This document shows positions 1 to 64,000 of a DNA stretch of 64,000 bases, in pieces (position 1 is the stretch's first letter; every line of letters begins with the position of its first letter). Origin of the DNA: an uncultured Clostridia bacterium (GTDB taxonomy: Bacteria > Bacillota > Clostridia > Lachnospirales > CAG-274); contig CANRPW010000002.1 in the NCBI GenBank assembly GCA_947632615.1, positions 1 through 64,000 on the forward strand. Direction: 5' to 3'. Both the position numbers and the translations under genes were made by a program. Under the pieces are notes generated by a model. It did no database searches. It worked only from the letters and a program-made list of their open reading frames with translations, and was not told the origin of the DNA.

Positions 1-104
1 GGGGGCGGAGCGAGCTTGGCAAATATGCAGCGATGCCTACGGCATCGCTGCATATTTGCCAAGCTCGCTCCGCCCCCGCGGCAGCCGCAGTTTGGTCGGC
101 AAAA
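1..104 (+). repeat. Twin-hairpin element A (partial copy at window edge)
   Basis: Positions 1-37 and 41-77 form a perfect 37-bp inverted repeat around a TAC loop. The family tail CCGCAGTTTGGTCGG follows at 85-99 and is identical to the tail of copy I at 53685-53699. The short first hairpin seen in other copies would lie left of the window. The element ends about 35 bases before the PHP gene start, so it lies in that gene's upstream or leader region. Confidence 0.8.
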
Positions 105-137
105 TTTTTATATTATCACATATTTTAGGAGGATAAA

Positions 138-941
138 ATGTTTATAGCAGACTATCATTTACATACAAACGCATCTTCGGACAGCAAGGCTTCCGCAGAG
201 TCAATGATCGACAAAGCCATATCATTAGGGCTGTCGGAGATGGCTCTGACAGATCATGTGGACTTTGACGACAGATATACATATACAAACTATAACGAAT
301 ACATACCAAATTTTATTAAACTTCAGGAAAAGTACGAGGGCAAAATAAAGCTTGTTCTTGGTGTGGAAATAGGTCTTGAAAATATGCTTAAGGATAGGGT
401 GAATGAATTTGCCGTGTCATTTCCCTTCGACTTTATAATAGGCTCCTCCCACTGTGTTAAAAAATATGACCTTTATTTTGACAGAGAAAAATTCTTTTCT
501 TTATTCGGCTCAAAAAAAGAAGCCTACACAACATATTTTACAGAACTTATAAAAAATATAAAGGAATGTAAAACATTCAACATATACGGTCATATAGATT
601 TTATAAACCGCTATGGCACATATGAGGACAATTCACTTAGCTACAGCGATTACAGCGACTTGGCAGACACCGCTCTTAAGCTCCTTATTGAAAAAGGCAA
701 GGGTATAGAAATAAACACCTCAGGCTTCAGGTATGGTCTTGGTCAGCCGCACCCTTCATTTGATTTTGTAAAAAGATATAAGGAGCTTGGAGGAGAGATA
801 ATAACAGTCGGCTCAGATGCTCATCGCCCCGAAGATATTGCCGCAAATTTTACAGCAGCTTATGATATGCTTAAAGCAGCGGGGTTTAAATATCTCACAC
901 TGTTCCGCTATCAAAAGCCAACTTTTACAAAATTACCTTAA
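138..941 (+). CDS. PHP-domain histidinol-phosphatase (HisJ/HisK-type)
   Basis: A 267-residue protein with the PHP metal-dependent phosphoesterase fold. Visible motifs in order are DYHLHTN near residue 5 (HxH metal ligands), LTDHVDF near 37, GSSHC near 101, YGHIDFINRYG near 150 and VGSDAHRPEDI near 225. Length and motif order fit the HisJ/HisK histidinol-phosphatases, which make histidinol from histidinol phosphate in histidine synthesis. No other his gene is in the window, so the substrate is inferred from family. AGGAGG lies 6 bases before the ATG. addA follows after 13 bases, so the two are probably co-transcribed. Confidence 0.82.
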   Translation: MFIADYHLHTNASSDSKASAESMIDKAISLGLSEMALTDHVDFDDRYTYTNYNEYIPNFIKLQEKYEGKIKLVLGVEIGLENMLKDRVNEFAVSFPFDFIIGSSHCVKKYDLYFDREKFFSLFGSKKEAYTTYFTELIKNIKECKTFNIYGHIDFINRYGTYEDNSLSYSDYSDLADTALKLLIEKGKGIEINTSGFRYGLGQPHPSFDFVKRYKELGGEIITVGSDAHRPEDIAANFTAAYDMLKAAGFKYLTLFRYQKPTFTKLP

Positions 942-954
942 ACAGGAGCATAAT

Positions 955-3900
955 ATGATTTTTTCCAAAACACAGCAAAAAGCTATACAAACCAAAAACA
1001 AAAACATACTTGTGTCAGCAGCGGCAGGCAGCGGCAAAACAGCCGTGCTCGTGCAGAGAGTTGTGGAGATAATAAAAAAGCCCGAAAACAGCATTGACGA
1101 GCTTCTTATTGTTACCTTTACAAGGGCAGCCGCAGCCGAAATGCTTATAAGAATAGAAAACGCCATCAAAGAGCTGCTGTCTTTTAACGAAACACAATTT
1201 AAAGACCATTTGAGAAAACAGCTGCGCCTGCTTGGTCGTGCCGAAATCACAACAATAGACTCATTTTGCGCGCGCATTTTAAGAAAATATTTTTATAAAA
1301 CGGATATTGACCCAAACTTTATACCGGGGGAAGAGCTGCGTTTAAGCTCTCTTAAGCAGGAGGCTATAGACAATGTAATACAAAATGCCTTTGAGGAATA
1401 TGAAAATGGCAGCGAAGCCTATCTGCCTCTGTATGATCTTTGCGATATGCTTTCCTCGGGCAGCACAAGAGAGCTTGATCTGGAAACGGAGATAATAAAC
1501 ATACAAAGGGCGCTTTCTGCGCTTCCATATCCCGAAAAATGTCTTGAAATTACTCTTAAGGCTTTAAACGTAAGCTCTTATGAAGAATATTTAGCCTCTG
1601 ACTTTTGCAAAATAATTAAAGATGGGCTTGACTTTCAGATGGCTTACGAACAGGTTTCGGAAGCCCACAAAATACTCAAAACCACATTTGGAAACGAGCT
1701 TTTGGCAGAGGAAGTGCGTTTTGCAAAATCTCTGCTTGAAGCCCAAAGCTGTGAAGAGCTTTTACCTATTTTTAAAAATTATGACTTCCCAAAATGGCAT
1801 AACAGAAAAAAGGCTGATCCTGAGCTTAGTGACAAAGCGAAGGCTCTCAGAGACAGCGCAAAAGAAATACTTAAAAATGCTGAGTCTGCAATAAAGGTCT
1901 TTGATATGAGCAGTTATGAAAAATATGCGGCAAATCTTCCTCAGTTAAGGCTTCTTTATAAGCTGACGGAGGACTTTATTGCAGAATATGACACCATAAA
2001 GCATAAAAAAAATATGTACGAGTTTTCCGACATAGAAAGAGCCTGTCTTAATATGCTTGTAGACGAGGGAGAGCCTACAGAGCTTGCCCTTGAGCTAAGA
2101 GACCATTATAAGGAAATAATCACAGACGAATATCAAGACACAAGTCCCCTTCAGGAGGCTATTTTAAACGCCATTTCCCACAGGAACAATCGCTTTATGG
2201 TAGGCGATATAAAGCAAAGCATATATGCCTTCAGAAATGCCGACCCGACTATTTTTGTAGACAAATATAATAATTATATAGGTGCTGATGACGACTCGGA
2301 GAACATTCTTGTACAGCTTGCCGAAAATTATCGAAGCAAAAAACATATTTTAGATTTCGTTAATATGGTATTCTCAAAAATAATGACTCCTGAGCTTGGC
2401 GGTGTTGTGTATGAGCCCCTCAACTTCCCCGAAAACTCAAAATATACAGATGATGAGAATGGCACATGCAAAACAGACATACTTATAGTAAACAGGACAA
2501 CGACCCCAAAGCCGCCTGTAAATAACGATGACACCGAAACGCTTAAAGAGCTTGCGGAAAACGATGCTGCTATAGAGGCTGTGCTTATATCCAAAAAAAT
2601 AAAGGAAATAATGGCAGAAGACCCCGATATAAAATTCGGAGATATTGTTATTCTTGCCAACAAGCTAAAAAATATAGCCCGACCTCTTATAGATACCCTT
2701 GCCCTATGCGGCATACCTGCCGTAACAGACAAACCCGCAGAAAGCACCAACTTCATAGAAAACAAAACTATTATTAGCTTGTTAAAGGCTATAGATAACC
2801 CCCTGTCGGATATCGACCTTGTTACGGTGCTGCACAGCCCCATATACAGGGTCGATGCTGATGAGCTTACAAAAATAAAGCTTGAATGTCCCACAAAGGA
2901 TCTGGCTTTTTATGATATTGTTAAATATTATTGCGCAAATAATAAAAATGAGATAACCGAAAAGCTTGATGCCTTTCTGTCTGATATAGACTATTTCGGA
3001 AAAAAATTCAAAACTGAACCTGTAAGCACAGTTCTTTCCGAAATATATTACAAAACGGACTATTATAATTATCTCAGTCTTTTAAAAGACAGCGGCAAAA
3101 GAAGGGCAAATTTAGACAAGCTCGCCGATTATGCCGCAGCCTACGACCAAAACTCCGACGGGGGCTTATATGGCTTTATAGGCTACCTACAGGAGCTTAT
3201 AAACACAGGAGAGCTTAAGCAGGCGCAGATAATCAACCCTGAAAACAATGTGGTTCATATAATGACAATACACGCAAGCAAGGGTCTTCAATTTCCTATA
3301 GTATTTTTGTGCAATATACAAAAGGATTTCAGAAGAATAAGCAGCCGTGAAAAAATAATGTTTGACAATAAGCTGGGCATATGCTCTTACGGCTATATAC
3401 CCGACACAAGAGCATATTTTAAAACAGCGCCATACACGGCAGCGCAAATAAAAAAGCGAAGGGAACAAGCTGCCGAAACAATGCGCCTTTATTACGTTGC
3501 TATGACAAGAGCCGAAAAAAGACTTATAATAACAGGCTCAGAAAAACTGAAAACATCTAAAAATATGCCTGACTACGAAGCCCAAAAGGATAATATATAT
3601 GATAAATATTATAAATTCGGAAGCGGTGATGAAAAAACTATATCAGCAGGCAAAATTTATCGTTCCCCTGATTTTTTATCTGTTTTAATGACGGCATTAG
3701 ACCACAGTCAAGAGTCAAAGCTGTACGAGCTTGATATAACAAACTGGTATGAGCTTGAGGGAGTTATTGAAAATACAGGGGCTAAGGTGTTTGAGCAAAA
3801 CATAAATGCAGAACCTATAAAGACGGTGGCTTACCCTTACAACAACGCAGTATATCTGCCCACAAACCTTTCCGTGACAGAGATAAAAAAGCGTATAAAT

Positions 3901-4497
3901 GAAGAAAATTATATACTAAGCTATGTTCCCACTAAGTATAGGTTTAAAAAACCCGCCTTTTTAAGAAAATTAGGGCAAGACCTTACTCCCACAGAAAGAG
4001 GTACGGCATATCACGCTTTGCTGGCTGTGCTTGATTATAAAGCTCTGCCTACAGATATTGCAAAATTTAAAGAAAAAGCAGTTGAAAAAGGCATATTGAC
4101 AACAGAAGAAGCCGATATAATAGACAATGACAAAATAAAAGAATATTTAAGCTCACCTCTTGTTGCCGAAATTTCAAAGGCAATAAGCGTATATAAGGAG
4201 GATGCTTTTACAATGGGGCTTAAAGCCTCTGAAATATACCCCGAATTAAAGGGTGACCCCATATCTGAAAATGAAATAATACTCACCCACGGAGTAATAG
4301 ACCTTTATTATGAAACAGCCGATGGCTTAGTCATAGTCGATTTTAAAACCGACAGAACAAAGGACTTTGAAATGCTTAAAAAAGCATACTCCCCTCAGCT
4401 TAACATTTATAAAAACGCATTGGAAACGGCTCTTAACAAAAAGGTAATAAGGCTTTGCCTTTATTGCCTATATAGCGGCAAAACTCTTGATATTTAA
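955..4497 (+). CDS. addA: ATP-dependent helicase/nuclease subunit A (AddA)
   Basis: A protein of 1180 residues, typical for AddA, the 3'-5' helicase-nuclease subunit of the AddAB double-strand-break repair complex. It has a Walker A motif AAAGSGKTA near residue 20, a Walker B motif DEYQDTSPLQ near 390, the superfamily 1 motifs GDIKQSIYAFR and HASKGLQFP, and a C-terminal RecB-type nuclease motif VDFKTDR near 1125. The ATG at 955 is chosen because AGGAG precedes it by 7 bases and the protein then begins at the helicase Q-motif (FSKTQQKAI). The frame is open upstream to 817, but that stretch overlaps the PHP gene. The partner addB is not in the window; it may lie upstream of it. Confidence 0.95.
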   Translation: MIFSKTQQKAIQTKNKNILVSAAAGSGKTAVLVQRVVEIIKKPENSIDELLIVTFTRAAAAEMLIRIENAIKELLSFNETQFKDHLRKQLRLLGRAEITTIDSFCARILRKYFYKTDIDPNFIPGEELRLSSLKQEAIDNVIQNAFEEYENGSEAYLPLYDLCDMLSSGSTRELDLETEIINIQRALSALPYPEKCLEITLKALNVSSYEEYLASDFCKIIKDGLDFQMAYEQVSEAHKILKTTFGNELLAEEVRFAKSLLEAQSCEELLPIFKNYDFPKWHNRKKADPELSDKAKALRDSAKEILKNAESAIKVFDMSSYEKYAANLPQLRLLYKLTEDFIAEYDTIKHKKNMYEFSDIERACLNMLVDEGEPTELALELRDHYKEIITDEYQDTSPLQEAILNAISHRNNRFMVGDIKQSIYAFRNADPTIFVDKYNNYIGADDDSENILVQLAENYRSKKHILDFVNMVFSKIMTPELGGVVYEPLNFPENSKYTDDENGTCKTDILIVNRTTTPKPPVNNDDTETLKELAENDAAIEAVLISKKIKEIMAEDPDIKFGDIVILANKLKNIARPLIDTLALCGIPAVTDKPAESTNFIENKTIISLLKAIDNPLSDIDLVTVLHSPIYRVDADELTKIKLECPTKDLAFYDIVKYYCANNKNEITEKLDAFLSDIDYFGKKFKTEPVSTVLSEIYYKTDYYNYLSLLKDSGKRRANLDKLADYAAAYDQNSDGGLYGFIGYLQELINTGELKQAQIINPENNVVHIMTIHASKGLQFPIVFLCNIQKDFRRISSREKIMFDNKLGICSYGYIPDTRAYFKTAPYTAAQIKKRREQAAETMRLYYVAMTRAEKRLIITGSEKLKTSKNMPDYEAQKDNIYDKYYKFGSGDEKTISAGKIYRSPDFLSVLMTALDHSQESKLYELDITNWYELEGVIENTGAKVFEQNINAEPIKTVAYPYNNAVYLPTNLSVTEIKKRINEENYILSYVPTKYRFKKPAFLRKLGQDLTPTERGTAYHALLAVLDYKALPTDIAKFKEKAVEKGILTTEEADIIDNDKIKEYLSSPLVAEISKAISVYKEDAFTMGLKASEIYPELKGDPISENEIILTHGVIDLYYETADGLVIVDFKTDRTKDFEMLKKAYSPQLNIYKNALETALNKKVIRLCLYCLYSGKTLDI

Positions 4498-4499
4498 AA

Positions 4500-4550
4500 G
4501 CCCGCCCTCACCTGCCAATTTTGCGGCAGGTTTGGGCGGACTTTTATTTT
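4500..4550. terminator. Bidirectional intrinsic terminator between addA and the AlgX-like gene
   Basis: CCGCCC (4502-4507) pairs with GGGCGG (4534-4539) and CCTGCC (4511-4516) with GGCAGG (4525-4530), followed by CTTTTATTTT on the plus strand. It lies between convergent stop codons, three bases after addA. The T-run for the minus-strand gene is weaker. Confidence 0.8.
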
Positions 4551-6028
4551 ATATCTACTCTTTCTTTTTCTCCGAAATAGTTTATGCCCTCCTGAACCAT
4601 CTGAAATTCAATATAAGAGCCCTTTTTTGACGGTGCAGTAAAGTCTTCAAAGGTGAAGGTATATTCCTCCCCGGGCTTCACCTCTGCGCCTTGGGGCAGG
4701 TTTACCCTACATCCTAAGTCAGTGCCGTCCTGCCATACACACAGGCGCACCATATCATCCTCATACCAGCTCTCATCTCCCCTATTCTTTACAACAACAT
4801 CTATGTCATATATGCCGCCGCGCTTAAGCTCTGTGGGCGCATTTGTGGAGATGACCTCAGCTTCGGGGTCTGTCAATACATTTATTCTAAATCCCGGGCT
4901 GTTGTCCGTCAAGGTGTTTAAATATCTTTCGGTCACCTCATATAGCACAACATCGGGCTTAACACAGTCTATATAAGCCTGATCAATATTTCTTGACCAT
5001 ATATAAGTAAGCTCGGAAAAGTTTTCGCTTAAAAGCTCTGTCATATTCCATAAGCCGAACATAGAGTCGCCAAATACAAGCGCTTTTTTATCCTCTGCCG
5101 ACTCATTCATAAACACACGATGAGGGTAAAATTCCCCAAGCCCATTCTTTATGCTTCCTATCTCCTCATATCTCTGCCCTTCTGTAAGCTCCACCGCTTT
5201 GGGGTCATTTATCTCGCTTGTCAAGGTCTTCTCCGCAGGCAAAATATCAACGTTCCCATACATTGCCGCAAATTCCCCCGTATATTCACATTCCACAAAG
5301 TCCACATCTACAGGCTCACTGTGTATTATGCCAAATTTGTTCAGGTCGTTTATTATTTTTCCGTATGCCACATAAGCCCCCGTTTCGTTCCAGTGGGTGT
5401 CGGTTTTAAAATATACCTGCTTTTCCTTCTTTGCCTCAAGCAGCTCCTGTTTAAGCCTTATCACTTTTATGTCGGTGTTCTTCTCAAGATAGTCTGCTAT
5501 TATATCTACAGGTGTTTCTATCACCCCTACATCCGCCTCAGCTATTTCTTCGGGATATATGCTCACCTTGCTGGGAGGAAGTATCAGCGCATAATCTATG
5601 CCCTGCTCTGCCAGCTTATTTTTTATTCTCATTTGCTTTCTTGCCATACTTTCAAGAAAGTCAGAGTCTATTTTATATTTGCCCTTGGCTATTTCAACAT
5701 TGTTGTCATTTTTATAAAAATACCAGCCGTCTTTGCCTTCTTCCACCTTCTCGTTAAACCTGATCCCAAATATATTAAACTTTACACGGGATGCAATAGA
5801 AACCATTTCATCTCTGAAGCCTATATTGTCGTTATACCAGTTTTCAAACGATTTTTTAATACCCTCATTTAATTTTCCGTTTTCATCAAATATAACGGGA
5901 AAATTAGCAAGCTCTCTATTTTCAACCTCAGATATTATATTGGGCAAAAAGTTTAACTTAAGGATAGGTATAAAAATAATAAGGGCAAAAATTATTATTA
6001 TAATAATATTCTTTATCTTACTTTTCAT
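4544..6028 (-). CDS. AlgX/AlgJ-like (DHHW family) SGNH-type O-acetylation protein
   Basis: A 494-residue protein with an N-terminal membrane anchor rich in Ile (about residues 5-25) and an extracytoplasmic domain. The motif KTDTHWNETGAY near residue 210 resembles the DHHW/AlgX catalytic block, and FGDSMF near 320 fits the SGNH nucleophile block. The last ~110 residues form a predicted beta-sandwich (VVVKNRGDESW). Such proteins act outside the membrane with an MBOAT acyltransferase to O-acetylate polysaccharides. The MBOAT gene ends 14 bases upstream, so the two form the tail of the polysaccharide operon. The acceptor is inferred to be the rhamnan-type polymer made by the upstream genes. Confidence 0.75.
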   Translation of the reverse strand: MKSKIKNIIIIIIFALIIFIPILKLNFLPNIISEVENRELANFPVIFDENGKLNEGIKKSFENWYNDNIGFRDEMVSIASRVKFNIFGIRFNEKVEEGKDGWYFYKNDNNVEIAKGKYKIDSDFLESMARKQMRIKNKLAEQGIDYALILPPSKVSIYPEEIAEADVGVIETPVDIIADYLEKNTDIKVIRLKQELLEAKKEKQVYFKTDTHWNETGAYVAYGKIINDLNKFGIIHSEPVDVDFVECEYTGEFAAMYGNVDILPAEKTLTSEINDPKAVELTEGQRYEEIGSIKNGLGEFYPHRVFMNESAEDKKALVFGDSMFGLWNMTELLSENFSELTYIWSRNIDQAYIDCVKPDVVLYEVTERYLNTLTDNSPGFRINVLTDPEAEVISTNAPTELKRGGIYDIDVVVKNRGDESWYEDDMVRLCVWQDGTDLGCRVNLPQGAEVKPGEEYTFTFEDFTAPSKKGSYIEFQMVQEGINYFGEKERVDIK

Positions 6029-6042
6029 ATTATTACCTCATC

Positions 6043-7452
6043 TCAAAAGTTAAAATAAATAAAAGGATTATAGGTGCTTGCAACAGTAAAAGCAGCCGCC
6101 AGCAGGAACAGACATATTATAAAAACAGGTGAAAACACCGCTCTTAATCTGTTTGGCAAAACAAACTTATCGCTTATCTCTCCAAGCTTTTTGTAGATGG
6201 GTGCGCAAAGCACTGTTCCTATAATAAGCAGAACGGCAATGTTTGCAAAATAATACCCCGCTGCGCTGTCTGTAAGGCTGTTGCCGTTAAGCATTATCAT
6301 AGACTTAAGATAACAAACAGCCGTAGTAAGGTCTGCCGCTCTGAAAAATACCCAACCTATTATTACTATCAAAACAGTGTAAAGCCACTTAAGTATTTTA
6401 GGCAGCTTTATATTTACTTCCTTCTTTTTCAAAATTCTTTCAGCCATTATGAAAAAGCCGTGCCATATGCCCCAAAATATAAAATTCCATGAAGCTCCGT
6501 GCCATATACCCGTCAATATAAATACTACCCACAGATTTACATATACGTTGCCCCTTCTGTTTCCGCCTAAGGGTATATATACATAATCACGGAACCAAGA
6601 CGAAAGGGATATATGCCACCTGCGCCAAAACTCGGTTATGCTCTTTGAAATGTAGGGGTAATTGAAGTTTTCCAAAAAGTCAAAGCCTAACATCTTTCCA
6701 AGCCCTATAGCCATATCGCTGTAGCCGCTGAAGTCAAAATATATCTGAAGTGTATAGCAGATAGCCCCAAGCCATGCCATAGCCGCGCTGAGCTTAGAAA
6801 CCTCAGAATTAAAGGCTAAGTCGGCAATAAGCGCCATATGATTGGATATTATCACCTTTTTGGCAAGTCCGTAGGTAAACCTTTTAAGCCCCAAAACAAA
6901 GCCGTCTGCACTTACTGTCCTTTCCTCTATCTGAGAGTTGATATCGGAATATCTAACAATAGGACCTGCAATAAGCTGAGGAAACAGGGAAACGTATAGC
7001 ATTACATTCAGAGGATTTTTCTGAACCTCCACCTTGCCCGTGTACACATCTATAACATAGCTCATACCCTGGAATGTAAAAAAGGATATACCTATTGGCA
7101 AAACTATATTTCTAAGAACAAAATCCGTGCCAAAAAGCCCGTTTATATTTGATATAACAAAGTTAAAATATTTGTAATAGAAAAGTATGCCTAAATTACA
7201 TAAAAGAGAGCACACAAGGAAGAGCCTTTTTAATATCAAGACTCTCTCAAATTTTGCTATAAGATAAGCACTCACATAGTTTACAATGCAGGAGGCTATC
7301 ATAACAAATACAAATTTTGGCTCGCCGTAGGCATAAAAGCCCAAGGACATTAAAAGCAAAAATACATTTCTAAGCTCTTTTCTTATAATGCTATGCCCCA
7401 AAAGCACAACGGGCATAAACAAAAACAAAAACATAGTTGATGAAAAAACCAT
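6043..7452 (-). CDS. MBOAT-family O-acyltransferase (AlgI-like)
   Basis: A 469-residue polytopic membrane protein of the AlgI/DltB family, which passes acyl groups across the membrane. The conserved segment FWRRWHISLSSWFRDY near residue 285 and the histidine block GIWHGASWNF followed by FWGIWHGFF near 315-335 contain the invariant His. The gene lies between rgpF-like and algX-like genes. Together with the AlgX-like protein it forms an export-coupled O-acetylation module. DltB is unlikely because no dltA, dltC or dltD is present. Confidence 0.88.
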   Translation of the reverse strand: MVFSSTMFLFLFMPVVLLGHSIIRKELRNVFLLLMSLGFYAYGEPKFVFVMIASCIVNYVSAYLIAKFERVLILKRLFLVCSLLCNLGILFYYKYFNFVISNINGLFGTDFVLRNIVLPIGISFFTFQGMSYVIDVYTGKVEVQKNPLNVMLYVSLFPQLIAGPIVRYSDINSQIEERTVSADGFVLGLKRFTYGLAKKVIISNHMALIADLAFNSEVSKLSAAMAWLGAICYTLQIYFDFSGYSDMAIGLGKMLGFDFLENFNYPYISKSITEFWRRWHISLSSWFRDYVYIPLGGNRRGNVYVNLWVVFILTGIWHGASWNFIFWGIWHGFFIMAERILKKKEVNIKLPKILKWLYTVLIVIIGWVFFRAADLTTAVCYLKSMIMLNGNSLTDSAAGYYFANIAVLLIIGTVLCAPIYKKLGEISDKFVLPNRLRAVFSPVFIICLFLLAAAFTVASTYNPFIYFNF

Positions 7453-7484
7453 ACTTTCCTCCGTGTCAGCCTTTTATATAAAGG

Positions 7485-9416
7485 TTATTTCTTCCTTCGG
7501 AATATTGATCTTATGCGGCGATAGACCTTGGCGCAAAATTTCCACAGCCTGTCAGGTATTATAGGGCGCAGCTTTTCCTTTATTGCTCTTTTTATAATAT
7601 AAGAACCTGCCTTGCCGCTTAAGGAATTACCTAAATTATATTGATATATCATAGTATTTACTAAGCCATAATGAGAATTAAGGCCGTATATTTTAAAGGC
7701 TATTTCATTCACCCTACTAAGCATAAAATAAAAATTATCCAATGCAACTTTTGCATATTTGTCACACAAAAGCCAACCGCAGTAATAGCCCTCGTGCTGC
7801 ACAACAAAGGGGTATATTCTCTCTATGGCATGCAGAAGCGTACCGTCCGGTTTGTTAGGCTCGGGAGGAAAATCCTCATAGTCCCAGTCCTTATCAAAAA
7901 GAGTCTTCATTGCCTTTGGTCTGAACCAGAACATAGTGCCTAAAGGTGCAATCGGCTCTTTATCTCTGCTCATATCCACCTTAAGCCCCAATTTGCCTGC
8001 AAGTTCGACTGTTACTTCATAGTTATAGCCCCATTCAAAGCTGACTGTAGGGTAATAATCAGAATGATATGGCGGCATTGGCGTAAGCAAGCCGAGGAAG
8101 GGATTTTTTTCAAAGGTGTCTATTATATTTTCAACAAATGCCTTGTTGTGCAGTATGTTTTCAAAACAGTGATAAGAGAAGGACTCTCCCTTTATGCCAA
8201 GATCCAGCTGACCCACCTTTTTGTCGTGGGCAAAGCATACATAGTCATAATCCATTACAAAGTCCTTTGCCCCTGTAAGCAGTGCGCTCACATCTCTGCC
8301 TCTGTTCTTTATAAGAATTACCTCAACCTTTTTGGCATCTATATTTTTAAACCTTTCTTCTATGAGCTTTTTCTTTTCGGGTGTGTTTGTGGTTATATAT
8401 ATATGGGCATTTGAAGGCATTGAAGAGGCATAGTTATAGCAGTAGTCTATAAGGTCTTCAAAATAAATGTGCATTATCAAAGCTACCTTTTTATTTGTAT
8501 TACAGCCTTCAACCGGCTTATCTGAGGGAAGTATATAGTCAAGGTGCAAATTTCGCCTTATGTCAGCCATATTTTGGGTTCTTATAATATTCTTCCATAT
8601 CATATCGACATCATAGTCGGTATGATTTTTCAGATAGTCCATAAGCTCCATGCTCTGATGCGCCGTGCTTTGGTTTAAAAGCTCATCATAGTTGTGGAAA
8701 AAGCTCCTTCTTTTAAATATAGGACATTTCCTGTTTTTTATTATTTCCACAGGCGCCATAATAATGGGATGAAATGAATGTTTTTCCATATCCTCGGTAT
8801 TTACATAAGACTTCCACTTATAGCCCTTATCCCCAAAGGTTTTTGTAAAAATTGCCTCGTGACAGCCCACAGCCTCATTATATGAGTTTATTTCGGGCAT
8901 ATCAGCCCAATATTTTTTAAACTCCTCAGATGTGAGCATACTGTTTCTTACGGCAATAAAATGTGACTGTATGTGCTTAGGTATATAGCCGTATTTTATA
9001 GTGCCGAAGGGGTCATAATCCACCTTGTGGTATACGGTGAGCCCCCAGAAGTCAACATCCTCCCCATTCATTTCGTCAAATACATCTTTAAAATCATAAA
9101 CGGGCCCCATAATGGTAGAATTAAACATAACAAGCTCGTCAAAGCTGTCGAGCTTATCGCCCAAACGCTGCATACCTTCTTTATATGCCCACACATCAAA
9201 GCCCTTGTTTTCTCTTATAAGTATATCGTCACACAGGCTCTTTAGCCTACTGTGAGCGCCATTTTCAATATCTCCGTTTGAAACAAAAAGGAGATGGGTA
9301 AAAAAGTCCTTTACCTTCTCCAAAAAATAAAATACATAGTCGTCAACTATACCGTCTTTGTCATAGAAAAAATATATACCTGCTCTTTTAATATCCTCTT
9401 TTTTATTAAGCTTCAT
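7485..9416 (-). CDS. Rhamnan synthesis F (RgpF) family protein
   Basis: A 643-residue protein matching the RgpF family, which adds side chains or builds rhamnose-containing polymers in Gram-positive walls. The N-terminal part (GIYFFYDKDG, FVSNGDIENG) and the second half (VALIMHIYFEDLIDYCYNY, ITTNTPEKKK, LIKNRGRDVSALL, CFAHDKKV, MFWFRPKAMKTLF) carry recognisable family blocks. The C terminus is strongly basic, ending KVYRRIRSIFRRKK, as in membrane-peripheral glycosyltransferases. No separate GT2 or GT4 enzyme lies in this cluster, so this is the only obvious glycosyltransferase-like protein here. The 17-base gap to the upstream gene implies one operon. Confidence 0.85.
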   Translation of the reverse strand: MKLNKKEDIKRAGIYFFYDKDGIVDDYVFYFLEKVKDFFTHLLFVSNGDIENGAHSRLKSLCDDILIRENKGFDVWAYKEGMQRLGDKLDSFDELVMFNSTIMGPVYDFKDVFDEMNGEDVDFWGLTVYHKVDYDPFGTIKYGYIPKHIQSHFIAVRNSMLTSEEFKKYWADMPEINSYNEAVGCHEAIFTKTFGDKGYKWKSYVNTEDMEKHSFHPIIMAPVEIIKNRKCPIFKRRSFFHNYDELLNQSTAHQSMELMDYLKNHTDYDVDMIWKNIIRTQNMADIRRNLHLDYILPSDKPVEGCNTNKKVALIMHIYFEDLIDYCYNYASSMPSNAHIYITTNTPEKKKLIEERFKNIDAKKVEVILIKNRGRDVSALLTGAKDFVMDYDYVCFAHDKKVGQLDLGIKGESFSYHCFENILHNKAFVENIIDTFEKNPFLGLLTPMPPYHSDYYPTVSFEWGYNYEVTVELAGKLGLKVDMSRDKEPIAPLGTMFWFRPKAMKTLFDKDWDYEDFPPEPNKPDGTLLHAIERIYPFVVQHEGYYCGWLLCDKYAKVALDNFYFMLSRVNEIAFKIYGLNSHYGLVNTMIYQYNLGNSLSGKAGSYIIKRAIKEKLRPIIPDRLWKFCAKVYRRIRSIFRRKK

Positions 9417-9433
9417 AATTTTACCCCCATATA

Positions 9434-10552
9434 TTAGCGCTTGAAACTTCTAAGCGGCTTCGTTATCTTCCATGACAATGAATTTTGAATATAGAATAAC
9501 TCTCTGTGAAGCTGATTGTTCTTTTCAATAAGCTCTTCAACTTCTTTGCCAAGCTCTGCGATCTTATCTTCGTTATATTTTATGTTCCTTTCCAGTGAGG
9601 CGATATATTCGTCTTTCTGACGGGAGGCATTTTCAAGCTCCTTCACATATTCGTCTTTTTTTAGAGAGGCATTTTCAAGCTCCTTCACATAAGCTTCCAT
9701 CTGTTTGGCGCTGTCTTCCAATGCTTTGACATATTCATCACTCTGCTCCCGCGCATTCTCAAGTATGCTTATATAGTTTTTAAGACCGGTTATCTCCCGC
9801 TCATAAACAAACTCATTATCGTTTACTACATCGCCTAATTTAATAGCTCTTTTTAAATAACCCCCTGTATAATAACCCCCTGAAATATGGTCGCAGAAGT
9901 TAGCGCGAAGGTCTATAAGAGTCTGCATATCACAGTCAGAGCCCATATGTTCAAACACATTTTTAAAAGGCTCAAATTCTTCAATTTTCGGATCTATATA
10001 ATACATTGAATAAATAGCATGCAATTTCCAAAGATCGTATAGCACAGGGAAGTCAAAGCCCCATTCATAGTCTATAAAATATGCCTTGTCCTTTAAAATT
10101 ATGTTGTTGGCAGTGCAGTCAAATACACAATATTTAAGTGCTCTTTTTCCCATAAGTTCCGGAGCATCTCCAAAAACGGCTTTAAAGCTGTCGCTGTTGT
10201 CAAACTCACAAAATTCACTCTCGTCAACCTTCATTATGTCAAAAAGAAGGTCTATAGTCTTATAAAAGGCTGTTTTATCATTATTGTTTACGGCGTCCAT
10301 AAGCCTTTTTGACAGCATTTCGCCTTCTATAAAGTCAAATATAAGCTCTCCGTCCTTAAGAGTACAGGGGCACATTGTCATATTGGGGAAGGTCACCTTG
10401 CTGTTTTTATACATATTTTCAATATGCCCTTTTGCTTCGGGCACAGCTGCCTTTTTTATGACAAGCTTCTTTCCGTTTTCTTCGCATATGGAGGTAACTG
10501 TCTGATATATTTTTTTATATTGTCTGTTTGCCTTAGTATATATATTTCTCAT
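9434..10552 (-). CDS. Kinase-like (APH/protein-kinase fold) protein with C-terminal repeated coiled coil; WbdD-like kinase/ruler half
   Basis: A 372-residue protein. Residues ~1-230 resemble a small-molecule or lipid-carbohydrate kinase: KLVIKKA near 30 (nucleotide-binding Lys), then a catalytic loop FDCTANNIIL and FIDYEWGFDFP near 145-170. Residues ~250-355 are a coiled coil with four tandem 14-residue units (for example DEYVKELENASRQK). The tail NSLSWKITKPLRSFKR is basic and amphipathic. The start codon overlaps the methyltransferase stop (ATGA), so translation is coupled. A methyltransferase, a kinase, then a coiled coil is the domain order of WbdD, which caps E. coli O9a O-antigen with phosphate and methyl groups and sets its length. 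The assignment as a split WbdD is inferred from architecture and neighbours. Confidence 0.65.
   Translation of the reverse strand: MRNIYTKANRQYKKIYQTVTSICEENGKKLVIKKAAVPEAKGHIENMYKNSKVTFPNMTMCPCTLKDGELIFDFIEGEMLSKRLMDAVNNNDKTAFYKTIDLLFDIMKVDESEFCEFDNSDSFKAVFGDAPELMGKRALKYCVFDCTANNIILKDKAYFIDYEWGFDFPVLYDLWKLHAIYSMYYIDPKIEEFEPFKNVFEHMGSDCDMQTLIDLRANFCDHISGGYYTGGYLKRAIKLGDVVNDNEFVYEREITGLKNYISILENAREQSDEYVKALEDSAKQMEAYVKELENASLKKDEYVKELENASRQKDEYIASLERNIKYNEDKIAELGKEVEELIEKNNQLHRELFYIQNSLSWKITKPLRSFKR
9600..9770 (-). repeat. Tandem 42-bp repeats encoding coiled-coil units
   Basis: Four consecutive 14-residue units in the kinase protein (starting DEYVKALED, EAYVKELEN, DEYVKELEN, DEYIASLER) correspond to 42-bp DNA repeats. 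The central two share a long stretch of near-identical bases (GAGGCATTTTCAAGCTCCTT on the plus strand occurs twice). Such repeats can change number by slippage and would lengthen or shorten the coiled coil in steps of two heptads. Confidence 0.75.
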
Positions 10553-11460
10553 TTTATTGCCTCCACCAAAAATGAATTAGAAAGCATTTTAAGCTCCTCG
10601 CTTTTAGCCAGGCTTTTATATACCTTGCTCTCGTCAAAGCAAACCAGCCTGTAGTTGTCATAGTTGACAAGGGTAGGTATATAGCTCATATCTTCGGGAA
10701 AATAATCGTCGCTGTATATCTCAACAGGCAGCTTATAATCGGGGAATGGATAATAAAAATATGTTGACTTAAAGCCGTTTTTAAGTATAAGCTTTTCAAG
10801 CTGTGATTTGCTGAAGGTCTTTACCATATCGGTGTTTTCATATCCTTCTATGCCTGCAAAGGGTCTTCCCAGATGGTCTTCACAGCAGCCTGCAAAATAT
10901 TTAAGCCCCAGCTTGTTTTCTATAGCCACATATAGCTTTCCACCGGGCTTAAGGCAGTCTGATATCTTTTTTAAAAACAGATCGAAGGGCTTATCGCCTT
11001 TTATATAATAGCAGGCATATTCCAATACGCCTATGAGTGTTACCACATCATATTTTTTATTTATTTCTATATCCTGAAAGTTGCCTACAAAAATTTCTAT
11101 ATTGTCAAAATTTTTGTTTCTGTAGGCGTTGGCAAGGCTTCTTCTCTTGCTAAGCTCTATGCAGTCTACCTTTTTACATCTTCTTGCAATAGCTCCCGTT
11201 AAAGCGCCCATGCCTGAGCCTACCTCAAGTACGTTGTCATTTTTATTTATATCAAGAGGTTCTATTATATTTTCTCTCTGCTTTGACAGCTGATATAATA
11301 TAGGCCAGCGGTCGTCATTTGAAAGAACTTCGCTGTAGTCATCGGTGGTCTTTACCGTTTCAAGTATTTTATCCTCCACCTCATCGCCTTCATTATACAT
11401 TTTTCCGTCATCCTTATAATAGTCATAATTAAGGATCACGTTTCCCACTTTTTCTGTCAA
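10549..11460 (-). CDS. Class I SAM-dependent methyltransferase (WbdD-like methyltransferase half)
   Basis: The SAM-binding motif VLEVGSGMGALTGAIARR lies near residue 78, followed by DCIELSKRR and the motif IV region KYDVVTLIGVLEYA; PGGKLYVAIEN is the post-IV block. I choose a TTG start at 11460 because AGAGGTGA precedes it by 5 bases. It starts 14 bases after the epimerase stop and gives 303 residues. An ATG at 11520 would overlap that gene by 46 bases and lacks a good ribosome site. The stop overlaps the kinase start by 4 bases. In WbdD the methyltransferase caps the sugar phosphate made by the kinase; here the two would be separate but co-translated chains. Confidence 0.78.
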   Translation of the reverse strand: MTEKVGNVILNYDYYKDDGKMYNEGDEVEDKILETVKTTDDYSEVLSNDDRWPILYQLSKQRENIIEPLDINKNDNVLEVGSGMGALTGAIARRCKKVDCIELSKRRSLANAYRNKNFDNIEIFVGNFQDIEINKKYDVVTLIGVLEYACYYIKGDKPFDLFLKKISDCLKPGGKLYVAIENKLGLKYFAGCCEDHLGRPFAGIEGYENTDMVKTFSKSQLEKLILKNGFKSTYFYYPFPDYKLPVEIYSDDYFPEDMSYIPTLVNYDNYRLVCFDESKVYKSLAKSEELKMLSNSFLVEAIK

Positions 11461-11474
11461 GGTGATCACCTCTT

Positions 11475-12317
11475 TTATTGCATTTTCATTATTTTCTCGA
11501 TTTTTTCGCTGTTTCCCCAAACTCCCGGAGAGTCATACGCTCTGTCGGGGAAAGCACCGTATTCCAGCTTTATGTCGAAGCCATGCTCCTTTATAAAGCC
11601 CTCTACCTTCTCTGCAAGGCTCATAGGCTTGCCTGTACAGCAGTTTATAATTCCGTCAATTTCTGTCTGCATTACGGAGGCTGCTATTTGCTCTGCCAGC
11701 TCGTCCACCTGTATAAAGTCATATTTGTTTTTACCCGTTGTAAATGGAAAGGTCTTTTTGCCTTCCTCCGCCGCAAATGTGAGCTTTGCAAATATAGAGT
11801 TGTTTTTCTTGTCATCTCCGTAAATGTAGTAGGCTCTAAGCCACTGCAAAACAACATCCTTATCCTTAAGCATTAAAAATGTGCTTCTCCTCAGGGCATC
11901 CTTTGCTATGCCGTACATACTGATAGGGTTGCAGGGAGTATTTTCATCTATTGCGCCCTCAAAATATCCAACCTCGTGCATAGTGCCCATAACTGCCAGC
12001 TGCTTAAGTCCGCCCTCTGTCATATTTTTTATAAATTCATAGTGCTTAGACAAAAGCCCCATATGAGCATCTGAGTTGTGCACAAACCCGTCCTTCCATG
12101 CCATATGTATGCAGGCATCGGGAGAACCTAACTCGGCAAATATATCCTCACTTCCCGAAAATATATCAGCCTTTATTCTTTTTGCCCTTGGGTCTATCTC
12201 GTCAATATTAAAATCTGTAGCTATGACCTCTGCGCCGCGCTCAAGCAGTGCCTTTACAACGTGTCTGCCTATATATCCGCCTGCGCCTGTGACCAAAACC
12301 TTCTTTTTATCTCCCAT
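11475..12317 (-). CDS. NAD-dependent sugar epimerase/dehydratase
   Basis: A 280-residue extended short-chain dehydrogenase. VTGAGGYIGRHVVKALL at residues 8-24 is the NAD-binding glycine motif, DFNID at 36 the NAD ribose-binding acidic residue, and MYGIAKDALRR near 134 carries the YxxxK catalytic pair. It probably makes a nucleotide-sugar precursor for the polymer exported by the adjacent ABC transporter. The exact sugar cannot be told from sequence. Confidence 0.8.
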   Translation of the reverse strand: MGDKKKVLVTGAGGYIGRHVVKALLERGAEVIATDFNIDEIDPRAKRIKADIFSGSEDIFAELGSPDACIHMAWKDGFVHNSDAHMGLLSKHYEFIKNMTEGGLKQLAVMGTMHEVGYFEGAIDENTPCNPISMYGIAKDALRRSTFLMLKDKDVVLQWLRAYYIYGDDKKNNSIFAKLTFAAEEGKKTFPFTTGKNKYDFIQVDELAEQIAASVMQTEIDGIINCCTGKPMSLAEKVEGFIKEHGFDIKLEYGAFPDRAYDSPGVWGNSEKIEKIMKMQ

Positions 12318-12329
12318 TTTATTTTCCTC

Positions 12330-13052
12330 CTAATTTTCTGCCAAATACATTTCACAAACCTCTTTTGAGTCGCCTATGTGCCTTACCTTGCCTTTTTCAA
12401 GCCACATAACTCTTGAACACATCTCTTCAAGAGAGTCTATATCATGAGAAACATACACAACAGTCGTGCCCCCTGCCATAAGTTCCTCCATTCTTTTGGT
12501 GCTCTTTTTTTGGAAGGCTATGTCCCCCACCGACAATATCTCGTCTACAATAAGCACATCGGGTATAACTATTGTAGATACAGCAAAGGCAAGCCTTGCC
12601 ACCATACCTGAAGAAAAATATTTAACAGGCACATCTTTAAAGTCCCAGAGCTGAGAAAAGTCAAATATTTCCGCAACCTTTTCGGTAATAAAGGCTTTAT
12701 TATAGCCAAGCACCGCGCCGCTTAAATATATATTTTCCGTTGCGGAAAGCTCAAAGTCAAAGCCTGTGCCAAGCTCTATCATAGGTGCTATAGAGCCTTG
12801 CACGGCTACACTGCCGCTTGTAGGCTTCATTATGCCTGCGATTATTTTAAGCAGAGTAGACTTGCCTGCGCCGTTGCTTCCCACTATGCCGAATATCTCG
12901 CCTTTGTCCACATGAAAGCTCACGCCGTCAAGTGCCCTAAATTTTTTCTTGTCCCGGGCGCTGTCGTTTCTTGCCAAAAGAAATTCCTTTAAGGTTCTTA
13001 CTTTTCCTCTTTCCAGGTTGTATTCCATAACAACATTATTAACATCTAACAT
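12330..13052 (-). CDS. Polysaccharide ABC exporter, ATPase (Wzt/TagH/RfbB-type)
   Basis: The ATPase has Walker A GIVGSNGAGKST, signature KYFSSGMVARLAFAV, Walker B DVLIVDEILSVGD and the switch histidine in VYVSHDIDS. These fit the CPR/Wzt subfamily that pairs with Wzm-type permeases. I choose the ATG at 13052 (240 residues, MLDVNNVV); a TTG at 13076 overlaps the permease stop and would add eight residues. The protein ends just after the nucleotide-binding domain, so it lacks the extra C-terminal carbohydrate-binding domain that Wzt of E. coli O9a uses to recognise capped chains. Confidence 0.88.
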   Translation of the reverse strand: MLDVNNVVMEYNLERGKVRTLKEFLLARNDSARDKKKFRALDGVSFHVDKGEIFGIVGSNGAGKSTLLKIIAGIMKPTSGSVAVQGSIAPMIELGTGFDFELSATENIYLSGAVLGYNKAFITEKVAEIFDFSQLWDFKDVPVKYFSSGMVARLAFAVSTIVIPDVLIVDEILSVGDIAFQKKSTKRMEELMAGGTTVVYVSHDIDSLEEMCSRVMWLEKGKVRHIGDSKEVCEMYLAEN

Positions 13053-13072
13053 AGACCTACATCTCCATACGA

Positions 13073-13852
13073 TCAAGTGTAATATATAAAATTCCTCTGT
13101 GACTTAACAAATATAAAACCGCCAACCGCAAAAAACAATATACCCATCAGAGCACACATACCAAAGCTTGCAGCGCTCGGCACTGTATGATTAAGGGCGA
13201 TCTGTCTTAGAAAATCTATAAATATATACATAGGGTTGAGCTTGTATATAGTCAAAAACTGCTCCGGCACTAAGTCTATGGGGTATAAAATAGGTGTGGC
13301 ATACATCCATATTGTAAGGAGTACCCCGTAAAGATGCTGCGTGTCCCTGAAGAATACCTGAAGAGCTGCCAATATAAAGCTGACTCCCATAGAAAACAAT
13401 ATAAGAAATATCATCATATATATTATAAATATATATCCCCACCAGGGCGAAACATCCATAAAGCAGCCAAGCACTATAAACACAAAAATCGAAATAACAA
13501 GATTTATAGTGGATGAAAGCACCTTTGATATGGGAAGTATCAGCTTAGGGAAATACACCTTTGTAATAAGTGAAAAGTTAAACACTACAGAGGTAAGTCC
13601 CTGATTTGAAGCTTCGTTGAAAAAGTTAAAAAGCACCAGACCCGAAAGGAGATACATTTTATAGTTGTCTACAGCGCTGAACACCTGACTGAACACTATG
13701 CTTAAAACTATCATATTGAGCAGAGGATTGAGCACGCTCCAGAGTATGCCCAGCATACTGCCTCTATATCTTAACTTAAAATCTCGCCTCACCAGCTGAG
13801 AAAGCAGGAACGAAAACCTGCGCAGAGAAAATATCCGACTAAGTAGCTCCAC
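13073..13852 (-). CDS. Polysaccharide ABC exporter, permease (Wzm/TagG-type)
   Basis: A 259-residue ABC-2 permease with six predicted membrane segments. The N-terminal LVRRDFKLRYRGSMLGILWS is the typical Wzm/TagG cytoplasmic helix and loop. The start is GTG at 13852 with AAGGAG about 12 bases upstream. With the following ATPase it would export the lipid-linked polymer built in the cytoplasm. This implies ABC-dependent synthesis, in which chain length must be set before export. Confidence 0.88.
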   Translation of the reverse strand: MELLSRIFSLRRFSFLLSQLVRRDFKLRYRGSMLGILWSVLNPLLNMIVLSIVFSQVFSAVDNYKMYLLSGLVLFNFFNEASNQGLTSVVFNFSLITKVYFPKLILPISKVLSSTINLVISIFVFIVLGCFMDVSPWWGYIFIIYMMIFLILFSMGVSFILAALQVFFRDTQHLYGVLLTIWMYATPILYPIDLVPEQFLTIYKLNPMYIFIDFLRQIALNHTVPSAASFGMCALMGILFFAVGGFIFVKSQRNFIYYT

Positions 13853-13884
13853 CTGAAATTCACACTCCTTAACAATGCCCCGTT

Positions 13885-14724
13885 TTACTTACAAGGCATT
13901 TCATCTATATAGCTTTTTAAGCCCTCTTGCCACGAGGGCAAGGGTGAAAATCCGTCATTTATATATTTGCTTCTGTCTAATCTTGAATTTGCGGGTCTTA
14001 TTGCCTTTGCCCCATATTCTTTACTTGTTATATGTCTGACTGTGCAGTCAAGCCCGCGAAGCCTTATTGCCTCCTCCGCAAGCTCTGCCCAGGTACATTC
14101 GCCGCTGTTTGTTATGTTATAAATTCCCGATTTTCCTGCTTTTATAAGCCGATCTATACCCTTTACAAGGTCCTTGGTGTATGTGGGGCTTCCTACCTGA
14201 TCCCCCACAACGGATATTTCCTTATTTCCCCTTGCCCGCTTAAGTATAGTGCTTACAAAGTTTTTTCCGCCTCTGCCAAAAAGCCAGGACGTGCGTATTA
14301 TAAGATAGTCACTTGCCTCGCTTATTACGGCATCTTCCCCTTCAGCCTTTGAGAGTCCGTATACCGACAGAGGCGCTCTTAAATCATCCTCTGTGTAAAA
14401 CCCCTTCTTTTTGCCGTCAAACACATAGTCGCTGCTTAAATAAACTATCTTTGCTCCGCAGCTTAAGCAGGCTTTTACTATATTTCTCGTACCCAGAACA
14501 TTTGTTTTAAAGCAAAGCTCACGCTCTGTTTCCGCCATATCCACCTTGCTGTATGCTCCGCAGTGTATAACGCAGTCGGGCTTTAGCTTTTCAAAAAAAG
14601 CAAGGGTATCCTTTTCTATTGTAAAGTCAAGCTCCGCCCTTGTTATTTTAGCTGCCGAAGCCTTGCCGTAATATCTGATAAATTCACTGCCTAACAAACC
14701 GTTAGCACCTGTAACAGCAATCAT
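13885..14724 (-). CDS. rfbD: dTDP-4-dehydrorhamnose reductase
   Basis: A 279-residue reductase (RmlD) that makes dTDP-L-rhamnose from dTDP-4-keto-L-rhamnose with NADPH. AVTGANGLLGSEF at residue 3 is the glycine-rich motif, YLSSDYVFDGKKKGFYTEDD near 97 is the classic RmlD block and YGLSKAEGED near 128 holds the YxxxK catalytic pair. SWLFGRGGKNFV follows. rfbB lies directly upstream. The remaining rhamnose genes rfbA and rfbC are not in the window. Confidence 0.92.
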   Translation of the reverse strand: MIAVTGANGLLGSEFIRYYGKASAAKITRAELDFTIEKDTLAFFEKLKPDCVIHCGAYSKVDMAETERELCFKTNVLGTRNIVKACLSCGAKIVYLSSDYVFDGKKKGFYTEDDLRAPLSVYGLSKAEGEDAVISEASDYLIIRTSWLFGRGGKNFVSTILKRARGNKEISVVGDQVGSPTYTKDLVKGIDRLIKAGKSGIYNITNSGECTWAELAEEAIRLRGLDCTVRHITSKEYGAKAIRPANSRLDRSKYINDGFSPLPSWQEGLKSYIDEMPCK

Positions 14725-14763
14725 AAACCATTCTCCTAATAATAAGACTTAAAAATCCCGTTT

Positions 14764-15783
14764 TTATCTGTTAGAATACATTTTTTCGTAGTAATTCTGA
14801 TATTCTCCGCTTATAATATTTTCCCACCATTTTTTATTGTCAAGATACCACTTTACAGTCTTCTTGATACCCTCGTCAAAAAGAGTCTTGGGCTGCCAGC
14901 CAAGCTCGTTGTGTATTTTGGTGGGGTCTATGGCATAACGCATATCATGTCCCGGTCTGTCAGTGACATACTTAATAAGGTCTTCGCTTTTGCCAAGCTC
15001 CTTAAGCACTGTCTTTACCACCTGAAGGTTAGTTCTTTCGTTATGTCCGCCAATGTTATATACTTCTCCTACTCTGCCCTTGTGTATAATAAGGTCTATG
15101 GCAATGCAGTGATCCTCCACATAAAGCCAGTCTCTCACATTCTCTCCTTTTCCGTATACGGGAAGCTCTTTGTCATTGAGCGCATTAGCTATCATAAGAG
15201 GTATGAGCTTTTCAGGGAAGTGATAAGGTCCGTAATTGTTGGAACATCTTGAAATAGTCACAGGCACTTTAAAGGTTCTGTAATATGCCTGCACCAAAAG
15301 ATCAGCCGATGCCTTTGATGCGGAGTAAGGGCTTGATGTGTGCAGAGGTGTTTCCTCGGTGAAAAACAGATCGGGTCTGTCAAGAGGAAGATCGCCATAC
15401 ACCTCATCTGTAGACACCTGATGATATCTCTTTATGCCATACTTCCTACAGGCATCAAGCAGCACGCTTGTGCCTATAATATTCGTCTTTAAAAATATAT
15501 CAGGATTTTCAATAGAGCGGTCTACATGGCTCTCTGCCGCAAAATTAACAACCATATCGGGCTTTTCCTCTTCAAACAGCTTATATACAAGCTCTCTGTC
15601 GGCAATATCGCCCTTTACAAATTTAAAGCCGGGTCTGCCCATAACAGGCTCAAGCGTTTCCATGTTTCCTGCATAAGTAAGAGCATCAAGGCATATTATT
15701 TTATAGTCGGGATATTTGTTTGTCATATAATGCACAAAATTTCCGCCTATAAAGCCTGCGCCGCCTGTAACTATAATATTCAT
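14764..15783 (-). CDS. rfbB: dTDP-glucose 4,6-dehydratase
   Basis: A 339-residue RmlB, first gene of the polysaccharide operon. VTGGAGFIGGNFVHYM is the NAD motif, VNFAAESHVDRSIENP and QVSTDEVYGDLPLD are RmlB hallmarks, and YSASKASADLLVQAY carries the YxxxK pair. It converts dTDP-glucose to dTDP-4-keto-6-deoxyglucose for rhamnose. The plus-strand region upstream (15784-15970) should hold the operon promoter, but no clear -35/-10 pair is visible to me. Confidence 0.94.
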   Translation of the reverse strand: MNIIVTGGAGFIGGNFVHYMTNKYPDYKIICLDALTYAGNMETLEPVMGRPGFKFVKGDIADRELVYKLFEEEKPDMVVNFAAESHVDRSIENPDIFLKTNIIGTSVLLDACRKYGIKRYHQVSTDEVYGDLPLDRPDLFFTEETPLHTSSPYSASKASADLLVQAYYRTFKVPVTISRCSNNYGPYHFPEKLIPLMIANALNDKELPVYGKGENVRDWLYVEDHCIAIDLIIHKGRVGEVYNIGGHNERTNLQVVKTVLKELGKSEDLIKYVTDRPGHDMRYAIDPTKIHNELGWQPKTLFDEGIKKTVKWYLDNKKWWENIISGEYQNYYEKMYSNR

Positions 15784-15964
15784 TATTTCACCTCATATAT
15801 AAAGTATTCTGTTGATTTGCTTATGTTTTATTTAAAGCCCAAAAAAGGGTAAATATATACTTACACATACTACTTTAAGTATATCCCAAATAAGCCCAAA
15901 AATCAAGCATTATTTTAGCCCTCCAAGCCCTTTACCCAGCAGCATATACAAAGTGTAAATATAT

Positions 15965-15996
15965 AAAAAAGTTCCGACCAAGATAGTGATCGGAAC
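15965..15996 (-). terminator. Intrinsic terminator after icd
   Basis: On the minus strand GTTCCGATC pairs with GGTCGGAAC (one G-T pair) and is followed by six T. It starts 8 bases after the icd stop and separates icd from the polysaccharide operon. Confidence 0.85.
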
Positions 15997-16003
15997 AAAA
16001 TTA

Positions 16004-17215
16004 TTATGCCAATTTTGCGTCAAGTCTTTCGGCTATTGCCTCTAAAAATTCCTTGCTGTTGACTTTCTTTTTATTTTCAAGCTTTGACAGTATGTAAAGA
16101 TCCCCTGTCATAATACCGCTTTCAATGGTTTCTATAGTTGCACTCTCAAGTGCATCTGCATATTTTACAAGCTCACTGAGTCCGTCAAGCTCTCCTCTCT
16201 TTCTGAAAGCTCCGCTCCATGCAAATATAGTAGCCACAGAGTTTGTAGATGTTTCCTCGCCCTTAAGATGTTTATAATAATGTCTTTGTACAGTGCCGTG
16301 AGCCGCCTCATATTCATAATTGCCGTCGGGAGAAACAAGCACCGAGGTCATCATAGCAAGCGAGCCAAAGGCAGTTGATACCATATCGGACATTACATCG
16401 CCGTCATAGTTTTTACAAGCCCATATATAGCCGCCGTTTGAGCGTATTACTCTTGCCACGGCATCGTCTATAAGTGTATAGAAATATTCAATGCCTGCCT
16501 TTTCAAATTTGTCTTTATATTCGTTTTCAAATATTTCGGCAAAAATGTCTTTAAATCGATGGTCGTACTTCTTTGAAATAGTGTCCTTCGTTGCAAACCA
16601 AAGGTCCTGCTTCATATCAAGGGCATAGTTAAAACAGCTTCTTGCAAAGCCCTCTATGCTTTTGTCTATATTGTGAAGTCCCTGTATAACGCCGTCGCCT
16701 TTAAATTCCATAATGGTTTCTCTGGTTTCGTTTCCGTCTTTGTCGGTATATACAAGCTCTGCCTTTCCGCCGCCCTTTACCTGCATTTCTACGTTTTTAT
16801 ATACATCTCCGTAGGCGTGCCTTGCTATTGTAATGGGCGCCGTCCATGTGGGTATGTAGGGCGTAATGCCCTTTACAAGAATAGGTGTTCTGAAAACCGT
16901 TCCGTCAAGTATGGCTCTTATAGTGCCGTTGGGCGACTTCCACATTTCCTTAAGGTTGTACTCTGTCATTCTTGCGGCATTGGGAGTTATTGTGGCGCAC
17001 TTAACTGCCACCCCGTATTTCTTTGCTGCCTCTGCGCTCTCTACGGTTACCTTGTCGTCTGTTTCGTTTCTGTGTTCAAGCCCCAGATCATAATATTCCG
17101 TCTTTAAATCAACATAGGGTTTTATAAGTATATCCTTTATCCACTTCCAAAGGATTCTCGTCATTTCATCTCCGTCCATTTCAACAATAGGCGTTGTCAT
17201 TGCGATTTTTTTCAT
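16004..17215 (-). CDS. icd: NADP-dependent isocitrate dehydrogenase (eukaryote-like homodimeric type)
   Basis: A 403-residue enzyme oxidising isocitrate to 2-oxoglutarate. The N-terminus [17 protein letters not shown], the substrate-binding run [33 protein letters not shown] and the NADP site [13 protein letters not shown] identify the subfamily shared by eukaryotic cytosolic and many clostridial or Bacteroidetes enzymes, distinct from E. coli Icd. AGGAGG precedes the ATG by 8 bases. It is transcribed alone, from a strong promoter at 17277-17305. It most likely supplies 2-oxoglutarate for glutamate synthesis. Confidence 0.95.
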
Positions 17216-17229
17216 AGCTTTATCCTCCT

Positions 17230-17259
17230 AAAAAAATAAGGCTTCCCTAAGGATGCCTT
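17230..17259 (-). promoter_or_regulatory. Terminator-like hairpin in the icd leader
   Basis: The minus strand carries AAGGCATCC-TTAG-GGAAGCCTT (17238-17259) followed by ATTTTTTTA, directly before the AGGAGG of icd. It has the form of an intrinsic terminator but lies inside the leader, downstream of the promoter. It could attenuate icd or protect the mRNA 5' end. Confidence 0.6.
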
Positions 17260-17276
17260 CTTCAGCAACTTAAAAC

Positions 17277-17305
17277 ATTATATAATCTTTGCCTGTTTAT
17301 GTCAA
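17277..17305 (-). promoter_or_regulatory. Sigma-A promoter of icd
   Basis: Minus-strand TTGACA (17300-17305), 17-base spacer, TATAAT (17277-17282): a perfect consensus match about 60 bases before the icd start. Confidence 0.85.
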
Positions 17306-17339
17306 GATGTTTTATAAGAGCCAATATGCCCAAAACATT

Positions 17340-17378
17340 AAAAAAGCCGTTTCACGACCCTTAAGGTAATGAAACGGC
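17340..17378 (-). terminator. Intrinsic terminator after the LysR gene
   Basis: Minus-strand GCCGTTTCA (17370-17378) pairs with TGAAACGGC (17346-17354), followed by six T. It starts 6 bases after the stop codon. Confidence 0.85.
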
Positions 17379-17384
17379 AAAAAA

Positions 17385-18272
17385 TTATTGTCTGCTGTTT
17401 ACAGCAAAATCAAAGAAGTCTTCAAATTCTTTTAAAAACATAGTATCTCTAAGACAAACAAAATTAAACTCGTGTGTAAGGTCACATCCTTTTACATGAA
17501 CCTGCTTTAATTTGCCTCTCTTAAGCTCCTCCTTAGCAGCTGCCTCATAAGTAAAAGCAATGCCATAATCATCTCCTACAAGTCTTTTAATGGCTTCAAT
17601 GCTTCCCAGCTCCAGATAGGGTTTAAAATTGTCAAATGAAAAGCCCATCTGACTAAGATGATTTTCCAATATGTTTCTCGCTCCCGAACCGCTCTCACGG
17701 ACGATAAGCCTTTTGTTAAAAAGCTCTTCAATAGAAACAGTCCTGTCGCCAAGCTCCGATTTGGGAGAGCAGATACATATGTATTTTTCATTGGAGAACA
17801 ACTTATACCAATACATACTTTTATCAAACTGACCTTCTACTATGGCAAACTCAAGCCTGCCCGTTTTGAGCATACTAAGAAGTCTTGAAGTGTTTTCAAC
17901 CTCCATAGATATCTTGATCTGCGGATTTTGATCTAAATATTTTTCGAGAATATGTGGCATAACATATTGCCCTATAGCTTTTGTTGCGCCCATACTTATA
18001 AGCTTTGGTTCGTCGGCTATTTTCTTGATCCTTTCATCTATCCTGTTGCTGTCTGCGCTTAGTGTTATAAGCATATCCCTGAGCAATTCACCTGACTTAG
18101 TAAGCCGCATATTTTTTCCGTCCTTTACAAAAAGACGTACTTTATATTTTTCTTCAATATATTTTATATGCTGAGTAACCGCAGGCTGGGTAAGACCAAG
18201 CTTTTCTGCTGCCTTAGTGTAATTTTTGCTTTCGCAGACCGTTAGAAAAGTATTTACTCTGAAATCAAGCAT
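17385..18272 (-). CDS. LysR-family transcriptional regulator
   Basis: About 295 residues. The N-terminal winged helix-turn-helix FLTVCESKNYTKAAEKLGLTQ (split across residues ~8-28) and PAVTQHIKYIEEKY is typical of LysR. The rest is a substrate-binding effector domain with AIVEGQFD and VRESGSGARNILENHL (CysL/CysB-like effector motif). The ATG at 18272 is preferred, with GGGGGTGAG just upstream; a GTG lies three codons earlier. The gene is monocistronic. The target is unknown, and icd, next downstream on the same strand, has its own promoter. Confidence 0.88.
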   Translation of the reverse strand: MLDFRVNTFLTVCESKNYTKAAEKLGLTQPAVTQHIKYIEEKYKVRLFVKDGKNMRLTKSGELLRDMLITLSADSNRIDERIKKIADEPKLISMGATKAIGQYVMPHILEKYLDQNPQIKISMEVENTSRLLSMLKTGRLEFAIVEGQFDKSMYWYKLFSNEKYICICSPKSELGDRTVSIEELFNKRLIVRESGSGARNILENHLSQMGFSFDNFKPYLELGSIEAIKRLVGDDYGIAFTYEAAAKEELKRGKLKQVHVKGCDLTHEFNFVCLRDTMFLKEFEDFFDFAVNSRQ

Positions 18273-18473
18273 ATATCTCACCCCCTTTATAAAAATACCT
18301 TAAAATTTGATAAACCGTACCTTCTTCTGTCTTATAATTAAATTATATAATCTTTCTGCTTTTTTTGCAAGTGTTTTTTTCCTTAAATAATCGTAAAAAA
18401 TTGATTTTATTTGATATTTCCACAAGATATCATAAAATTTGAGTTATTTTAAATGTTAAAGTTATGTAATAAT

Positions 18474-18500
18474 AAAGGCTCTATAATAAATACAGAGCCT
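18474..18500 (-). terminator. Probable terminator after trhP
   Basis: Minus-strand AGGCTCT (18494-18500) and AGAGCCT (18476-18482) pair and are followed by TTATTATT, a weak T-tract. It closes the six-gene ecfA-to-trhP operon. Confidence 0.55.
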
Positions 18501-18514
18501 TAAAAATCTTATTA

Positions 18515-19756
18515 TTACAGGGCAGCTTTTCTTCTCATTATGTCCATACATTTAACGGCTTTGGCTGTTTTTATTTTTATAAGCTCCTGAGCATGGGGCG
18601 CCGACTCTCTTAAGCCACCCTCAATATCAATAATTTCGTCAATTTTTTGCTTAAAATTTTCGCCCCCTGCACATAAAAACTCAACCTCGTCCCCTACAGA
18701 AAATTTATTTCTCTGTTCTATAAGGGCTATTCCCGTTTTGCTGTCATATTCCTTAACTAAGCCAATGAAGTCATAGTTTTTGATATATGCCGAATTTTCA
18801 TATATCTGCGACTCACTGTCGGGTCTTCCGAAGTAAAAGCCTGTTGTAAAGCCCCTGTAGCTTGCCTTTTTAAGCTCCTCAAGGTAGTAAGGCTTTTTGC
18901 TTTCATAAAGCCCCGGGTCTTTAAAATAGTCGTCTATGGCCTCTCTGTACGCCTTTACGGTCACTGCGCCGTAGTAGGCGGTCTTTATTCTGCCCTCTAT
19001 TTTAAAGCTTCTTATACCGCTTTTAACAAGCTCGGGTATATGCTCTATCATACAAAGGTCTTTAGAGTTAAATATATATGTTCCTCTCTCGTCCTCACTT
19101 ACGGGCAAAAGCTCGCCCTCTCTTGTGGCTTCGGTTATATAATACTTCCATCTGCAGGGGTGTGTGCAAGCGCCTCTGTTGGCATCTCTGCCCGTAAAAT
19201 AAGCAGAAAGCAGACATCTTCCCGAATATGATATGCACATTGCCCCGTGCACAAATGCCTCAACCTCTATGTCTGCATTTTTAACCATATCCCCTATCTC
19301 AACAAGGGAAAGCTCTCTTGCGGCAACTATCCTTTCCGCCCCAAGCTCCTTCCAGAAGTTTGCGCTCATATAGTTTGTGTTGTTTGCCTGTGTGCTTATA
19401 TGGATGCTAAGCCCCGGAGCAGCCTTTTTTGCTATATAAAACACACCCGGGTCGGCTATCAGAACAGCATCCGCCTTCATATCGTAAAGGCTTTTGAAAT
19501 ATGCCTCCATGTCTTTAAGGTCGTAATTATGGGCAAATATATTGCAGGTGACATATACCTTCACCCCGTGTGCGTGAGCATAGCTTATGCCCTCTGCCAT
19601 TTCCTCGGGAGTAAAATTCTTAGCCTTAGCCCTTAGCCCAAAGCTCTCTCCCCCTAAATATACAGCATCAGCCCCATAATTTATAACGATCTTAAGCTTT
19701 TCAAGATCCCCTGCGGGAGCAAGCAATTCGGGCTTTTTTATTTCAGTTTTCTGCAT
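18515..19756 (-). CDS. trhP: Peptidase U32-family protein, tRNA U34 5-hydroxylation (TrhP)
   Basis: A 413-residue U32 protein. LLAPAGDLEKLKIVINYGAD at the start, VEAFVHGAMCISYSGRCLLS and RGACTHPCRWKYY near 165-210 carry the conserved cysteines (Fe-S ligands), and FKIEGRIKTAYYGA follows. The U32 members TrhP hydroxylate tRNA uridine 34, using prephenate, before methylation by TrmR. The upstream overlapping gene is trmR and the one before it mltG, as in the B. subtilis yrrLMNO locus. Bacillus has two adjacent U32 genes; here there is one. Older databases call this family a collagenase, which is not supported. Confidence 0.8.
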   Translation of the reverse strand: MQKTEIKKPELLAPAGDLEKLKIVINYGADAVYLGGESFGLRAKAKNFTPEEMAEGISYAHAHGVKVYVTCNIFAHNYDLKDMEAYFKSLYDMKADAVLIADPGVFYIAKKAAPGLSIHISTQANNTNYMSANFWKELGAERIVAARELSLVEIGDMVKNADIEVEAFVHGAMCISYSGRCLLSAYFTGRDANRGACTHPCRWKYYITEATREGELLPVSEDERGTYIFNSKDLCMIEHIPELVKSGIRSFKIEGRIKTAYYGAVTVKAYREAIDDYFKDPGLYESKKPYYLEELKKASYRGFTTGFYFGRPDSESQIYENSAYIKNYDFIGLVKEYDSKTGIALIEQRNKFSVGDEVEFLCAGGENFKQKIDEIIDIEGGLRESAPHAQELIKIKTAKAVKCMDIMRRKAAL

Positions 19757-20391
19757 ATTGCCATACCTCCGCCTATAGTCAGCAGGCTTGTTTCAAGACT
19801 GTCGTTTGTGCAAAGCTCATTTAAAAACTCTCTGAGCCTTGTCCAAGTGGTTCTGTTGCGCCTTTTTATTTCAAGCCGCTCCTTTCCTATTTCTCCGTCA
19901 AGCATAACATCGTCGGCAATGAGTATGCCTCCGACCTTAAGCAGCCTCAGGCAGTCGGGCAATATGTTTATATACTGCCCCTTGCCGCCGTCCATAAATA
20001 TAACGTCATAGCTTCCCCTAAGTGTAGAAACCACCTCATTTATGTCGCCCTCTATCATTCTTATGCTGTCGGTTTTGCCAAGTCTTTTTATGTTTTCCTT
20101 AGCTTCCTCTATCATTTCGGGATATCTGTCAATGGTGGTCACCTTGCCGCCCTTTTCAAGATAGTCTGACATAAAGCAGGCAGAAAAGCCTATGGCTGTT
20201 CCCAGCTCCAAAATTTCCTTAGGCTTTACAAGCCCTAATATGACTGCCATAAGCCCTACGCTGTCTTTGGGTATTATGGGATAGTCGTTTTCATAGCCGT
20301 AGCTCTGAATGTCCCCCAGCTCCCCCTTTCGCATAGGCAAAAGAGAGTCAATATAATCATATAAAGTTTTATCGGAAATAACCATAATCAT
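19738..20391 (-). CDS. trmR: O-methyltransferase, tRNA 5-hydroxyuridine methyltransferase (TrmR)
   Basis: A 217-residue class I methyltransferase of the COMT-like family. Motif I is ILELGTAIGFSACFMSDYL, then TIDRYPEM and VIFMDGGKGQY with VGGILIADDVML. It resembles YrrM/TrmR, which converts ho5U34 to mo5U34 in tRNA. The start overlaps the mltG stop (ATGA) and the stop overlaps trhP by 19 bases, so the three are translationally coupled. This order matches the YrrL-YrrM-YrrN arrangement. Confidence 0.82.
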   Translation of the reverse strand: MIMVISDKTLYDYIDSLLPMRKGELGDIQSYGYENDYPIIPKDSVGLMAVILGLVKPKEILELGTAIGFSACFMSDYLEKGGKVTTIDRYPEMIEEAKENIKRLGKTDSIRMIEGDINEVVSTLRGSYDVIFMDGGKGQYINILPDCLRLLKVGGILIADDVMLDGEIGKERLEIKRRNRTTWTRLREFLNELCTNDSLETSLLTIGGGMAICRKLK

Positions 20392-21506
20392 AACCCCGAT
20401 ATATATTTTTGTTTAGCAACTAAAAATTCGTCATAATTGTCTGTAAAGAAATGCTGTCCCGTTTCGGTGTTTTCAAGTACATAGTAGATATAGTCTGTGG
20501 CTGCCGGGTAAATAGCGCCTTCAAAGGAAGAAAGCCCTGCATTTCCTATAGGTCCTTTAGGCAGACCCTCTACCTGATAGGTGTTGTATTCAGACTCTAT
20601 CTGCGTATCTGCCTCAAATACCCTGGCAGATTTTTCATGCTTTGCATAAAGCACGGTAGCATCCATCTGAAGCTTCATACCCTGAGCAAGACGGTTGTAA
20701 ATAACAGAGGCTACAATAGGTCTTTCATCGGCATATTTAACTTCTTTCTCGATTATAGAGGCTATTATAACATAGTCGTCAAGTGTATATTCACCGTTTG
20801 GAACATTAAGTCCCTCTACAACTCTGTTGTTGAAGTTTTCAAGCATAACATTTACAACATCCCAGGCAGTATAGTTGTCATATATAAAATATGTATCAGG
20901 GAAGAGATATCCTTCAAGACGGTTTTCTCTTTCGGGTATATCGGCAATAAAGTCATAGTCAAACTCGCCGTTGTCGCACTCATCAAAAAATTCATCCCGG
21001 CTGCATACTCCGGCTTCTTCAAGCTTATCGGCAATATCATATACAGAGTCGCCCTCTATAACGGTAAATTTCATATAATCTTCTCCGGGAGGAGTTGATA
21101 AAGCCTCCATAAGCTCGTCAAAATCCATATAATTTGAAAGCTCAAAACTGCCATAGCTTATCTCGGTGTCGGCGTTTTCAAGCTTGCACTTCATTCTGAA
21201 GAAAAACGGCGACTCTATAATGCCCGCCTCGTGCAAGGTCTCGGAAATAGTCTTAAGGTCAGAGCCTTCTTCAATTTCTATGGTAGTAAAAAACTCTTCA
21301 CGATCCTTCTTTTCGTCCGTGTTAAGAACGCCGCTTCTTGCGTGGAAGTAAAGTGTCGCAATATGCACCGCAAAAATAATAAATACAATAAATATCAAAA
21401 GAAAAATTACCGAAAAAATACGTCCTGCATAATGAAATGCCGACCTTTTCGGTTTTTGTACCGGTCGTCTTGTTCGTCCCTGTCGTCTTGTTCTTCGTTC
21501 TGCCAT
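20388..21506 (-). CDS. mltG: Endolytic murein transglycosylase MltG
   Basis: A 372-residue YceG-family protein. An Arg-rich cytoplasmic tail (residues 1-22) precedes one membrane helix (~25-52). A LysM-like segment and the lytic transglycosylase domain follow, with VIIASIIEKEVKYADERP near 250 holding the catalytic Glu and LQMDATVLYAKHEK near 290. It cuts nascent glycan strands at the cell surface and limits strand length. The gene begins two bases after truA. Confidence 0.92.
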   Translation of the reverse strand: MAERRTRRQGRTRRPVQKPKRSAFHYAGRIFSVIFLLIFIVFIIFAVHIATLYFHARSGVLNTDEKKDREEFFTTIEIEEGSDLKTISETLHEAGIIESPFFFRMKCKLENADTEISYGSFELSNYMDFDELMEALSTPPGEDYMKFTVIEGDSVYDIADKLEEAGVCSRDEFFDECDNGEFDYDFIADIPERENRLEGYLFPDTYFIYDNYTAWDVVNVMLENFNNRVVEGLNVPNGEYTLDDYVIIASIIEKEVKYADERPIVASVIYNRLAQGMKLQMDATVLYAKHEKSARVFEADTQIESEYNTYQVEGLPKGPIGNAGLSSFEGAIYPAATDYIYYVLENTETGQHFFTDNYDEFLVAKQKYISGL

Positions 21507-21508
21507 AA

Positions 21509-22264
21509 TTACTCTCCATTTCTGTTAAAGTCGTAGACAATGTTCATAAGTGTCAGTCCGTTGGGTACAAGGGTCTTGCCTGCTTTAGTCCTGTCTTTAT
21601 CCGCAATAATAGTTTCCACGTCTTCAGGCTTTAATTTGCCAAGCCCTACATAGACAAGGGTGCCGGCTATAATTCTTACCATGTTGTAAAGAAAGCCGCT
21701 GCCCGTAACAGTGATATCAATAATATTGCCTTTTCTGTCAACAGAAAGGTCAAATATTTCTCTGACCGTTGTTTTAGCCGTAGAGCCGGAGGCACAAAAG
21801 GCTTTAAAATCCTTCTCGCCTATAAAATAACCGCAGGCTCTCACCATATTGTCAAGCCGTAGTTCATAAGGTATAAAATCACTGTATCGTAAAAGAAGCG
21901 GATCGGGGAAGTTGTCGTTTAAAAGCCTATATCTGTAGGTCTTTTTTATAACGCTGTATTGAGGATGAAAGCTCTCGTCTACCTCCAAAGCCCCTCTGCA
22001 TACAATATCGGAAGGCAAAAATGAATTGAGGGCATAAGGTATTTTCTCCGTGGGAACGGTAAAGTCTGCATTAAAAACAGCCCCCTGCCCCAGAGCGTGC
22101 ACCCCGGTGTCGGTCCTGCTGGAGCCTCTCACCTTTATATCGGTTTTTAAAAGCTCTGACAATGCCTCCTCTACCCTCTGCTGCACCGTTATATAATTGT
22201 TTTGCCTTTGCCAGCCATAATAGTCTGAGCCGTCATAGGCAATTTTAAGCAGGATCTTCCTCAT
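21509..22264 (-). CDS. truA: tRNA pseudouridine(38-40) synthase TruA
   Basis: A 251-residue TruA with the catalytic Asp in GSSRTDTGVHALGQ near residue 55, the start LLKIAYDGSDYYGWQRQ and the C-terminal FLYNMVRIIAGTLVYVG. The ATG at 22264 is chosen because the family sequence starts there and AAAGGA precedes it. The frame is open 66 bases further upstream into ecfT but has no conserved sequence there. Confidence 0.95.
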   Translation of the reverse strand: MRKILLKIAYDGSDYYGWQRQNNYITVQQRVEEALSELLKTDIKVRGSSRTDTGVHALGQGAVFNADFTVPTEKIPYALNSFLPSDIVCRGALEVDESFHPQYSVIKKTYRYRLLNDNFPDPLLLRYSDFIPYELRLDNMVRACGYFIGEKDFKAFCASGSTAKTTVREIFDLSVDRKGNIIDITVTGSGFLYNMVRIIAGTLVYVGLGKLKPEDVETIIADKDRTKAGKTLVPNGLTLMNIVYDFNRNGE

Positions 22265-22296
22265 TTGTATAATTCCTTTCACAATACATCTATTTA

Positions 22297-23094
22297 TTAT
22301 AACATACATTTTATGACAAATAAAGAGCAAATGTAAAAAAACATAAATAAAAATAGTATAATATCAGCTTTTTTATACTTAAGGAGCTTATATTTTGTTC
22401 TGCCCTCGCCGCCCCTGTAACATCTCGCCTCCATGGCAAGGGCAAGGCTGTCAGCCCGTCTGAAAGCAGACACAAAAAGAGGTATCATAAGAGGCAGCAT
22501 AGCCTTTGCCTTTTTAAAAATGCCGCCCTCGTCAAACACGGCTCCCCTTGACATCTGGGCAAGCTTTATTTTGTCAAGCTCGTCTAAAAGAGTAGGCACA
22601 AACCTCAGAGAAATGGTTATCATCATGCCGATTTCGTGAGCGGGCACTTTAAAAATACTCAGTGGCTTTAAAAAGCTCTCTATAGCATCAGCCATAGCAA
22701 GATAAGTAGTTGTAAGAGTGACCACAGAGGACATAATTATAAGAACGCTCAGCCTTATAAATATTTTAACAGACAACAAAACGCCCTTGTCGGTTATCTT
22801 AAACACCCAAGCCTGAAATAAGACCTTCCCATCATGGGTAAAAAACAAATTTATAATTACAGTGAAAATTATAATGTAAGCAACGCCCCTAAGCCCCTTT
22901 ATAAGCAGCCCAAAGGGCACATGGGAAAGCCATATGCAAACCGCAAGGGTCAGAATAACAACTGCATACTCCAAAGGTGATGTGCTTAAAAACACCCCCA
23001 CAATATACACAAGCAAAAATATGAGCTTTGCCCGAGGGTCCAGCCCGTGAATAACAGATTTTACATCATAATATCGTCCTATTGTTATATTCAT
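22297..23094 (-). CDS. ecfT: Energy-coupling factor transporter transmembrane protein EcfT
   Basis: A 265-residue membrane protein with several helices and the coupling motif MSRGAVFDE, followed by ADSLALAMEARCYRGGEGR, which holds the second Ala-Arg-Gly coupling helix. EcfT links interchangeable vitamin-binding S components to the EcfA ATPases. It starts 4 bases after the fused ATPase gene. No S component is encoded in the window. Confidence 0.93.
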   Translation of the reverse strand: MNITIGRYYDVKSVIHGLDPRAKLIFLLVYIVGVFLSTSPLEYAVVILTLAVCIWLSHVPFGLLIKGLRGVAYIIIFTVIINLFFTHDGKVLFQAWVFKITDKGVLLSVKIFIRLSVLIIMSSVVTLTTTYLAMADAIESFLKPLSIFKVPAHEIGMMITISLRFVPTLLDELDKIKLAQMSRGAVFDEGGIFKKAKAMLPLMIPLFVSAFRRADSLALAMEARCYRGGEGRTKYKLLKYKKADIILFLFMFFYICSLFVIKCML

Positions 23095-23098
23095 AATA

Positions 23099-24787
23099 TC
23101 AACTCATTCTTTTAACAAGACTATTTACCAAACCGTCCGCCGTCAGAACCTCTTTCGGCAGACTTATGCCTTTTAATTCAAGATATTTTTTAAGCCTCAC
23201 AACCTCGGGCACGTCAAGCTCCACCCTTTGCAAGTCTTCGTAGTCTTCAAAAATTTCCTCAGGAGTGCCCTGTTTATAGACCCTGCCCCGGTTTAAAACA
23301 ATTATATTGTCAGAATATTCCGCCGCATCCTCCATACTGTGAGTAACGGAAATAACGGTCAGCCCTCTTTCAAGCCTGATGTTGTTTATACAGTCGGCAA
23401 TATCTTTTCTTCCTGCAATATCAAGCCCTGCTCCCGGTTCATCAAGAACAAGCACCTCGGGCTTTAAAACAAGTATGCCCGCTATGGCAGCCCTTTTCTT
23501 CTCTCCCCCTGAAAGCTCAAAGGGCGAGCTTTCATACTTTTCCTCGGGAAAGCCCACAGCTTTTAACGCCAAAGCCGCCTCACGCCTTGCCTCAGCTTCA
23601 GAAAGCCCCATATTCAAAGCCCCGAACATAACATCCTTAATTACAGTTTCTTCAAAAAGCTGATGATCCGCATTCTGAAAAACCAAAGCGACCTTTCGCC
23701 TGATGTCTGCCGAAGTGCCAACCTCCTTGCCCCTGAAATAAACATTCCCCTTCAAGGGCTTATATAAACCATTCAAAGTCCTCATAAGAGTGCTTTTTCC
23801 TGAGCCTGTATGCCCTATAACGGAGGTAAAGCTCCCTTCCTTTATGTCAAAGTCAAGCCCTTTAAGAACAGGCTCTTTGCCATACGCATAATATAAGTCC
23901 CTTATCTCTAATATGTTGTCAGGTGTTTTCTTCAATTCATTTTTGTCAATAGTTATGTTGGAATTATATTGTGAGACCAAAGCAGCTATTTCATCTCCAA
24001 GCCCTTCACAGGTATATATCTTAGCCCCAAAGCCAAGCCTTGCGCCTATGTCGGTGTAGAAAGGCGGCTTAAGCCCCAGCTCCTTAAGTCCCGAAATGTT
24101 TAAAAGCACATCCTCACGATCTCCCCCAAGAACAATACGCCCCTTTTCCATAACATAAATTTTATCGCATAGAGCGGCTTCCTCTATAAAGTGAGTTATC
24201 ATAACAACAGTAAGCCCATATTCTTCCCTGAGCCTGAAAACAATATTACATACATCACGCCTGCCCTTAGGATCAAGCATTGCCGTAGCTTCGTCCATAA
24301 TTATACACTCGGGGCGCAGTGCTAAAATGCCTGCAATGGCTATCTTCTGCTTTTGTCCCCCCGAAAGCCCGTCAATAAGGCTGTGCTTAAACTTAGTCAT
24401 ACCCACAGCCCCAAGGGCATCGTCTATTCTTTCATCCATATCTTTTTGGGGAAGACCTATGTTTTCAAGTCCGAAGGCAATATCCTCATCTGCAAGGCTT
24501 GCCACAAGCTGATCGTCGGGGTTTTGAAATATCATACCCACACTTTGACATATTGCCCAAAGCTCGTCGCCCTTAGTATCTTTTCCCATAACGAAAACAT
24601 TGCCTTTATCAGGCAGCAAAAGCCCGTTTATAAGTTTGCCAAGTGTAGACTTGCCCGAGCCGTTGTGCCCTAATATGCAGATAGTCTCACCGTTTTTTAT
24701 ATCAAGGCTGACACCGTCAACGGCAGGCGCTTTATTTACGTCATAAGTGAAGCTCACATTTTTTATGTTTATAATATTATCCTTCAT
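23099..24787 (-). CDS. Fused energy-coupling factor ATPase (EcfA1-EcfA2 in one chain)
   Basis: A 562-residue protein with two complete ABC ATPase domains. The first has ILGHNGSGKST near residue 40, LSGGQKQKIAIAGILALRPE and IIMDEATAMLDP. The second has VIGHTGSGKSTLMRTLNGLY near 320, LSGGEKKRAAIAGILVLKPE and LVLDEPGAGLD. In most Bacillota the housekeeping EcfA1 and EcfA2 next to ecfT-truA are separate genes; here a linker of about 40 residues joins them. The ATG at 24787 is chosen because it follows GGGGGT and the family sequence begins there. The promoter at 24813-24841 lies between it and element B. Confidence 0.92.
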   Translation of the reverse strand: MKDNIINIKNVSFTYDVNKAPAVDGVSLDIKNGETICILGHNGSGKSTLGKLINGLLLPDKGNVFVMGKDTKGDELWAICQSVGMIFQNPDDQLVASLADEDIAFGLENIGLPQKDMDERIDDALGAVGMTKFKHSLIDGLSGGQKQKIAIAGILALRPECIIMDEATAMLDPKGRRDVCNIVFRLREEYGLTVVMITHFIEEAALCDKIYVMEKGRIVLGGDREDVLLNISGLKELGLKPPFYTDIGARLGFGAKIYTCEGLGDEIAALVSQYNSNITIDKNELKKTPDNILEIRDLYYAYGKEPVLKGLDFDIKEGSFTSVIGHTGSGKSTLMRTLNGLYKPLKGNVYFRGKEVGTSADIRRKVALVFQNADHQLFEETVIKDVMFGALNMGLSEAEARREAALALKAVGFPEEKYESSPFELSGGEKKRAAIAGILVLKPEVLVLDEPGAGLDIAGRKDIADCINNIRLERGLTVISVTHSMEDAAEYSDNIIVLNRGRVYKQGTPEEIFEDYEDLQRVELDVPEVVRLKKYLELKGISLPKEVLTADGLVNSLVKRMS

Positions 24788-24812
24788 TCTGCTTACCCCC
24801 AAAATATTAATT

Positions 24813-24841
24813 ATATTAACATAAATAACCGTAGGTTTCAA
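24813..24841 (-). promoter_or_regulatory. Probable promoter of the ecfA-ecfT-truA-mltG-trmR-trhP operon
   Basis: Minus-strand TTGAAA (24836-24841), 17-base spacer, TAATAT (24813-24818). It lies between twin-hairpin element B and the ecfA start. Confidence 0.6.
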
Positions 24842-24865
24842 CAGATTTGTTAAAAATAACACGTG

Positions 24866-25028
24866 CCGCGGCTGTTTTGCTCACATTGCATACGCAATGC
24901 AGCAAAACAACCACGGAGGGGGAGGGGCGGCGGGGCAAGCCAAAGAAACAGGGGGAAACAAATAAATTTGTTTCCCCCTGTTTCTTTGGCTTGCCCCGCC
25001 GCCCCTTGTGCCGCATCGCAAAGGGGTA
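24866..25028 (+). repeat. Twin-hairpin element B
   Basis: Short hairpin at 24873-24909 (TGTTTTGCT against AGCAAAACA, with an inner CATTGC/GCAATG stem). The linker CCACGGAGGGGG follows, then a perfect 40-bp inverted repeat, 24924-24963 against 24966-25005. The tail GCCGCATCGCAAAGGGG resembles the family tail only loosely. The element starts 28 bases after the pectate lyase stop. Short open frames across it on both strands are by-products of the palindrome. Confidence 0.85.
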
Positions 25029-25056
25029 AGAGAATAGGCGAGACTATAATTTTTAT

Positions 25057-27021
25057 TTAGAATTTAACCGAAGCTTTGAGTACCTTCTGAAGTATTTTCT
25101 GAGCATCCGCTGTTGTTACTGTTCCGCTGTTATCTACATCGGCTCTTTCAACCTTCCATCCGCTGTTTGCTTTTTCGGGAGAAGTTGAAAGAATATAAGC
25201 TGCTGCGGAGTCATTACTTGTTATTATACCGTCGTTGTCGATATCTCCGAGACCATCAATTACAAGAGAAGCCATAGCCTCATCAAGCGCCTTAAGAGCC
25301 GCGTCTACCTCTGCCTGAGTTGCGTTTTCGTCAGCAAGCACGCTTAACGCCTTTGTAAGAGCAGCAGAAACTGCCGCAAAGCTATCTTTTGTATATATAT
25401 TACTGTCAAGTGCCTCAGCTGAATTTATAGCATTATCAAGCTCTGTTTTATCAACAGTTACTTCTTCAAGGCTTTCGGTAAGAATAGCATTTGCATATTC
25501 TTCTATCTTTGTATATCCACTTGCGCCTATCTCAGCAGCATCGTTTTTAGCCTTGTCAAAGCCAAGCTGATCTTCCCATCTATCCGGCATACCGTCTTCG
25601 TCTGTGTCAGCAAGCTCAGATGGAGTTGTGTCAAGCTCCGCTGCATCCCAGCCGCCTACGTCATTCTGAGAGTCGATAAGCCCTGTAGAGCCTTCGCTGC
25701 CGTTAGGAGCATTGCCTGTTCTTACATTTTCAACAACTCTTTCGTCTATCTTATCTCTTCTGAAGCTTGCGCCTGCATTGTCAAGCACGTCTTCATAGGC
25801 TGCTTGTGCAGTAGCTGTTGTAATAGGATAGTCATGTATGTATTCGCCGTTATTAACAGTCACTTTCACCGGTGTATCGTCACCCTTATAAGGCTTTTTA
25901 ACTATCTCTATTTCAACATTATCGTCAATATTATTGGCAAAATTAACCTTTGTAGGGCCATACTGCGCCTTTGAAGCAACAGGGTCGTTTACTTCTACGC
26001 CTTCCTGATTGTCATTTGTTATTGAGTCGTTGCCAACCATTAAATTGCCGTTTATATACATAGTAGGACCTGTTGGGCTGTTTGAATTTTTCGGTGAGCC
26101 ATCATCATTTGTGTATGTATAATTAAGCTCTGAATCAGCCAAGAAGAAATGCTTTGTATTATTCTTTCCCGCAGGACCGGGCTTATAATAGTTGTTTACG
26201 ATATTAAGTCTTATGCCGTTTTCTCCGCCGTAAGCGCCGTCAGCCGAACGCCAGTTGTAGAAAACATTGTTTCTTATGTCTACAAGTCCCTCATGGTCCT
26301 GGGTATCCTCATAGGCTGTTGTAGAAGCGCTGGTGCCGATCTTAGGTACACGGTTGTTGTGTGTGGATATAAGATTATGGTGGAAGGATGAATTTACACC
26401 GCCCCATATACCGCCATAGCCATGAGCGCCTTTAGAGTGGCCTGATACGTTAAGACTTTCGCTTATTATGCAATACTGAGCCGTGAAATTCTTAACCTGA
26501 TATACGCTTAAGTCTTCGTCTACAGACCAGCTTATGCTGCAGTGGTCGAATATGATGTCGTGTCCGCCTCTTGCGCCGAGACCGTCTTCTTCAGATGTAC
26601 CATATTTACCTTCTTCATAGCCCATTCTAAATCTTAAATATCTCATTATGATATTGCTGCCCCTGAAGTTGACATTTTCGCCGCCAATACAGATGCCGTC
26701 ACCGGGAGCCGTCTGACCAAGTATGGTAAGATTGCTTGCGCCTATAGTGAGTCTTTTCGTAAGCATAATAGTTCCTGCCACATCAAACACAATAATTCTG
26801 TTATCCTTAGAAACAGCATCAACAAAAGAGCCTGCACCCGAGTCGTTAAGATTGGTTACATGATAAACCTCTATTTTGTCGGCTGCTCTTGCGCCCTGAG
26901 AATACATACCGCCGCCCTCAGCACCGGGAAAAGCCACAAGCTTGTCTGCCGCAAAAACAGGGCATGTACTTACAGCCATTAAAGCTGCTAACGCAGCAGC
27001 TGCAAATCTTTTAAGTTTCAT
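25057..27021 (-). CDS. Secreted pectate lyase (PL1-like) with FIVAR and dockerin-like modules
   Basis: A 654-residue secreted protein. Residues 1-24 are a signal peptide (LAALMAVSTCPVFAA). A beta-helix pectate lyase domain follows at ~28-450, beginning VAFPGAEGGGMYSQGA with VYHVTNLNDSGAGSF, VFDVAGTI and HDIIFDHCSISWSVDE, as in family 1 lyases. DTDEDGMPDRWEDQLGF near 470 is a calcium-binding junction common after this domain. Residues ~520-588 resemble a FIVAR helical module. Residues 589-654 carry two dockerin-type calcium loops, DIDNDGIITSND and DVDNSGTVTTAD. It would cleave polygalacturonate outside the cell and may dock on a cohesin partner. Promoter and possible operator lie at 27053-27091. 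Confidence 0.88.
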   Translation of the reverse strand: MKLKRFAAAALAALMAVSTCPVFAADKLVAFPGAEGGGMYSQGARAADKIEVYHVTNLNDSGAGSFVDAVSKDNRIIVFDVAGTIMLTKRLTIGASNLTILGQTAPGDGICIGGENVNFRGSNIIMRYLRFRMGYEEGKYGTSEEDGLGARGGHDIIFDHCSISWSVDEDLSVYQVKNFTAQYCIISESLNVSGHSKGAHGYGGIWGGVNSSFHHNLISTHNNRVPKIGTSASTTAYEDTQDHEGLVDIRNNVFYNWRSADGAYGGENGIRLNIVNNYYKPGPAGKNNTKHFFLADSELNYTYTNDDGSPKNSNSPTGPTMYINGNLMVGNDSITNDNQEGVEVNDPVASKAQYGPTKVNFANNIDDNVEIEIVKKPYKGDDTPVKVTVNNGEYIHDYPITTATAQAAYEDVLDNAGASFRRDKIDERVVENVRTGNAPNGSEGSTGLIDSQNDVGGWDAAELDTTPSELADTDEDGMPDRWEDQLGFDKAKNDAAEIGASGYTKIEEYANAILTESLEEVTVDKTELDNAINSAEALDSNIYTKDSFAAVSAALTKALSVLADENATQAEVDAALKALDEAMASLVIDGLGDIDNDGIITSNDSAAAYILSTSPEKANSGWKVERADVDNSGTVTTADAQKILQKVLKASVKF

Positions 27022-27052
27022 AATATATTCCCCCTTTTAAGCTATATTATAT

Positions 27053-27091
27053 ATTATATCACACATTAGTAAAATGTAAATAACATTTTAC
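27053..27091 (-). promoter_or_regulatory. Pectate lyase promoter with overlapping inverted-repeat operator
   Basis: Minus-strand TTTACA (27075-27080), 16-base spacer, TATAAT (27053-27058). A perfect 9-bp inverted repeat, GTAAAATGT-N5-ACATTTTAC (27069-27091), covers the -35 box. The half-site ACATTTTAC recurs at 27347-27355, just upstream of the small ribbon-helix-helix gene. Confidence 0.65.
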
Positions 27092-27093
27092 TC

Positions 27094-27122
27094 AAAAAAA
27101 CCTCTTACACTTAAGTAAGAGG
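27094..27122 (-). terminator. Intrinsic terminator after the RHH gene
   Basis: Minus-strand CCTCTTAC-TTAAGT-GTAAGAGG (27101-27122), followed by seven T. It separates the regulator gene from the pectate lyase promoter. Confidence 0.9.
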
Positions 27123-27141
27123 AGAATTATAAGTAACTTGA

Positions 27142-27324
27142 TTAAATACCTGCGTCTTCCTTTTGTTTGGTGTCTAAATTATCCATTGCATATCTGCAGC
27201 TTTGCGACACAAGGTTATTGAGGGAAACATTTTTACTTTGTGCAACCGCTTCCATTTCTCTTACAAGATCTACCGGCAGTCTAAAAGTTTTTGTCACACA
27301 TTCCACCTTTTTTACGCTGAACAT
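27142..27324 (-). CDS. Small ribbon-helix-helix (Arc/CopG-type) DNA-binding protein
   Basis: About 60 residues. The segment CVTKTFRLPVDLVREMEAVA gives the beta strand and first helix of a ribbon-helix-helix fold, and KNVSLNNLVSQSCRYAMDNL the second helix. The ATG at 27324 is preferred: GGAGG lies 8 bases upstream, whereas an ATG two codons earlier is too close to it. There is no toxin gene next to it, so an antitoxin role is unlikely. It is transcribed toward the pectate lyase gene, and both share the ACATTTTAC element upstream, so it may regulate itself and that gene. This is inference. Confidence 0.75.
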   Translation of the reverse strand: MFSVKKVECVTKTFRLPVDLVREMEAVAQSKNVSLNNLVSQSCRYAMDNLDTKQKEDAGI

Positions 27325-27342
27325 CTGCATCACCTCCGTTAA

Positions 27343-27355
27343 GTAAACATTTTAC
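27343..27355 (-). promoter_or_regulatory. Candidate operator upstream of the RHH gene
   Basis: GTAAA-CAT-TTTAC is a short perfect palindrome that contains the 9-base half-site ACATTTTAC also found at the pectate lyase promoter. It lies 5 bases upstream of the Shine-Dalgarno sequence, where bound protein would block transcription. Confidence 0.5.
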
Positions 27356-27501
27356 ACAATTTTGTCTTTTTATTAAACCCCCTGTTTTTGCAATATAATT
27401 ATTAGTATATTACATATATATCATATGGCTTGCTTGCAGAGTTTATACGTAATGGGATATGTTAAATTATTATAATTTGTAATTTGCAAAATTTTGAAAA
27501 C

Positions 27502-27523
27502 AAAAAACCGCCCAAAGAGCGGT
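27502..27523 (-). terminator. Intrinsic terminator of rpsT
   Basis: Minus-strand ACCGCTC (27517-27523) pairs with GGGCGGT (27507-27513), with one G-T pair, followed by TTTTTTG. It starts 6 bases after the rpsT stop. Confidence 0.8.
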
Positions 27524-27528
27524 ATATT

Positions 27529-27792
27529 TTAGTTGAGCTTATTAACAAGTTTTGCAAGACGTGACTTCTTTCTTGAAACAGTGTTCTTGTGATAAACACC
27601 CTTAGAACAAGCCATGTCCATTGCCTTTGTAGCAGCAACAAGAGCCTTGACTGCCTCTTCCTTGTTGCCCTTATCAACAGCGACAACAACTTTCTTGATT
27701 GCTGTCTTTGTAGCAGATGTGATCATCTTGTTTCTTAAAGTCTTTTTGTTGATAACTAAAATACGCTTTTTTGCTGATTTAATGTTAGCCAT
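27529..27792 (-). CDS. rpsT: 30S ribosomal protein S20
   Basis: 87 residues beginning [20 protein letters not shown] and ending [11 protein letters not shown], the usual S20 length and composition (Lys/Ala-rich helices). It binds 16S rRNA early in 30S assembly. It is monocistronic, with its own consensus promoter and terminator. GGAGG lies 7 bases before the ATG. Confidence 0.96.
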
Positions 27793-27858
27793 GAAATTTC
27801 CTCCATAAAATTATTTTAGGCCCTACGGCCAAAGGATTATTTTTTTCATTCACGGCAT

Positions 27859-27887
27859 ATTATACATCTGAATTTATACCTTGTCAA
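27859..27887 (-). promoter_or_regulatory. Sigma-A promoter of rpsT
   Basis: Minus-strand TTGACA (27882-27887), exactly 17 bases, TATAAT (27859-27864). The leader of about 60 bases contains a small GGCC-GTAG-GGCC hairpin near 27823. Confidence 0.88.
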
Positions 27888-27889
27888 GC

Positions 27890-28087
27890 ATTTTTTACAT
27901 AATTTTCAAAAAGCCCTTGAGGTCATGTTTACAGCCTAAAGCCTCATTCTCTTCTTATATTGACAGAGCAAATAGCTCAATATCAAAAATCCCGTGACAT
28001 AAACATAGACACGGGAATGGAACAACAGCACATAAATTATCTGCCGGAGGTCATGCCCCTACGGGACACCAACAAGGTTCCGGGGCA
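27890..28087. other. Intergenic stretch left of element C, no gene found
   Basis: I see no convincing gene. The plus-strand frame from 27960 runs into the palindrome of element C and has no family resemblance. A small inverted pair CCCGTG/CACGGG (27992-28016) and GCCCC/GGGGC (28055-28086) flank the approach to element C. The latter may be a weak counterpart of the short hairpin of other copies. Confidence 0.4.
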
Positions 28088-28250
28088 GCCGTCGGGCAGC
28101 GCCGCGCAGCAACACAAAACCGCCCATCAACTGTCTGCGACAGTTGATGGGCGGTTTTGTGTTGCTGCGCATGGCGCTGCCCGACGGCGGTTCGGCGGAG
28201 GGGCATCAAGGGGAGGACAGGTCCTCCCCTTGATGCCCCTCCGCCGAACC
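28088..28250. repeat. Twin-hairpin element C (divergent copy)
   Basis: Two abutting hairpins. 28088-28135 pairs with 28139-28188 (48 bp around a TGC loop, with one 2-base bulge). 28189-28218 pairs with 28221-28250 (30 bp, perfect). Unlike the other copies the first hairpin is the longer one and the linker is missing. A CCGGTCGG at 28266-28273 recalls the family tail. Orientation is uncertain. Confidence 0.75.
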
Positions 28251-28409
28251 GGCAAGTCCCATTACCCGGTCGGCGTTCCGTTCTTCACGGGTCGGCTCCA
28301 TAACTAACCCCACCCACCCGCCCTACTCCGGTGCCGCTGTGGCTTATAGCTTTCATGATACGCTCCGGCAGAAAGCAACCGCAATATTCTTGGCTACCCG
28401 CAAAAAAAT
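28251..28409. other. Intergenic stretch right of element C, no gene found
   Basis: About 160 bases, GC-rich next to the element, between element C and the SDR terminator. No frame with a ribosome site or recognisable product is visible, and I found no RNA gene signature. Confidence 0.4.
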
Positions 28410-28446
28410 CCCCTCACCTACGAATAAGCATCCGCAGTATGAGGGG
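28402..28446 (-). terminator. Intrinsic terminator after the SDR gene
   Basis: Minus-strand CCCCTCA (28440-28446) pairs with TGAGGGG (28410-28416) around a long loop and is followed by ATTTTTTTG. It begins 6 bases after the stop codon. Confidence 0.8.
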
Positions 28447-28452
28447 ATAATT

Positions 28453-29130
28453 TTATTTTCTGTGTATTCTATGCTTTTGTGGTGAAAGTGTAATATCCCT
28501 TATAGGGTAAGGCGCATCAAGCACTGTTTCAACAGCCCTTGCCACTTCTATGGGAGACAAGCTAAACTCGATCCCTTCTTCACATTCAAAATCAGCATTA
28601 TTATAGAAGGCTGTGTCTGTCATATCTGGATGTATCACCGAAACCTTCACACCGTATTTTCTTGCCTCGTCAAACAAGCTTTCCGAAAATGCTGTAAGGG
28701 CAGCCTTTGTAGCACCGTAAGCCGCTCCGTGAGGGCTTGAACTTTTAGCCGTGACTGATGATATATTTATTATTCTTCCGCCCTTTCTCTTAAGCTCTCT
28801 CAGCATAAGAGATGTTATGATCATAGGCGCTTCTATATTAACAGCCGTCATTTCATGTATTTTTTCGGCAGATATTTCCTCGTGCAAGCCAAAATATCCT
28901 ACTCCTGCACAATTCACCAGTACATCCACGTCATTTCTTATTTTTTTAATTTCTCTGCACAACTTTTCCCTGTCTTTAAGGTCTATAAGCAAGGGTTCAA
29001 AATTCTCTTCAAAGGGTATTTTATCAAAATTTCTTCCTATACCATATACAAAATATCCTTTATTTATAAAAAGTCTGCATATTTCCAGTCCTATACCGGA
29101 GGTAGCGCCGGTGATAACTGCTTTTTTCAT
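28453..29130 (-). CDS. Short-chain dehydrogenase/reductase (SDR)
   Basis: A 225-residue classical SDR. VITGATSGIGLEICRLF at residue 4 is the NAD(P) motif TGxxxGIG, LVNCAGVGYFG the NAG-type motif, INISSVTAKSS carries the catalytic Ser, and YGATKAALTAFSESL the YxxxK pair. The substrate is not predictable. It starts 2 bases after the stop of the upstream secreted protein, so the two are co-transcribed. Confidence 0.88.
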   Translation of the reverse strand: MKKAVITGATSGIGLEICRLFINKGYFVYGIGRNFDKIPFEENFEPLLIDLKDREKLCREIKKIRNDVDVLVNCAGVGYFGLHEEISAEKIHEMTAVNIEAPMIITSLMLRELKRKGGRIINISSVTAKSSSPHGAAYGATKAALTAFSESLFDEARKYGVKVSVIHPDMTDTAFYNNADFECEEGIEFSLSPIEVARAVETVLDAPYPIRDITLSPQKHRIHRK

Positions 29131-29132
29131 AA

Positions 29133-30350
29133 TTATTTAAACTTGAATACAGAAAATTCTTTGTCGTCATAAAGTACCGTCCAACAAGATCTGCCATCAG
29201 GAGTCAGATAAGTATATCCGCTTTTTGGAAGGTCGGCACCGTACATCTTCTTCATTCCGCCATCAGTAATCACTTTACCGCTTGCATTTAAATGACAATA
29301 GTTAGCAATGCCGCCATTTTCCCACATTATAAGTATATCATCATTTGATATCTTCTTAACGGTAACATTACTGATGTCCTCGCCTTCATCTATATATTTA
29401 ACAGCGCCTTCCATATCGGCATACTGGTCAGCGGATACTGTACTTACATACAGCTTTGCGGTCGAACCGTTATCAACTGTTCCTACGCCAATAATGGTTG
29501 ATTTTGTAGCTTCAAGACCTGCCAGATCAACGTCTTGCCCGGAAATTGTCCTTACAAGCGTACCCTCAGGTGTATAAGCCTCAAGACCTGATTTTGAAAG
29601 GCTTACTACAGCATGCTCTGCTCTTGCATCCATATCATTTTTTTCAATTCTGATAAGACCAACGCTCTCTCCGTTGCTTATTGCAAAGTAATATGTATTA
29701 TTGTCAAATACGCAAGCCTTTGTTCTGTTGACTTCATATCTGTAAACATCCTTAAAGCCAAGACGCATACCGCCTACACCAAATGTAAGCTGCATAGAAT
29801 TTTTGTCAATTACAAAGCTTCTGTTATTTTTATAATAATCGCTTGAATATTTATATTCTGTCACTACATCGTTAATAAACAGTACGTTTCCTTCAAGCTT
29901 AAGGTGGTTTTCGTTGCTGTTAAAAACTTTTGATGCGTAAACCTGATCCCCTTTAATCATAAGAGAGCCTACTCTTTTAAAGGTTAAATCATATTTTAAA
30001 ACATTATATACTGTTACGCTTCCTCTGCTGTCAGGATTATCATTTCCCAAAAGTATGTAGTGATAGTTGCCGTCATAAGCATATCCGCCGACCTTTTCGG
30101 CTGTGAGCTTGATTTTTTTATTTTCCTTAAGTTTTCTGCCTGCGGCGTCAAAAATATCGACATTGATATAGCCGTCAGCCACATTTATAATGCCCGGGCT
30201 GCCGTCTCTTTGAATAAAGGCATAAGACTGCTCGTCAGAGCCAAGCTGTGGGTAGAAGCTTAATGAATTGTTGATAACATTAAGCTCCGATGCAAATATA
30301 TTTGCTGTGAAGATCATGCAAAAAATTACAGATAATATTATCTTTTTCAT
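29133..30350 (-). CDS. Secreted protein of unknown function
   Basis: About 405 residues. The ATG at 30350 is chosen because it gives a clean signal peptide (KKIILSVIFCMIFTANIFA) and follows GGAGG; the frame is open further upstream but codes nothing sensible. After cleavage the chain is rich in beta-strand patterns, Tyr and Asp, with repeated phrases such as YDGNYHYILLGND, VFDNNTYYFAISNG and PEGTLVRTISG. These suggest a beta-propeller-like fold. I do not recognise a family. It has its own promoter (30400-30428) and shares a transcript with the SDR. Confidence 0.7.
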   Translation of the reverse strand: MKKIILSVIFCMIFTANIFASELNVINNSLSFYPQLGSDEQSYAFIQRDGSPGIINVADGYINVDIFDAAGRKLKENKKIKLTAEKVGGYAYDGNYHYILLGNDNPDSRGSVTVYNVLKYDLTFKRVGSLMIKGDQVYASKVFNSNENHLKLEGNVLFINDVVTEYKYSSDYYKNNRSFVIDKNSMQLTFGVGGMRLGFKDVYRYEVNRTKACVFDNNTYYFAISNGESVGLIRIEKNDMDARAEHAVVSLSKSGLEAYTPEGTLVRTISGQDVDLAGLEATKSTIIGVGTVDNGSTAKLYVSTVSADQYADMEGAVKYIDEGEDISNVTVKKISNDDILIMWENGGIANYCHLNASGKVITDGGMKKMYGADLPKSGYTYLTPDGRSCWTVLYDDKEFSVFKFK

Positions 30351-30390
30351 GGTTGCCCTCCTTAATATGGTATATTCTTTTAAAAAAACT

Positions 30391-30428
30391 ACTAAATTTA
30401 GTATAACATAAAAAATATATCTTGTCAC
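30391..30428 (-). promoter_or_regulatory. Promoter of the secreted unknown, with palindrome
   Basis: Minus-strand GTGACA (30423-30428), 17-base spacer, TATACT (30400-30405). The perfect 12-base palindrome ACTAAATTTAGT (30391-30402) overlaps the -10 box and start region and could be an operator. The divergent response-regulator promoter begins 16 bases away. Confidence 0.6.
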
Positions 30429-30443
30429 CAACAACTTTATAAT

Positions 30444-30472
30444 TTGACAAATTCTTTATTTTGATTTATAAT
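30444..30472 (+). promoter_or_regulatory. Sigma-A promoter of the response-regulator-holA-topB operon
   Basis: TTGACA (30444-30449), 17-base spacer, TATAAT (30467-30472), 60 bases before the response regulator start. Confidence 0.85.
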
Positions 30473-30531
30473 TAATTAAGATTTGTAAAGAAATAATTAA
30501 CTTTTTCACCTGTACGAAGGAAGTGAAGCTG

Positions 30532-31224
30532 ATGACATATACAGTTCTTATATTAGACAATAACGATGAAACCATTGATCTTTTAAGAATTTTATTAAAC
30601 GGAGAAGGCTATAACATTATTATTGCCAAAAACGGCAAAGATGCCTTAGATAAGGTAGACGATACTATAGACCTTATAATAATGGATATAGCCCTTAAAG
30701 ATGAAAACGGTTTTATTGTATGTAAAGAGCTCAGGGGCAAAACAAATGCGCCTATTATTGTACTTTCTGAAATTGACGGAGAATCGGAAAAGGGCTTTGC
30801 TTTTTCAGCGGGAGCAGACGATTATATGACAAAGCCGTTTTCATACAGCGAACTTGAATTTCGCATAAAGGCTCACATACGCCGCTATTATGTATATTGC
30901 GGAAAGGAAAGTAAAAACGACGGAAGCATAATAAAAATCAAAAATCTCGTAGTAGACACAAGCTCTCAGCTTGTAACCGTTGACAACAGGCGCATACCTC
31001 TTACCACAACGGAGTACAGCATATTGGCACTTATGATAAAGGAGCGCAAAAAAATATTTTCATCCGAAGAAATTTACGAAAAAATATGGAAAGAACCCTA
31101 TTTCTACAATGCAAACAATACAATAATGGTCCATATTTTAAAGCTCAGAAAAAAGATAGAAAACAACAGCAAAAATCCTGAAATTATAAAAACTGCCTGG
31201 GGCAAGGGTTATTATATAGACTGA
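30532..31224 (+). CDS. OmpR/PhoB-family response regulator (orphan)
   Basis: A 230-residue response regulator. The receiver domain (1-115) has the phospho-acceptor Asp52 in IIMDIALKDENG, VLSE at the switch Thr/Ser position and MTKPF with the conserved Lys. The acidic pair near residue 9 reads LDNNDE rather than the usual DD, so one metal ligand is Asn. The C-terminal winged helix (~135-230) ends IIKTAWGKGYYID. No histidine kinase gene is adjacent. It is followed after 8 bases by holA. The ATG at 30532 is chosen over a GTG three codons earlier because of spacing from AAGGAAG. Confidence 0.88.
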   Translation: MTYTVLILDNNDETIDLLRILLNGEGYNIIIAKNGKDALDKVDDTIDLIIMDIALKDENGFIVCKELRGKTNAPIIVLSEIDGESEKGFAFSAGADDYMTKPFSYSELEFRIKAHIRRYYVYCGKESKNDGSIIKIKNLVVDTSSQLVTVDNRRIPLTTTEYSILALMIKERKKIFSSEEIYEKIWKEPYFYNANNTIMVHILKLRKKIENNSKNPEIIKTAWGKGYYID

Positions 31225-31232
31225 GGTATTAT

Positions 31233-32204
31233 ATGAAAACAATTCTTAATGATATAAAAACAAAAAATCTCAAGCCTCTATATCTGATCTACGGAGAGGA
31301 AGGAAAGCTTCGGGAAGATACTGTTAAAAAGTTAGAGACCGCCGCCCTTGAAAACGACGGAATAAAAGACGGCTTTGAAGGCAGCTTTGACCCTGACGAA
31401 ATAATAAATTCCGCAAACACTCTGAGCCTTTTCGGCGGAAAAAGACTTATTGTAATAAAAGACTCAAACTGTTTCGGAAGCTCTGGCTATGAAAAGCTGA
31501 TGGACTATTTTAAAAACCCCAACCCCGACTGCGTTATGATATTCAACGAAAAAAAGGTAGACAAGCGCAGCAAGCTATATAAGGCATTTAAAAAATCGGG
31601 ATATGAATTTGAGTGTAAAAAACCGTCTATCAAAGAAATAAGAGCCTTTTATATAAAAGAAGCAAAGGCAAAGGGCTTTGGGCTTGACTACGATGCTCTT
31701 GAAGCTCTCACCGCAAACTCCGAAACCGACCTTGCGGCATGCGAAAATGAATTTGAAAAGCTGTGCAGCTATTGTCTGGGGAAAAGCAACATAACAAGCG
31801 ATGACGTTGAAAATATAGTCAGCAAAAAGATGGAAAGCAAGGTTTTTGACCTTATAGACGGCGTTGTATTTAAAAAGCCTGCAAGAGCTATTGAAATACT
31901 TAAAAATATGATGCTTCTTAAAGAAAACTCTGTTGGTATAGTTATATCCCTTGCAAAGCAATTCAGAACAATACTACAATATAAATTTCTTTCGGATAAA
32001 ATGACAAATGAAGAGATCGCCAAGCATTTAGGTGTACATCCCTATGTAATAACCAAGGCTTCAAGACAGGCGAAAAACTTTTCAAACGCTCAGCTTCTTT
32101 CCGCACTAAAGGACTGCCGGGACCTTCTTGAAAACAACTTTTCGGGCAACATTGATATAGTAAACGGAATAGAAGTCCTGATATTAAAATACGGTACAAA
32201 ATAA
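31233..32204 (+). CDS. holA: DNA polymerase III subunit delta
   Basis: A 323-residue clamp-loader delta subunit: LKPLYLIYGEEGKLREDTV near residue 12, FGGKRLIVIKDSN near 67, and the C-terminal collar helices with LLENNFSGNIDIVNGIEVLI near 295. Delta opens the beta clamp for loading by the DnaX complex (dnaX is at 45058-46674). Start ATG follows GAGGT. topB starts 11 bases later. Confidence 0.92.
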   Translation: MKTILNDIKTKNLKPLYLIYGEEGKLREDTVKKLETAALENDGIKDGFEGSFDPDEIINSANTLSLFGGKRLIVIKDSNCFGSSGYEKLMDYFKNPNPDCVMIFNEKKVDKRSKLYKAFKKSGYEFECKKPSIKEIRAFYIKEAKAKGFGLDYDALEALTANSETDLAACENEFEKLCSYCLGKSNITSDDVENIVSKKMESKVFDLIDGVVFKKPARAIEILKNMMLLKENSVGIVISLAKQFRTILQYKFLSDKMTNEEIAKHLGVHPYVITKASRQAKNFSNAQLLSALKDCRDLLENNFSGNIDIVNGIEVLILKYGTK

Positions 32205-32215
32205 GGTGATAGATA

Positions 32216-34336
32216 ATGAAAGCTATGGTTTTGGCAGAAAAACCCTCTGTGGCTCGTGACATTGCCCGTGTTTTGGGAGCAACGAGCCGTGGAGAAGGTT
32301 TTTTGTTTAATGATGAATATATAGTAAGCTGGGCTGTGGGACACCTTATAGGGCTTTACGACCCCGAAGACTATGACGAGAGCTTAAAAAGATGGAAAAG
32401 AGAGTCCCTACCCATTATTCCCTCCGAAATAAAGCTCAAGGCTCTTAAGGAGGGCAAATCTCAGCTTAATGTGATCAAAAAACTCATGAACAGCAAGGAA
32501 GTGGAATACATAATCTGTGCCACCGATGCGGGACGTGAGGGCGAGCTTATATTCAGATATATATACAGCTTTATAAAATGTAAAAAGCCCTTTAAAAGGC
32601 TTTGGATCTCCAGTATGACCGACAAGGCGATAAAGGATGGCTTTAACAGTCTTAAGGACGGCAGCGAATACAACAATTTGTATAATTCAGCAAAATGCAG
32701 AAGCGAAGCCGACTGGCTTGTAGGCATAAACGCATCAAGGGCTTTTACTCTTAAGTATAACGTGCTGTTAAGCATAGGAAGAGTGCAGACCCCCACCCTT
32801 GCCATAATATGTGCAAGACAGAAGGAAATAGACAGCTTTGTACCCGATGATTATTTTGAGGTAACGGCAAATTTCGGCGACTATAAAGGACTTTGGACGG
32901 ATATTTCAAAAAATGACTCCAAAATAAAAACCGAAGAACTTGCGGATAAAATAATTGCCGAAACCAAGGGTAAGGACGGAATAGTAAAAAGCATTAAAAA
33001 TGAGGAGAAGCGACAAGCGCCTCCCCTGCTTTACGATCTCACAGAGCTGCAGAGAGATGCAAACTCAAAATTCGGCTTTTCGGCTCAGAAGACTTTGAAT
33101 ATTGCTCAAAATCTCTATGAAAAAAGAAAGATGATAACCTATCCCAGAACGGACAGCCGCTATCTCTCAGACGATATGATTCCTAAAATGAAGGTCATAC
33201 TTAATATACTCGGAAGAACGCAGGCTTACGGCGAATTTGCAGCCTACCCTTTAAGCCTTGAAAAGCTGCCTATCTCAAAGAGAATAGTGGATAATTCTAA
33301 AATCAGCGACCACCACGCTATAATACCCACTGACGGCAGACTTGCCCCCGAAAGCTTAAGCGAAGATGAATTTAAGATATTCGACCTTATTGCAAGGCGT
33401 TTTATAGCTGTGTTTTATCCTTACTACGTATACAACACCACCACTATAACCACCGAGGTAAACTCTCACTTTTTTATAACCAAAGGCACCACGGTGACTG
33501 AAAAGGGCTGGACAAAGCTGAACATTGCAGGCAAAAAGGATAAAAAGGAAGATATTTTGCCCTCACTTAATGAGGGCGACCAAGTTAAGGCAAAAAGTGT
33601 TGTTAAAAAGAAGAAGCAGACCAAGCCCCCACTGCCCTATACAGAAGCTACACTCCTTTCTGCTATGGAAAACGCAGGCCGCTTTGTAGAAGACGAGGCG
33701 CTTAAGGAGCAGCTTAAGGAAAACGGACTCGGCACGCCTGCCACAAGAGCAGGCATTATAGAAAGGCTTATAACCGTAAAATATATAACCCGTAAGGGCA
33801 AAAGCCTTATACCTACCGAAAAGGGTATGAAGCTCATAGAGGTTTGCCCCGGAGAGCTTAAAAGCCCTGAAACCACCGGAAGGTGGGAAAGAGGACTTTC
33901 CTCCATATCAAAGGGCAAAATGGAAACGGAAAAATTTATGGGCAGCATTAAAAGGTATGTAAACTTCCTTGTGCAAGCTCCCTTTAACACAAATACAAAT
34001 GTAGTTTTTGCCGCAGAACCCTCAACGGGTAAGAGCAAGGCTAAGCATAAAAGCTTTGGTGCTTGCCCCTTCTGCGGAGGCGCTGTTTTTGAAAATACAA
34101 AAGCCTTTTACTGCAGCAGCTGGAAAAACGGCTGCAAGTTTACCGTGTGGAAGGACGAGCTGAAAAGCTACGGAGGAAATGTGGACGGTAAATTTATGGC
34201 AGAACTTCTTTCAAAGGGCAAACTGGGAAAAATACCCCTGACCCTGCCTCAGACAGGTGAAAAATGTGTAGCAGATATATATGTAAATAAAAACATACAC
34301 GGTCTTTTAGAGCTAAAAAATCTGACCCGTATATAA
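32216..34336 (+). CDS. topB: DNA topoisomerase III (type IA)
   Basis: A 706-residue type IA topoisomerase. The N-terminal TOPRIM domain starts VLAEKPSVARDIARVLGA, with the metal-binding ATDAGREGELIFRYIY near 105. The catalytic Tyr is in MITYPRTDSRYLS near 310. SDHHAIIPT and the decatenation-type region follow. The last ~70 residues include the zinc-ribbon-like FGACPFCGGAVFE and GCKFTVW. It decatenates or relaxes negatively supercoiled DNA. GH-like element D starts 9 bases after the stop, with no other terminator visible. Confidence 0.93.
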   Translation: MKAMVLAEKPSVARDIARVLGATSRGEGFLFNDEYIVSWAVGHLIGLYDPEDYDESLKRWKRESLPIIPSEIKLKALKEGKSQLNVIKKLMNSKEVEYIICATDAGREGELIFRYIYSFIKCKKPFKRLWISSMTDKAIKDGFNSLKDGSEYNNLYNSAKCRSEADWLVGINASRAFTLKYNVLLSIGRVQTPTLAIICARQKEIDSFVPDDYFEVTANFGDYKGLWTDISKNDSKIKTEELADKIIAETKGKDGIVKSIKNEEKRQAPPLLYDLTELQRDANSKFGFSAQKTLNIAQNLYEKRKMITYPRTDSRYLSDDMIPKMKVILNILGRTQAYGEFAAYPLSLEKLPISKRIVDNSKISDHHAIIPTDGRLAPESLSEDEFKIFDLIARRFIAVFYPYYVYNTTTITTEVNSHFFITKGTTVTEKGWTKLNIAGKKDKKEDILPSLNEGDQVKAKSVVKKKKQTKPPLPYTEATLLSAMENAGRFVEDEALKEQLKENGLGTPATRAGIIERLITVKYITRKGKSLIPTEKGMKLIEVCPGELKSPETTGRWERGLSSISKGKMETEKFMGSIKRYVNFLVQAPFNTNTNVVFAAEPSTGKSKAKHKSFGACPFCGGAVFENTKAFYCSSWKNGCKFTVWKDELKSYGGNVDGKFMAELLSKGKLGKIPLTLPQTGEKCVADIYVNKNIHGLLELKNLTRI

Positions 34337-34344
34337 ACGGAGTG

Positions 34345-34505
34345 CCGTGGCGCATCCAACCAACCAACACGCCTGCGGCGTGTTGGTTGGTTGGATGCGC
34401 CACGGGTCGGGGGAGATGCACAAGCGAAGGGCAAGCGGGCGAACCCGTCCGCCCGCTTGCCCTTCGCTTGTGCATCTCCCCCGAGCGGCTCCGCAGTCTG
34501 GTCGG
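34345..34505 (+). repeat. Twin-hairpin element D
   Basis: First hairpin: 34345-34373 against 34377-34405 (29 bp, TGC loop). The linker runs into CCACGGGTCGGGGG. Second hairpin: 34407-34441 against 34450-34484 (35 bp), with loop AACCCGTC, the same loop and closing pairs as in copy E. Tail CCGCAGTCTGGTCGG at 34491-34505 differs by one base from copies A and I. It fills almost the whole gap between topB and pepT. Confidence 0.9.
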
Positions 34506-34544
34506 ACTTAAATATTATATTTGATTATGAAGAAGGTAATAATT

Positions 34545-35804
34545 ATGACAAATGAACAAAAATACATAACCGATATTTTTTTCGATCTTATAAGATTTAA
34601 CACTACCTCAGACCCAAATTCCAAAACCTTTCCCTCAACTGAAAGTCTTAATAACTTCGCCGAATATTTAGCCGGCAAGCTGTCTTCTATGGGATTTGAA
34701 AATATAAAAATAGACGAAAATTCTTATATAAGCGCCGTAATTCCGTCTAATACGGATGAGCCTTGCCCTGCTGTGGGCTTTATTTCACACACTGATACAA
34801 GCCCGGACTACAGCGGCAATATGATAAAACCCATTATCCACGAAAATTATGACGGAAGCGACATAGTGCTTAAAGACGGAATTATATTAAGCGCACATGA
34901 ATTTCCCTTTCTTAAAAACTACATAGGTCAGACCGTTATTACCTCAGACGGAACGACCCTTTTAGGCGCTGATGATAAGGCAGGTATAGCCGAAATAATA
35001 TGCGCCCTTAAATATTTTATAGACAACCCCCATATCAAACACGGTGATATAAAAATAGCCTTTACCCCCGACGAAGAAATAGGAAGAGGCGTAGACTATT
35101 TTAAGACAGATGATTTTGCCTGCGACCTTGCATATACTGTAGACGGCGGCGAGGTCGGAGAATTTTCTTATGAAAACTTTAATGCAGCATATGCGAATAT
35201 AACCATTAAAGGTAAAAATGTACACCCCGGCACGGCAAAGAACATTATGAAAAATTCGGCTCTTATAGCCTGCGAGCTTGTTTCTATGCTGCCTGAAGAC
35301 GAGATACCTGCAAAAACCCAAGATTATGAGGGCTTTTTCCATTTATGCGATATGAGGGGGAATGTTTCCGAAACAAAGCTGGAATTTATAATAAGGGATT
35401 TTGACAAAACAAACTTTGAAAGCAGAAAAGAGCTGATGAAAAAAATAACAAAAGCCTTGAATGATAAATACGGCGAAGGCACGGTTGCTCTTGAAATGGG
35501 CGACAGCTATTATAATATGAGAGAAATAATAGATAAATATCCTATTGTTAAAGAAACCGCCATTAAAGCCATCAATCTTGCGGGTGCAGCGCCTAAGATA
35601 CTCCCCACAAGAGGCGGCACAGACGGCTGCAGGCTTTCATTTGAAGGTCTGCCCTGCCCCAATATATTTACAGGCGGGCACAACTTCCACGGGCCCTACG
35701 AATTTATTGTTGCCGAGTCTATGGTAAAGGCTGTAAAAACAATTATAAATATTATTCTTATTTTAGGAGGTCATAAAGATGAAGAGCTGCGAAAGCTGCC
35801 TTAA
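34545..35804 (+). CDS. pepT: Peptidase T (tripeptidase, M20 family)
   Basis: A 419-residue zinc tripeptidase. Metal and catalytic motifs are FISHTDTSPDY near 80 (His, Asp), GADDKAGIAEI near 141, FTPDEEIGRGVDYF near 175 (Glu pair), YTVDGGEVGEFSYENF near 200 and the C-terminal TRGGTDGCRLSFEGLPCPN with GGHNFHGPYEF. The ATG at 34545 follows GAAGG by 9 bases and starts where PepT proteins start; an in-frame ATG at 34527 would add six residues. It overlaps the next small gene by 26 bases. Transcription may read through element D from topB. Confidence 0.93.
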   Translation: MTNEQKYITDIFFDLIRFNTTSDPNSKTFPSTESLNNFAEYLAGKLSSMGFENIKIDENSYISAVIPSNTDEPCPAVGFISHTDTSPDYSGNMIKPIIHENYDGSDIVLKDGIILSAHEFPFLKNYIGQTVITSDGTTLLGADDKAGIAEIICALKYFIDNPHIKHGDIKIAFTPDEEIGRGVDYFKTDDFACDLAYTVDGGEVGEFSYENFNAAYANITIKGKNVHPGTAKNIMKNSALIACELVSMLPEDEIPAKTQDYEGFFHLCDMRGNVSETKLEFIIRDFDKTNFESRKELMKKITKALNDKYGEGTVALEMGDSYYNMREIIDKYPIVKETAIKAINLAGAAPKILPTRGGTDGCRLSFEGLPCPNIFTGGHNFHGPYEFIVAESMVKAVKTIINIILILGGHKDEELRKLP

Positions 35805-35952
35805 CTATTGCTATGATGAAGAGGCTGACATTTACGAATGTTCCATAGCTATGGACGAAGACGAATATTACAGATATTTGTCAGGCGGCTATAGAGAATG
35901 TCCCTTTTATCAATTTGATAATGAATATAAAATCGTAAATAAACAAATATAA
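35779..35952 (+). CDS. DUF6472-like cysteine-rich micro-protein
   Basis: A 57-residue protein beginning MKSCESCLNYCYDEEADIY. It has a CxxC-x(3)-C cluster at residues 4-11, then C21 and C41, with the run YLSGGYRECPFYQ near 33-45. The strong AGGAGG at 35765-35770 lies inside the end of pepT, and the reading frames overlap by 26 bases, so it is translationally coupled. Cysteine spacing and the MDEDEYYRYLSGGYRECP block recall the short clostridial DUF6472 family, of unknown function but consistent with metal binding. The assignment is from memory of the family. Confidence 0.8.
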   Translation: MKSCESCLNYCYDEEADIYECSIAMDEDEYYRYLSGGYRECPFYQFDNEYKIVNKQI

Positions 35953-35958
35953 TATTAT

Positions 35959-35995
35959 ACCCCGCCTTTTAAGCTATTTTTAGGCGGGGTTTTAT
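35959..35995. terminator. Bidirectional intrinsic terminator
   Basis: ACCCCGCCT (35959-35967) pairs with AGGCGGGGT (35982-35990), followed by TTTTAT. It lies between the convergent DUF6472 gene and the helical unknown. Confidence 0.88.
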
Positions 35996-35996
35996 A

Positions 35997-36425
35997 TCAA
36001 CTGTATTTTGTAAGCAATATGCCAAACTTTGTAGCATTATTCTGATTGTCTACCATAATTTCAGTAAAGGCATCTCTTATTGAATGATTTAAAAAGCTGA
36101 ATATCAGACTTCTGAACGCTTCTGAATTGGCTATCTCCGCAATAACTGCCTTTCTGAATTCTAAAGGCAAATTATCGGAGGGCTCGGAGTCTGTTTCTTC
36201 GCTTTCGTTTTTCTTAGGCCTTTCGCCTACAAGCCTGTAATACATTTCATTCAGAATAAGCATATGTTTTTTCTTTGTTATAATAATATCCTCCACAATA
36301 CCCTTGTCATTCTCGTCAATTATACATTCGTATAGCTTTGTATAATAGCCTATCTCCTTTTCAAGGGCTTCAGTAAGCGCTAATATAAGCTCTAATATCT
36401 GGGGATCGACCTTTGGTTCTGCCAT
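35997..36425 (-). CDS. Unknown all-helical protein, possibly ferritin-like
   Basis: About 142 residues from the ATG at 36425 (AGGTG upstream). The open frame extends further upstream but encodes an unlikely hydrophobic tail. The sequence is helical: ALTEALEKEIGYYTKLYECI, then ITKKKHMLILNEMYYRLVGE, an acidic linker ESEETDSEPSD and two more helices. The pattern of a Glu-containing helix followed by KKKHMLIL recalls ferritin-like four-helix bundles, but the metal ligands are not complete enough to say so. No neighbour gives a function. Confidence 0.6.
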   Translation of the reverse strand: MAEPKVDPQILELILALTEALEKEIGYYTKLYECIIDENDKGIVEDIIITKKKHMLILNEMYYRLVGERPKKNESEETDSEPSDNLPLEFRKAVIAEIANSEAFRSLIFSFLNHSIRDAFTEIMVDNQNNATKFGILLTKYS

Positions 36426-36472
36426 ATCATCACACCTAATATAAATTAATATAATAATATGAAAAACAAATA

Positions 36473-36523
36473 AAAAAAATACCCCGTCTTTCATATTGAG
36501 CTTTGTCAATGAGAAAAACGGGA
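36473..36523 (-). terminator. Intrinsic terminator after putP
   Basis: Minus-strand CCCGT (36518-36522) pairs with ACGGG (36483-36487), with an inner imperfect stem TCATTGA/TCAATATGA and a run of eight T. It starts 13 bases after the putP stop. Confidence 0.7.
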
Positions 36524-36535
36524 TATATATTTTAT

Positions 36536-38041
36536 TTAAGCATTTTTAACCTTGTCAAATACATCTGTTATCTCTTTCTCAGGAGCAGGTGTAAGAAGGC
36601 TGACAACTATAAGAACTATTCCGCCTGCAATAAATGCCGGAAGAAGCTCATATATTTCAAGTATAGTTCCTGCGAATTTTACAGCTATTATAAACTTCCA
36701 TACAAAAACCATAACTCCGCCGACTATCATGCCCCAAAGAGCACCGTACTTGTTTGCTCTTCTCCAGAAAAGAGCCGCCAGCATTACAGGGCCAAAGGTA
36801 GCGCCAAAGCCTGCCCATGCAAACGATACTATTCTGAATACAGAGCTGTTTTCGTCAGATGCAAATATCATAGCTATAAGAGCTATTACAATAACAGTAA
36901 GTCTTGCTGTTATCATTGTTGCCTTTTCTGATATCTTAACGCCAAAGAAATCCTTTAAAATGTTTTCGGAAACAGATGATGAAGCCGCCAAAAGCTGAGA
37001 ATCGGCTGTTGACATTGTGCAGGCAAATATACCCGAAAGAATAATACCTGCCGCTATCATAGCGAAGAAGCCATAGTCCTTTAATATGTTGGCAACATAA
37101 ACAAGTATCCTCTCTGAGTCGAAGTTTGCTATTTCGCCAAGATATCCGCCATTTACAAGGCTATAGCCAATAACACCTATAAATACAGCAACTGCCATAG
37201 ATATAAATACCCATATAGTACCTATTCTTCTTGACATAGGTATCTGCTTTTCGTCCTTAGCAGCCATAAATCTCAAAAGAATATGAGGCATACCAAAATA
37301 GCCAAGCCCCCAAGCAAGAAGAGAAGCTATTTTAAGCTTTCCGTATGATATAGAAAGCATACCGTTAGGTATATCCACAGCATTTCTTGCATTGTCCATA
37401 ACCACATCTAAACCGCCAACAACGCTGATGCCGAAAAATACAACTATTATAAGGGCTATTGACATAAATATGCTCTGTATAAAGTCAGTTGTACTTGCTG
37501 CAAGAAAGCCTCCAAGGCTGGTATATGCAACTATAACGATAGCGCTTATTATCATAGCGGGAATATAGCCTATGCCAAAAAGCTCTGAGAAAAGCTTACC
37601 GCAGGCAGAAAAGCCCGAAGCTGTATACGGTATGAAGAATACCACGATAACAACAGCAGCTATACCAACGATAGCCTTTGACTTAAATCTGTTTGCAAAG
37701 AAGTCGGGAACAGTGATGGCATCTATTTCATAGCTATATCTTCTGAGCTTCTTTGCTACTATAAGCCAGTTAAGATATGTACCCACACCTAAGCCAAGGG
37801 CTGTCCAGAATGGCTCTGCAATACCTGCCGCAAGAGCAAGACCGGGAAGACCCATTAAGAGCCAGCTTGACATATCCGAAGCTTCGGCACTCATTGCCGA
37901 AACAAAAGGACCTAACTTTCTGCCGCCTAAATAAAAGTCACCGGCAGTCTTATTTCCCTTGGAATAACGATAGCCTATGGCAAGCATCAATACGAGATAT
38001 GCCACTATGACTACCAACATTCCTATGGTTGAACCTGTCAT
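36536..38041 (-). CDS. putP: Sodium/proline symporter (SSS family)
   Basis: A 501-residue transporter with about 13 membrane helices. YRYSKGNKTAGDFYLGGRKL, SAMSAEASDMSSWLLMGLPG (sodium-site helix) and ITVPDFFANRF match PutP of the sodium:solute symporter family. The later SGIFACTMSTADSQLLAASS is the conserved TM8 motif. It imports proline with Na+. No putA is nearby, so proline is likely used as osmolyte or in Stickland-type metabolism, which is inference. Confidence 0.92.
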   Translation of the reverse strand: MTGSTIGMLVVIVAYLVLMLAIGYRYSKGNKTAGDFYLGGRKLGPFVSAMSAEASDMSSWLLMGLPGLALAAGIAEPFWTALGLGVGTYLNWLIVAKKLRRYSYEIDAITVPDFFANRFKSKAIVGIAAVVIVVFFIPYTASGFSACGKLFSELFGIGYIPAMIISAIVIVAYTSLGGFLAASTTDFIQSIFMSIALIIVVFFGISVVGGLDVVMDNARNAVDIPNGMLSISYGKLKIASLLAWGLGYFGMPHILLRFMAAKDEKQIPMSRRIGTIWVFISMAVAVFIGVIGYSLVNGGYLGEIANFDSERILVYVANILKDYGFFAMIAAGIILSGIFACTMSTADSQLLAASSSVSENILKDFFGVKISEKATMITARLTVIVIALIAMIFASDENSSVFRIVSFAWAGFGATFGPVMLAALFWRRANKYGALWGMIVGGVMVFVWKFIIAVKFAGTILEIYELLPAFIAGGIVLIVVSLLTPAPEKEITDVFDKVKNA

Positions 38042-38137
38042 AATATAAAAACCTCCTAAAAATAAATAAAAGTACGAATAAGATTATACTACATAATATA
38101 CTGTTAGTCAAATTATTTTTTCATTTTGAAGTTTATA

Positions 38138-38806
38138 TTATACCTCCCAGGTTTGTCCTTCGTAGTCTATTTTTTCGATAAGCCCTGCATTATGGGGTCT
38201 TTCACGCTTATATCTGTCTATTACATCATATCTGTTCCAAAAGTGCATAGGAAATATCTTTTTTATATTGCAAAGTCTTATAAAAGCATCCATTCCTTCG
38301 CCGTAGGTCGCTTCAAGTCTGGGATCTAACGGTATGAAGGCTACGTCTATATCTCTGCCTGCAAGAGGCTTGGTATATCTGTTGAAGTTTGCCGTCATAT
38401 TGTTGTTGTACTGCTTTGTTTCTTCCTCCCACACCCAGAGATTGAGGTCGCCTGCGTGGAATATGGTCTTGCCCTCTATAGTCACAATAAAAGCCACTCC
38501 GCAGTCGGTAGATTTGACGGTTTCAACTGTAAAACCGTCTATGTCGACCTTTTCGCCGCTGGTTAGATAAATTATGTTTTTACCTTGTCTTTTTGTCTTT
38601 ATATCCTTTGACAGTATGTAAGTAACGCCTTTGGAGCTTTCTATATCAAATATTTTAGGGTTAAAATGATCCTGATGGGTGTGGCTTGCAAATACATAGA
38701 GCTTTTTGTCTGTCTTGGGTATATCACCCTTGAAATAGTCGAAAAGCAGGCATACATCGTCAAGCTCTGCCATAAATCCGCTATGGGCTATATAGGTTAT
38801 TAACAT
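38138..38806 (-). CDS. MBL-fold metallo-hydrolase
   Basis: A 222-residue metallo-beta-lactamase-fold protein. VFASHTHQDHFNPKIF near residue 39 is the HxHxDH zinc motif, IFHAGDLNLW near 115 supplies the later His/Asp, and MHFWNRYD near 195 the last His. It is closest in style to small UlaG-like hydrolases. The substrate is unknown. The gene lies 26 bases from element E, and clpX upstream has its own terminator, so its promoter must lie in or beside the element. Confidence 0.85.
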   Translation of the reverse strand: MLITYIAHSGFMAELDDVCLLFDYFKGDIPKTDKKLYVFASHTHQDHFNPKIFDIESSKGVTYILSKDIKTKRQGKNIIYLTSGEKVDIDGFTVETVKSTDCGVAFIVTIEGKTIFHAGDLNLWVWEEETKQYNNNMTANFNRYTKPLAGRDIDVAFIPLDPRLEATYGEGMDAFIRLCNIKKIFPMHFWNRYDVIDRYKRERPHNAGLIEKIDYEGQTWEV

Positions 38807-38832
38807 ATTTGCCTCCTATAAAAAAAGTGTTT

Positions 38833-38998
38833 GCCTGACATTTTAAAACCATCAAAGATGGTTTATAAAACGTCACGCCGCGGGGCGGTGGAGATGAGCG
38901 GACGACCGAGGGAAAGGGGCGAACCCGTCCGCCCCTTTCCCTCGGTCGTCCGCTCATCTCCACCGCTTCGACACCCTACCGCTTCGGTACTCCGCACA
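38833..38998 (+). repeat. Twin-hairpin element E
   Basis: First hairpin: 38836-38853 against 38857-38875, imperfect, around CATC-AAA-GATG. The linker is CGCCGCGGGGCGG. Second hairpin: 38885-38921 against 38930-38966 (37 bp, perfect), with the loop AACCCGTC also seen in copy D. The tail ACCGCTTCGGTACTCCGC is diverged. Left flank GTTTGCC resembles that of copy G. Confidence 0.88.
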
Positions 38999-39006
38999 TT
39001 TATTAC

Positions 39007-39039
39007 AAAAGGGGACATATCTATATAAGATACATCCCC
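39007..39039 (-). terminator. Terminator after clpX
   Basis: Minus-strand GGGGATGTATC pairs imperfectly with GATATGTCCCC (39011-39039) and is followed by TTTTG. It begins 10 bases after the clpX stop and lies before element E, so E is not needed to end this transcript. Confidence 0.7.
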
Positions 39040-39048
39040 CGATAAACA

Positions 39049-40347
39049 TTAACCTGCCGGCATACGGCGTTTAGGTGAGTGTTTTACTGTGTGTTTAAGG
39101 GCTATAGGCTTTCTGTTGGGATTATAGATATATTTAGGTTCTGCCTTATCCTCAACCACTGCCTTTGTAATTATACATCTTTCAATGGTTTCATCATCGG
39201 GCAGAGAATACATTATATCCGTCATAAAGTCTTCAAGAATAGCTCTTAAGCCTCTTGCGCCTGTTTCTCTTTCTATAGCCAGATGTGCTATTGCCTTAAG
39301 CGCATCTCTTTCAAATTCGAGAATTACATTGTCAAGCTCAAAAAGATATTTATACTGCTTTACGATTGAATTTTTAGGCTGTGTAAGAATATCTATAAGA
39401 GCATCTTCATCAAGGCTGTCAAGGCTTACAACAACAGGCAGACGACCTATAAGCTCGGGTATAAGCCCAAACTTCTGAAGGTCTTGTGGCATTACCTGCT
39501 TTAAAATATTGTCTTGTCTTAATTCCTTTTTGGATCTGTTGTCAGAACCAAAGCCTATTACCTTATTAGAAACACGTCTTTCGATTATCTTTTCAAGCCC
39601 TGCAAAAGCTCCGCCGCAAATAAAGAGTATATTTGTGGTGTCTATCTGTATAAACTCCTGATGAGGGTGTTTTCTGCCGCCCTGAGGAGGTACGCTTGCA
39701 ACAGTGCCTTCAAGAATTTTAAGAAGAGCCTGCTGTACGCCCTCGCCGCTTACATCCCTTGTAATTGAAGGGTTGTCAGACTTGCGTGCTATCTTATCTA
39801 TTTCGTCTATATAGATAATACCCCTCTGCGCTCTTTCAATGTCATAATCTGCTGCCTGTATTATTTTGAGCAGAATATTCTCAACGTCTTCGCCAACATA
39901 GCCCGCCTCTGTAAGAGAGGTGGCATCTGCAATAGCAAAGGGCACATCAAGAAGTCTTGCCAAAGTCTGGGCAAGGAAGGTCTTGCCTACGCCTGTAGGG
40001 CCTATAAAGAGAACATTGCTCTTCTGAAGCTCTACATCAGACTCTGCCAGATCTGACTCTATTCTCTTATAGTGGTTGTACACCGCAACAGAAAGAGCTT
40101 TTTTAGCATCGTCCTGACCAATTACGTATTCGTCTAAAATACGCTTTATCTCAGTTGGCTTAGGCACACTGCTGTCTTCAGGACCATATGAATACTCTGA
40201 CTTATAGTCCTCCTCCATTATGAAATTACAAATGTCTACACACTCGTTGCAGATGTATGCGTCAATACCCTCAAGCAGTCTGCCGACCTTATCTTCGGGC
40301 TTGCCGCAAAACGAACATCTTGGTATATCGTCTTTTTTTGATGCCAT
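39049..40347 (-). CDS. clpX: ATP-dependent Clp protease ATPase subunit ClpX
   Basis: 432 residues. The N-terminal zinc-binding domain is [17 protein letters not shown] with CNECVDIC. The AAA+ domain has Walker [18 protein letters not shown] near 120, Walker [16 protein letters not shown] near 185, the pore and sensor regions, and [15 protein letters not shown] near the end. ClpX unfolds tagged substrates and feeds them to ClpP, encoded just upstream. The order tig-clpP-clpX is the widespread operon. Confidence 0.97.
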
Positions 40348-40380
40348 ATAATTGCTCCTTTAAAGTTTTAAAAGCTTTAC

Positions 40381-40971
40381 TTAAAGTTTGTTTGCATTGA
40401 CAATTACGTCATCTATCAGTCCATAATTTTTAGCCTCTTCGGCTGTCATATAATTATCTCTTTCAGTATCGGCAACTACCTGCTCATAATCATTTCCCGT
40501 ATTCTGTGCAAGAATAGTGTTAAGTCTTTTCTTTATTTTGATTATGTTTTCAGCCTGTATCTGAATATCTGTTGCCTGACCTCTTGCACCGCCCAAGGGC
40601 TGATGTATCATTATTTCCGAATTGGGAAGCGCATATCTCTTGCCCTTAGCTCCGCCTGAAAGAAGGAACGCGCCCATACTTGCTGCCATACCTATACATA
40701 TAGTAGAAACATCGGGCTTAATATACTGCATTGTATCATATATAGCAAGACCTGCGGTAACAGAACCTCCCGGGCTGTTTATATAAAGACTTATGTCTTT
40801 GTCGGGGTCTTCAGCAGCCAAAAACAGAAGCTGAGCCACTACGAGGTTTGCGCTTACGTCATTTACCTCTTCACCAAGAAATATAATTCTGTCCTTTAAA
40901 AGTCTTGAATATATGTCGTAGGATCTTTCGCCTGCCGCCGTCTGATCGACAACCATTGGTACTAAACTCAT
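40381..40971 (-). CDS. clpP: ATP-dependent Clp protease proteolytic subunit ClpP
   Basis: 196 residues starting [19 protein letters not shown]. The catalytic Ser is in [17 protein letters not shown] near residue 98, the His in [15 protein letters not shown] near 123 and the Asp in [13 protein letters not shown] near 172. It forms the tetradecameric protease chamber. It is 33 bases upstream of clpX and 28 bases after tig. Confidence 0.97.
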
Positions 40972-40999
40972 ATTTACCCCTCTTTTCTAAAAAATCCGA

Positions 41000-42280
41000 T
41001 TATTCTTCTACTGCTGTAGAAACCACAAGATCGAGAGCCTTCTGAACCTTAAGGTCGTCCTTTAATGACTCCTTCTCATCAATGCTCATAATTTCTACAA
41101 GCTTATCCTTTTCTATTCCGCTTTCACCGGCAATTCTTTCGATTTCCTTGTCGATGTCTTCTTCTGTTATTTCAAAGCCTTCAAGCTCGCCTATCTTTTC
41201 AAGAGCAAGTCTGCCCTTAACCTGCTTTTCAGCCTGAGGTCTTAAGCTGTCTTTCATAGCCTCTTCCGTCTGATTGATCATCTGAAGATACTGTTCTACA
41301 GGCATACCTCTATAGCGAAGTGAATTTGCGAAATTGTTGAACATATTGTTTACTTCGTTGTCAAACATACATTCGGGAATATCCCCTTCAAGTATGCCGC
41401 CAAGCTTTTCGATAAGCTCTTCTCTCTTGGCATTGTCAGCCTCTGTTGTCTTGTTAAGTATAAGTTTTGCCTTAACGTCTTTTTTATATTCATCAACCGT
41501 CTCAAATTCTGTAGTGTCAGAAACAAACTCGTCATTAAGCTCAGGCACATCCTTTGCCTTTATGCCGTTTACCTTAACGTCAAACTTAGCCTTCTTGCCT
41601 GCAAGATCCTTTGCACCGTAATTTTCGGGGAAGGTTACGTTTACAACTACGTCAGAGCCGATTTCTGCGCCTACGAGCTGGTCTTCAAAATTGTCTATAA
41701 ATGAATGTGAGCCAAGCTCAAGGTCGAAGCTCTTGCCTTCGCCGCCTTCAAATGCTACGTCATCTACATAGCCCTTGAAGTCGATGTTTACCGTGTCACC
41801 CATTGCTGCCGGTCTGTCAGTAACGTCTACTATACGGGCAGATCTGCTTCTTTCATTATCTATATAAGCGTTTAATTCGTCGTCTGTTACTTCCGTGTCA
41901 CGCTTTGTGTACTTAAGTCCCTTGTAGTTTTCGATCTTAACTTCAGGCTTTACGAATACAACGGCTGTAAATACAACTCCGTCGTCGTCAAGCTTTTCGA
42001 TATCTATCTCGGGCTGTGAAACGACCTTTGCACCGCTTTCCTTAACTGCATTCTCATATGCCTCGGGAAGGATATGATTTATAGCATCATCATAGAAAAT
42101 TTCCTTACCGTATGTCATTTCTATTATCTTTCTGGGAACTTTGCCCTTTCTGAAGCCCTGAAGGCTGATGTCCTTCTTATTCTTGTTGTAAGCAAACTTC
42201 ATGCCCTCTTCAAATTTGGCACTGTCTACAGAAAAAGTAATTTTAACTTTGTTCTTATCTACGGTTTCAACCTTGTTCAT
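41000..42280 (-). CDS. tig: Trigger factor
   Basis: 426 residues. The N-terminal ribosome-binding domain has the signature SLQGFRKGKVPRKIIEMTYG near residue 38. The FKBP-type PPIase domain (~150-240) has AMGDTVNIDFKGYVDDVAFE. The C-terminal chaperone arms follow. It binds nascent chains at the exit tunnel. First gene of tig-clpP-clpX; AGGAGG precedes the ATG. Confidence 0.96.
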   Translation of the reverse strand: MNKVETVDKNKVKITFSVDSAKFEEGMKFAYNKNKKDISLQGFRKGKVPRKIIEMTYGKEIFYDDAINHILPEAYENAVKESGAKVVSQPEIDIEKLDDDGVVFTAVVFVKPEVKIENYKGLKYTKRDTEVTDDELNAYIDNERSRSARIVDVTDRPAAMGDTVNIDFKGYVDDVAFEGGEGKSFDLELGSHSFIDNFEDQLVGAEIGSDVVVNVTFPENYGAKDLAGKKAKFDVKVNGIKAKDVPELNDEFVSDTTEFETVDEYKKDVKAKLILNKTTEADNAKREELIEKLGGILEGDIPECMFDNEVNNMFNNFANSLRYRGMPVEQYLQMINQTEEAMKDSLRPQAEKQVKGRLALEKIGELEGFEITEEDIDKEIERIAGESGIEKDKLVEIMSIDEKESLKDDLKVQKALDLVVSTAVEE

Positions 42281-42317
42281 AGCTATGTTTCCTCCTAAAA
42301 TATAAACATTAGATTAT

Positions 42318-42346
42318 ATAATATATTATTTTTCATAAATTGTAAA
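42318..42346 (-). promoter_or_regulatory. Probable promoter of tig-clpP-clpX
   Basis: Minus-strand TTTACA (42341-42346), 17-base spacer, TATTAT (42318-42323), followed by a second TATAAT five bases further. About 40 bases before the tig start. No CtsR or CIRCE-type operator is visible here. Confidence 0.55.
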
Positions 42347-42438
42347 GTACAAAAATCTAAAAAACCTGAATTTTTTGAAATATAGTCACCTTTTGGCAGA
42401 ACTCCTGACAAAAATCTTCATATTTTACAAAAACCTTG

Positions 42439-42720
42439 TCATAATATTTCCATTTCTGTGTCTATTATCTCGGCATCTGTTATTCTCTCTATAAAGTTAA
42501 TTACATTGTCAATAACCGAGTTTGCCATTCTGCCGTCGTTGGTAACGCAGGCAAAGCCTATCTCTATTATTTCGTGAATATCGTTGCTGCCAACCTCGGC
42601 AACGGACACATTAAACTTATTCTTGGTTTTTTCTGTTATTTTTTTTACCTCCATGCGTTTTTCCTTAAGGGAGCTTACCCACTCAGCCTTAAGCTTTACC
42701 GTGCAGCAGCCTATTATCAT
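42439..42720 (-). CDS. DUF503 family protein
   Basis: 93 residues with the family pattern IIGCCTVKLKAEWVSSLKEK at the N-terminus, followed by RMEVKKITEKTKNKFNVSVA and a C-terminal helix and strand. DUF503 proteins are small ferredoxin-like alpha/beta proteins of unknown function, often next to rbfA in Bacillota. Here the start codon overlaps the PAP2 stop by one base (TGATG), giving coupled translation. Confidence 0.88.
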   Translation of the reverse strand: MIIGCCTVKLKAEWVSSLKEKRMEVKKITEKTKNKFNVSVAEVGSNDIHEIIEIGFACVTNDGRMANSVIDNVINFIERITDAEIIDTEMEIL

Positions 42721-43244
42721 CAGTCTTTACTGCCAAATTTAAAAACGGAAAAAGCACCAATTACAGCCCCAAAGAAAGAACCTAAAAGCACATCGCTGGG
42801 GTAATGCACCAAAAGATAAAGCCTTGAAAGCCCTATGAGAAAGGCAAGTATAAAAGCCATTACTCCAAGCACGGGGCTTGCGCAGAATATGACCATTGCC
42901 GCAACAAATGAAGCCATAGTGTGCCCCGAAGGAAAACTGGGGTCTGTGGGTTCTTTTATTCTTGCTTCTACATCATCATTTGCCTCAAAGGGTCTGTCCC
43001 TGTCTATAAAGGGCTTGAGTATGAGGTTGCATACGAATGTGGAAACAAGCAAGGCTTTTATAAGAATTTTTCCCGTTTCTTTATATTTATTTGATATGAG
43101 CATAATGCAGGCGATAAGTATCCAGATAATGCCTATATTTGCCATGGAGGATATTCTTGGCATTATTCTGTCTAAAAAATCGCTTTGAAAATTTTGCTGC
43201 AAAAACTCTATTATTTTTTTATCCTTTTCACTTACTGTATTCAA
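42720..43244 (-). CDS. PAP2-family membrane phosphatase
   Basis: A 174-residue integral membrane phosphatase. The three catalytic blocks are KPFIDRDRPFEAND, PSFPSGHTMASFVA and SRLYLLVHYPSDVLLG, the standard KX6RP-PSGH-SRX5HX3D arrangement. Substrate could be undecaprenyl pyrophosphate or a phosphatidyl lipid; sequence alone does not decide. It sits between thyX and DUF503. Confidence 0.9.
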   Translation of the reverse strand: MNTVSEKDKKIIEFLQQNFQSDFLDRIMPRISSMANIGIIWILIACIMLISNKYKETGKILIKALLVSTFVCNLILKPFIDRDRPFEANDDVEARIKEPTDPSFPSGHTMASFVAAMVIFCASPVLGVMAFILAFLIGLSRLYLLVHYPSDVLLGSFFGAVIGAFSVFKFGSKD

Positions 43245-43260
43245 TCATACCACCTACTTT

Positions 43261-43884
43261 TTAGTATTCTATGTCACCAAAAAGTGTCGGGAGCTTGCCC
43301 TTTAGCTCCTCTAAAAGAGGAATAGCTATCTCCCTTATCTGAGGATGAGCGTGACTGTCGCATCTTAACTTGAAGAAATGACGCCATTCTCTTAAATTCA
43401 TTGTAACCACTATTTCGGTTTTTAAAGAGTTGGGGAGTATCGACCTTGCTTCTTCGGGTCTTGCTCCTGCTTCTATAAGGCTAAAATAGTTGTTTTCTAT
43501 TGTTTTAAGGGTATCCTCCCAGAGCTTATATTTGTCGGAAGCTTTGTCCCAAAAGCAGGGGTCTATAAATGTAAGCTCGTTTCCGAATTTGTCGCCTGTA
43601 TAGTTGCAATAGCGAGTAGACTCCTGAGAATAGCTGGCTATTCTGTGGCGGACTATCTCGTGAGAAACTCCCCTGTCGCAAATAAAGCGCACGGTTATTT
43701 TTTCATGCTCCAAAACAGACTCATGACCTCTTTTTATAATGTTGGTTATAAACCTTTCGGCCGAGCCGTCGGATATGTTGGTTTCGCTTTTATAGCAAGT
43801 TCTGCCTGCCTTTTCTATAGCCCTTATTATTCTTTCGGGGGCTATGTCGTCTTCTATTACATAATAGGGCTTTATAACTTTCAT
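43261..43884 (-). CDS. thyX: FAD-dependent thymidylate synthase ThyX
   Basis: 207 residues. The ThyX motif RHRIASYSQESTRY near residue 78 is complete, and the C-terminal LREWRHFFKLRCDSHAHPQIR carries the conserved FAD/dUMP contacts. It methylates dUMP with methylene-tetrahydrofolate and reduced FAD, replacing ThyA, for which no gene is seen here. It lies 2 bases after recR, extending the dnaX-ybaB-recR operon. Confidence 0.96.
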   Translation of the reverse strand: MKVIKPYYVIEDDIAPERIIRAIEKAGRTCYKSETNISDGSAERFITNIIKRGHESVLEHEKITVRFICDRGVSHEIVRHRIASYSQESTRYCNYTGDKFGNELTFIDPCFWDKASDKYKLWEDTLKTIENNYFSLIEAGARPEEARSILPNSLKTEIVVTMNLREWRHFFKLRCDSHAHPQIREIAIPLLEELKGKLPTLFGDIEY

Positions 43885-43886
43885 AA

Positions 43887-44483
43887 TTACATCTCCGTTC
43901 TGTATTCAAGAGCCTTAGTAAGAGTCACATCGTCTACATATTCAAGGTTTCCCCCTATGGGTACTCCGCTGGCAATTCGGGTGACCTTTACACCAAGGGG
44001 CTTTAAAAGCCCTGAAATATACATAGCCGTTGCCTCCCCCTCTACGTTGGGGTTGGTGGCTATTATCACCTCTTTTACCTCGGGAGTGATCCTCTTAAGA
44101 AGCTCCTTTATGCGCAGTCTGTCAGGTCCTATGCCGTTTATGGGAGATATGGAGCCGTGGAGTATGTGATAACGTCCTTTAAACTCTCTCGTCTTTTCAT
44201 AGGCTGCCATATCCCTCGGATCTTCAACCACCATAATGGTACCATTGTTTCTTTTAGGATCGCTGCATATATCGCAGACCTCTTTGTCTGTAAAGTTGCA
44301 GCACACAGGGCAAAGGCGCATTTTCTTTTTAGCCGACTTTATAGCATCAGACAAGGCGTTTACGTTTTCTTCGGGCATATTTATGATATGAAATGCCAGC
44401 CTGCCGGCAGACTTTCCGCCTATTCCCGGCAGCTTGGAAAGCTCTTCTATAAGCCTTGTCACCGCTTCACCATAGTAATTCAT
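43887..44483 (-). CDS. recR: Recombination protein RecR
   Basis: 198 residues: [17 protein letters not shown] (helix-hairpin-helix), the zinc finger [16 protein letters not shown] near residue 58, the Toprim domain with [14 protein letters not shown], and [18 protein letters not shown]. RecR works with RecF/RecO to load RecA. It follows ybaB by 5 bases in the classic dnaX-ybaB-recR order. Confidence 0.97.
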
Positions 44484-44488
44484 AGCTA

Positions 44489-44839
44489 TTAAAAAAGTCC
44501 GGGAATGCCTGCGCCGCCTGCTATTTTGCTCATGCTGCCTGCTGCGGCATCCTCTACTGTTCTGATAGCTTCGTTTACTGCTGTGAGAATGAGATCTTCA
44601 AGCATTTCGATATCGTCGGGGTCTACTACGTCTTCCGAGATCTCTATTTTTTCAACTGTCTTGTTTCCTAAAATAGTTACCTTAACGGCACCGCCGCCTG
44701 AGGTTATTTCAAACTTCTTTTCTTCAAGCTCCTTCTGCATTTCTGCCATCTGCTTTTGCATCTTCTGGGCCTGCTTCATGAGATTGTTCATGTTCATACC
44801 GCCCATGCCGCTAAATCCGCCATAACCGCCTTTTGCCAT
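44489..44839 (-). CDS. YbaB/EbfC-family nucleoid-associated protein
   Basis: 116 residues. The glycine-rich start [16 protein letters not shown] is followed by helix [20 protein letters not shown] and the core [20 protein letters not shown], then a C-terminal helix. It forms a dimer that binds DNA without strict sequence preference. Element F separates it from dnaX. Confidence 0.94.
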
Positions 44840-44865
44840 TGTTGTTTCCTCCTTAAATTTTAAAT

Positions 44866-45035
44866 GGGGTTCCGCACCCCTGAAAAAACGATTGAAAATC
44901 GTTTTTTCAGGGGGCGGGTCGGGGCGTGCGGGGCGAGGCGAGCTGAGGGGGCAAAAGCGCCCTGCGGGCGCTTTTGCCCCCTCAGCTCGCCTCGCCCCGC
45001 ACGCCCCGACCCGCAGCCTTCCGTGTCAGTAACCC
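44866..45035 (+). repeat. Twin-hairpin element F
   Basis: First hairpin: 44877-44893 against 44897-44913 (17 bp, loop GAA). The second follows at once: 44914-44962 against 44966-45014, a perfect 49-bp stem around TGC. Its outer end GCGGGTCGGGG contains the linker motif. The tail CCTTCCGTGTCAGTAACCCGG is diverged. It lies between dnaX (stop 23 bases away) and ybaB, genes normally adjacent and co-transcribed. Confidence 0.9.
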
Positions 45036-45057
45036 GGTTATATTTGCTCCCCGGCAC

Positions 45058-46674
45058 TTAGTCATAAATGTCTATGTCGGGTATTATTTCTTTTACAGTT
45101 TTGCTTTCTTCATCGTTTATTTTATGAGTGCTCACAGTTTCGTCCTTTCTGCCGTAAACAGTTTCGTGACGTCTGTCGTAGTCTTCTTTAAGTATAAGCT
45201 CTACTTCAAATTGTTTTTTATAAAACTCAGCAAGCCTTTGGTCTATAAGCTCTCTTTTGCGATACCAATAGTCATATACAGAAGGGTCGCTGCATACAAA
45301 ATAAAGTCTGTCACCGTTTATCCAGCCGGGCTTTACCCTCTGCAAAAATATATAAGCTATGTTGTCATTAAGAGATTTGCCGAAGTCGTCAAAGGTGTCT
45401 ATGACATTTTGCATATCCTCGGGTACAGCCTTGGGTATGTCTTTCTTAACTTCCTTTTCGGCTTTTTCTATATTATCACTTTCTTTTATTATACTCCGCT
45501 GAGGGGTAAATTTTTGTTCGGCAAAATTTGCCGACATTTTTTCAAGCTGTTCTATTCTTGCAAGGAGAGAGCTGTTTTCATCATGAACGGGCTTTGTTAT
45601 TCTTACTATAAAAACCTCTGTTATGACCTTTATATTTTCCACAGCCCTTATATTGTTTAAAAGCTCTGAAAATTGTGAAATAAGCTCTATAAGCCTGTCA
45701 AGCTCCATTCTTCGGCTCTGAATTTTAAGTTTCTCTATGTTTTCGGCAGAATAGTCGAAAGCTCCGCTTAAATCTTCTGAAGCTTTAAGAAGCAAGAGAT
45801 TGCGAAGATGAACCACAAATTCACTAATAAAGCGGCGGATATCCCGTCCCTCGTCAAAAGCCCCGGCAAGAACTGTCAGCGCCCCTACAGTGTCAAAGTC
45901 GCATATGCAGTCAGCAAGCTCAAAAAATACGGTCTTATCCGCAGAGCCTATCACTGCCAGCACCTTATCTCTTGTTATCTCCTCGCCATAGTAAAATGAA
46001 ATGCACCTGTCGAGTATGCTTAAAGCATCTCTCATGGCTCCGTCACACACACCGCTTATAGCCCTTACAGCATCATCGGTTATGCTGACATTCTCACTTT
46101 CCATATAGCTTTTAAGGGCATCACATATTACATTTGGGGTTATTCTTTTAAAATCAAATCTCTGACATCTTGAAAGTATAGTAACAGGCACCTTCTGAGG
46201 GTCAGTTGTTGCCAGTATGAACACCACATGCTCGGGAGGCTCTTCAAGCGTCTTTAAAAGTGCATTAAACGCAGCCAAAGACAGCATATGAACCTCATCT
46301 ATTATATATACCTTATATTTACCCTCTGCAGGCGGATAGCTTACCTCATCTCTCAACTCTCTTATGTTGTCTACGCCGTTGTTGCTTGCGGCATCTATCT
46401 CGAATATGTTGAAGCTTCTGTTTTCGTCAGCCATACGGCACATATGGCAGTCATTACATGGCTCGCCGTTTGCAGGGTTTGTACAGTTTATAGCCTTTGC
46501 AAATATTTTGGCGGTAGAGGTCTTGCCTGTGCCCCTTGTGCCGCAAAAAAGATAAGCATGGCTCACCCTGCCTGAGAGCAGTTGATTTTTGAGAGTTTTT
46601 ACTATATGCTCCTGCCCTAAGACTTCTTCAAAGGTCTTGGGGCGCAGCTTTCTGTAAAGAGCCGTATAAGCCAT
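45058..46674 (-). CDS. dnaX: DNA polymerase III subunit gamma/tau
   Basis: 538 residues. It starts MAYTALYRKLRPKTFEEVLG, with Walker A LFCGTRGTGKTSTAKIFAKA near 47, a zinc motif CTNPANGEPCNDCHMC, the DEVHMLSLAAFNALLKTLEE Walker B/sensor region near 130, and a tau C-terminal domain. The ATG at 46674 (GAGGTG upstream) is chosen over one five codons earlier. It is the clamp-loader ATPase. SRP RNA lies upstream, as in B. subtilis. Confidence 0.96.
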   Translation of the reverse strand: MAYTALYRKLRPKTFEEVLGQEHIVKTLKNQLLSGRVSHAYLFCGTRGTGKTSTAKIFAKAINCTNPANGEPCNDCHMCRMADENRSFNIFEIDAASNNGVDNIRELRDEVSYPPAEGKYKVYIIDEVHMLSLAAFNALLKTLEEPPEHVVFILATTDPQKVPVTILSRCQRFDFKRITPNVICDALKSYMESENVSITDDAVRAISGVCDGAMRDALSILDRCISFYYGEEITRDKVLAVIGSADKTVFFELADCICDFDTVGALTVLAGAFDEGRDIRRFISEFVVHLRNLLLLKASEDLSGAFDYSAENIEKLKIQSRRMELDRLIELISQFSELLNNIRAVENIKVITEVFIVRITKPVHDENSSLLARIEQLEKMSANFAEQKFTPQRSIIKESDNIEKAEKEVKKDIPKAVPEDMQNVIDTFDDFGKSLNDNIAYIFLQRVKPGWINGDRLYFVCSDPSVYDYWYRKRELIDQRLAEFYKKQFEVELILKEDYDRRHETVYGRKDETVSTHKINDEESKTVKEIIPDIDIYD

Positions 46675-46702
46675 ATTATTACACCTCAAAACAAATAATA
46701 AA

Positions 46703-46742
46703 AATACAGACGGTCACAAAATCGTTTCGATTTAACAGACCG
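46703..46742 (-). terminator. Probable terminator of SRP RNA
   Basis: Minus-strand CGGTC-TGTT-AAATCG (46728-46742) pairs with CGATTTTGTGACCG (46711-46724), followed by TCTGTATTTTTATT. The T-run is displaced by a few bases, so the call is moderate. Its inner AAATCG/CGATTT resembles the first hairpin of element F. Confidence 0.5.
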
Positions 46743-46760
46743 CCGTTATATCTAAAATAA

Positions 46761-47031
46761 TCCCGCACGCCTTATCGTCGATAGACAACTCCGGACGTTA
46801 CTTTGGCAGTTAACTCAGAACAAGCTGCCTCACAACACACAGGGTGGTTTACTTAGTGCTGCTGCGGTCACGCCCTGACACGGTTCGTAAAGTCCTGTTG
46901 TGTAAGACTCATTCGTCAACATCACTTACTAAAGGCAGACCCCAAAGCTGCAAACCTCGGAAAAAGGCAAGTCCCCCTACTACAGCGGATTGTAGGTTAC
47001 AAGGCACCGCTATCTCCCCGGTTTGTGCGGG
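46761..47031 (-). ncRNA. ffs: Signal recognition particle RNA, large bacterial type (scRNA)
   Basis: About 271 bases just upstream of dnaX, the position and size of B. subtilis scRNA. The 5' TCCCGCAC (47024-47031) pairs with 3' GTGCGGGA (46761-46768). The helix 8 core reads GTCAGG-GCG-TGAC-CGC-AGCAG near 46870, matching the universal UCAGG...AGCAG internal loops around a three-base stem and a tetraloop. The tetraloop is UGAC, of the URRC class, not the common GGAA. It scaffolds Ffh for membrane targeting. A promoter lies at 47059-47087. Confidence 0.92.
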
Positions 47032-47058
47032 AAAATTTATAACAAATTTACGCCAACT

Positions 47059-47087
47059 ATTATATAATTAATTCACTGTTATGTCAA
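47059..47087 (-). promoter_or_regulatory. Sigma-A promoter of SRP RNA
   Basis: Minus-strand TTGACA (47082-47087), 17-base spacer, TATAAT (47059-47064), a perfect match. The start would lie about 20 bases before the paired 5' end, so the primary transcript is probably trimmed. Confidence 0.88.
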
Positions 47088-47118
47088 CCTTTTATTGAAC
47101 TTTTTGCTCATTTATCAC

Positions 47119-48489
47119 TTAGAAGAAAAGGTCTCTTTCGCCATTTTCAAGCCTTATGAGGTTTTCTTTGACGGTTTCTCTTACCTTATCGTTCAATATA
47201 TGGGGAATTTTGCTGTTTATAAGCTCGTTTGCCTTAGCCTTAAATCTTTCGTTCCCGTAGTCAAGAGAATATTCTTTAAGAGTGAGCAGAGCGTTTGGCA
47301 GACACACATTCTTTATATTGCCCGACTTTGCAAGGGACATAAATCTGTCGCCTGTTCTGCCCTTTCTATAGCAGGCTGTGCAGAAGCTGGGCACCAAACC
47401 CTCCTCCATAAGCCAATATATAATATCGTCTGCGCTGCGGTCGTCCTTCAGATTGAACTGCGAGCCGCCATTTTCTCTGTCTGTATAGCCGCCCACCTCA
47501 ACAGAAGAGCCGCCGCTTATCTGAGAAATGCCTGTTTTAATAAGCTCCTTGCGCATTTCCATAGTCTCTCTTGTGGAAATTATCATACCCGTAAAGGGCA
47601 CAGCTATTCTTATAAGAGCCACAAGCCTTCTGAAATCGTCGTCGCTTACGGCATATTCAAATGACCTGTCAACGCCGTCAGCGGAGCATATTCTGGGTAC
47701 GGAAATGGTATGAAAGCCCACGCCGAATTTTTCTTCAAGGTGCTCATTATGGAGCATAAGCCCCAATATCTCATATTTGTAGTCATAAAGCCCAAAAAGG
47801 ACTCCGCCGCCTACGTCGTCTATGCCGCCCTCCATAGCTCTGTCAAAGGCTGTGGTATGATAATAATAGTCACGCTTGGGCCCTGCAATATGATATTTCT
47901 CATAAGCTTCTTTATTGTACGTTTCCTGAAAGAGTATGTAAGTGCCTATGCCTATGTCCTTGAGCTTTTTGTAGTTTTCAACGGTGGTAGCGGCAATATT
48001 TACATTGACTCTTCTTATTTCGCCGTTTCCAAGCTTCATATCATATATTGTTCTTATACAATCAAGGACATAGTCTATGGGGCAGTTTACAGGGTCCTCC
48101 CCTGCCTCAACGGCAAGCCTTTTGTGACCCATAGCCTCGAGTATTTTTACCTCGCTTCTTACCTCGTCCATAGTGAGCTTTTTGCGATTGAAATTATTGT
48201 CACACTTAAAGCCGCAGTATTTGCACCTATTTACACAATAGTCGCTTATGTAAAGGGGCGCAAAGAGAACTATCCTCTCTCCGTAAATATGCTCCTTTAT
48301 CTTGCCTGCAATAGAAAATATGCGCTTCCAGTGCTTTTCGTCCTCTGTGTTTATAAGGGCAGCCACCTCTTTGTGGTCCAGCCCTTTAAAACTCTCCGCC
48401 TTGTCAAGTATGCGGTCTATTTCTTCATCGGTCGCCCTTACCTTCAAAAGCTCCTTTATATAGCTGTCATCTATAAAAAACTTCTCCAT
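47119..48489 (-). CDS. hydG: [FeFe]-hydrogenase H-cluster maturase HydG
   Basis: 456 residues. The radical-SAM cluster is SDYCVNRCKYCGFKC near residue 90 (CX3CX2C). The C-terminal second cluster FCTACYRKGRTGDRF...C has exactly 22 residues between its second and third Cys (CX2CX22C), the mark that separates HydG from ThiH. HydG splits tyrosine to give the CO and cyanide ligands of the hydrogenase active site. HydE, HydF and the hydrogenase itself are not in the window. A TM1266-like gene lies 9 bases upstream, as in many clostridial hyd loci. Confidence 0.95.
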   Translation of the reverse strand: MEKFFIDDSYIKELLKVRATDEEIDRILDKAESFKGLDHKEVAALINTEDEKHWKRIFSIAGKIKEHIYGERIVLFAPLYISDYCVNRCKYCGFKCDNNFNRKKLTMDEVRSEVKILEAMGHKRLAVEAGEDPVNCPIDYVLDCIRTIYDMKLGNGEIRRVNVNIAATTVENYKKLKDIGIGTYILFQETYNKEAYEKYHIAGPKRDYYYHTTAFDRAMEGGIDDVGGGVLFGLYDYKYEILGLMLHNEHLEEKFGVGFHTISVPRICSADGVDRSFEYAVSDDDFRRLVALIRIAVPFTGMIISTRETMEMRKELIKTGISQISGGSSVEVGGYTDRENGGSQFNLKDDRSADDIIYWLMEEGLVPSFCTACYRKGRTGDRFMSLAKSGNIKNVCLPNALLTLKEYSLDYGNERFKAKANELINSKIPHILNDKVRETVKENLIRLENGERDLFF

Positions 48490-48498
48490 AATAACCTC

Positions 48499-48750
48499 CT
48501 AAAAATCCTTCTTTGAGAATGCTGTTTTTACACTCACGCCCTCAATTTTACCCAGCTTTCCCACGAAGCTGTTTATTTCATCAAGCTCGCCCATTACGGT
48601 GAGAGAAATAACGCCCAAATTGTGCTCGGGCATAGGCAGACCCATTCTGCCCTTTACTATTCCCCTAAACTCAGACACCACCTCGTTAAAACATTCGTTT
48701 GCCTTCTTAGGATCTTCAAGTATAGCCCCTATAACAGCTATTTTTGCCAT
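48499..48750 (-). CDS. TM1266-type (ACT-like) iron-only hydrogenase system protein
   Basis: 83 residues from the ATG at 48750 (GGAG 9 bases before). It is a small ferredoxin-like/ACT-like fold: KIAVIGAILEDPKKANECFN, then HNLGVISLTVMGELDEINSF and a last strand. TM1266-family proteins are regularly linked to hyd maturation genes and are annotated as putative regulators. Co-transcribed with hydG. Its leader carries a terminator-like hairpin (48795-48824). Confidence 0.85.
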   Translation of the reverse strand: MAKIAVIGAILEDPKKANECFNEVVSEFRGIVKGRMGLPMPEHNLGVISLTVMGELDEINSFVGKLGKIEGVSVKTAFSKKDF

Positions 48751-48794
48751 AAATACCATCTCCTTTTTTAAATATTATAACCTTTTCTTTCACA

Positions 48795-48824
48795 TAAAAA
48801 ACGGCACACCAAAGGTAATGCCGT
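48795..48824 (-). promoter_or_regulatory. Terminator hairpin in the leader of TM1266-hydG
   Basis: Minus-strand ACGGCA (48819-48824) pairs with TGCCGT (48801-48806), followed by six T. It lies 87 bases after azlD, but also downstream of a promoter-like sequence at 48880-48908. It may therefore act both as azlD terminator and as an attenuator of TM1266-hydG. Confidence 0.65.
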
Positions 48825-48879
48825 AAAATTTCTAACATACCTTTCAGATCAGAGCTTCTTTTCCGTCAGGAACATATTA

Positions 48880-48908
48880 ATTATAACATATATCACAAAT
48901 AAAGTAAA
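48880..48908 (-). promoter_or_regulatory. Probable promoter of TM1266-hydG
   Basis: Minus-strand TTTACT (48903-48908), 17-base spacer, TATAAT (48880-48885), just after the azlD stop. The leader to 48824 contains a TTCC-TGAC-GGAA hairpin and an outer AATATG/TATGTT pairing; I match it to no known riboswitch class. Confidence 0.65.
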
Positions 48909-48910
48909 CA

Positions 48911-49243
48911 CTAAAAAACCAGCTGAACAAGAAGCATATAGCAGATCGTTCCCCCTGCTATGGAAAGAAGCATCCGCCTTTTCCACAAATGAAGAACAAC
49001 GGTAAACAAAGCCGCTATGATTTCGGGCACACCAAAGCTCCCTGAGGTAAAGCTTACATTTTTAAAGCAATAAACCACAAGCATACCGAATATAGCCGCA
49101 GGAAGAGCCTTGCCAAGATATAATATGTACTTCGGTGTTTCCTTATCCGCAGGAAAAACTATAAAGGGTATAAAACGTGTTGCCATAGTGCCTAAGGAAC
49201 AAATAGCTATTGTGATGATCTGCTGAAAAACTGTCATTCTCAT
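48911..49243 (-). CDS. azlD: AzlD-family branched-chain amino acid exporter subunit
   Basis: 110 residues with four membrane helices. [18 protein letters not shown] near residue 14 is the AzlD signature. With AzlC it exports branched-chain amino acids. Its start overlaps the azlC stop by 4 bases. Confidence 0.88.
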
Positions 49244-49944
49244 GCAAAACCACCTCTCTTTTCAATAGGTCTTCTGAATACGGTAAGTAAAACAAGTATA
49301 CTTATCATAGTAGGTATCATAAAAGACTCTGCGCCGAACAGAGCAAGACAGGCTGCCGAAGCAAAAAGTCCTATTACAGCGGTGTAGTGCTTTTTCTCCT
49401 TAAGCCACTGTTCTAAAAATATAACTATAAACATAGACGTCATAACAAAGTCAAGCCCTTTTGTATTTATAGTTAAAAAGCCGCCTAAAATTCCACCCAT
49501 GGTGGACCCTGTGACCCAATATATCTGATTTAGCAGGTTTACAAAAAACATAAACCAGCCCTCGTCAACTCCCTCGGGTATTTTTGCCGTATAATTTATA
49601 GAAAAGGACTCGTCACACATACCATAAATAAGATATAGCTTTTTAAGCCCCTTACCCTTATATTTGTTAAGCATGGAAAGCCCGTAAAATATGTGTCTTG
49701 CCTGAATAATAAGTGTCATAAGTAAAGTCTGAAGGGGTGCAAACCGACTGAGCAGCATATTGACTGCCACATACTCCAAGGATCCGCCAAATATGACAAT
49801 ACTCATAATAAGCGGATATATAAAGCTGAAGCCGGATATATTCATAAGCACACCATAGCCAAACCCTAAAAACCAAAAGGCTGTAAGTATTGGCAAGGTA
49901 TGAGGAAATGCCGCCTTAAGCGCCTTAATGTATTTGTTTTTCAT
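49240..49944 (-). CDS. azlC: AzlC-family branched-chain amino acid exporter subunit
   Basis: 234 residues with six to eight membrane helices. [34 protein letters not shown] and [16 protein letters not shown] are AzlC family blocks, as is [10 protein letters not shown]. It forms the large subunit of the AzlCD amino acid exporter. The promoter is probably TTGATT-N17-TAATAT near 49965-49993, between element G and the start. Confidence 0.9.
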
Positions 49945-50011
49945 ATTTATCTCTCCCTAAATTTCACCAACATATTAACATATATGTCAAAAAAAATCAA
50001 TATAAATTGTT

Positions 50012-50154
50012 TGCCCCGCCTGTTTAAACCATCAAAGATGGTTTAAACAGGCGGAGCCGCGGGGCGGGGCGGAGAAAAGCAAAACTCAGAGGACTTCGCC
50101 TCTGAGTTTTGCTTTTCTCCGCCCCGCCCCGCAGCTCCTGCAGTCGGTGGGCAA
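50012..50154 (+). repeat. Twin-hairpin element G
   Basis: First hairpin: 50016-50033 against 50037-50054 (18 bp, CATC-AAA-GATG centre, as in copy E). The linker is GAGCCGCGGGGCGGGGCGG. Second hairpin: 50059-50092 against 50099-50132 (34 bp, perfect). Tail CCTGCAGTCGGTGGGCAAA resembles the family tail; with the left flank TTTGCCC it forms an outer inverted pair. It lies 9 bases after the Na/Pi transporter stop. Confidence 0.9.
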
Positions 50155-50163
50155 ATTATATAA

Positions 50164-51810
50164 TTATAAAAATCTTCTCATTACGACCTGTGCAACATTG
50201 AGAGCATGGTCGCCTACTCTTTCAAGGTTTGTAAGTGTATCAAGATAAGATATTCCCGTTGTGGGGTCTACAGTATTTTCTGCCAGTCTTTCAACGTGAA
50301 GTCGTCTGTAGTTTTTCTCCATATCGTCTATGTTCTGCTCCTGGCGGATAGTTCTTTCGACGCTTGTATAGTCGTTATTTTCAAGAGCGTTAAGAGCATT
50401 TGTCACGCAGGAAATGGTTTCATCGCACATTTTTCTGAGTTCTTCCTTTTGCTGATCTGAAAATTCCAGATTTTCCTTCATCATAAACTGAGCCGACTCT
50501 ACTAAGTTTTCGCTATAGTCGCCAATTCTTTCCATATCGTTTACGGTATGGAAAAGGGAAGTAACGATCTTATTTTCATTTACGCTTATGCCCGGTGCAT
50601 TACATATTTTCACCATAAACCTGGTGATAGAGTTCTGAAGTTGGTCTATGCTGTCTTCTCTTGCATCTACCTTTTCTATCTTTTCGGTATCGTGATCGAA
50701 AAGCGCATCGCTTGCAAGAACAAGATTTTCAAGTGACATTCTTCCCATTCTTACGATCTCCTTAATGCTGTTCTGAATAGCGATAGGTGTAGTGTTGAGA
50801 AGTCTGTTGTCAAGATGTACAAGCACAGCCTCGTCCTCGTTTTCTTTAAAGAAGGAGGTCATATATTCGGCAGCCTTAACAAGGAGATTTGCAAACGGGA
50901 ACATAAGAACGGTATTAAGCACATTAAAGCCCGTATGTATAACTGATATCTCTGTTATGTTGATGACCTGATTTCCCAGATCCACAAATACAAATCTGAA
51001 TATTACATAGGCAAGAACACTGAATATTACAGAACCTATTACATTGAAAAGAAGGTGTATGCAGGCAGCTGCCTTTGCATTTTTAGAAGCGCCTACGGCA
51101 GAGAAGATAGCCGTTACACAAGTACCTATATTCTGACCCATGATTATATATACGGCACTGTTCCATGTTACTATGCCGGAAACCGCCAAAGACTGAAGTA
51201 TACCCACCGAAGCCGTAGACGACTGTATTATCGCCGTAACAACAGCGCCCGTGATAACCCCGAGTATAGGATTGGCGCCAAGCTGCGCAAAGGCATGTGA
51301 AAAAGCAGGAAGTGCCGCCAAGGGTTCTGCTCCCTGGGTCATAAGACCTATACCCATAAATAGCATACCGAAACCGCATACTATTTCGCTCATGCTTTTA
51401 ATAAATCCCTTTGAGAAGAAAACGCCGCATATTCCCCCAAGAGCTATTGCAACCGGTCCCATTGTGAGAGGCTCCATAAATGATGCCCATTCGGATGAAG
51501 AAACAAGCCAGCTGGTAATAGTAGTACCCACATTGGCACCCATTATAATGCCTACAGACTGTGTAAGATTAAGAAGCCCGGCATTTATAAAACCTATAAC
51601 CATAACCGTTGTCGCCGCCGACGAGTGAATTATTGCCGTAACAAGAGCACCCACACCCACACTTACGAGTCTGTTTTTAGTGAGAACAGCAAGTATTCTT
51701 CTCATTTTATCGCCTGCCACCTTCTGAAGACCCGAAGACATAAGGCTTACGCCGAACAGGAATAATCCGAGTCCGCCGGCAAAGGTTATGAGCATACTAA
51801 CATAATCCAT
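50164..51810 (-). CDS. Na/Pi cotransporter family protein with PhoU-like domain
   Basis: About 548 residues. Residues 1-310 form the membrane domain with the duplicated inverted-repeat motifs ALVTAIIHSSAATTVMVIG and AVVTAIIQSSTASVGILQS (QSS-type phosphate sites). Residues ~330-548 are a PhoU-like helical domain with VNDMERIGDYSENLVE and LTNLERVGDHALNVAQ, metal-binding E/D repeats. It likely imports phosphate with Na+ under self-control by the PhoU part. The ATG at 51810 is chosen because GGAGG lies 8 bases before. Confidence 0.92.
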   Translation of the reverse strand: MDYVSMLITFAGGLGLFLFGVSLMSSGLQKVAGDKMRRILAVLTKNRLVSVGVGALVTAIIHSSAATTVMVIGFINAGLLNLTQSVGIIMGANVGTTITSWLVSSSEWASFMEPLTMGPVAIALGGICGVFFSKGFIKSMSEIVCGFGMLFMGIGLMTQGAEPLAALPAFSHAFAQLGANPILGVITGAVVTAIIQSSTASVGILQSLAVSGIVTWNSAVYIIMGQNIGTCVTAIFSAVGASKNAKAAACIHLLFNVIGSVIFSVLAYVIFRFVFVDLGNQVINITEISVIHTGFNVLNTVLMFPFANLLVKAAEYMTSFFKENEDEAVLVHLDNRLLNTTPIAIQNSIKEIVRMGRMSLENLVLASDALFDHDTEKIEKVDAREDSIDQLQNSITRFMVKICNAPGISVNENKIVTSLFHTVNDMERIGDYSENLVESAQFMMKENLEFSDQQKEELRKMCDETISCVTNALNALENNDYTSVERTIRQEQNIDDMEKNYRRLHVERLAENTVDPTTGISYLDTLTNLERVGDHALNVAQVVMRRFL

Positions 51811-51837
51811 AAATTTACCTCCAAATATAAGCACTGA

Positions 51838-51978
51838 ACCGAAAATCCTGAGGGCACTGCCCGGTGTGCGGCTTCATCTGCGGCAGGGACGGGCAAGCCC
51901 GTCCCTGCCGCAGATGAAGCCGCACACCGACCCGCGGGGCAGCCATTCAAACCGCCGTAGGCGGTTTGAATGGCTGCT
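51838..51978 (-). repeat. Twin-hairpin element H (inverted relative to the others)
   Basis: Read on the minus strand: short hairpin first (51939-51956 against 51960-51977, 18 bp, loop-side CCTACGG as in copy A). The linker GCCCCGCGGGTCGG follows, then the long hairpin, 51862-51894 against 51897-51929 (33 bp, perfect). The tail GCCCTCAGGATTTTCGG is diverged. It is the only copy clearly oriented to the minus strand. Confidence 0.88.
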
Positions 51979-52122
51979 AAGCATTTATCCCAAAAGATCG
52001 TCTTTATTATGCATCTTTTTAAATTATATATAGATATTTTAACATCTATTGTAAAATAATACAAGCCTATTTTGCTATAAGCCTGCAACCAATTTATAAA
52101 AAACACCTCAAAAGTTTAATTA

Positions 52123-52161
52123 AGTAAAAAGCCTCGCAAACAGTTATGTTTACAAGGCTTT
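52123..52161 (-). terminator. Terminator of tRNA-Leu
   Basis: Minus-strand AAGCCTTGTAAAC pairs with TTTGCGAGGCTT (52129-52161) and is followed by TTTTAC. It starts 9 bases after the tRNA. Confidence 0.8.
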
Positions 52162-52169
52162 TATATAAA

Positions 52170-52253
52170 TGCCGATAGTGGGACTCGAACCCACACATCC
52201 GTGAAGATAACAGATTTTGAGTCTGCCGCGTCTGCCAATTCCGCCATATCGGC
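52170..52253 (-). tRNA. tRNA-Leu (anticodon CAA)
   Basis: 84 bases. The acceptor stem GCCGATA/TATCGGC closes the molecule, with discriminator A. The D arm is GCGGAATTGGCAGACGC, the anticodon stem-loop GCAGA-CTCAAAA-TCTGT gives CAA (reads UUG), a long class II variable arm follows, and the T arm is GTGGGTTCGAGTCCCAC. CCA is not encoded. A perfect TTGACA-N17-TAAAAT promoter lies upstream. Confidence 0.95.
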
Positions 52254-52263
52254 ATATAAGCAT

Positions 52264-52292
52264 ATTTTACTCTCATTTATATTTATTGTCAA
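52264..52292 (-). promoter_or_regulatory. Promoter of tRNA-Leu
   Basis: Minus-strand TTGACA (52287-52292), 17-base spacer, TAAAAT (52264-52269), 11 bases before the tRNA. Confidence 0.85.
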
Positions 52293-52315
52293 GCCTATAA
52301 ATTGTAATATTTTAG

Positions 52316-52344
52316 TTGAACTCAGTCGAGCTTTATGTTATAAT
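52316..52344 (+). promoter_or_regulatory. Promoter of the GH105 gene
   Basis: TTGAAC (52316-52321), 17-base spacer, TATAAT (52339-52344), 48 bases before the start codon. Divergent from the tRNA promoter. Confidence 0.8.
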
Positions 52345-52392
52345 ATAAAAAGAAATTATTTGAATAAAATCAAATTTAAGGGAGGTTTTTTT

Positions 52393-53523
52393 ATGGAAAT
52401 ACTGGACAGATATATAAATGAGCTTATTGAGAAATCTACACCTCAAGCTCCTATCTGGAACATTGAACAAATAAGGAGCGGAAAGCCATCTAAGTGGAAT
52501 TATATTGATGGCTGTATGATAAAGGCGCTTATAGAGCTTTATCACATCACAAAGGAAAAGAAATATCTTGACTTTGCCGACAATTTTATCGACTACTTCG
52601 TACAGGATGACGGCTCTATAAAGTCATATAAGCCCGAAGAGCTTAACATTGACAATGTAAATGCGGGCAAGACCCTTTTCGATCTTTATGAGCTTACGGG
52701 AAAGGAAAAATATCGCAAGGCTATCGACACCATCTATGGACAGGTAAAGATGCAGCCAAGAACAAAGGAAGGCAACTTCTGGCACAAGAAGATATACCCA
52801 TGGCAGGTTTGGCTTGACGGTATGTATATGGGACAGCCTTTCTATATGCAGTATGAGGTACAATACAATAACTGCAAAAACTGCAAAGACAGTGTAAAGC
52901 AGTTTGAAAACGTACATAGAATAATGAGAGACCCTAAGACAGGGCTTTATTATCACGGCTATGACGAAAGCAGAGAAATGTATTGGGCTGATAAGGAAAC
53001 AGGTCTTTCAAAGAATTTCTGGCTTCGCGCTCTTGGCTGGTATGCTATGGCTCTTGTTGATACTATTGACATTATGCCCGACTCTCTTGCAGAAGACAGA
53101 GATAAGCTTAAGGCTATTTATGTTGAATATATAGATGCTCTTCTTAAGTTCCAAGACGAAAGCGGCATGTGGTATCAGGTGGCTGATCAGGGCGGAAGAG
53201 AAAAGAATTATCTGGAAACCAGCGGTTCTGCTATTCTTGCCTTTGCCATTATGAAATCTGTAAGACTGGGAATACTTCCCGAAAAATATTTCAAGTACGG
53301 CGAAAAGGCTTTCAACGGCATTTGTGATAAATATCTCTCAGAGGAAAACGGCGAACTTCAGCTTGGCGGCATTTGTCTTGTTGCCGGACTTGGCGGAAAC
53401 TCATACAGGGATGGCTCTTATGAATATTATATGAGCGAGCCTATAGTAAAGAATGAAGCTAAGGGCGTTGCTCCTCTCATTCTTGCTTATACGGAAATTT
53501 TACATAAGGAAAAGAATGCTTAA
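52393..53523 (+). CDS. GH105 unsaturated rhamnogalacturonyl/galacturonyl hydrolase (YteR/YesR-like)
   Basis: 376 residues with no signal peptide, so intracellular. The start is at 52393 after GGGAGG. Family blocks are WNYIDGCMIKALIELYH near 35, NVNAGKTLFDLYELTG, WLDGMYMGQPFYMQY near 137 (catalytic Asp), YYHGYDESREMYWAD near 185, FWLRALGWYAMALVDT and the C-terminal GGNSYRDGSYEYYMSEP. GH105 enzymes remove the unsaturated uronic acid that lyases leave at oligosaccharide ends. It is thus the expected inner partner of the secreted pectate lyase at 25057-27021. Confidence 0.92.
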   Translation: MEILDRYINELIEKSTPQAPIWNIEQIRSGKPSKWNYIDGCMIKALIELYHITKEKKYLDFADNFIDYFVQDDGSIKSYKPEELNIDNVNAGKTLFDLYELTGKEKYRKAIDTIYGQVKMQPRTKEGNFWHKKIYPWQVWLDGMYMGQPFYMQYEVQYNNCKNCKDSVKQFENVHRIMRDPKTGLYYHGYDESREMYWADKETGLSKNFWLRALGWYAMALVDTIDIMPDSLAEDRDKLKAIYVEYIDALLKFQDESGMWYQVADQGGREKNYLETSGSAILAFAIMKSVRLGILPEKYFKYGEKAFNGICDKYLSEENGELQLGGICLVAGLGGNSYRDGSYEYYMSEPIVKNEAKGVAPLILAYTEILHKEKNA

Positions 53524-53529
53524 ATAAAT

Positions 53530-53700
53530 ATGCCCGACCTTACACCCCGTCTAAAGACGGGGATGTAAGGTCGACCCGTGGGGGCAGAGCCGAGGGATGC
53601 TTACGCCGTCAGGGGCAGAAAGGGGCGAATAATTCGCCCCTTTCTGCCCCTGACGGCGTAAGCATCCCTCGGCTCTGCCCTGAACCGCAGTTTGGTCGGA
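53530..53700 (+). repeat. Twin-hairpin element I
   Basis: First hairpin: 53535-53551 against 53556-53573 (17 bp with one bulged base, CGTC-TAAA-GACG centre). The linker is GACCCGTGGGGG. Second hairpin: 53582-53630 against 53632-53680, a perfect 49-bp stem. The tail CCGCAGTTTGGTCGG (53685-53699) is identical to copy A. It starts 12 bases after the GH105 stop and ends 40 bases before miaA. Confidence 0.92.
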
Positions 53701-53739
53701 CTATTTTTTTAATAATACAGATTTTACGGAGTGATGGGA

Positions 53740-54687
53740 ATGAAACAGCCCTTGATAATAATTGCCGGTCCTACAGCATGCGGTAAGACAGCAGCCTCTG
53801 TAGAGCTTTGCCTCAGTATAGGCGGAGAAGTCATATCGGCGGATTCTATGCAGATATATAAATATATGGACATAGGCACGGCAAAAGTAAAAGAAGAAGA
53901 AAAAAAAGGCATACCTCATTTTCTGATTGACGAGCTTGAGCCATACGAGGAATATTCTGCGGCTATTTTTCAGCAGAAAGCAAAGAAATATATTTCTCAG
54001 ATAAGCGCAAGAGGACATATACCCGTTATTGTTGGGGGCACGGGTTTTTATATAAACGGGCTGCTTTATAACAATGACTTTTCCAATGCCGAAAAGGACA
54101 ACTCCATAAGAAAACGTCTTGAGGCGGAGCTTAATGAATATGGCAAGGAGTATATGTTTGAAAGGCTAATGGAGGTAGACCCCCAATATTGCGAAACTAC
54201 CCACCAAAACAACACAAAAAGAGTGCTTCGCGCTCTTGAATTTTATGAGGAAACGGGCGAAAGATTTTCGCAGCACAACGCCCGGGAGAAAAAAAGAGAG
54301 CTTTATTATGACAGCACGGTATTTGTACTTAATATGGAAAGAGAAATGCTATATAAAAGAATTGACCTGCGTGTTGATAAGATGATAGAGGACGGACTTG
54401 TCAGAGAGGTTAAGGCTCTTATAGAAAACGGCGCAAAAAGAGAGTGGGTATCTATGCAGGGACTTGGATATAAGGAGATAGCGGCGTATATTTTCGGTGA
54501 GATGTCACTTGATGAAGCCGTTTATATATTAAAGCGGGACACCAGACATTTTGCCAAAAGACAGCTTACTTGGTTTAAACATCAGCTTGAAAACGCTGTA
54601 TGGATAGATGTTGACAAATTTGAAAACACAAAGGCTGTTGCGGACTATATGATTTCAAGGATCGGAGATAAAAATGGACTACACTAA
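53740..54687 (+). CDS. miaA: tRNA dimethylallyltransferase
   Basis: 315 residues: P-loop IIIAGPTACGKTAASVELCL, substrate motif ISADSMQIYKYMDIGTAK, PVIVGGTGFYINGLLYNNDF, and RDTRHFAKRQLTWFK near the end. It adds dimethylallyl to A37 of tRNAs reading U-starting codons. The ATG at 53740 lies 8 bases after GGAG; GTG and ATG codons just before are too close to it. It overlaps the next gene by 14 bases. Confidence 0.95.
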   Translation: MKQPLIIIAGPTACGKTAASVELCLSIGGEVISADSMQIYKYMDIGTAKVKEEEKKGIPHFLIDELEPYEEYSAAIFQQKAKKYISQISARGHIPVIVGGTGFYINGLLYNNDFSNAEKDNSIRKRLEAELNEYGKEYMFERLMEVDPQYCETTHQNNTKRVLRALEFYEETGERFSQHNAREKKRELYYDSTVFVLNMEREMLYKRIDLRVDKMIEDGLVREVKALIENGAKREWVSMQGLGYKEIAAYIFGEMSLDEAVYILKRDTRHFAKRQLTWFKHQLENAVWIDVDKFENTKAVADYMISRIGDKNGLH

Positions 54688-55957
54688 AAAAATTCTGACA
54701 TCGGAATACGGTATTTCAGAAGCAGTATATGAAAAAGTCAAAGAAGCCGAGAGTAAAGTAGTTGGGGAATTTGACAAAATAGATGAAATAACTGAATATA
54801 ATCAGCTTAAGGTAATAAGTGCCATGCAGAAAAACAGGCTTGCCATAGATCATTTCGGCGGCACAACAGGCTATGGCTATGACGACGGCGGACGTGATGT
54901 AATGGAAAAAATATACGCCCACACCTTCAGAACAGAGGACGCCCTTGTAAGACCTCAGATAATATCGGGCACACACGCCCTCACTGTGGCTCTTTTTGGC
55001 AATCTTCGCCCCGGCGACCACCTGTTCAGCCCTGTAGGCAGCCCCTATGACACCTTAGAGGGCGTTATAGGAGCTAAAAGAAAGGTGAAGGGCAGCCTTG
55101 TTGACTTCGGTGTGACCTATTCGGAGCTTCCCCTTTTAGCCGACGGCGTTGTGGACTTTGACAATATTAAAAGCTGCATACGCAAGGAAACTAAGCTGGT
55201 AACCGTTCAGCGCTCTAAGGGCTATTGCCTGCGCCCTTCTCTTTCTGTTGAAACCATTGGCAAGATAATAGAAACGGTCAAATCTGTAAGAAGTGACATT
55301 ATATGTATGGTAGACAACTGCTATGGCGAATTTACCGACCGCATAGAGCCGTCTGAGGTAGGAGCTGACCTTATAGTGGGTTCTCTAATAAAAAATCCGG
55401 GGGGCGGACTGGCACCTGTTGGCGGATATATTGCAGGCAAGGCAGAATATGTTGAAAATGCTGCCTTCAGACTTACCGTTCCCGGAATGGGCAAGGAGGT
55501 AGGGCCATCGCTTGGAGTATTAAGAAGCATGATACAGGGCTTTTATCAAGCTCCTCAGGCAGTAAACGGCAGTCTTAAAACCGCAGTTCTGGCGGCTCAG
55601 GTATTTAAGGAGCTTGGTTTTGGAGTAAGTCCCGAGCCTATGGAAAAGAGAAACGACATAGTGCAGTGCATACTTCTGAAAAACCGTGAAAACCTTATAA
55701 GCTTCTGTCAGGGCATACAAAAGGGAGCAGCTGTAGACAGCCATGCTCTGCCATACCCTGCACCAATGCCCGGATATGACTGCGACATAATAATGGCAGC
55801 AGGCGCATTTATACAGGGCTCGTCCATAGAATTATCGGCAGACGGACCGCTGAGAGAGCCTTATGCTGTATATCTTCAGGGCGGACTTAATTATAACCAC
55901 GGCAAAGCCGGAATAATGAAAGCTCTGCAAAATATGTATGATGAAGGCAGGCTATAG
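54674..55957 (+). CDS. Methionine gamma-lyase-like PLP enzyme (YnbB family)
   Basis: 427 residues, fold type I PLP protein. FGGTTGYGYDDGGRDVMEKIY near 62, VRPQIISGTHALTVALFG near 95, DNCYGEFTDRIEP with GADLIVGSLIKNPGGGLAPV near 240 (Lys in SLIKNPGG as PLP lysine). The family is also labelled aluminium resistance protein, a name without mechanistic support. In Bacillus ynbB likewise lies near miaA. The physiological substrate is unknown. Confidence 0.88.
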   Translation: MDYTKKILTSEYGISEAVYEKVKEAESKVVGEFDKIDEITEYNQLKVISAMQKNRLAIDHFGGTTGYGYDDGGRDVMEKIYAHTFRTEDALVRPQIISGTHALTVALFGNLRPGDHLFSPVGSPYDTLEGVIGAKRKVKGSLVDFGVTYSELPLLADGVVDFDNIKSCIRKETKLVTVQRSKGYCLRPSLSVETIGKIIETVKSVRSDIICMVDNCYGEFTDRIEPSEVGADLIVGSLIKNPGGGLAPVGGYIAGKAEYVENAAFRLTVPGMGKEVGPSLGVLRSMIQGFYQAPQAVNGSLKTAVLAAQVFKELGFGVSPEPMEKRNDIVQCILLKNRENLISFCQGIQKGAAVDSHALPYPAPMPGYDCDIIMAAGAFIQGSSIELSADGPLREPYAVYLQGGLNYNHGKAGIMKALQNMYDEGRL

Positions 55958-55988
55958 GCAAAGCCGGGAAGTATTTATAAATATGTAA

Positions 55989-56020
55989 ACACCCCAAAAA
56001 AAATTTGGGGTGTATTTTTT
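55989..56020. terminator. Bidirectional intrinsic terminator
   Basis: ACACCCCAAA (55989-55998) pairs with TTTGGGGTGT (56004-56013), followed by ATTTTTTT. It lies between convergent genes. Confidence 0.9.
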
Positions 56021-56490
56021 TAGTCGCCTATTCTGTTTCCTATAATGTTTTCTGAGCCTCTCATACCTATGCCGTCATTGCCGCTAAAAAGCCCGCCGGC
56101 ACGGTTTGTAATAGTGCCTCCGTCAATGGCTCCGCCTATGGCGCCTGCTCCGTCTTCAACTGCTCCGCCAACTGCACCTGCAGCATCTTCGACCGCTCCG
56201 CCAACTGCACCTGCAGCATCTTCAACTGCTCCGCCTGCGGTATTTCCGTTTGAGCCGTTATTCATATTGCCTGAAGTGTTGTTTCCGTTGCCTGCTTCAT
56301 TTCCCATAATTCCCGAATTATCATTTGTCATATTGCCGTCTTGAGCTGTACCCGAATTGTTTTTTCCATTGTCGGTTACATTTTCAACCGAGTCTTCTCT
56401 TGCAGAGCTTGTGCTGCCCTTATCTGTAGTGCTGCAGCCTACAAACATCATAACAGAAACAACAAGTGCCAAATATAATAATTTTTTCAT
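56020..56490 (-). CDS. Low-complexity lipoprotein with GGAVEDAAGAV repeats
   Basis: 156 residues. The signal peptide MKKLLYLALVVSVMMFVGCS ends in a lipobox (FVGC). The mature part is Asn/Gly/Ser-rich, then has three tandem 11-residue units GGAVEDAAGAV, GGAVEDAAGAV and GGAVEDGAGAI, followed by GGAIDGG. No family is recognised. The repeats would form a flexible or weakly helical stalk outside the membrane. Confidence 0.75.
   Translation of the reverse strand: MKKLLYLALVVSVMMFVGCSTTDKGSTSSAREDSVENVTDNGKNNSGTAQDGNMTNDNSGIMGNEAGNGNNTSGNMNNGSNGNTAGGAVEDAAGAVGGAVEDAAGAVGGAVEDGAGAIGGAIDGGTITNRAGGLFSGNDGIGMRGSENIIGNRIGD
56130..56240 (-). repeat. 33-bp tandem repeats in the lipoprotein gene
   Basis: Three consecutive 33-bp units encode GGAVEDAAGAV-type residues; the plus-strand core CTGCACCTGCAGCATCTTC appears twice exactly. 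Copy number could vary by slippage without frame change. Confidence 0.75.
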
Positions 56491-56573
56491 AATATACCTC
56501 CGTAATTAAACTGTACTTCACAACATATTATTACCCAAACAAAAATAAATATTAATTTATTAAATAAATTAAA

Positions 56574-56625
56574 TTGTAAAAATTTTTAATATGTGTTATC
56601 ATATAAATAGTTAACTGTTTATATG
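56574..56625 (+). promoter_or_regulatory. malQ promoter with overlapping palindromic operator
   Basis: TTGTAA (56574-56579), 17-base spacer, TATCAT (56597-56602). A 26-base palindrome with 24 matching positions (56600-56625, centre GTTAAC, outer arms CATATAAA/TTTATATG) covers the -10 box and start site. Its size and position fit a repressor operator. Confidence 0.65.
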
Positions 56626-56657
56626 AAAAATACGACAGTTGAAAAGGAGGTATTTAT

Positions 56658-58247
56658 ATGAGTCTAAGAAGAAGCGGTATACTTGTACATCCCTCATCTC
56701 TTTATTCTCCTTACGGAATAGGAGATTTAGGAGAGGGAGCATACAGATTTATAGATTTTCTTGAAAAAGGAAAACAAACGCTATGGCAAATATTGCCCTT
56801 AAGCCATGTGGGATATGGCAATTCTCCCTATTCAAGCTATTCTGCTTTTGCCTGTAACCCTTGGCTGATTTCACCTGACAAGCTGGCAAACGACGGTCTT
56901 TTAAGCAATGAGGATCTGCGCAACATTCCCTATTTCAAGCCGGACCGTGTTGAATTTGAAAAGGTAATGGACTATAAAGTTAAGCTATTTAAAAAAGCCT
57001 TCCAGATGTTCAATATGTATGCCGATAAAAAACCCTTCAGAAAGTTCTGTGAGGAAAATTCATTTTGGCTTGACGACTATACCCTCTATATCTCTATTAA
57101 AAATCATCTTATAAATGAAAGAAAAACAGGCGGCATACTGAGAGATCTTATGTCTTTTGCAAGCAGAGCAAAGTCATATCTTAAGGATCATGAAATTCTC
57201 GATCAATTTTACGGCGCAGCCTTTGTTTCATTTCCGGACGAGCTTTTAGACCCAACAGAGGAAGTCAAAGCAAAATGGAGAGCTAAGCTTTTGGAAGATA
57301 TCGAGTATTATTCATTTTTACAGTACGAATTTTATAAGCAGTGGAGTCAGCTTAAAAAATATGCAAATGACAAAGGCATAGAAATTATTGGCGATATGCC
57401 TATATTTATAGCTGCCGACAGCGCTGATGCTTGGCTCAACAGAGAGCTTTTCCACTACAACAGTGAGGGCTTTCCCGAAAAAATTGCAGGTGTTCCCCCT
57501 GATTATTTCTCCGAAACCGGTCAGCTTTGGGGAAATCCTCTCTACAGATGGGAAAAACACGATCAAACCGGCTATGACTGGTGGGCAAAGAGAATAAAAC
57601 AGACTCTCAAGTTTGTTGACATAGTAAGAATAGACCATTTCAGAGCCTTTGAAAGCTATTGGGAAATAACCGCTCCTGCAAAAACAGCTGAAAAAGGCGT
57701 TTGGAAAAAGGGACCGGGAAGAAAATTCTTCGACATTATGTTTTATAAGCTCAACGGACTGCCTATAATTGCTGAGGACTTAGGAGACCTTAATCCTGAG
57801 GTGCACAAGCTAAGAGACAGCCTTGGTCTTGCCGGAATGAAGGTTTTGCAGTTTGCCTTTAACAGCGGAAGCGGAAACGATTTTCTGCCTCACAACTTTA
57901 AGGACACCAACTGGATAATCTATCCCGGCACCCACGACAACAACACCACCAAAGGCTGGTGGAAGGAGATAGGAGACCAAGAGAGAAATTATGTAAAAGA
58001 CTATCTCAGAATAAGCGGTGACGACATAGCGTGGGATTTCATACGTCTTGCATTTTCATCGGTGGCTGATACTGCTATCATACCCTTGCAGGATGTACTC
58101 TGCTTAGACGAAAACTCCAGAATGAACATACCGGGAAAACCCGACGGAAATTGGGAATTCAGAATTGGCAAAGATGCTCTTAACGATAGCTATGCCGATG
58201 GACTTAAGTACCTTTCCGAGCTTTATAACAGAAATAACATTGACTGA
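56658..58247 (+). CDS. malQ: 4-alpha-glucanotransferase (amylomaltase)
   Basis: 529 residues, GH77. SGILVHPSSLYSPYGIGDLG at the start, SHVGYGNSPYSSYSAFACNP (substrate loop), IIGDMPIFIAADSADAW, VRIDHFRAFESYW near 328 (catalytic nucleophile Asp), IIAEDLGDLNPEVHKLRD (acid/base Glu) and IYPGTHDNNTTKGWW (third acid). It transfers maltodextrin segments in glycogen or starch use. AGGAGG precedes the ATG. Single gene with a probable operator. Confidence 0.96.
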   Translation: MSLRRSGILVHPSSLYSPYGIGDLGEGAYRFIDFLEKGKQTLWQILPLSHVGYGNSPYSSYSAFACNPWLISPDKLANDGLLSNEDLRNIPYFKPDRVEFEKVMDYKVKLFKKAFQMFNMYADKKPFRKFCEENSFWLDDYTLYISIKNHLINERKTGGILRDLMSFASRAKSYLKDHEILDQFYGAAFVSFPDELLDPTEEVKAKWRAKLLEDIEYYSFLQYEFYKQWSQLKKYANDKGIEIIGDMPIFIAADSADAWLNRELFHYNSEGFPEKIAGVPPDYFSETGQLWGNPLYRWEKHDQTGYDWWAKRIKQTLKFVDIVRIDHFRAFESYWEITAPAKTAEKGVWKKGPGRKFFDIMFYKLNGLPIIAEDLGDLNPEVHKLRDSLGLAGMKVLQFAFNSGSGNDFLPHNFKDTNWIIYPGTHDNNTTKGWWKEIGDQERNYVKDYLRISGDDIAWDFIRLAFSSVADTAIIPLQDVLCLDENSRMNIPGKPDGNWEFRIGKDALNDSYADGLKYLSELYNRNNID

Positions 58248-58254
58248 TAAAATT

Positions 58255-58287
58255 ATCCGGCAAGGCTGACTTGTCGGATTTTTTTTG
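58255..58287 (+). terminator. Intrinsic terminator of malQ
   Basis: ATCCGGCAAG (58255-58264) pairs with CTTGTCGGAT (58270-58279, one mismatch-type G-T), followed by eight T. Native sequence ends here; the mobile element boundary lies between this point and the recombinase stop at 58455. Confidence 0.88.
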
Positions 58288-58454
58288 AAAAAAAAGACTG
58301 CCCGCCCCTATGTGCAAGTTAAAATGGGGATAAAAAAAGAGAAAAAAATAATTTGAAATTAAAAGAGCGTTTTTGTTCTTTATGCGACATTTTTTGTAGT
58401 GACAGGAAGAAGAAAAACGCAAAGTAAAATGTGATAAAGTAACATAGAAAAGAA

Positions 58455-60062
58455 TTATAATTGTTTGAAGTCAATGTTTCTGATATCCCCGATTCCGTTC
58501 AGGTAGATATCTATTCTTTGGATTCGGTTTTTTCCTCTTCCCACTCCTTCGTGGCAGATTATTTTATCGATAAGTTGATTAACCATAAAAAAGGAAAGGT
58601 CAGAAACATCATTTATATTTCCATATTTTTTTAAGCGTGTAATAAAATTCTTTATTTCGCTTCTTTTACTTGTTTTTTCATTTATTGATTTTGTAACTTC
58701 GGAAATATCATTTTTTATGACCGCAAGTTCATCATTAAAAGATTCATAGAGCATTGTAAATTGTTCAGTGCTAATAACCCCGGACAGCTTATCGGTATAC
58801 AGATTTTTTATAATATTTTCAAGTTCACTCTTTCTTTTATTTTTTTCATTTAACAATTTTTCCTTATTAATAAAATCGGAAGCACTGTTATTTGATTCAT
58901 TTCTGCAGAGCATATTTAACAAGGCTTTTTCATCTGACACAGCAAGAACATAGAGCTTTTTTATACAATCAAAAACCATTTGATTAAGTTTTGAAGTTTT
59001 TACTGTATGTGTCGTACAGGTTCCTTTTTTGTCATACCCTCCACATCTGTAGTAGTCACGTTGACGTTTCAGATTTTTTGAGCGATACATTTTCGCACCG
59101 CAGTCAGCACAATATATCAGTCCTGAATAGTAGTTTGTATCTCCATAGTGATTAATTGTACGATTAGATTTTCGCTCATTAATCATTTTCTGTACAATTT
59201 CAAAAAGCTCCTTTTCAATAATTGGTTCATGTTTGTCTTCAAAAATAAGTCTTTCACTTTCATCGGTATAGCTATACCCTTTGGTTTTATATGATTTTTT
59301 TCTAGTCTTATGATTTACTGTGCAGCCCAAATACTCCTTTCGTGTAAGTATTTGTTTAATCGCATTAACTGACCAATCACATGAATTCACATTTTTTTTA
59401 ACAGTTTTAATGCCCAGTTTTATTTTATGACTTGTAGGAATCAGAACGCCCTCGGACTTGAGTAAACTTGCCATTCCACTCATGCTCATACCTGAAGCGT
59501 ATAATTCAAAGAGTCTTTTCACAACTTCAGCAGCTTCATTGTCAACTATCCATTCTTCGTGATTGTCGGGATTTTTTAAATATCCATAGGGCGGATTACT
59601 GCAAATATATTCCCCACGCTTCGCTTTTGTATCGAATACAGCACGAACTTTTTTGCTGATATCCTTGGCGTAAAATTCATTCAATACGTTTCTGAAAGGC
59701 AGGAAATCATCAAAGCCCTGTATGCTGTCTACGTTATCGTTAATCGCTATAAATCTTATGTTTTCATCGAAAAAAATAACTTCAAGATAATAGCCGACTT
59801 CGAGATAATTTCTTCCGAAACGGCTCATATCCTTTACAATTATTGTTTCAACATTTTTATTTTCAATTTCTTTGTAAAGGCTCTGAAAACCGGGACGATC
59901 GAAGCTTGTTCCCGAAAAGCCATCATCTGTAAAAAACCTAAGATTAGAAAAGCCGTTTCTTATGGCGTACTCTTCCAGAATGGTTTTTTGATTAAGGATG
60001 CTATTGCTTACGTTGTCCTCCTCATGTGAAAAGCGACAATAAAGTGCTGTTATTTTGTCCAT
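58455..60062 (-). CDS. Large serine recombinase (TnpX/TndX-like)
   Basis: 535 residues. The catalytic domain starts ITALYCRFSHEEDNVSNS (Ser in CRFS), with VKDMSRFGRNYLEVGYYLE near 95. A recombinase domain holds YGYLKNPDNHEEWIVDNEAA near 170, followed by a zinc ribbon YCADCGAKMYRSK with YYRCGGY, then a long coiled coil. This is the order of TnpX/TndX and phage integrases that need no accessory DNA bending. The ATG at 60062 follows AGGAGG by 6 bases. It should excise and insert the element at short core sites. Confidence 0.94.
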   Translation of the reverse strand: MDKITALYCRFSHEEDNVSNSILNQKTILEEYAIRNGFSNLRFFTDDGFSGTSFDRPGFQSLYKEIENKNVETIIVKDMSRFGRNYLEVGYYLEVIFFDENIRFIAINDNVDSIQGFDDFLPFRNVLNEFYAKDISKKVRAVFDTKAKRGEYICSNPPYGYLKNPDNHEEWIVDNEAAEVVKRLFELYASGMSMSGMASLLKSEGVLIPTSHKIKLGIKTVKKNVNSCDWSVNAIKQILTRKEYLGCTVNHKTRKKSYKTKGYSYTDESERLIFEDKHEPIIEKELFEIVQKMINERKSNRTINHYGDTNYYSGLIYCADCGAKMYRSKNLKRQRDYYRCGGYDKKGTCTTHTVKTSKLNQMVFDCIKKLYVLAVSDEKALLNMLCRNESNNSASDFINKEKLLNEKNKRKSELENIIKNLYTDKLSGVISTEQFTMLYESFNDELAVIKNDISEVTKSINEKTSKRSEIKNFITRLKKYGNINDVSDLSFFMVNQLIDKIICHEGVGRGKNRIQRIDIYLNGIGDIRNIDFKQL

Positions 60063-60680
60063 ATTATGCCCTCCTTTGTATAAAGAACTGCGAACCATTA
60101 TCCTACACTTTTATTATACCATGAGAAGCAGTCGAAAAAATTACATTTCCGAAATTACAAAATTAAAAATCAAAACATCGGCAGCAACGGTAAACTGCAC
60201 ATAGGAATCTCACCTCCGAGTGTTTTTCACTCAGCCCCGTAGGGAAGTATCATTATAGCCATCTGCGTGTCATCGCCTTTATAATTTACCAAATTATACT
60301 TTACAATAAGTGTACTTATCGCTCAGCCCCTTTGCTCGGAAAAACCAAAGCTTACAATCTTAATGACAGAGGGTCGTGGCGTACATATTGCTTGGCTATC
60401 CGCAGACGGAAAGTACCGACATTTGTTATATTCGATTTTCAAAGAACAAATTTATTTTTATACAACAATTATAAAATCAAGGGAATTTATTGTCAAGGTC
60501 CATTTTTAATTTTTTCAAAAATTTTCCTCTGCTTCGTTTCATTCATTACAAAGGTTGTTGCAGCTTCATTTGCAAATTATAATTTTTTGTTTTTGCAAAG
60601 CAATTGACAAAAATCTTTTGGCTCTTTATAATGAAAAGTGAAAAAAGAGATTTTGGGGTATTTATAATTTTGATTTGGGA
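60063..60680. other. Non-coding stretch upstream of the recombinase, possible gene relic
   Basis: TATAAT on the minus strand (60113-60118) may be the recombinase -10 box. On the minus strand a short frame ending at 60227 encodes NYKGDDTQMAIMILPYGAE after a TTG at 60292. It is followed by a strong GGAGGTGAG ahead of an ATG that opens only ten codons. These look like fragments of small element genes. No full gene is visible to 60680. Confidence 0.4.
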
Positions 60681-60689
60681 ACTTAAAAT

Positions 60690-60905
60690 CTGCCGAAGGC
60701 TTCAAGGGTCTGTCTGCCCTTGAAAATCCCTGAGTCTGCCGACGGCTCAACTCAGAAAATACCTATTGTTTCTGAGTTGCAAGCATAGGAAGTGTGGACA
60801 CACCTTCCGCTTGTTGGGGAGATTTCCCCAAGCCCTATTTGGTGGAAATTCCCCCAAACCCCCGTTGATTTTAAAAAATCAAAATATAAAAAACCGCAAA
60901 AAATA
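60690..60905 (+). other. Candidate origin of transfer (oriT)
   Basis: Directly upstream of mobC is a run of inverted repeats: TTCAAGGG/CCCTTGAA (60698-60725), CTCAGAAA/TTTCTGAG (60751-60777), GGAAGTGT/ACACCTTCC (60788-60808), and GGGGAGATTTCCCC (60817-60830), followed by AAGCCCTATTTGG. Position and structure fit an oriT, but the nick site cannot be fixed from sequence. Confidence 0.5.
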
Positions 60906-60927
60906 AAAATATGAAAAGGAGCGGATA

Positions 60928-61278
60928 ATGATGGGACGTTATCGCAATTCAACATTAAAGGTTATGCTGACAGAAGATGAAAAAGCTGCCATAAAAGAGA
61001 AAATGAAAATTCTTGGCATAACCACCATAAGTGAGTTTGTAAGAAAAGCTCTTAGTGTCAGCCCACTTGTAAGCATTGATATGAGCAGTCTTAACGAACT
61101 GGGCTATGAAATTAACAGGATAGGCAATAATATCAATCAGATTGCAAAAATTGCCAACCAAACCAAAAATATTTATCAGAACGACATAGCGGATTTGCAG
61201 ACAAAGATAGAAACTATTGATACTACTGTGACTGATTTAAAAAATCTGCTTACAAAATTGAATCGGGGTGAGTGCTAA
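60928..61278 (+). CDS. mobC: MobC-type relaxosome protein
   Basis: 116 residues. RNSTLKVMLTEDEKAAIKEK gives the beta strand and first helix of a ribbon-helix-helix domain. NELGYEINRIGNNINQIAKI is the MobC signature, and the C-terminal third is a coiled coil. It binds oriT and helps the relaxase melt the nick region. AAGGAG lies 6 bases before the ATG. Its stop overlaps the relaxase start by one base (TAATG). Confidence 0.88.
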   Translation: MMGRYRNSTLKVMLTEDEKAAIKEKMKILGITTISEFVRKALSVSPLVSIDMSSLNELGYEINRIGNNINQIAKIANQTKNIYQNDIADLQTKIETIDTTVTDLKNLLTKLNRGEC

Positions 61279-63032
61279 TGGCTCGCACCTCGATTGAACC
61301 TATACAGAGTGCTGCTCATCTCAAAAATGCTGTAAAATATATTCACGACAGAGATAAGACTGATTGGTTCGCATTGACTGATAGTTATAAATGCTGTTTC
61401 AGTTCAGCAGAAATAGATTTTGAATACATCCGGGACAAAGAAGTCATTAAAAAGGGAGTAAACATTGCTTGGCACTTGCATCAAGATTTTTCACCTGATG
61501 ATAATGTTACTCCTGAACAAGCTCTTGAAATCGGCAAAGAGCTTATGCGGAGAATGTACCCAAATTATCAATATGTGATTGCAACTCACATTGACAAGGG
61601 ACATATACACAACCACATAATTCTTAATTCTGTTAATTTTGTGGATTATCACAAGTTAGTCAGCAATTTTGGCACCCTTAAAGAACTCAGACGAATAAGC
61701 GATGAAATATGTAGGGAGAACAATCTCAGCGTAATTCAGTCCGACAGCAAAAAGAACACACGTAGGCTTGCGGAAAATATAGATAAGGCTATCGAAGAAT
61801 CACCCGATTTTGACAGTTTTATTGCCTATATGCAGGAGCTGGGCTATGAAGTAAAATTAGGCTCCAAACTTAAATTCAAGGACGATAAGATGGAGCATTT
61901 TATATCTTCAAAATCAATTTCTCAGGGCTACTCGGAGGACATGATAAAGTACCGCATCGCAAACAAAGATAAAGACATTAAGGTAGCAAGAAAAAGAACA
62001 CGGTGGGATGATAAAATAAAGGTAAGGAGTAAGACCCAGCTTCTAAAACACGATATCGACAGTGTTTTGAAAACGGCTCAGACCTATACCGATTTTATAA
62101 ACCAAATGAAGGACAGGGGCTATGAGATCAAGCAAGGAGAACATCTTGCCTTCAAAAAATTAACAGGCGGCGAAGAAGACGAAAAATCACGTTTCAGGCG
62201 AAGCGAAAAAATCGGACTTCATTACACCGAGGAAGTCATTAAATGGCGAATAAATCATAGAGAGGAGTATGAAAAGATGTCACAGGAAAGAAAGATTGAA
62301 AAGGTAATAACAGTCACTGATAAAATCAAGTATGGCGGTCGTGGACTCAGTAATTGGGCTGCGGGAGAGAACAGTAAACGAGGTAATGCAGCCAAGAACT
62401 GGATTATTGATAATCTTGTAGATGAATGGTTGATGAAAAATAATTATAATCCGGTTGTTTATAACAGAGAAAATAGTGCCCTTGATTTTGCTGTTTTCTT
62501 GGAATATTACGACAAAAAGAAAGAAGCTTTGGACAATCTTGAAAAAGAAGTTGCAGTCATCACAGCCGAGATGAAAAAGATACAAAAGACTATCAAGTCC
62601 GTAGAACAGTATTTTATACTTAAACCCACTGCCCAAAAATATGTGAATGTTGATTATCAACAGCTAAGTGACGCTGAAAAATCCATCTGCAAATCTGTTA
62701 TATCAAAGTATAATTATCACGTAAATGTAATCAATGAGGGTAAGGAGTTTTACGGCACTTTAAGCATGAAAGAGCTTTGGCAAAAATACAACTCTCTCAA
62801 AAGCAAAAGGGTTGAAATGCTTGATAAGCTGACAAAAGAAAAATTGGACTTTGACACATACGAAACCGTCAAATATAATATGGAGCATGAAGACGGAATA
62901 TGTCATTGCACTCGTGAAGAAGCTGAAGAGCATATGCAATATTTTCTTGAAACAGAAAAGCACTTGCAAGAAAAAATCCAAAAAAAAGAAAACCGCAAGA
63001 AAGCCGTTAAGGATTTTTTCGGTCTTGACTAA
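61278..63032 (+). CDS. Relaxase/mobilization nuclease (MOBP-type)
   Basis: 584 residues. The N-terminal domain has SAAHLKNAVKYIHD (region of the nicking Tyr) and YVIATHIDKGHIHNHIILNS near 105, the three-His metal motif. Two related DNA-binding repeats follow (FDSFIAYMQELGYEVKLGSK and YTDFINQMKDRGYEIKQGEH), then a long helical C-terminus. It would cut and lead the transferred strand from oriT. The ATG at 61278 is chosen for the one-base overlap with mobC. Confidence 0.92.
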   Translation: MARTSIEPIQSAAHLKNAVKYIHDRDKTDWFALTDSYKCCFSSAEIDFEYIRDKEVIKKGVNIAWHLHQDFSPDDNVTPEQALEIGKELMRRMYPNYQYVIATHIDKGHIHNHIILNSVNFVDYHKLVSNFGTLKELRRISDEICRENNLSVIQSDSKKNTRRLAENIDKAIEESPDFDSFIAYMQELGYEVKLGSKLKFKDDKMEHFISSKSISQGYSEDMIKYRIANKDKDIKVARKRTRWDDKIKVRSKTQLLKHDIDSVLKTAQTYTDFINQMKDRGYEIKQGEHLAFKKLTGGEEDEKSRFRRSEKIGLHYTEEVIKWRINHREEYEKMSQERKIEKVITVTDKIKYGGRGLSNWAAGENSKRGNAAKNWIIDNLVDEWLMKNNYNPVVYNRENSALDFAVFLEYYDKKKEALDNLEKEVAVITAEMKKIQKTIKSVEQYFILKPTAQKYVNVDYQQLSDAEKSICKSVISKYNYHVNVINEGKEFYGTLSMKELWQKYNSLKSKRVEMLDKLTKEKLDFDTYETVKYNMEHEDGICHCTREEAEEHMQYFLETEKHLQEKIQKKENRKKAVKDFFGLD

Positions 63033-63063
63033 TGCTCAATATTTGTGGAGGGAGGACAATTAT

Positions 63064-63804
63064 ATGATAAACAAAATTGGTAGGCTATACCTTGATGTTC
63101 CTTATGCAGACAAAGATAAAGTCAAGGCACTCGGAGCTAAATGGGACAGTTCAATTAAGAAGTGGTATTACAGAGGTTCCGCATATAACTATTTTAAATT
63201 TGCCGATTGGCTGCCGTTTGATTTGAGTGACAACATAATAGTAATTGACAATATTTACATATTGGAAGGAAAGAGAATATGTTGGAAATGCAAAAAGGAA
63301 ACAACTGTAATTGCCCTTGGAGTATGTGAAAATATTGAGGTTTTTTTTGACTATGAAAAAGACAAATATGTATGTAACATAGATAATATTTTCTGTGAGT
63401 TGCATTTAGCTTGGGCGTATGAGGAAAAACAAATACCGCCTTTATTGTTAAAGTATATAAAATCTCAATATTCCGTAAAAACAGGCTATTCAAAGAGAGC
63501 AGGCAAGAATTTTGCAAATCATTGTCAGCACTGTGGAACAATACAGGGCAATAATTTCCTTTTTGAGGAATCTGACAGCCCATTTTCCAATTGTGCATTT
63601 GGAGATGTATTACGAAAGCGTATGGAAAAATTAAAAATTAAACAGATTCCTATTGCTGATAATATACAACTTGACTGGAACATATCATACAGTTCAAATG
63701 ATTTTGCATATCTTGACTATTGTGATGATGTGGAGATAATTAATATAAGAGCAGAGGGCACTAATACTGAACCTCTTACATATAAAGATTTATATTTACT
63801 TTAA
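63064..63804 (+). CDS. DUF5710-domain cargo protein
   Basis: 246 residues from the ATG at 63064 (GGAGG upstream). The first ~45 residues, RLYLDVPYADKDKVKALGAK and WDSSIKKWYYRG, form a DUF5710 domain, common on plasmids and conjugative elements and resembling a small DNA-primase/helicase-associated module. Later CWKCKKETT and CQHCGTIQG form a possible zinc site. Function unknown. It is probably the last gene of the mob operon. Confidence 0.78.
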   Translation: MINKIGRLYLDVPYADKDKVKALGAKWDSSIKKWYYRGSAYNYFKFADWLPFDLSDNIIVIDNIYILEGKRICWKCKKETTVIALGVCENIEVFFDYEKDKYVCNIDNIFCELHLAWAYEEKQIPPLLLKYIKSQYSVKTGYSKRAGKNFANHCQHCGTIQGNNFLFEESDSPFSNCAFGDVLRKRMEKLKIKQIPIADNIQLDWNISYSSNDFAYLDYCDDVEIINIRAEGTNTEPLTYKDLYLL

Positions 63805-63846
63805 TATTGACTAATGCTTAAAAGTGTGGTAATATAAAAACACAAG

Positions 63847-63872
63847 AAGGAACAACTTAAGCAATTGTTCCT
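63847..63872. other. Short inverted repeat after the DUF5710 gene
   Basis: AGGAACAA and TTGTTCCT (63847-63872) form an 8-bp stem around a 10-base spacer, 20 bases before the terminator. Role unknown; it could be a recombinase end-site arm. Confidence 0.35.
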
Positions 63873-63890
63873 CCACGTAGTTTGATTATG

Positions 63891-63938
63891 AATAATCGCC
63901 CCTAACTTCGGAAAACGCAAGGGCGATTATTTTTTTAT
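63891..63938 (+). terminator. Intrinsic terminator of the mob operon
   Basis: AATAATCGCCC (63891-63901) pairs with GGGCGATTATT (63921-63931), followed by seven T. The remaining 62 bases to the window end hold nothing recognisable. Confidence 0.85.
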
Positions 63939-64000
63939 TATGTAAAACATAATTATGATGGCGATAATAAATATCTGCACATCATGTATAAGTATTATTA

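Follow-up and report, generated by a model that had tools for sequence, protein, structure and literature searches.

The window, that is the whole stretch of 64,000 nucleotides analyzed here, carries on its minus strand, in this order, rmlB, rmlD, wzm, wzt, an SDR epimerase/reductase gene, a methyltransferase gene, a kinase-coil gene, rgpF, an MBOAT gene and an AlgX-like gene. All window features located below lie on this strand. The methyltransferase gene (10549..11460; 303 aa, chain 1 of the putative terminator) starts with TTG at 11460, with AGAGGTGA just upstream, and stops with TGA at 10549-10551; Pfam assigns its product to the class I SAM methyltransferases (1.4e-11). The adjoining gene encodes a 372-residue kinase and coiled-coil protein (9434..10552; chain 2), and its ATG at 10552 shares the letters ATGA with the methyltransferase gene. 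The first-pass annotation had described this overlap, together with a Wzm/Wzt exporter, rhamnose genes and RgpF as neighbors, and was right about both: the two genes were found there on the minus strand, with Wzm/Wzt, RmlBD and RgpF flanking them. A frameshift or assembly error as the origin of the split is ruled out by the 53 family members that share it.

Within chain 2, an APH/choline-kinase-like domain (residues 1-240; 9833..10552), recognized from AlphaFold2, Foldseek and conserved residues, is followed by one helix, the putative ruler (residues 246-370; 9443..9817), delineated by the AlphaFold2 model and a heptad pattern. Repeat analysis places in this coil four 14-residue (two-heptad) units of the form LENxxxxxxEYVKx (9596..9763). 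The C-terminal motif NSLSWKITKPLRSFKR (9437..9484) is common to many family members. On one side of the pair lie RgpF, the probable rhamnan polymerase (7485..9416; Pfam RgpF, 1.4e-205), an MBOAT O-acyltransferase probably involved in polymer decoration (6043..7452) and an AlgX/DHHW SGNH-type protein, its probable acetylation partner (4544..6028). On the other side are the SDR sugar-nucleotide epimerase/reductase (11475..12317), which has an orthologue in the related locus L031, the exporter ATPase Wzt (12330..13076; 248 aa, devoid of the Wzt_C cap-binding domain), the permease Wzm (13073..13852), and RmlD (13885..14724) and RmlB (14764..15783) for dTDP-rhamnose synthesis. The presence of the SDR enzyme inside the operon may imply a second sugar beside rhamnose.

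The window genome is that of a gut bacterium of the class Clostridia, with relatives such as Candidatus Gallispira. No Omp85 was found in this genome, which encodes two proteins of the LytR-CpsA-Psr type, candidates for attaching polymers to the wall; the organism is therefore probably monoderm, and an outer-membrane organism is disfavored on the same grounds. The dTDP-rhamnose pathway is complete in the genome, with rmlA and rmlC on contig C1, and there are two polyprenyl-phosphate transferases and a single copy of RgpF. The polymer may be a plain rhamnan placed on the wall. Elsewhere in the window, Rfam reports a pemK RNA motif (60199-60256) and a large SRP RNA (46763-47030).

Fold and catalytic residues of the two chains

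All six SAM residues of the methyltransferase (Y22, Y56, G81, G83, E102 and Y148) are present. In the kinase-coil protein, Pfam gives no match in the first ~245 residues and NCBIfam no kinase family, and a single-sequence search of the PDB returns matches to the coil only. Using an alignment of 87 sequences, AlphaFold2 predicts a kinase fold with pLDDT values of 96-98, followed by one helix. According to Foldseek, the kinase model resembles APH(3')-Ia, the archaeal RNA kinase Ark1, macrolide kinases and LicA. The residues T20, K33, N150, D161 and E163 are invariant in the 87 sequences and D145 is 99% conserved; K33, D145, N150, D161 and E163 are all retained in the window. The structure prediction proposed in the first-pass annotation thus yields, for chain 2, a kinase fold with its catalytic residues intact. 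The otherwise conserved R12 and R178 are changed in both the window and L031 kinases, and P171 is changed in the window as well. Taken with the kept catalytic residues, these substitutions suggest that the window kinase is probably active, perhaps on a shifted acceptor.

Family architecture and the exporter

A kinase-only search of 60 relatives led to 14 loci, in all of which (14/14) a methyltransferase of the same family is adjacent or fused. At least 551 confirmed relatives of the methyltransferase family were retrieved from 84,980 species genomes; of the best 80, which were compared, most come from Clostridia, one from a Bacillales bin and one from a Campylobacterota bin. The kinase is adjacent or fused in 78 of these 80 loci; the remaining two are a locus truncated where its contig ends and L088, in which the methyltransferase stands without a kinase. 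Pairing at this level (78/80 and 14/14) means that the gene adjacency is more than chance. Four loci listed twice under two names were removed before the subsequent counts. Of 391 genomes drawn evenly from the window's class, 26 have the kinase. At L088 (8001-8903), the family methyltransferase stands beside a Wzm/Wzt exporter with the cap-binding domain and is possibly a methyl-only terminator.

The cap might consist of phosphate only or of methyl only, one enzyme of the pair having another role. Precedents exist for a rhamnose glycan capped with phosphate in Clostridia (Ox247, PMC6254364) and for a rhamnan capped with methyl in Geobacillus (WsaE, PMC2943079), and L088 keeps a methyltransferase of the family without kinase. 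We nevertheless give little credence to a single-group cap, given the near-obligate pairing, the 33 fusions of both domains and the retention of catalytic residues in methyltransferase and kinase alike.

Of the 86 loci compared, 53 encode the methyltransferase and kinase as separate proteins and 33 as a fusion. The fused orthologues that the first-pass annotation had proposed to look for in Clostridia thus exist. Its suggestion that a two-chain system would be a novelty stands for the Gram-positive two-chain form, which is new, but the layout itself is commoner than the fusion in the sampled Clostridia (53 versus 33). On a tree of the 86 methyltransferases, the split and fused states need 15 changes, at least 12 of them on well-supported branches. 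Throughout, the order of modules is fixed (methyltransferase, kinase, beta domain where present, coil, polymerase), while the chain cuts move. All modules are separate in the window (three genes), methyltransferase, kinase and coil are fused in L018, L019, L022 and others, and kinase, coil and GT are fused in L016, L020, L021 and L029. One chain comprises kinase, coil and RgpF in L031, and methyltransferase, kinase and RgpF in L027. The model of the fused L018 protein displays methyltransferase, kinase, beta-sandwich and coil. L031 is the sister of the window on the methyltransferase tree (support 100/99), and its chain continues into RgpF exactly where the window kinase gene stops, 17 bases before rgpF. 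No other finding speaks as strongly as this fusion at a window gene boundary for kinase-coil and RgpF acting as one machine in the window.

A plasmid collection yielded two distant gammaproteobacterial homologues. The Citrobacter braakii plasmid pF217-3, typed as conjugative, carries a rhamnose O-antigen-like cluster with Wzm/Wzt_C and encodes a homologue of the methyltransferase protein whose second domain is divergent (L115:7923-9872).

In O9a-type systems, Wzt_C reads the cap before export. This domain (PF14524) occurs in 77 of the 79 loci having Wzt, the only exceptions being the window and its sister L031; a free-standing copy was sought across the whole window genome and none was found. 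In another relative, L040, a short Wzt is followed by Wzt_C as a gene of its own. The terminator's beta (CBM-like) domain is likewise absent in the window and L031 and present in most relatives. Since Wzt in these two loci has no cap-binding domain, an O9a-style export gate cannot work there as described, and export in this subclade is not gated by Wzt_C. Capping in the window must either end the chain without a Wzt_C check, or another protein reads the cap.

The state of the exporter would also fit a pair that puts phosphate and methyl on internal residues or side chains rather than on the chain end. Sequence reads the same for a terminal and an internal acceptor, and MBOAT and AlgX suggest a decorated polymer anyway. 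Against internal decoration stand the fixed order with coil and polymerase, the RgpF fusion, the Wzt_C domain carried by 77 of 79 relatives, and the chain-end activity proven for the Klebsiella pneumoniae O7 enzyme ORF6-O7 (PMC11231755). On balance we regard it as highly unlikely and retain chain termination as the probable function of the pair.

The coiled coil and a proposed mechanism

The first-pass annotation had read a coil of ~100 residues with a basic tail. The coil and its tail, SLSWKITKPLRSFKR, are there, but the helix predicted by AlphaFold2 is longer, about 125 residues; at 1.5 Å per residue, residues 246-370 span about 185 Å. The four 14-residue units read LENAREQSDEYVKA, LEDSAKQMEAYVKE, LENASLKKDEYVKE and LENASRQKDEYIAS, and at the DNA level their core is still a 42-bp tandem repeat (9605-9691, 88% matches). 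Tandem repeats of 21, 42 or 84 bp occur in the coils of L021, L032, L051, L054, L071, L072, L081 and L093. The main exception to heptad-multiple periods is L086, with repeats of 15/30 bp, and a 46-residue repeat in L031 is also out of line with this pattern. The near-identical kinase-coil genes of two Clostridium bins (L069:8949-10325 and L071:8949-10304) differ by one clean 21-bp unit. These repeats suggest that slippage may alter the length of the ruler in whole heptads, possibly between strains.

The distance from the beta domain to the C-terminal Trp ranges from 32 to 119 residues (n=27 family members), and 22 of the 27 distances fall into two classes modulo 7, whose offset of 4 is that expected from one hendecad stutter. 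A random draw matches this two-class fit in about 1 of 10,000 trials (17 distinct lengths), a figure qualified by the post hoc choice of the classes and by the relatedness left in the sample. Coil length changes while helical phase stays; the need for a continuous coil alone would favor such phase keeping. By our home-made and rough coiled-coil score, from which the coil lengths and coil absences of the family survey derive, two members, L024 and L027, have no coil between the kinase and the next domain or end, L027 being fused directly to RgpF. The ruler is thus not universal in the family.

Coil lengths that vary widely, down to none in L024 and L027, and the lack of a Wzt_C export gate in the window are compatible with a coil that serves only for oligomerization and membrane anchoring, the enzyme ratio or the export rate setting chain length; capping by the pair could go along with this. 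We consider such a limited role rather unlikely, as the coils change in length yet keep their helical phase, and as the ruler function of the WbdD coil is established (reviewed in PMC5082667).

Taken together, the gene pair very probably encodes a terminator of two chains that acts on a surface polysaccharide containing rhamnose and carries its own molecular ruler. The analysis shows the domain identities, the catalytic residues, the near-obligate pairing, the repeated fusion and splitting in a fixed order and the loss of the cap-binding domain. The reaction, its acceptor, the formation of the complex and the control of length would be as follows. RgpF, docked on the C-terminal end of the coil, would extend the lipid-carried polymer at the inner membrane face, while the coil would keep the kinase and its bound methyltransferase at a distance of up to about 185 Å. 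Once the chain has grown so far that its non-reducing end reaches these heads, the kinase would phosphorylate the terminal rhamnose, with D145 as the presumed general base and K33, N150 and D161 holding ATP and metal. The methyltransferase would then methylate the phosphate to give a methylphosphate cap, and the capped chain would stop growing and be exported by Wzm/Wzt. More tentatively, and with the balance leaning somewhat against so complete a picture, a Gram-positive wall rhamnan may be measured by a three-chain machine of methyltransferase, kinase-coil and RgpF, whose ruler evolves by whole-heptad tandem duplication without rotating the heads and in which chain ending has been uncoupled from export by loss of the cap-binding domain.

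What is new here is the Gram-positive two-chain form, the loss of the exporter's cap-binding domain and a ruler made of heptad-multiple units. The terminator family, which PMC11231755 describes in Gram-negatives and one archaeon, now reaches hundreds of loci (at least 551 matches), mostly in Clostridia and many in gut commensals. Its natural split and fused versions are material for studying how such machines assemble. For the control of length in ABC-exported Gram-positive wall rhamnans, the window points to a specific enzyme, to methylphosphate on rhamnose as the predicted end group and to a predicted length dial that would turn in 14-residue steps.

Comparison with known systems

The streptococcal and lactococcal Rgp rhamnan clusters contain RgpF, dTDP-rhamnose genes and an ABC exporter, as does the window; a methyltransferase-kinase terminator in these clusters is not described in the literature found. 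The rhamnan of Geobacillus is Gram-positive, has a terminal methyl cap, uses Wzm/Wzt and is made by WsaE, which joins a methyltransferase with rhamnosyltransferases (PMC2943079). WsaE has no kinase, however, and it methylates the sugar rather than a phosphate, independently of length in vitro (PMC2943079); the window methyltransferase, by contrast, has a kinase gene adjoining its own. The S-layer glycan of C. difficile Ox247, which bears a terminal cyclic phospho-rhamnose, resembles the window polymer in being clostridial, rhamnose-rich and ABC-exported, with phosphate (predicted in our case) on the terminal rhamnose, and differs in the cyclic form of the phosphate and in its S-layer linkage (PMC6254364). 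Neither precedent has the window's enzyme type assigned. A Gram-positive methylphosphate terminator was not found in the literature searched, whose coverage stopped short of subscription papers.

In E. coli O9a, the WbdD coil measures about 200 Å and the polymerase is a separate dual-domain protein. WbdD and the window share the order methyltransferase, kinase, coil and a tail that in WbdD recruits to membrane and polymerase, as judged from gene order, fused relatives and the tail motif; the WbdD coil end (E. coli) carries SRSWRMTKGYR, similar to NSLSWKITKPLRSFKR. O9a WbdD is a single chain with a eukaryotic-like kinase, and export is gated by the cap-binding domain of Wzt; the window differs in all three respects. 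Against WbdD of E. coli HS, the family kinase profile gives no match by hmmsearch or hhalign, and the family methyltransferase profile matches the general SAM core only. WbdD is not among the 50 best Foldseek matches of the window kinase, whereas the fused L018 model aligns to WbdD structures over 508-574 columns across both domains. A kinase unrelated by sequence within this alignment points to the same plan with a different kinase. A true WbdD split in two, to which the domain order, the coil-end motif and the L018 alignment could be referred, is extremely improbable given these failed matches and the reported dissimilarity of the O7 and WbdD kinases in sequence and structure (PMC11231755). 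The WbdD-like split terminator and ruler proposed in the first-pass annotation therefore keeps its domain order, its split pair and a well-supported mechanism, while its family assignment gives way to an APH/LicA-like kinase. The window pair would thus function in the manner of WbdD and, by proxy, group with the O7 type.

The closest proven system is the O7 terminator of K. pneumoniae, ORF6-O7. Its methyltransferase is followed by an unannotated kinase of 223 residues that resembles AmiN and requires D441, then by an Ig-like CBM, a coiled coil and a pair of GT2 modules; in vitro the enzyme adds phosphate and then methyl to O3 of the terminal rhamnose (PMC11231755). The same paper names orthologues in alpha- and gammaproteobacteria, in cyanobacteria and in one archaeon, none of them Gram-positive (PMC11231755). 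The SAM residues of the window match Y28/Y66/G91/G93/E112/Y158 of ORF6-O7, as named in PMC11231755, in identity and spacing. A 1457-residue homologue from P. asturiensis with the O7 layout has these residues at the exact O7 numbers and is hit by the methyltransferase profile at 1.4e-64 and, in a two-sequence search, by the kinase profile at 2.4e-10, with the catalytic Asp aligned; D145 of the window aligns with the family Asp and with D443 of this protein. The window and ORF6-O7 have in common the order of methyltransferase, APH-like kinase without Pfam match, coil and rhamnosyl polymerase, the Wzm/Wzt pathway and a rhamnose polymer. ORF6-O7 is one chain in a Gram-negative; its coil is preceded by an Ig-like CBM, and its polymerase consists of two GT2 modules. 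The window has three chains, no such CBM, and RgpF. By proxy of the named ORF6-O7 residues and the P. asturiensis protein, membership of the window pair among the O7-type terminators appears well supported.
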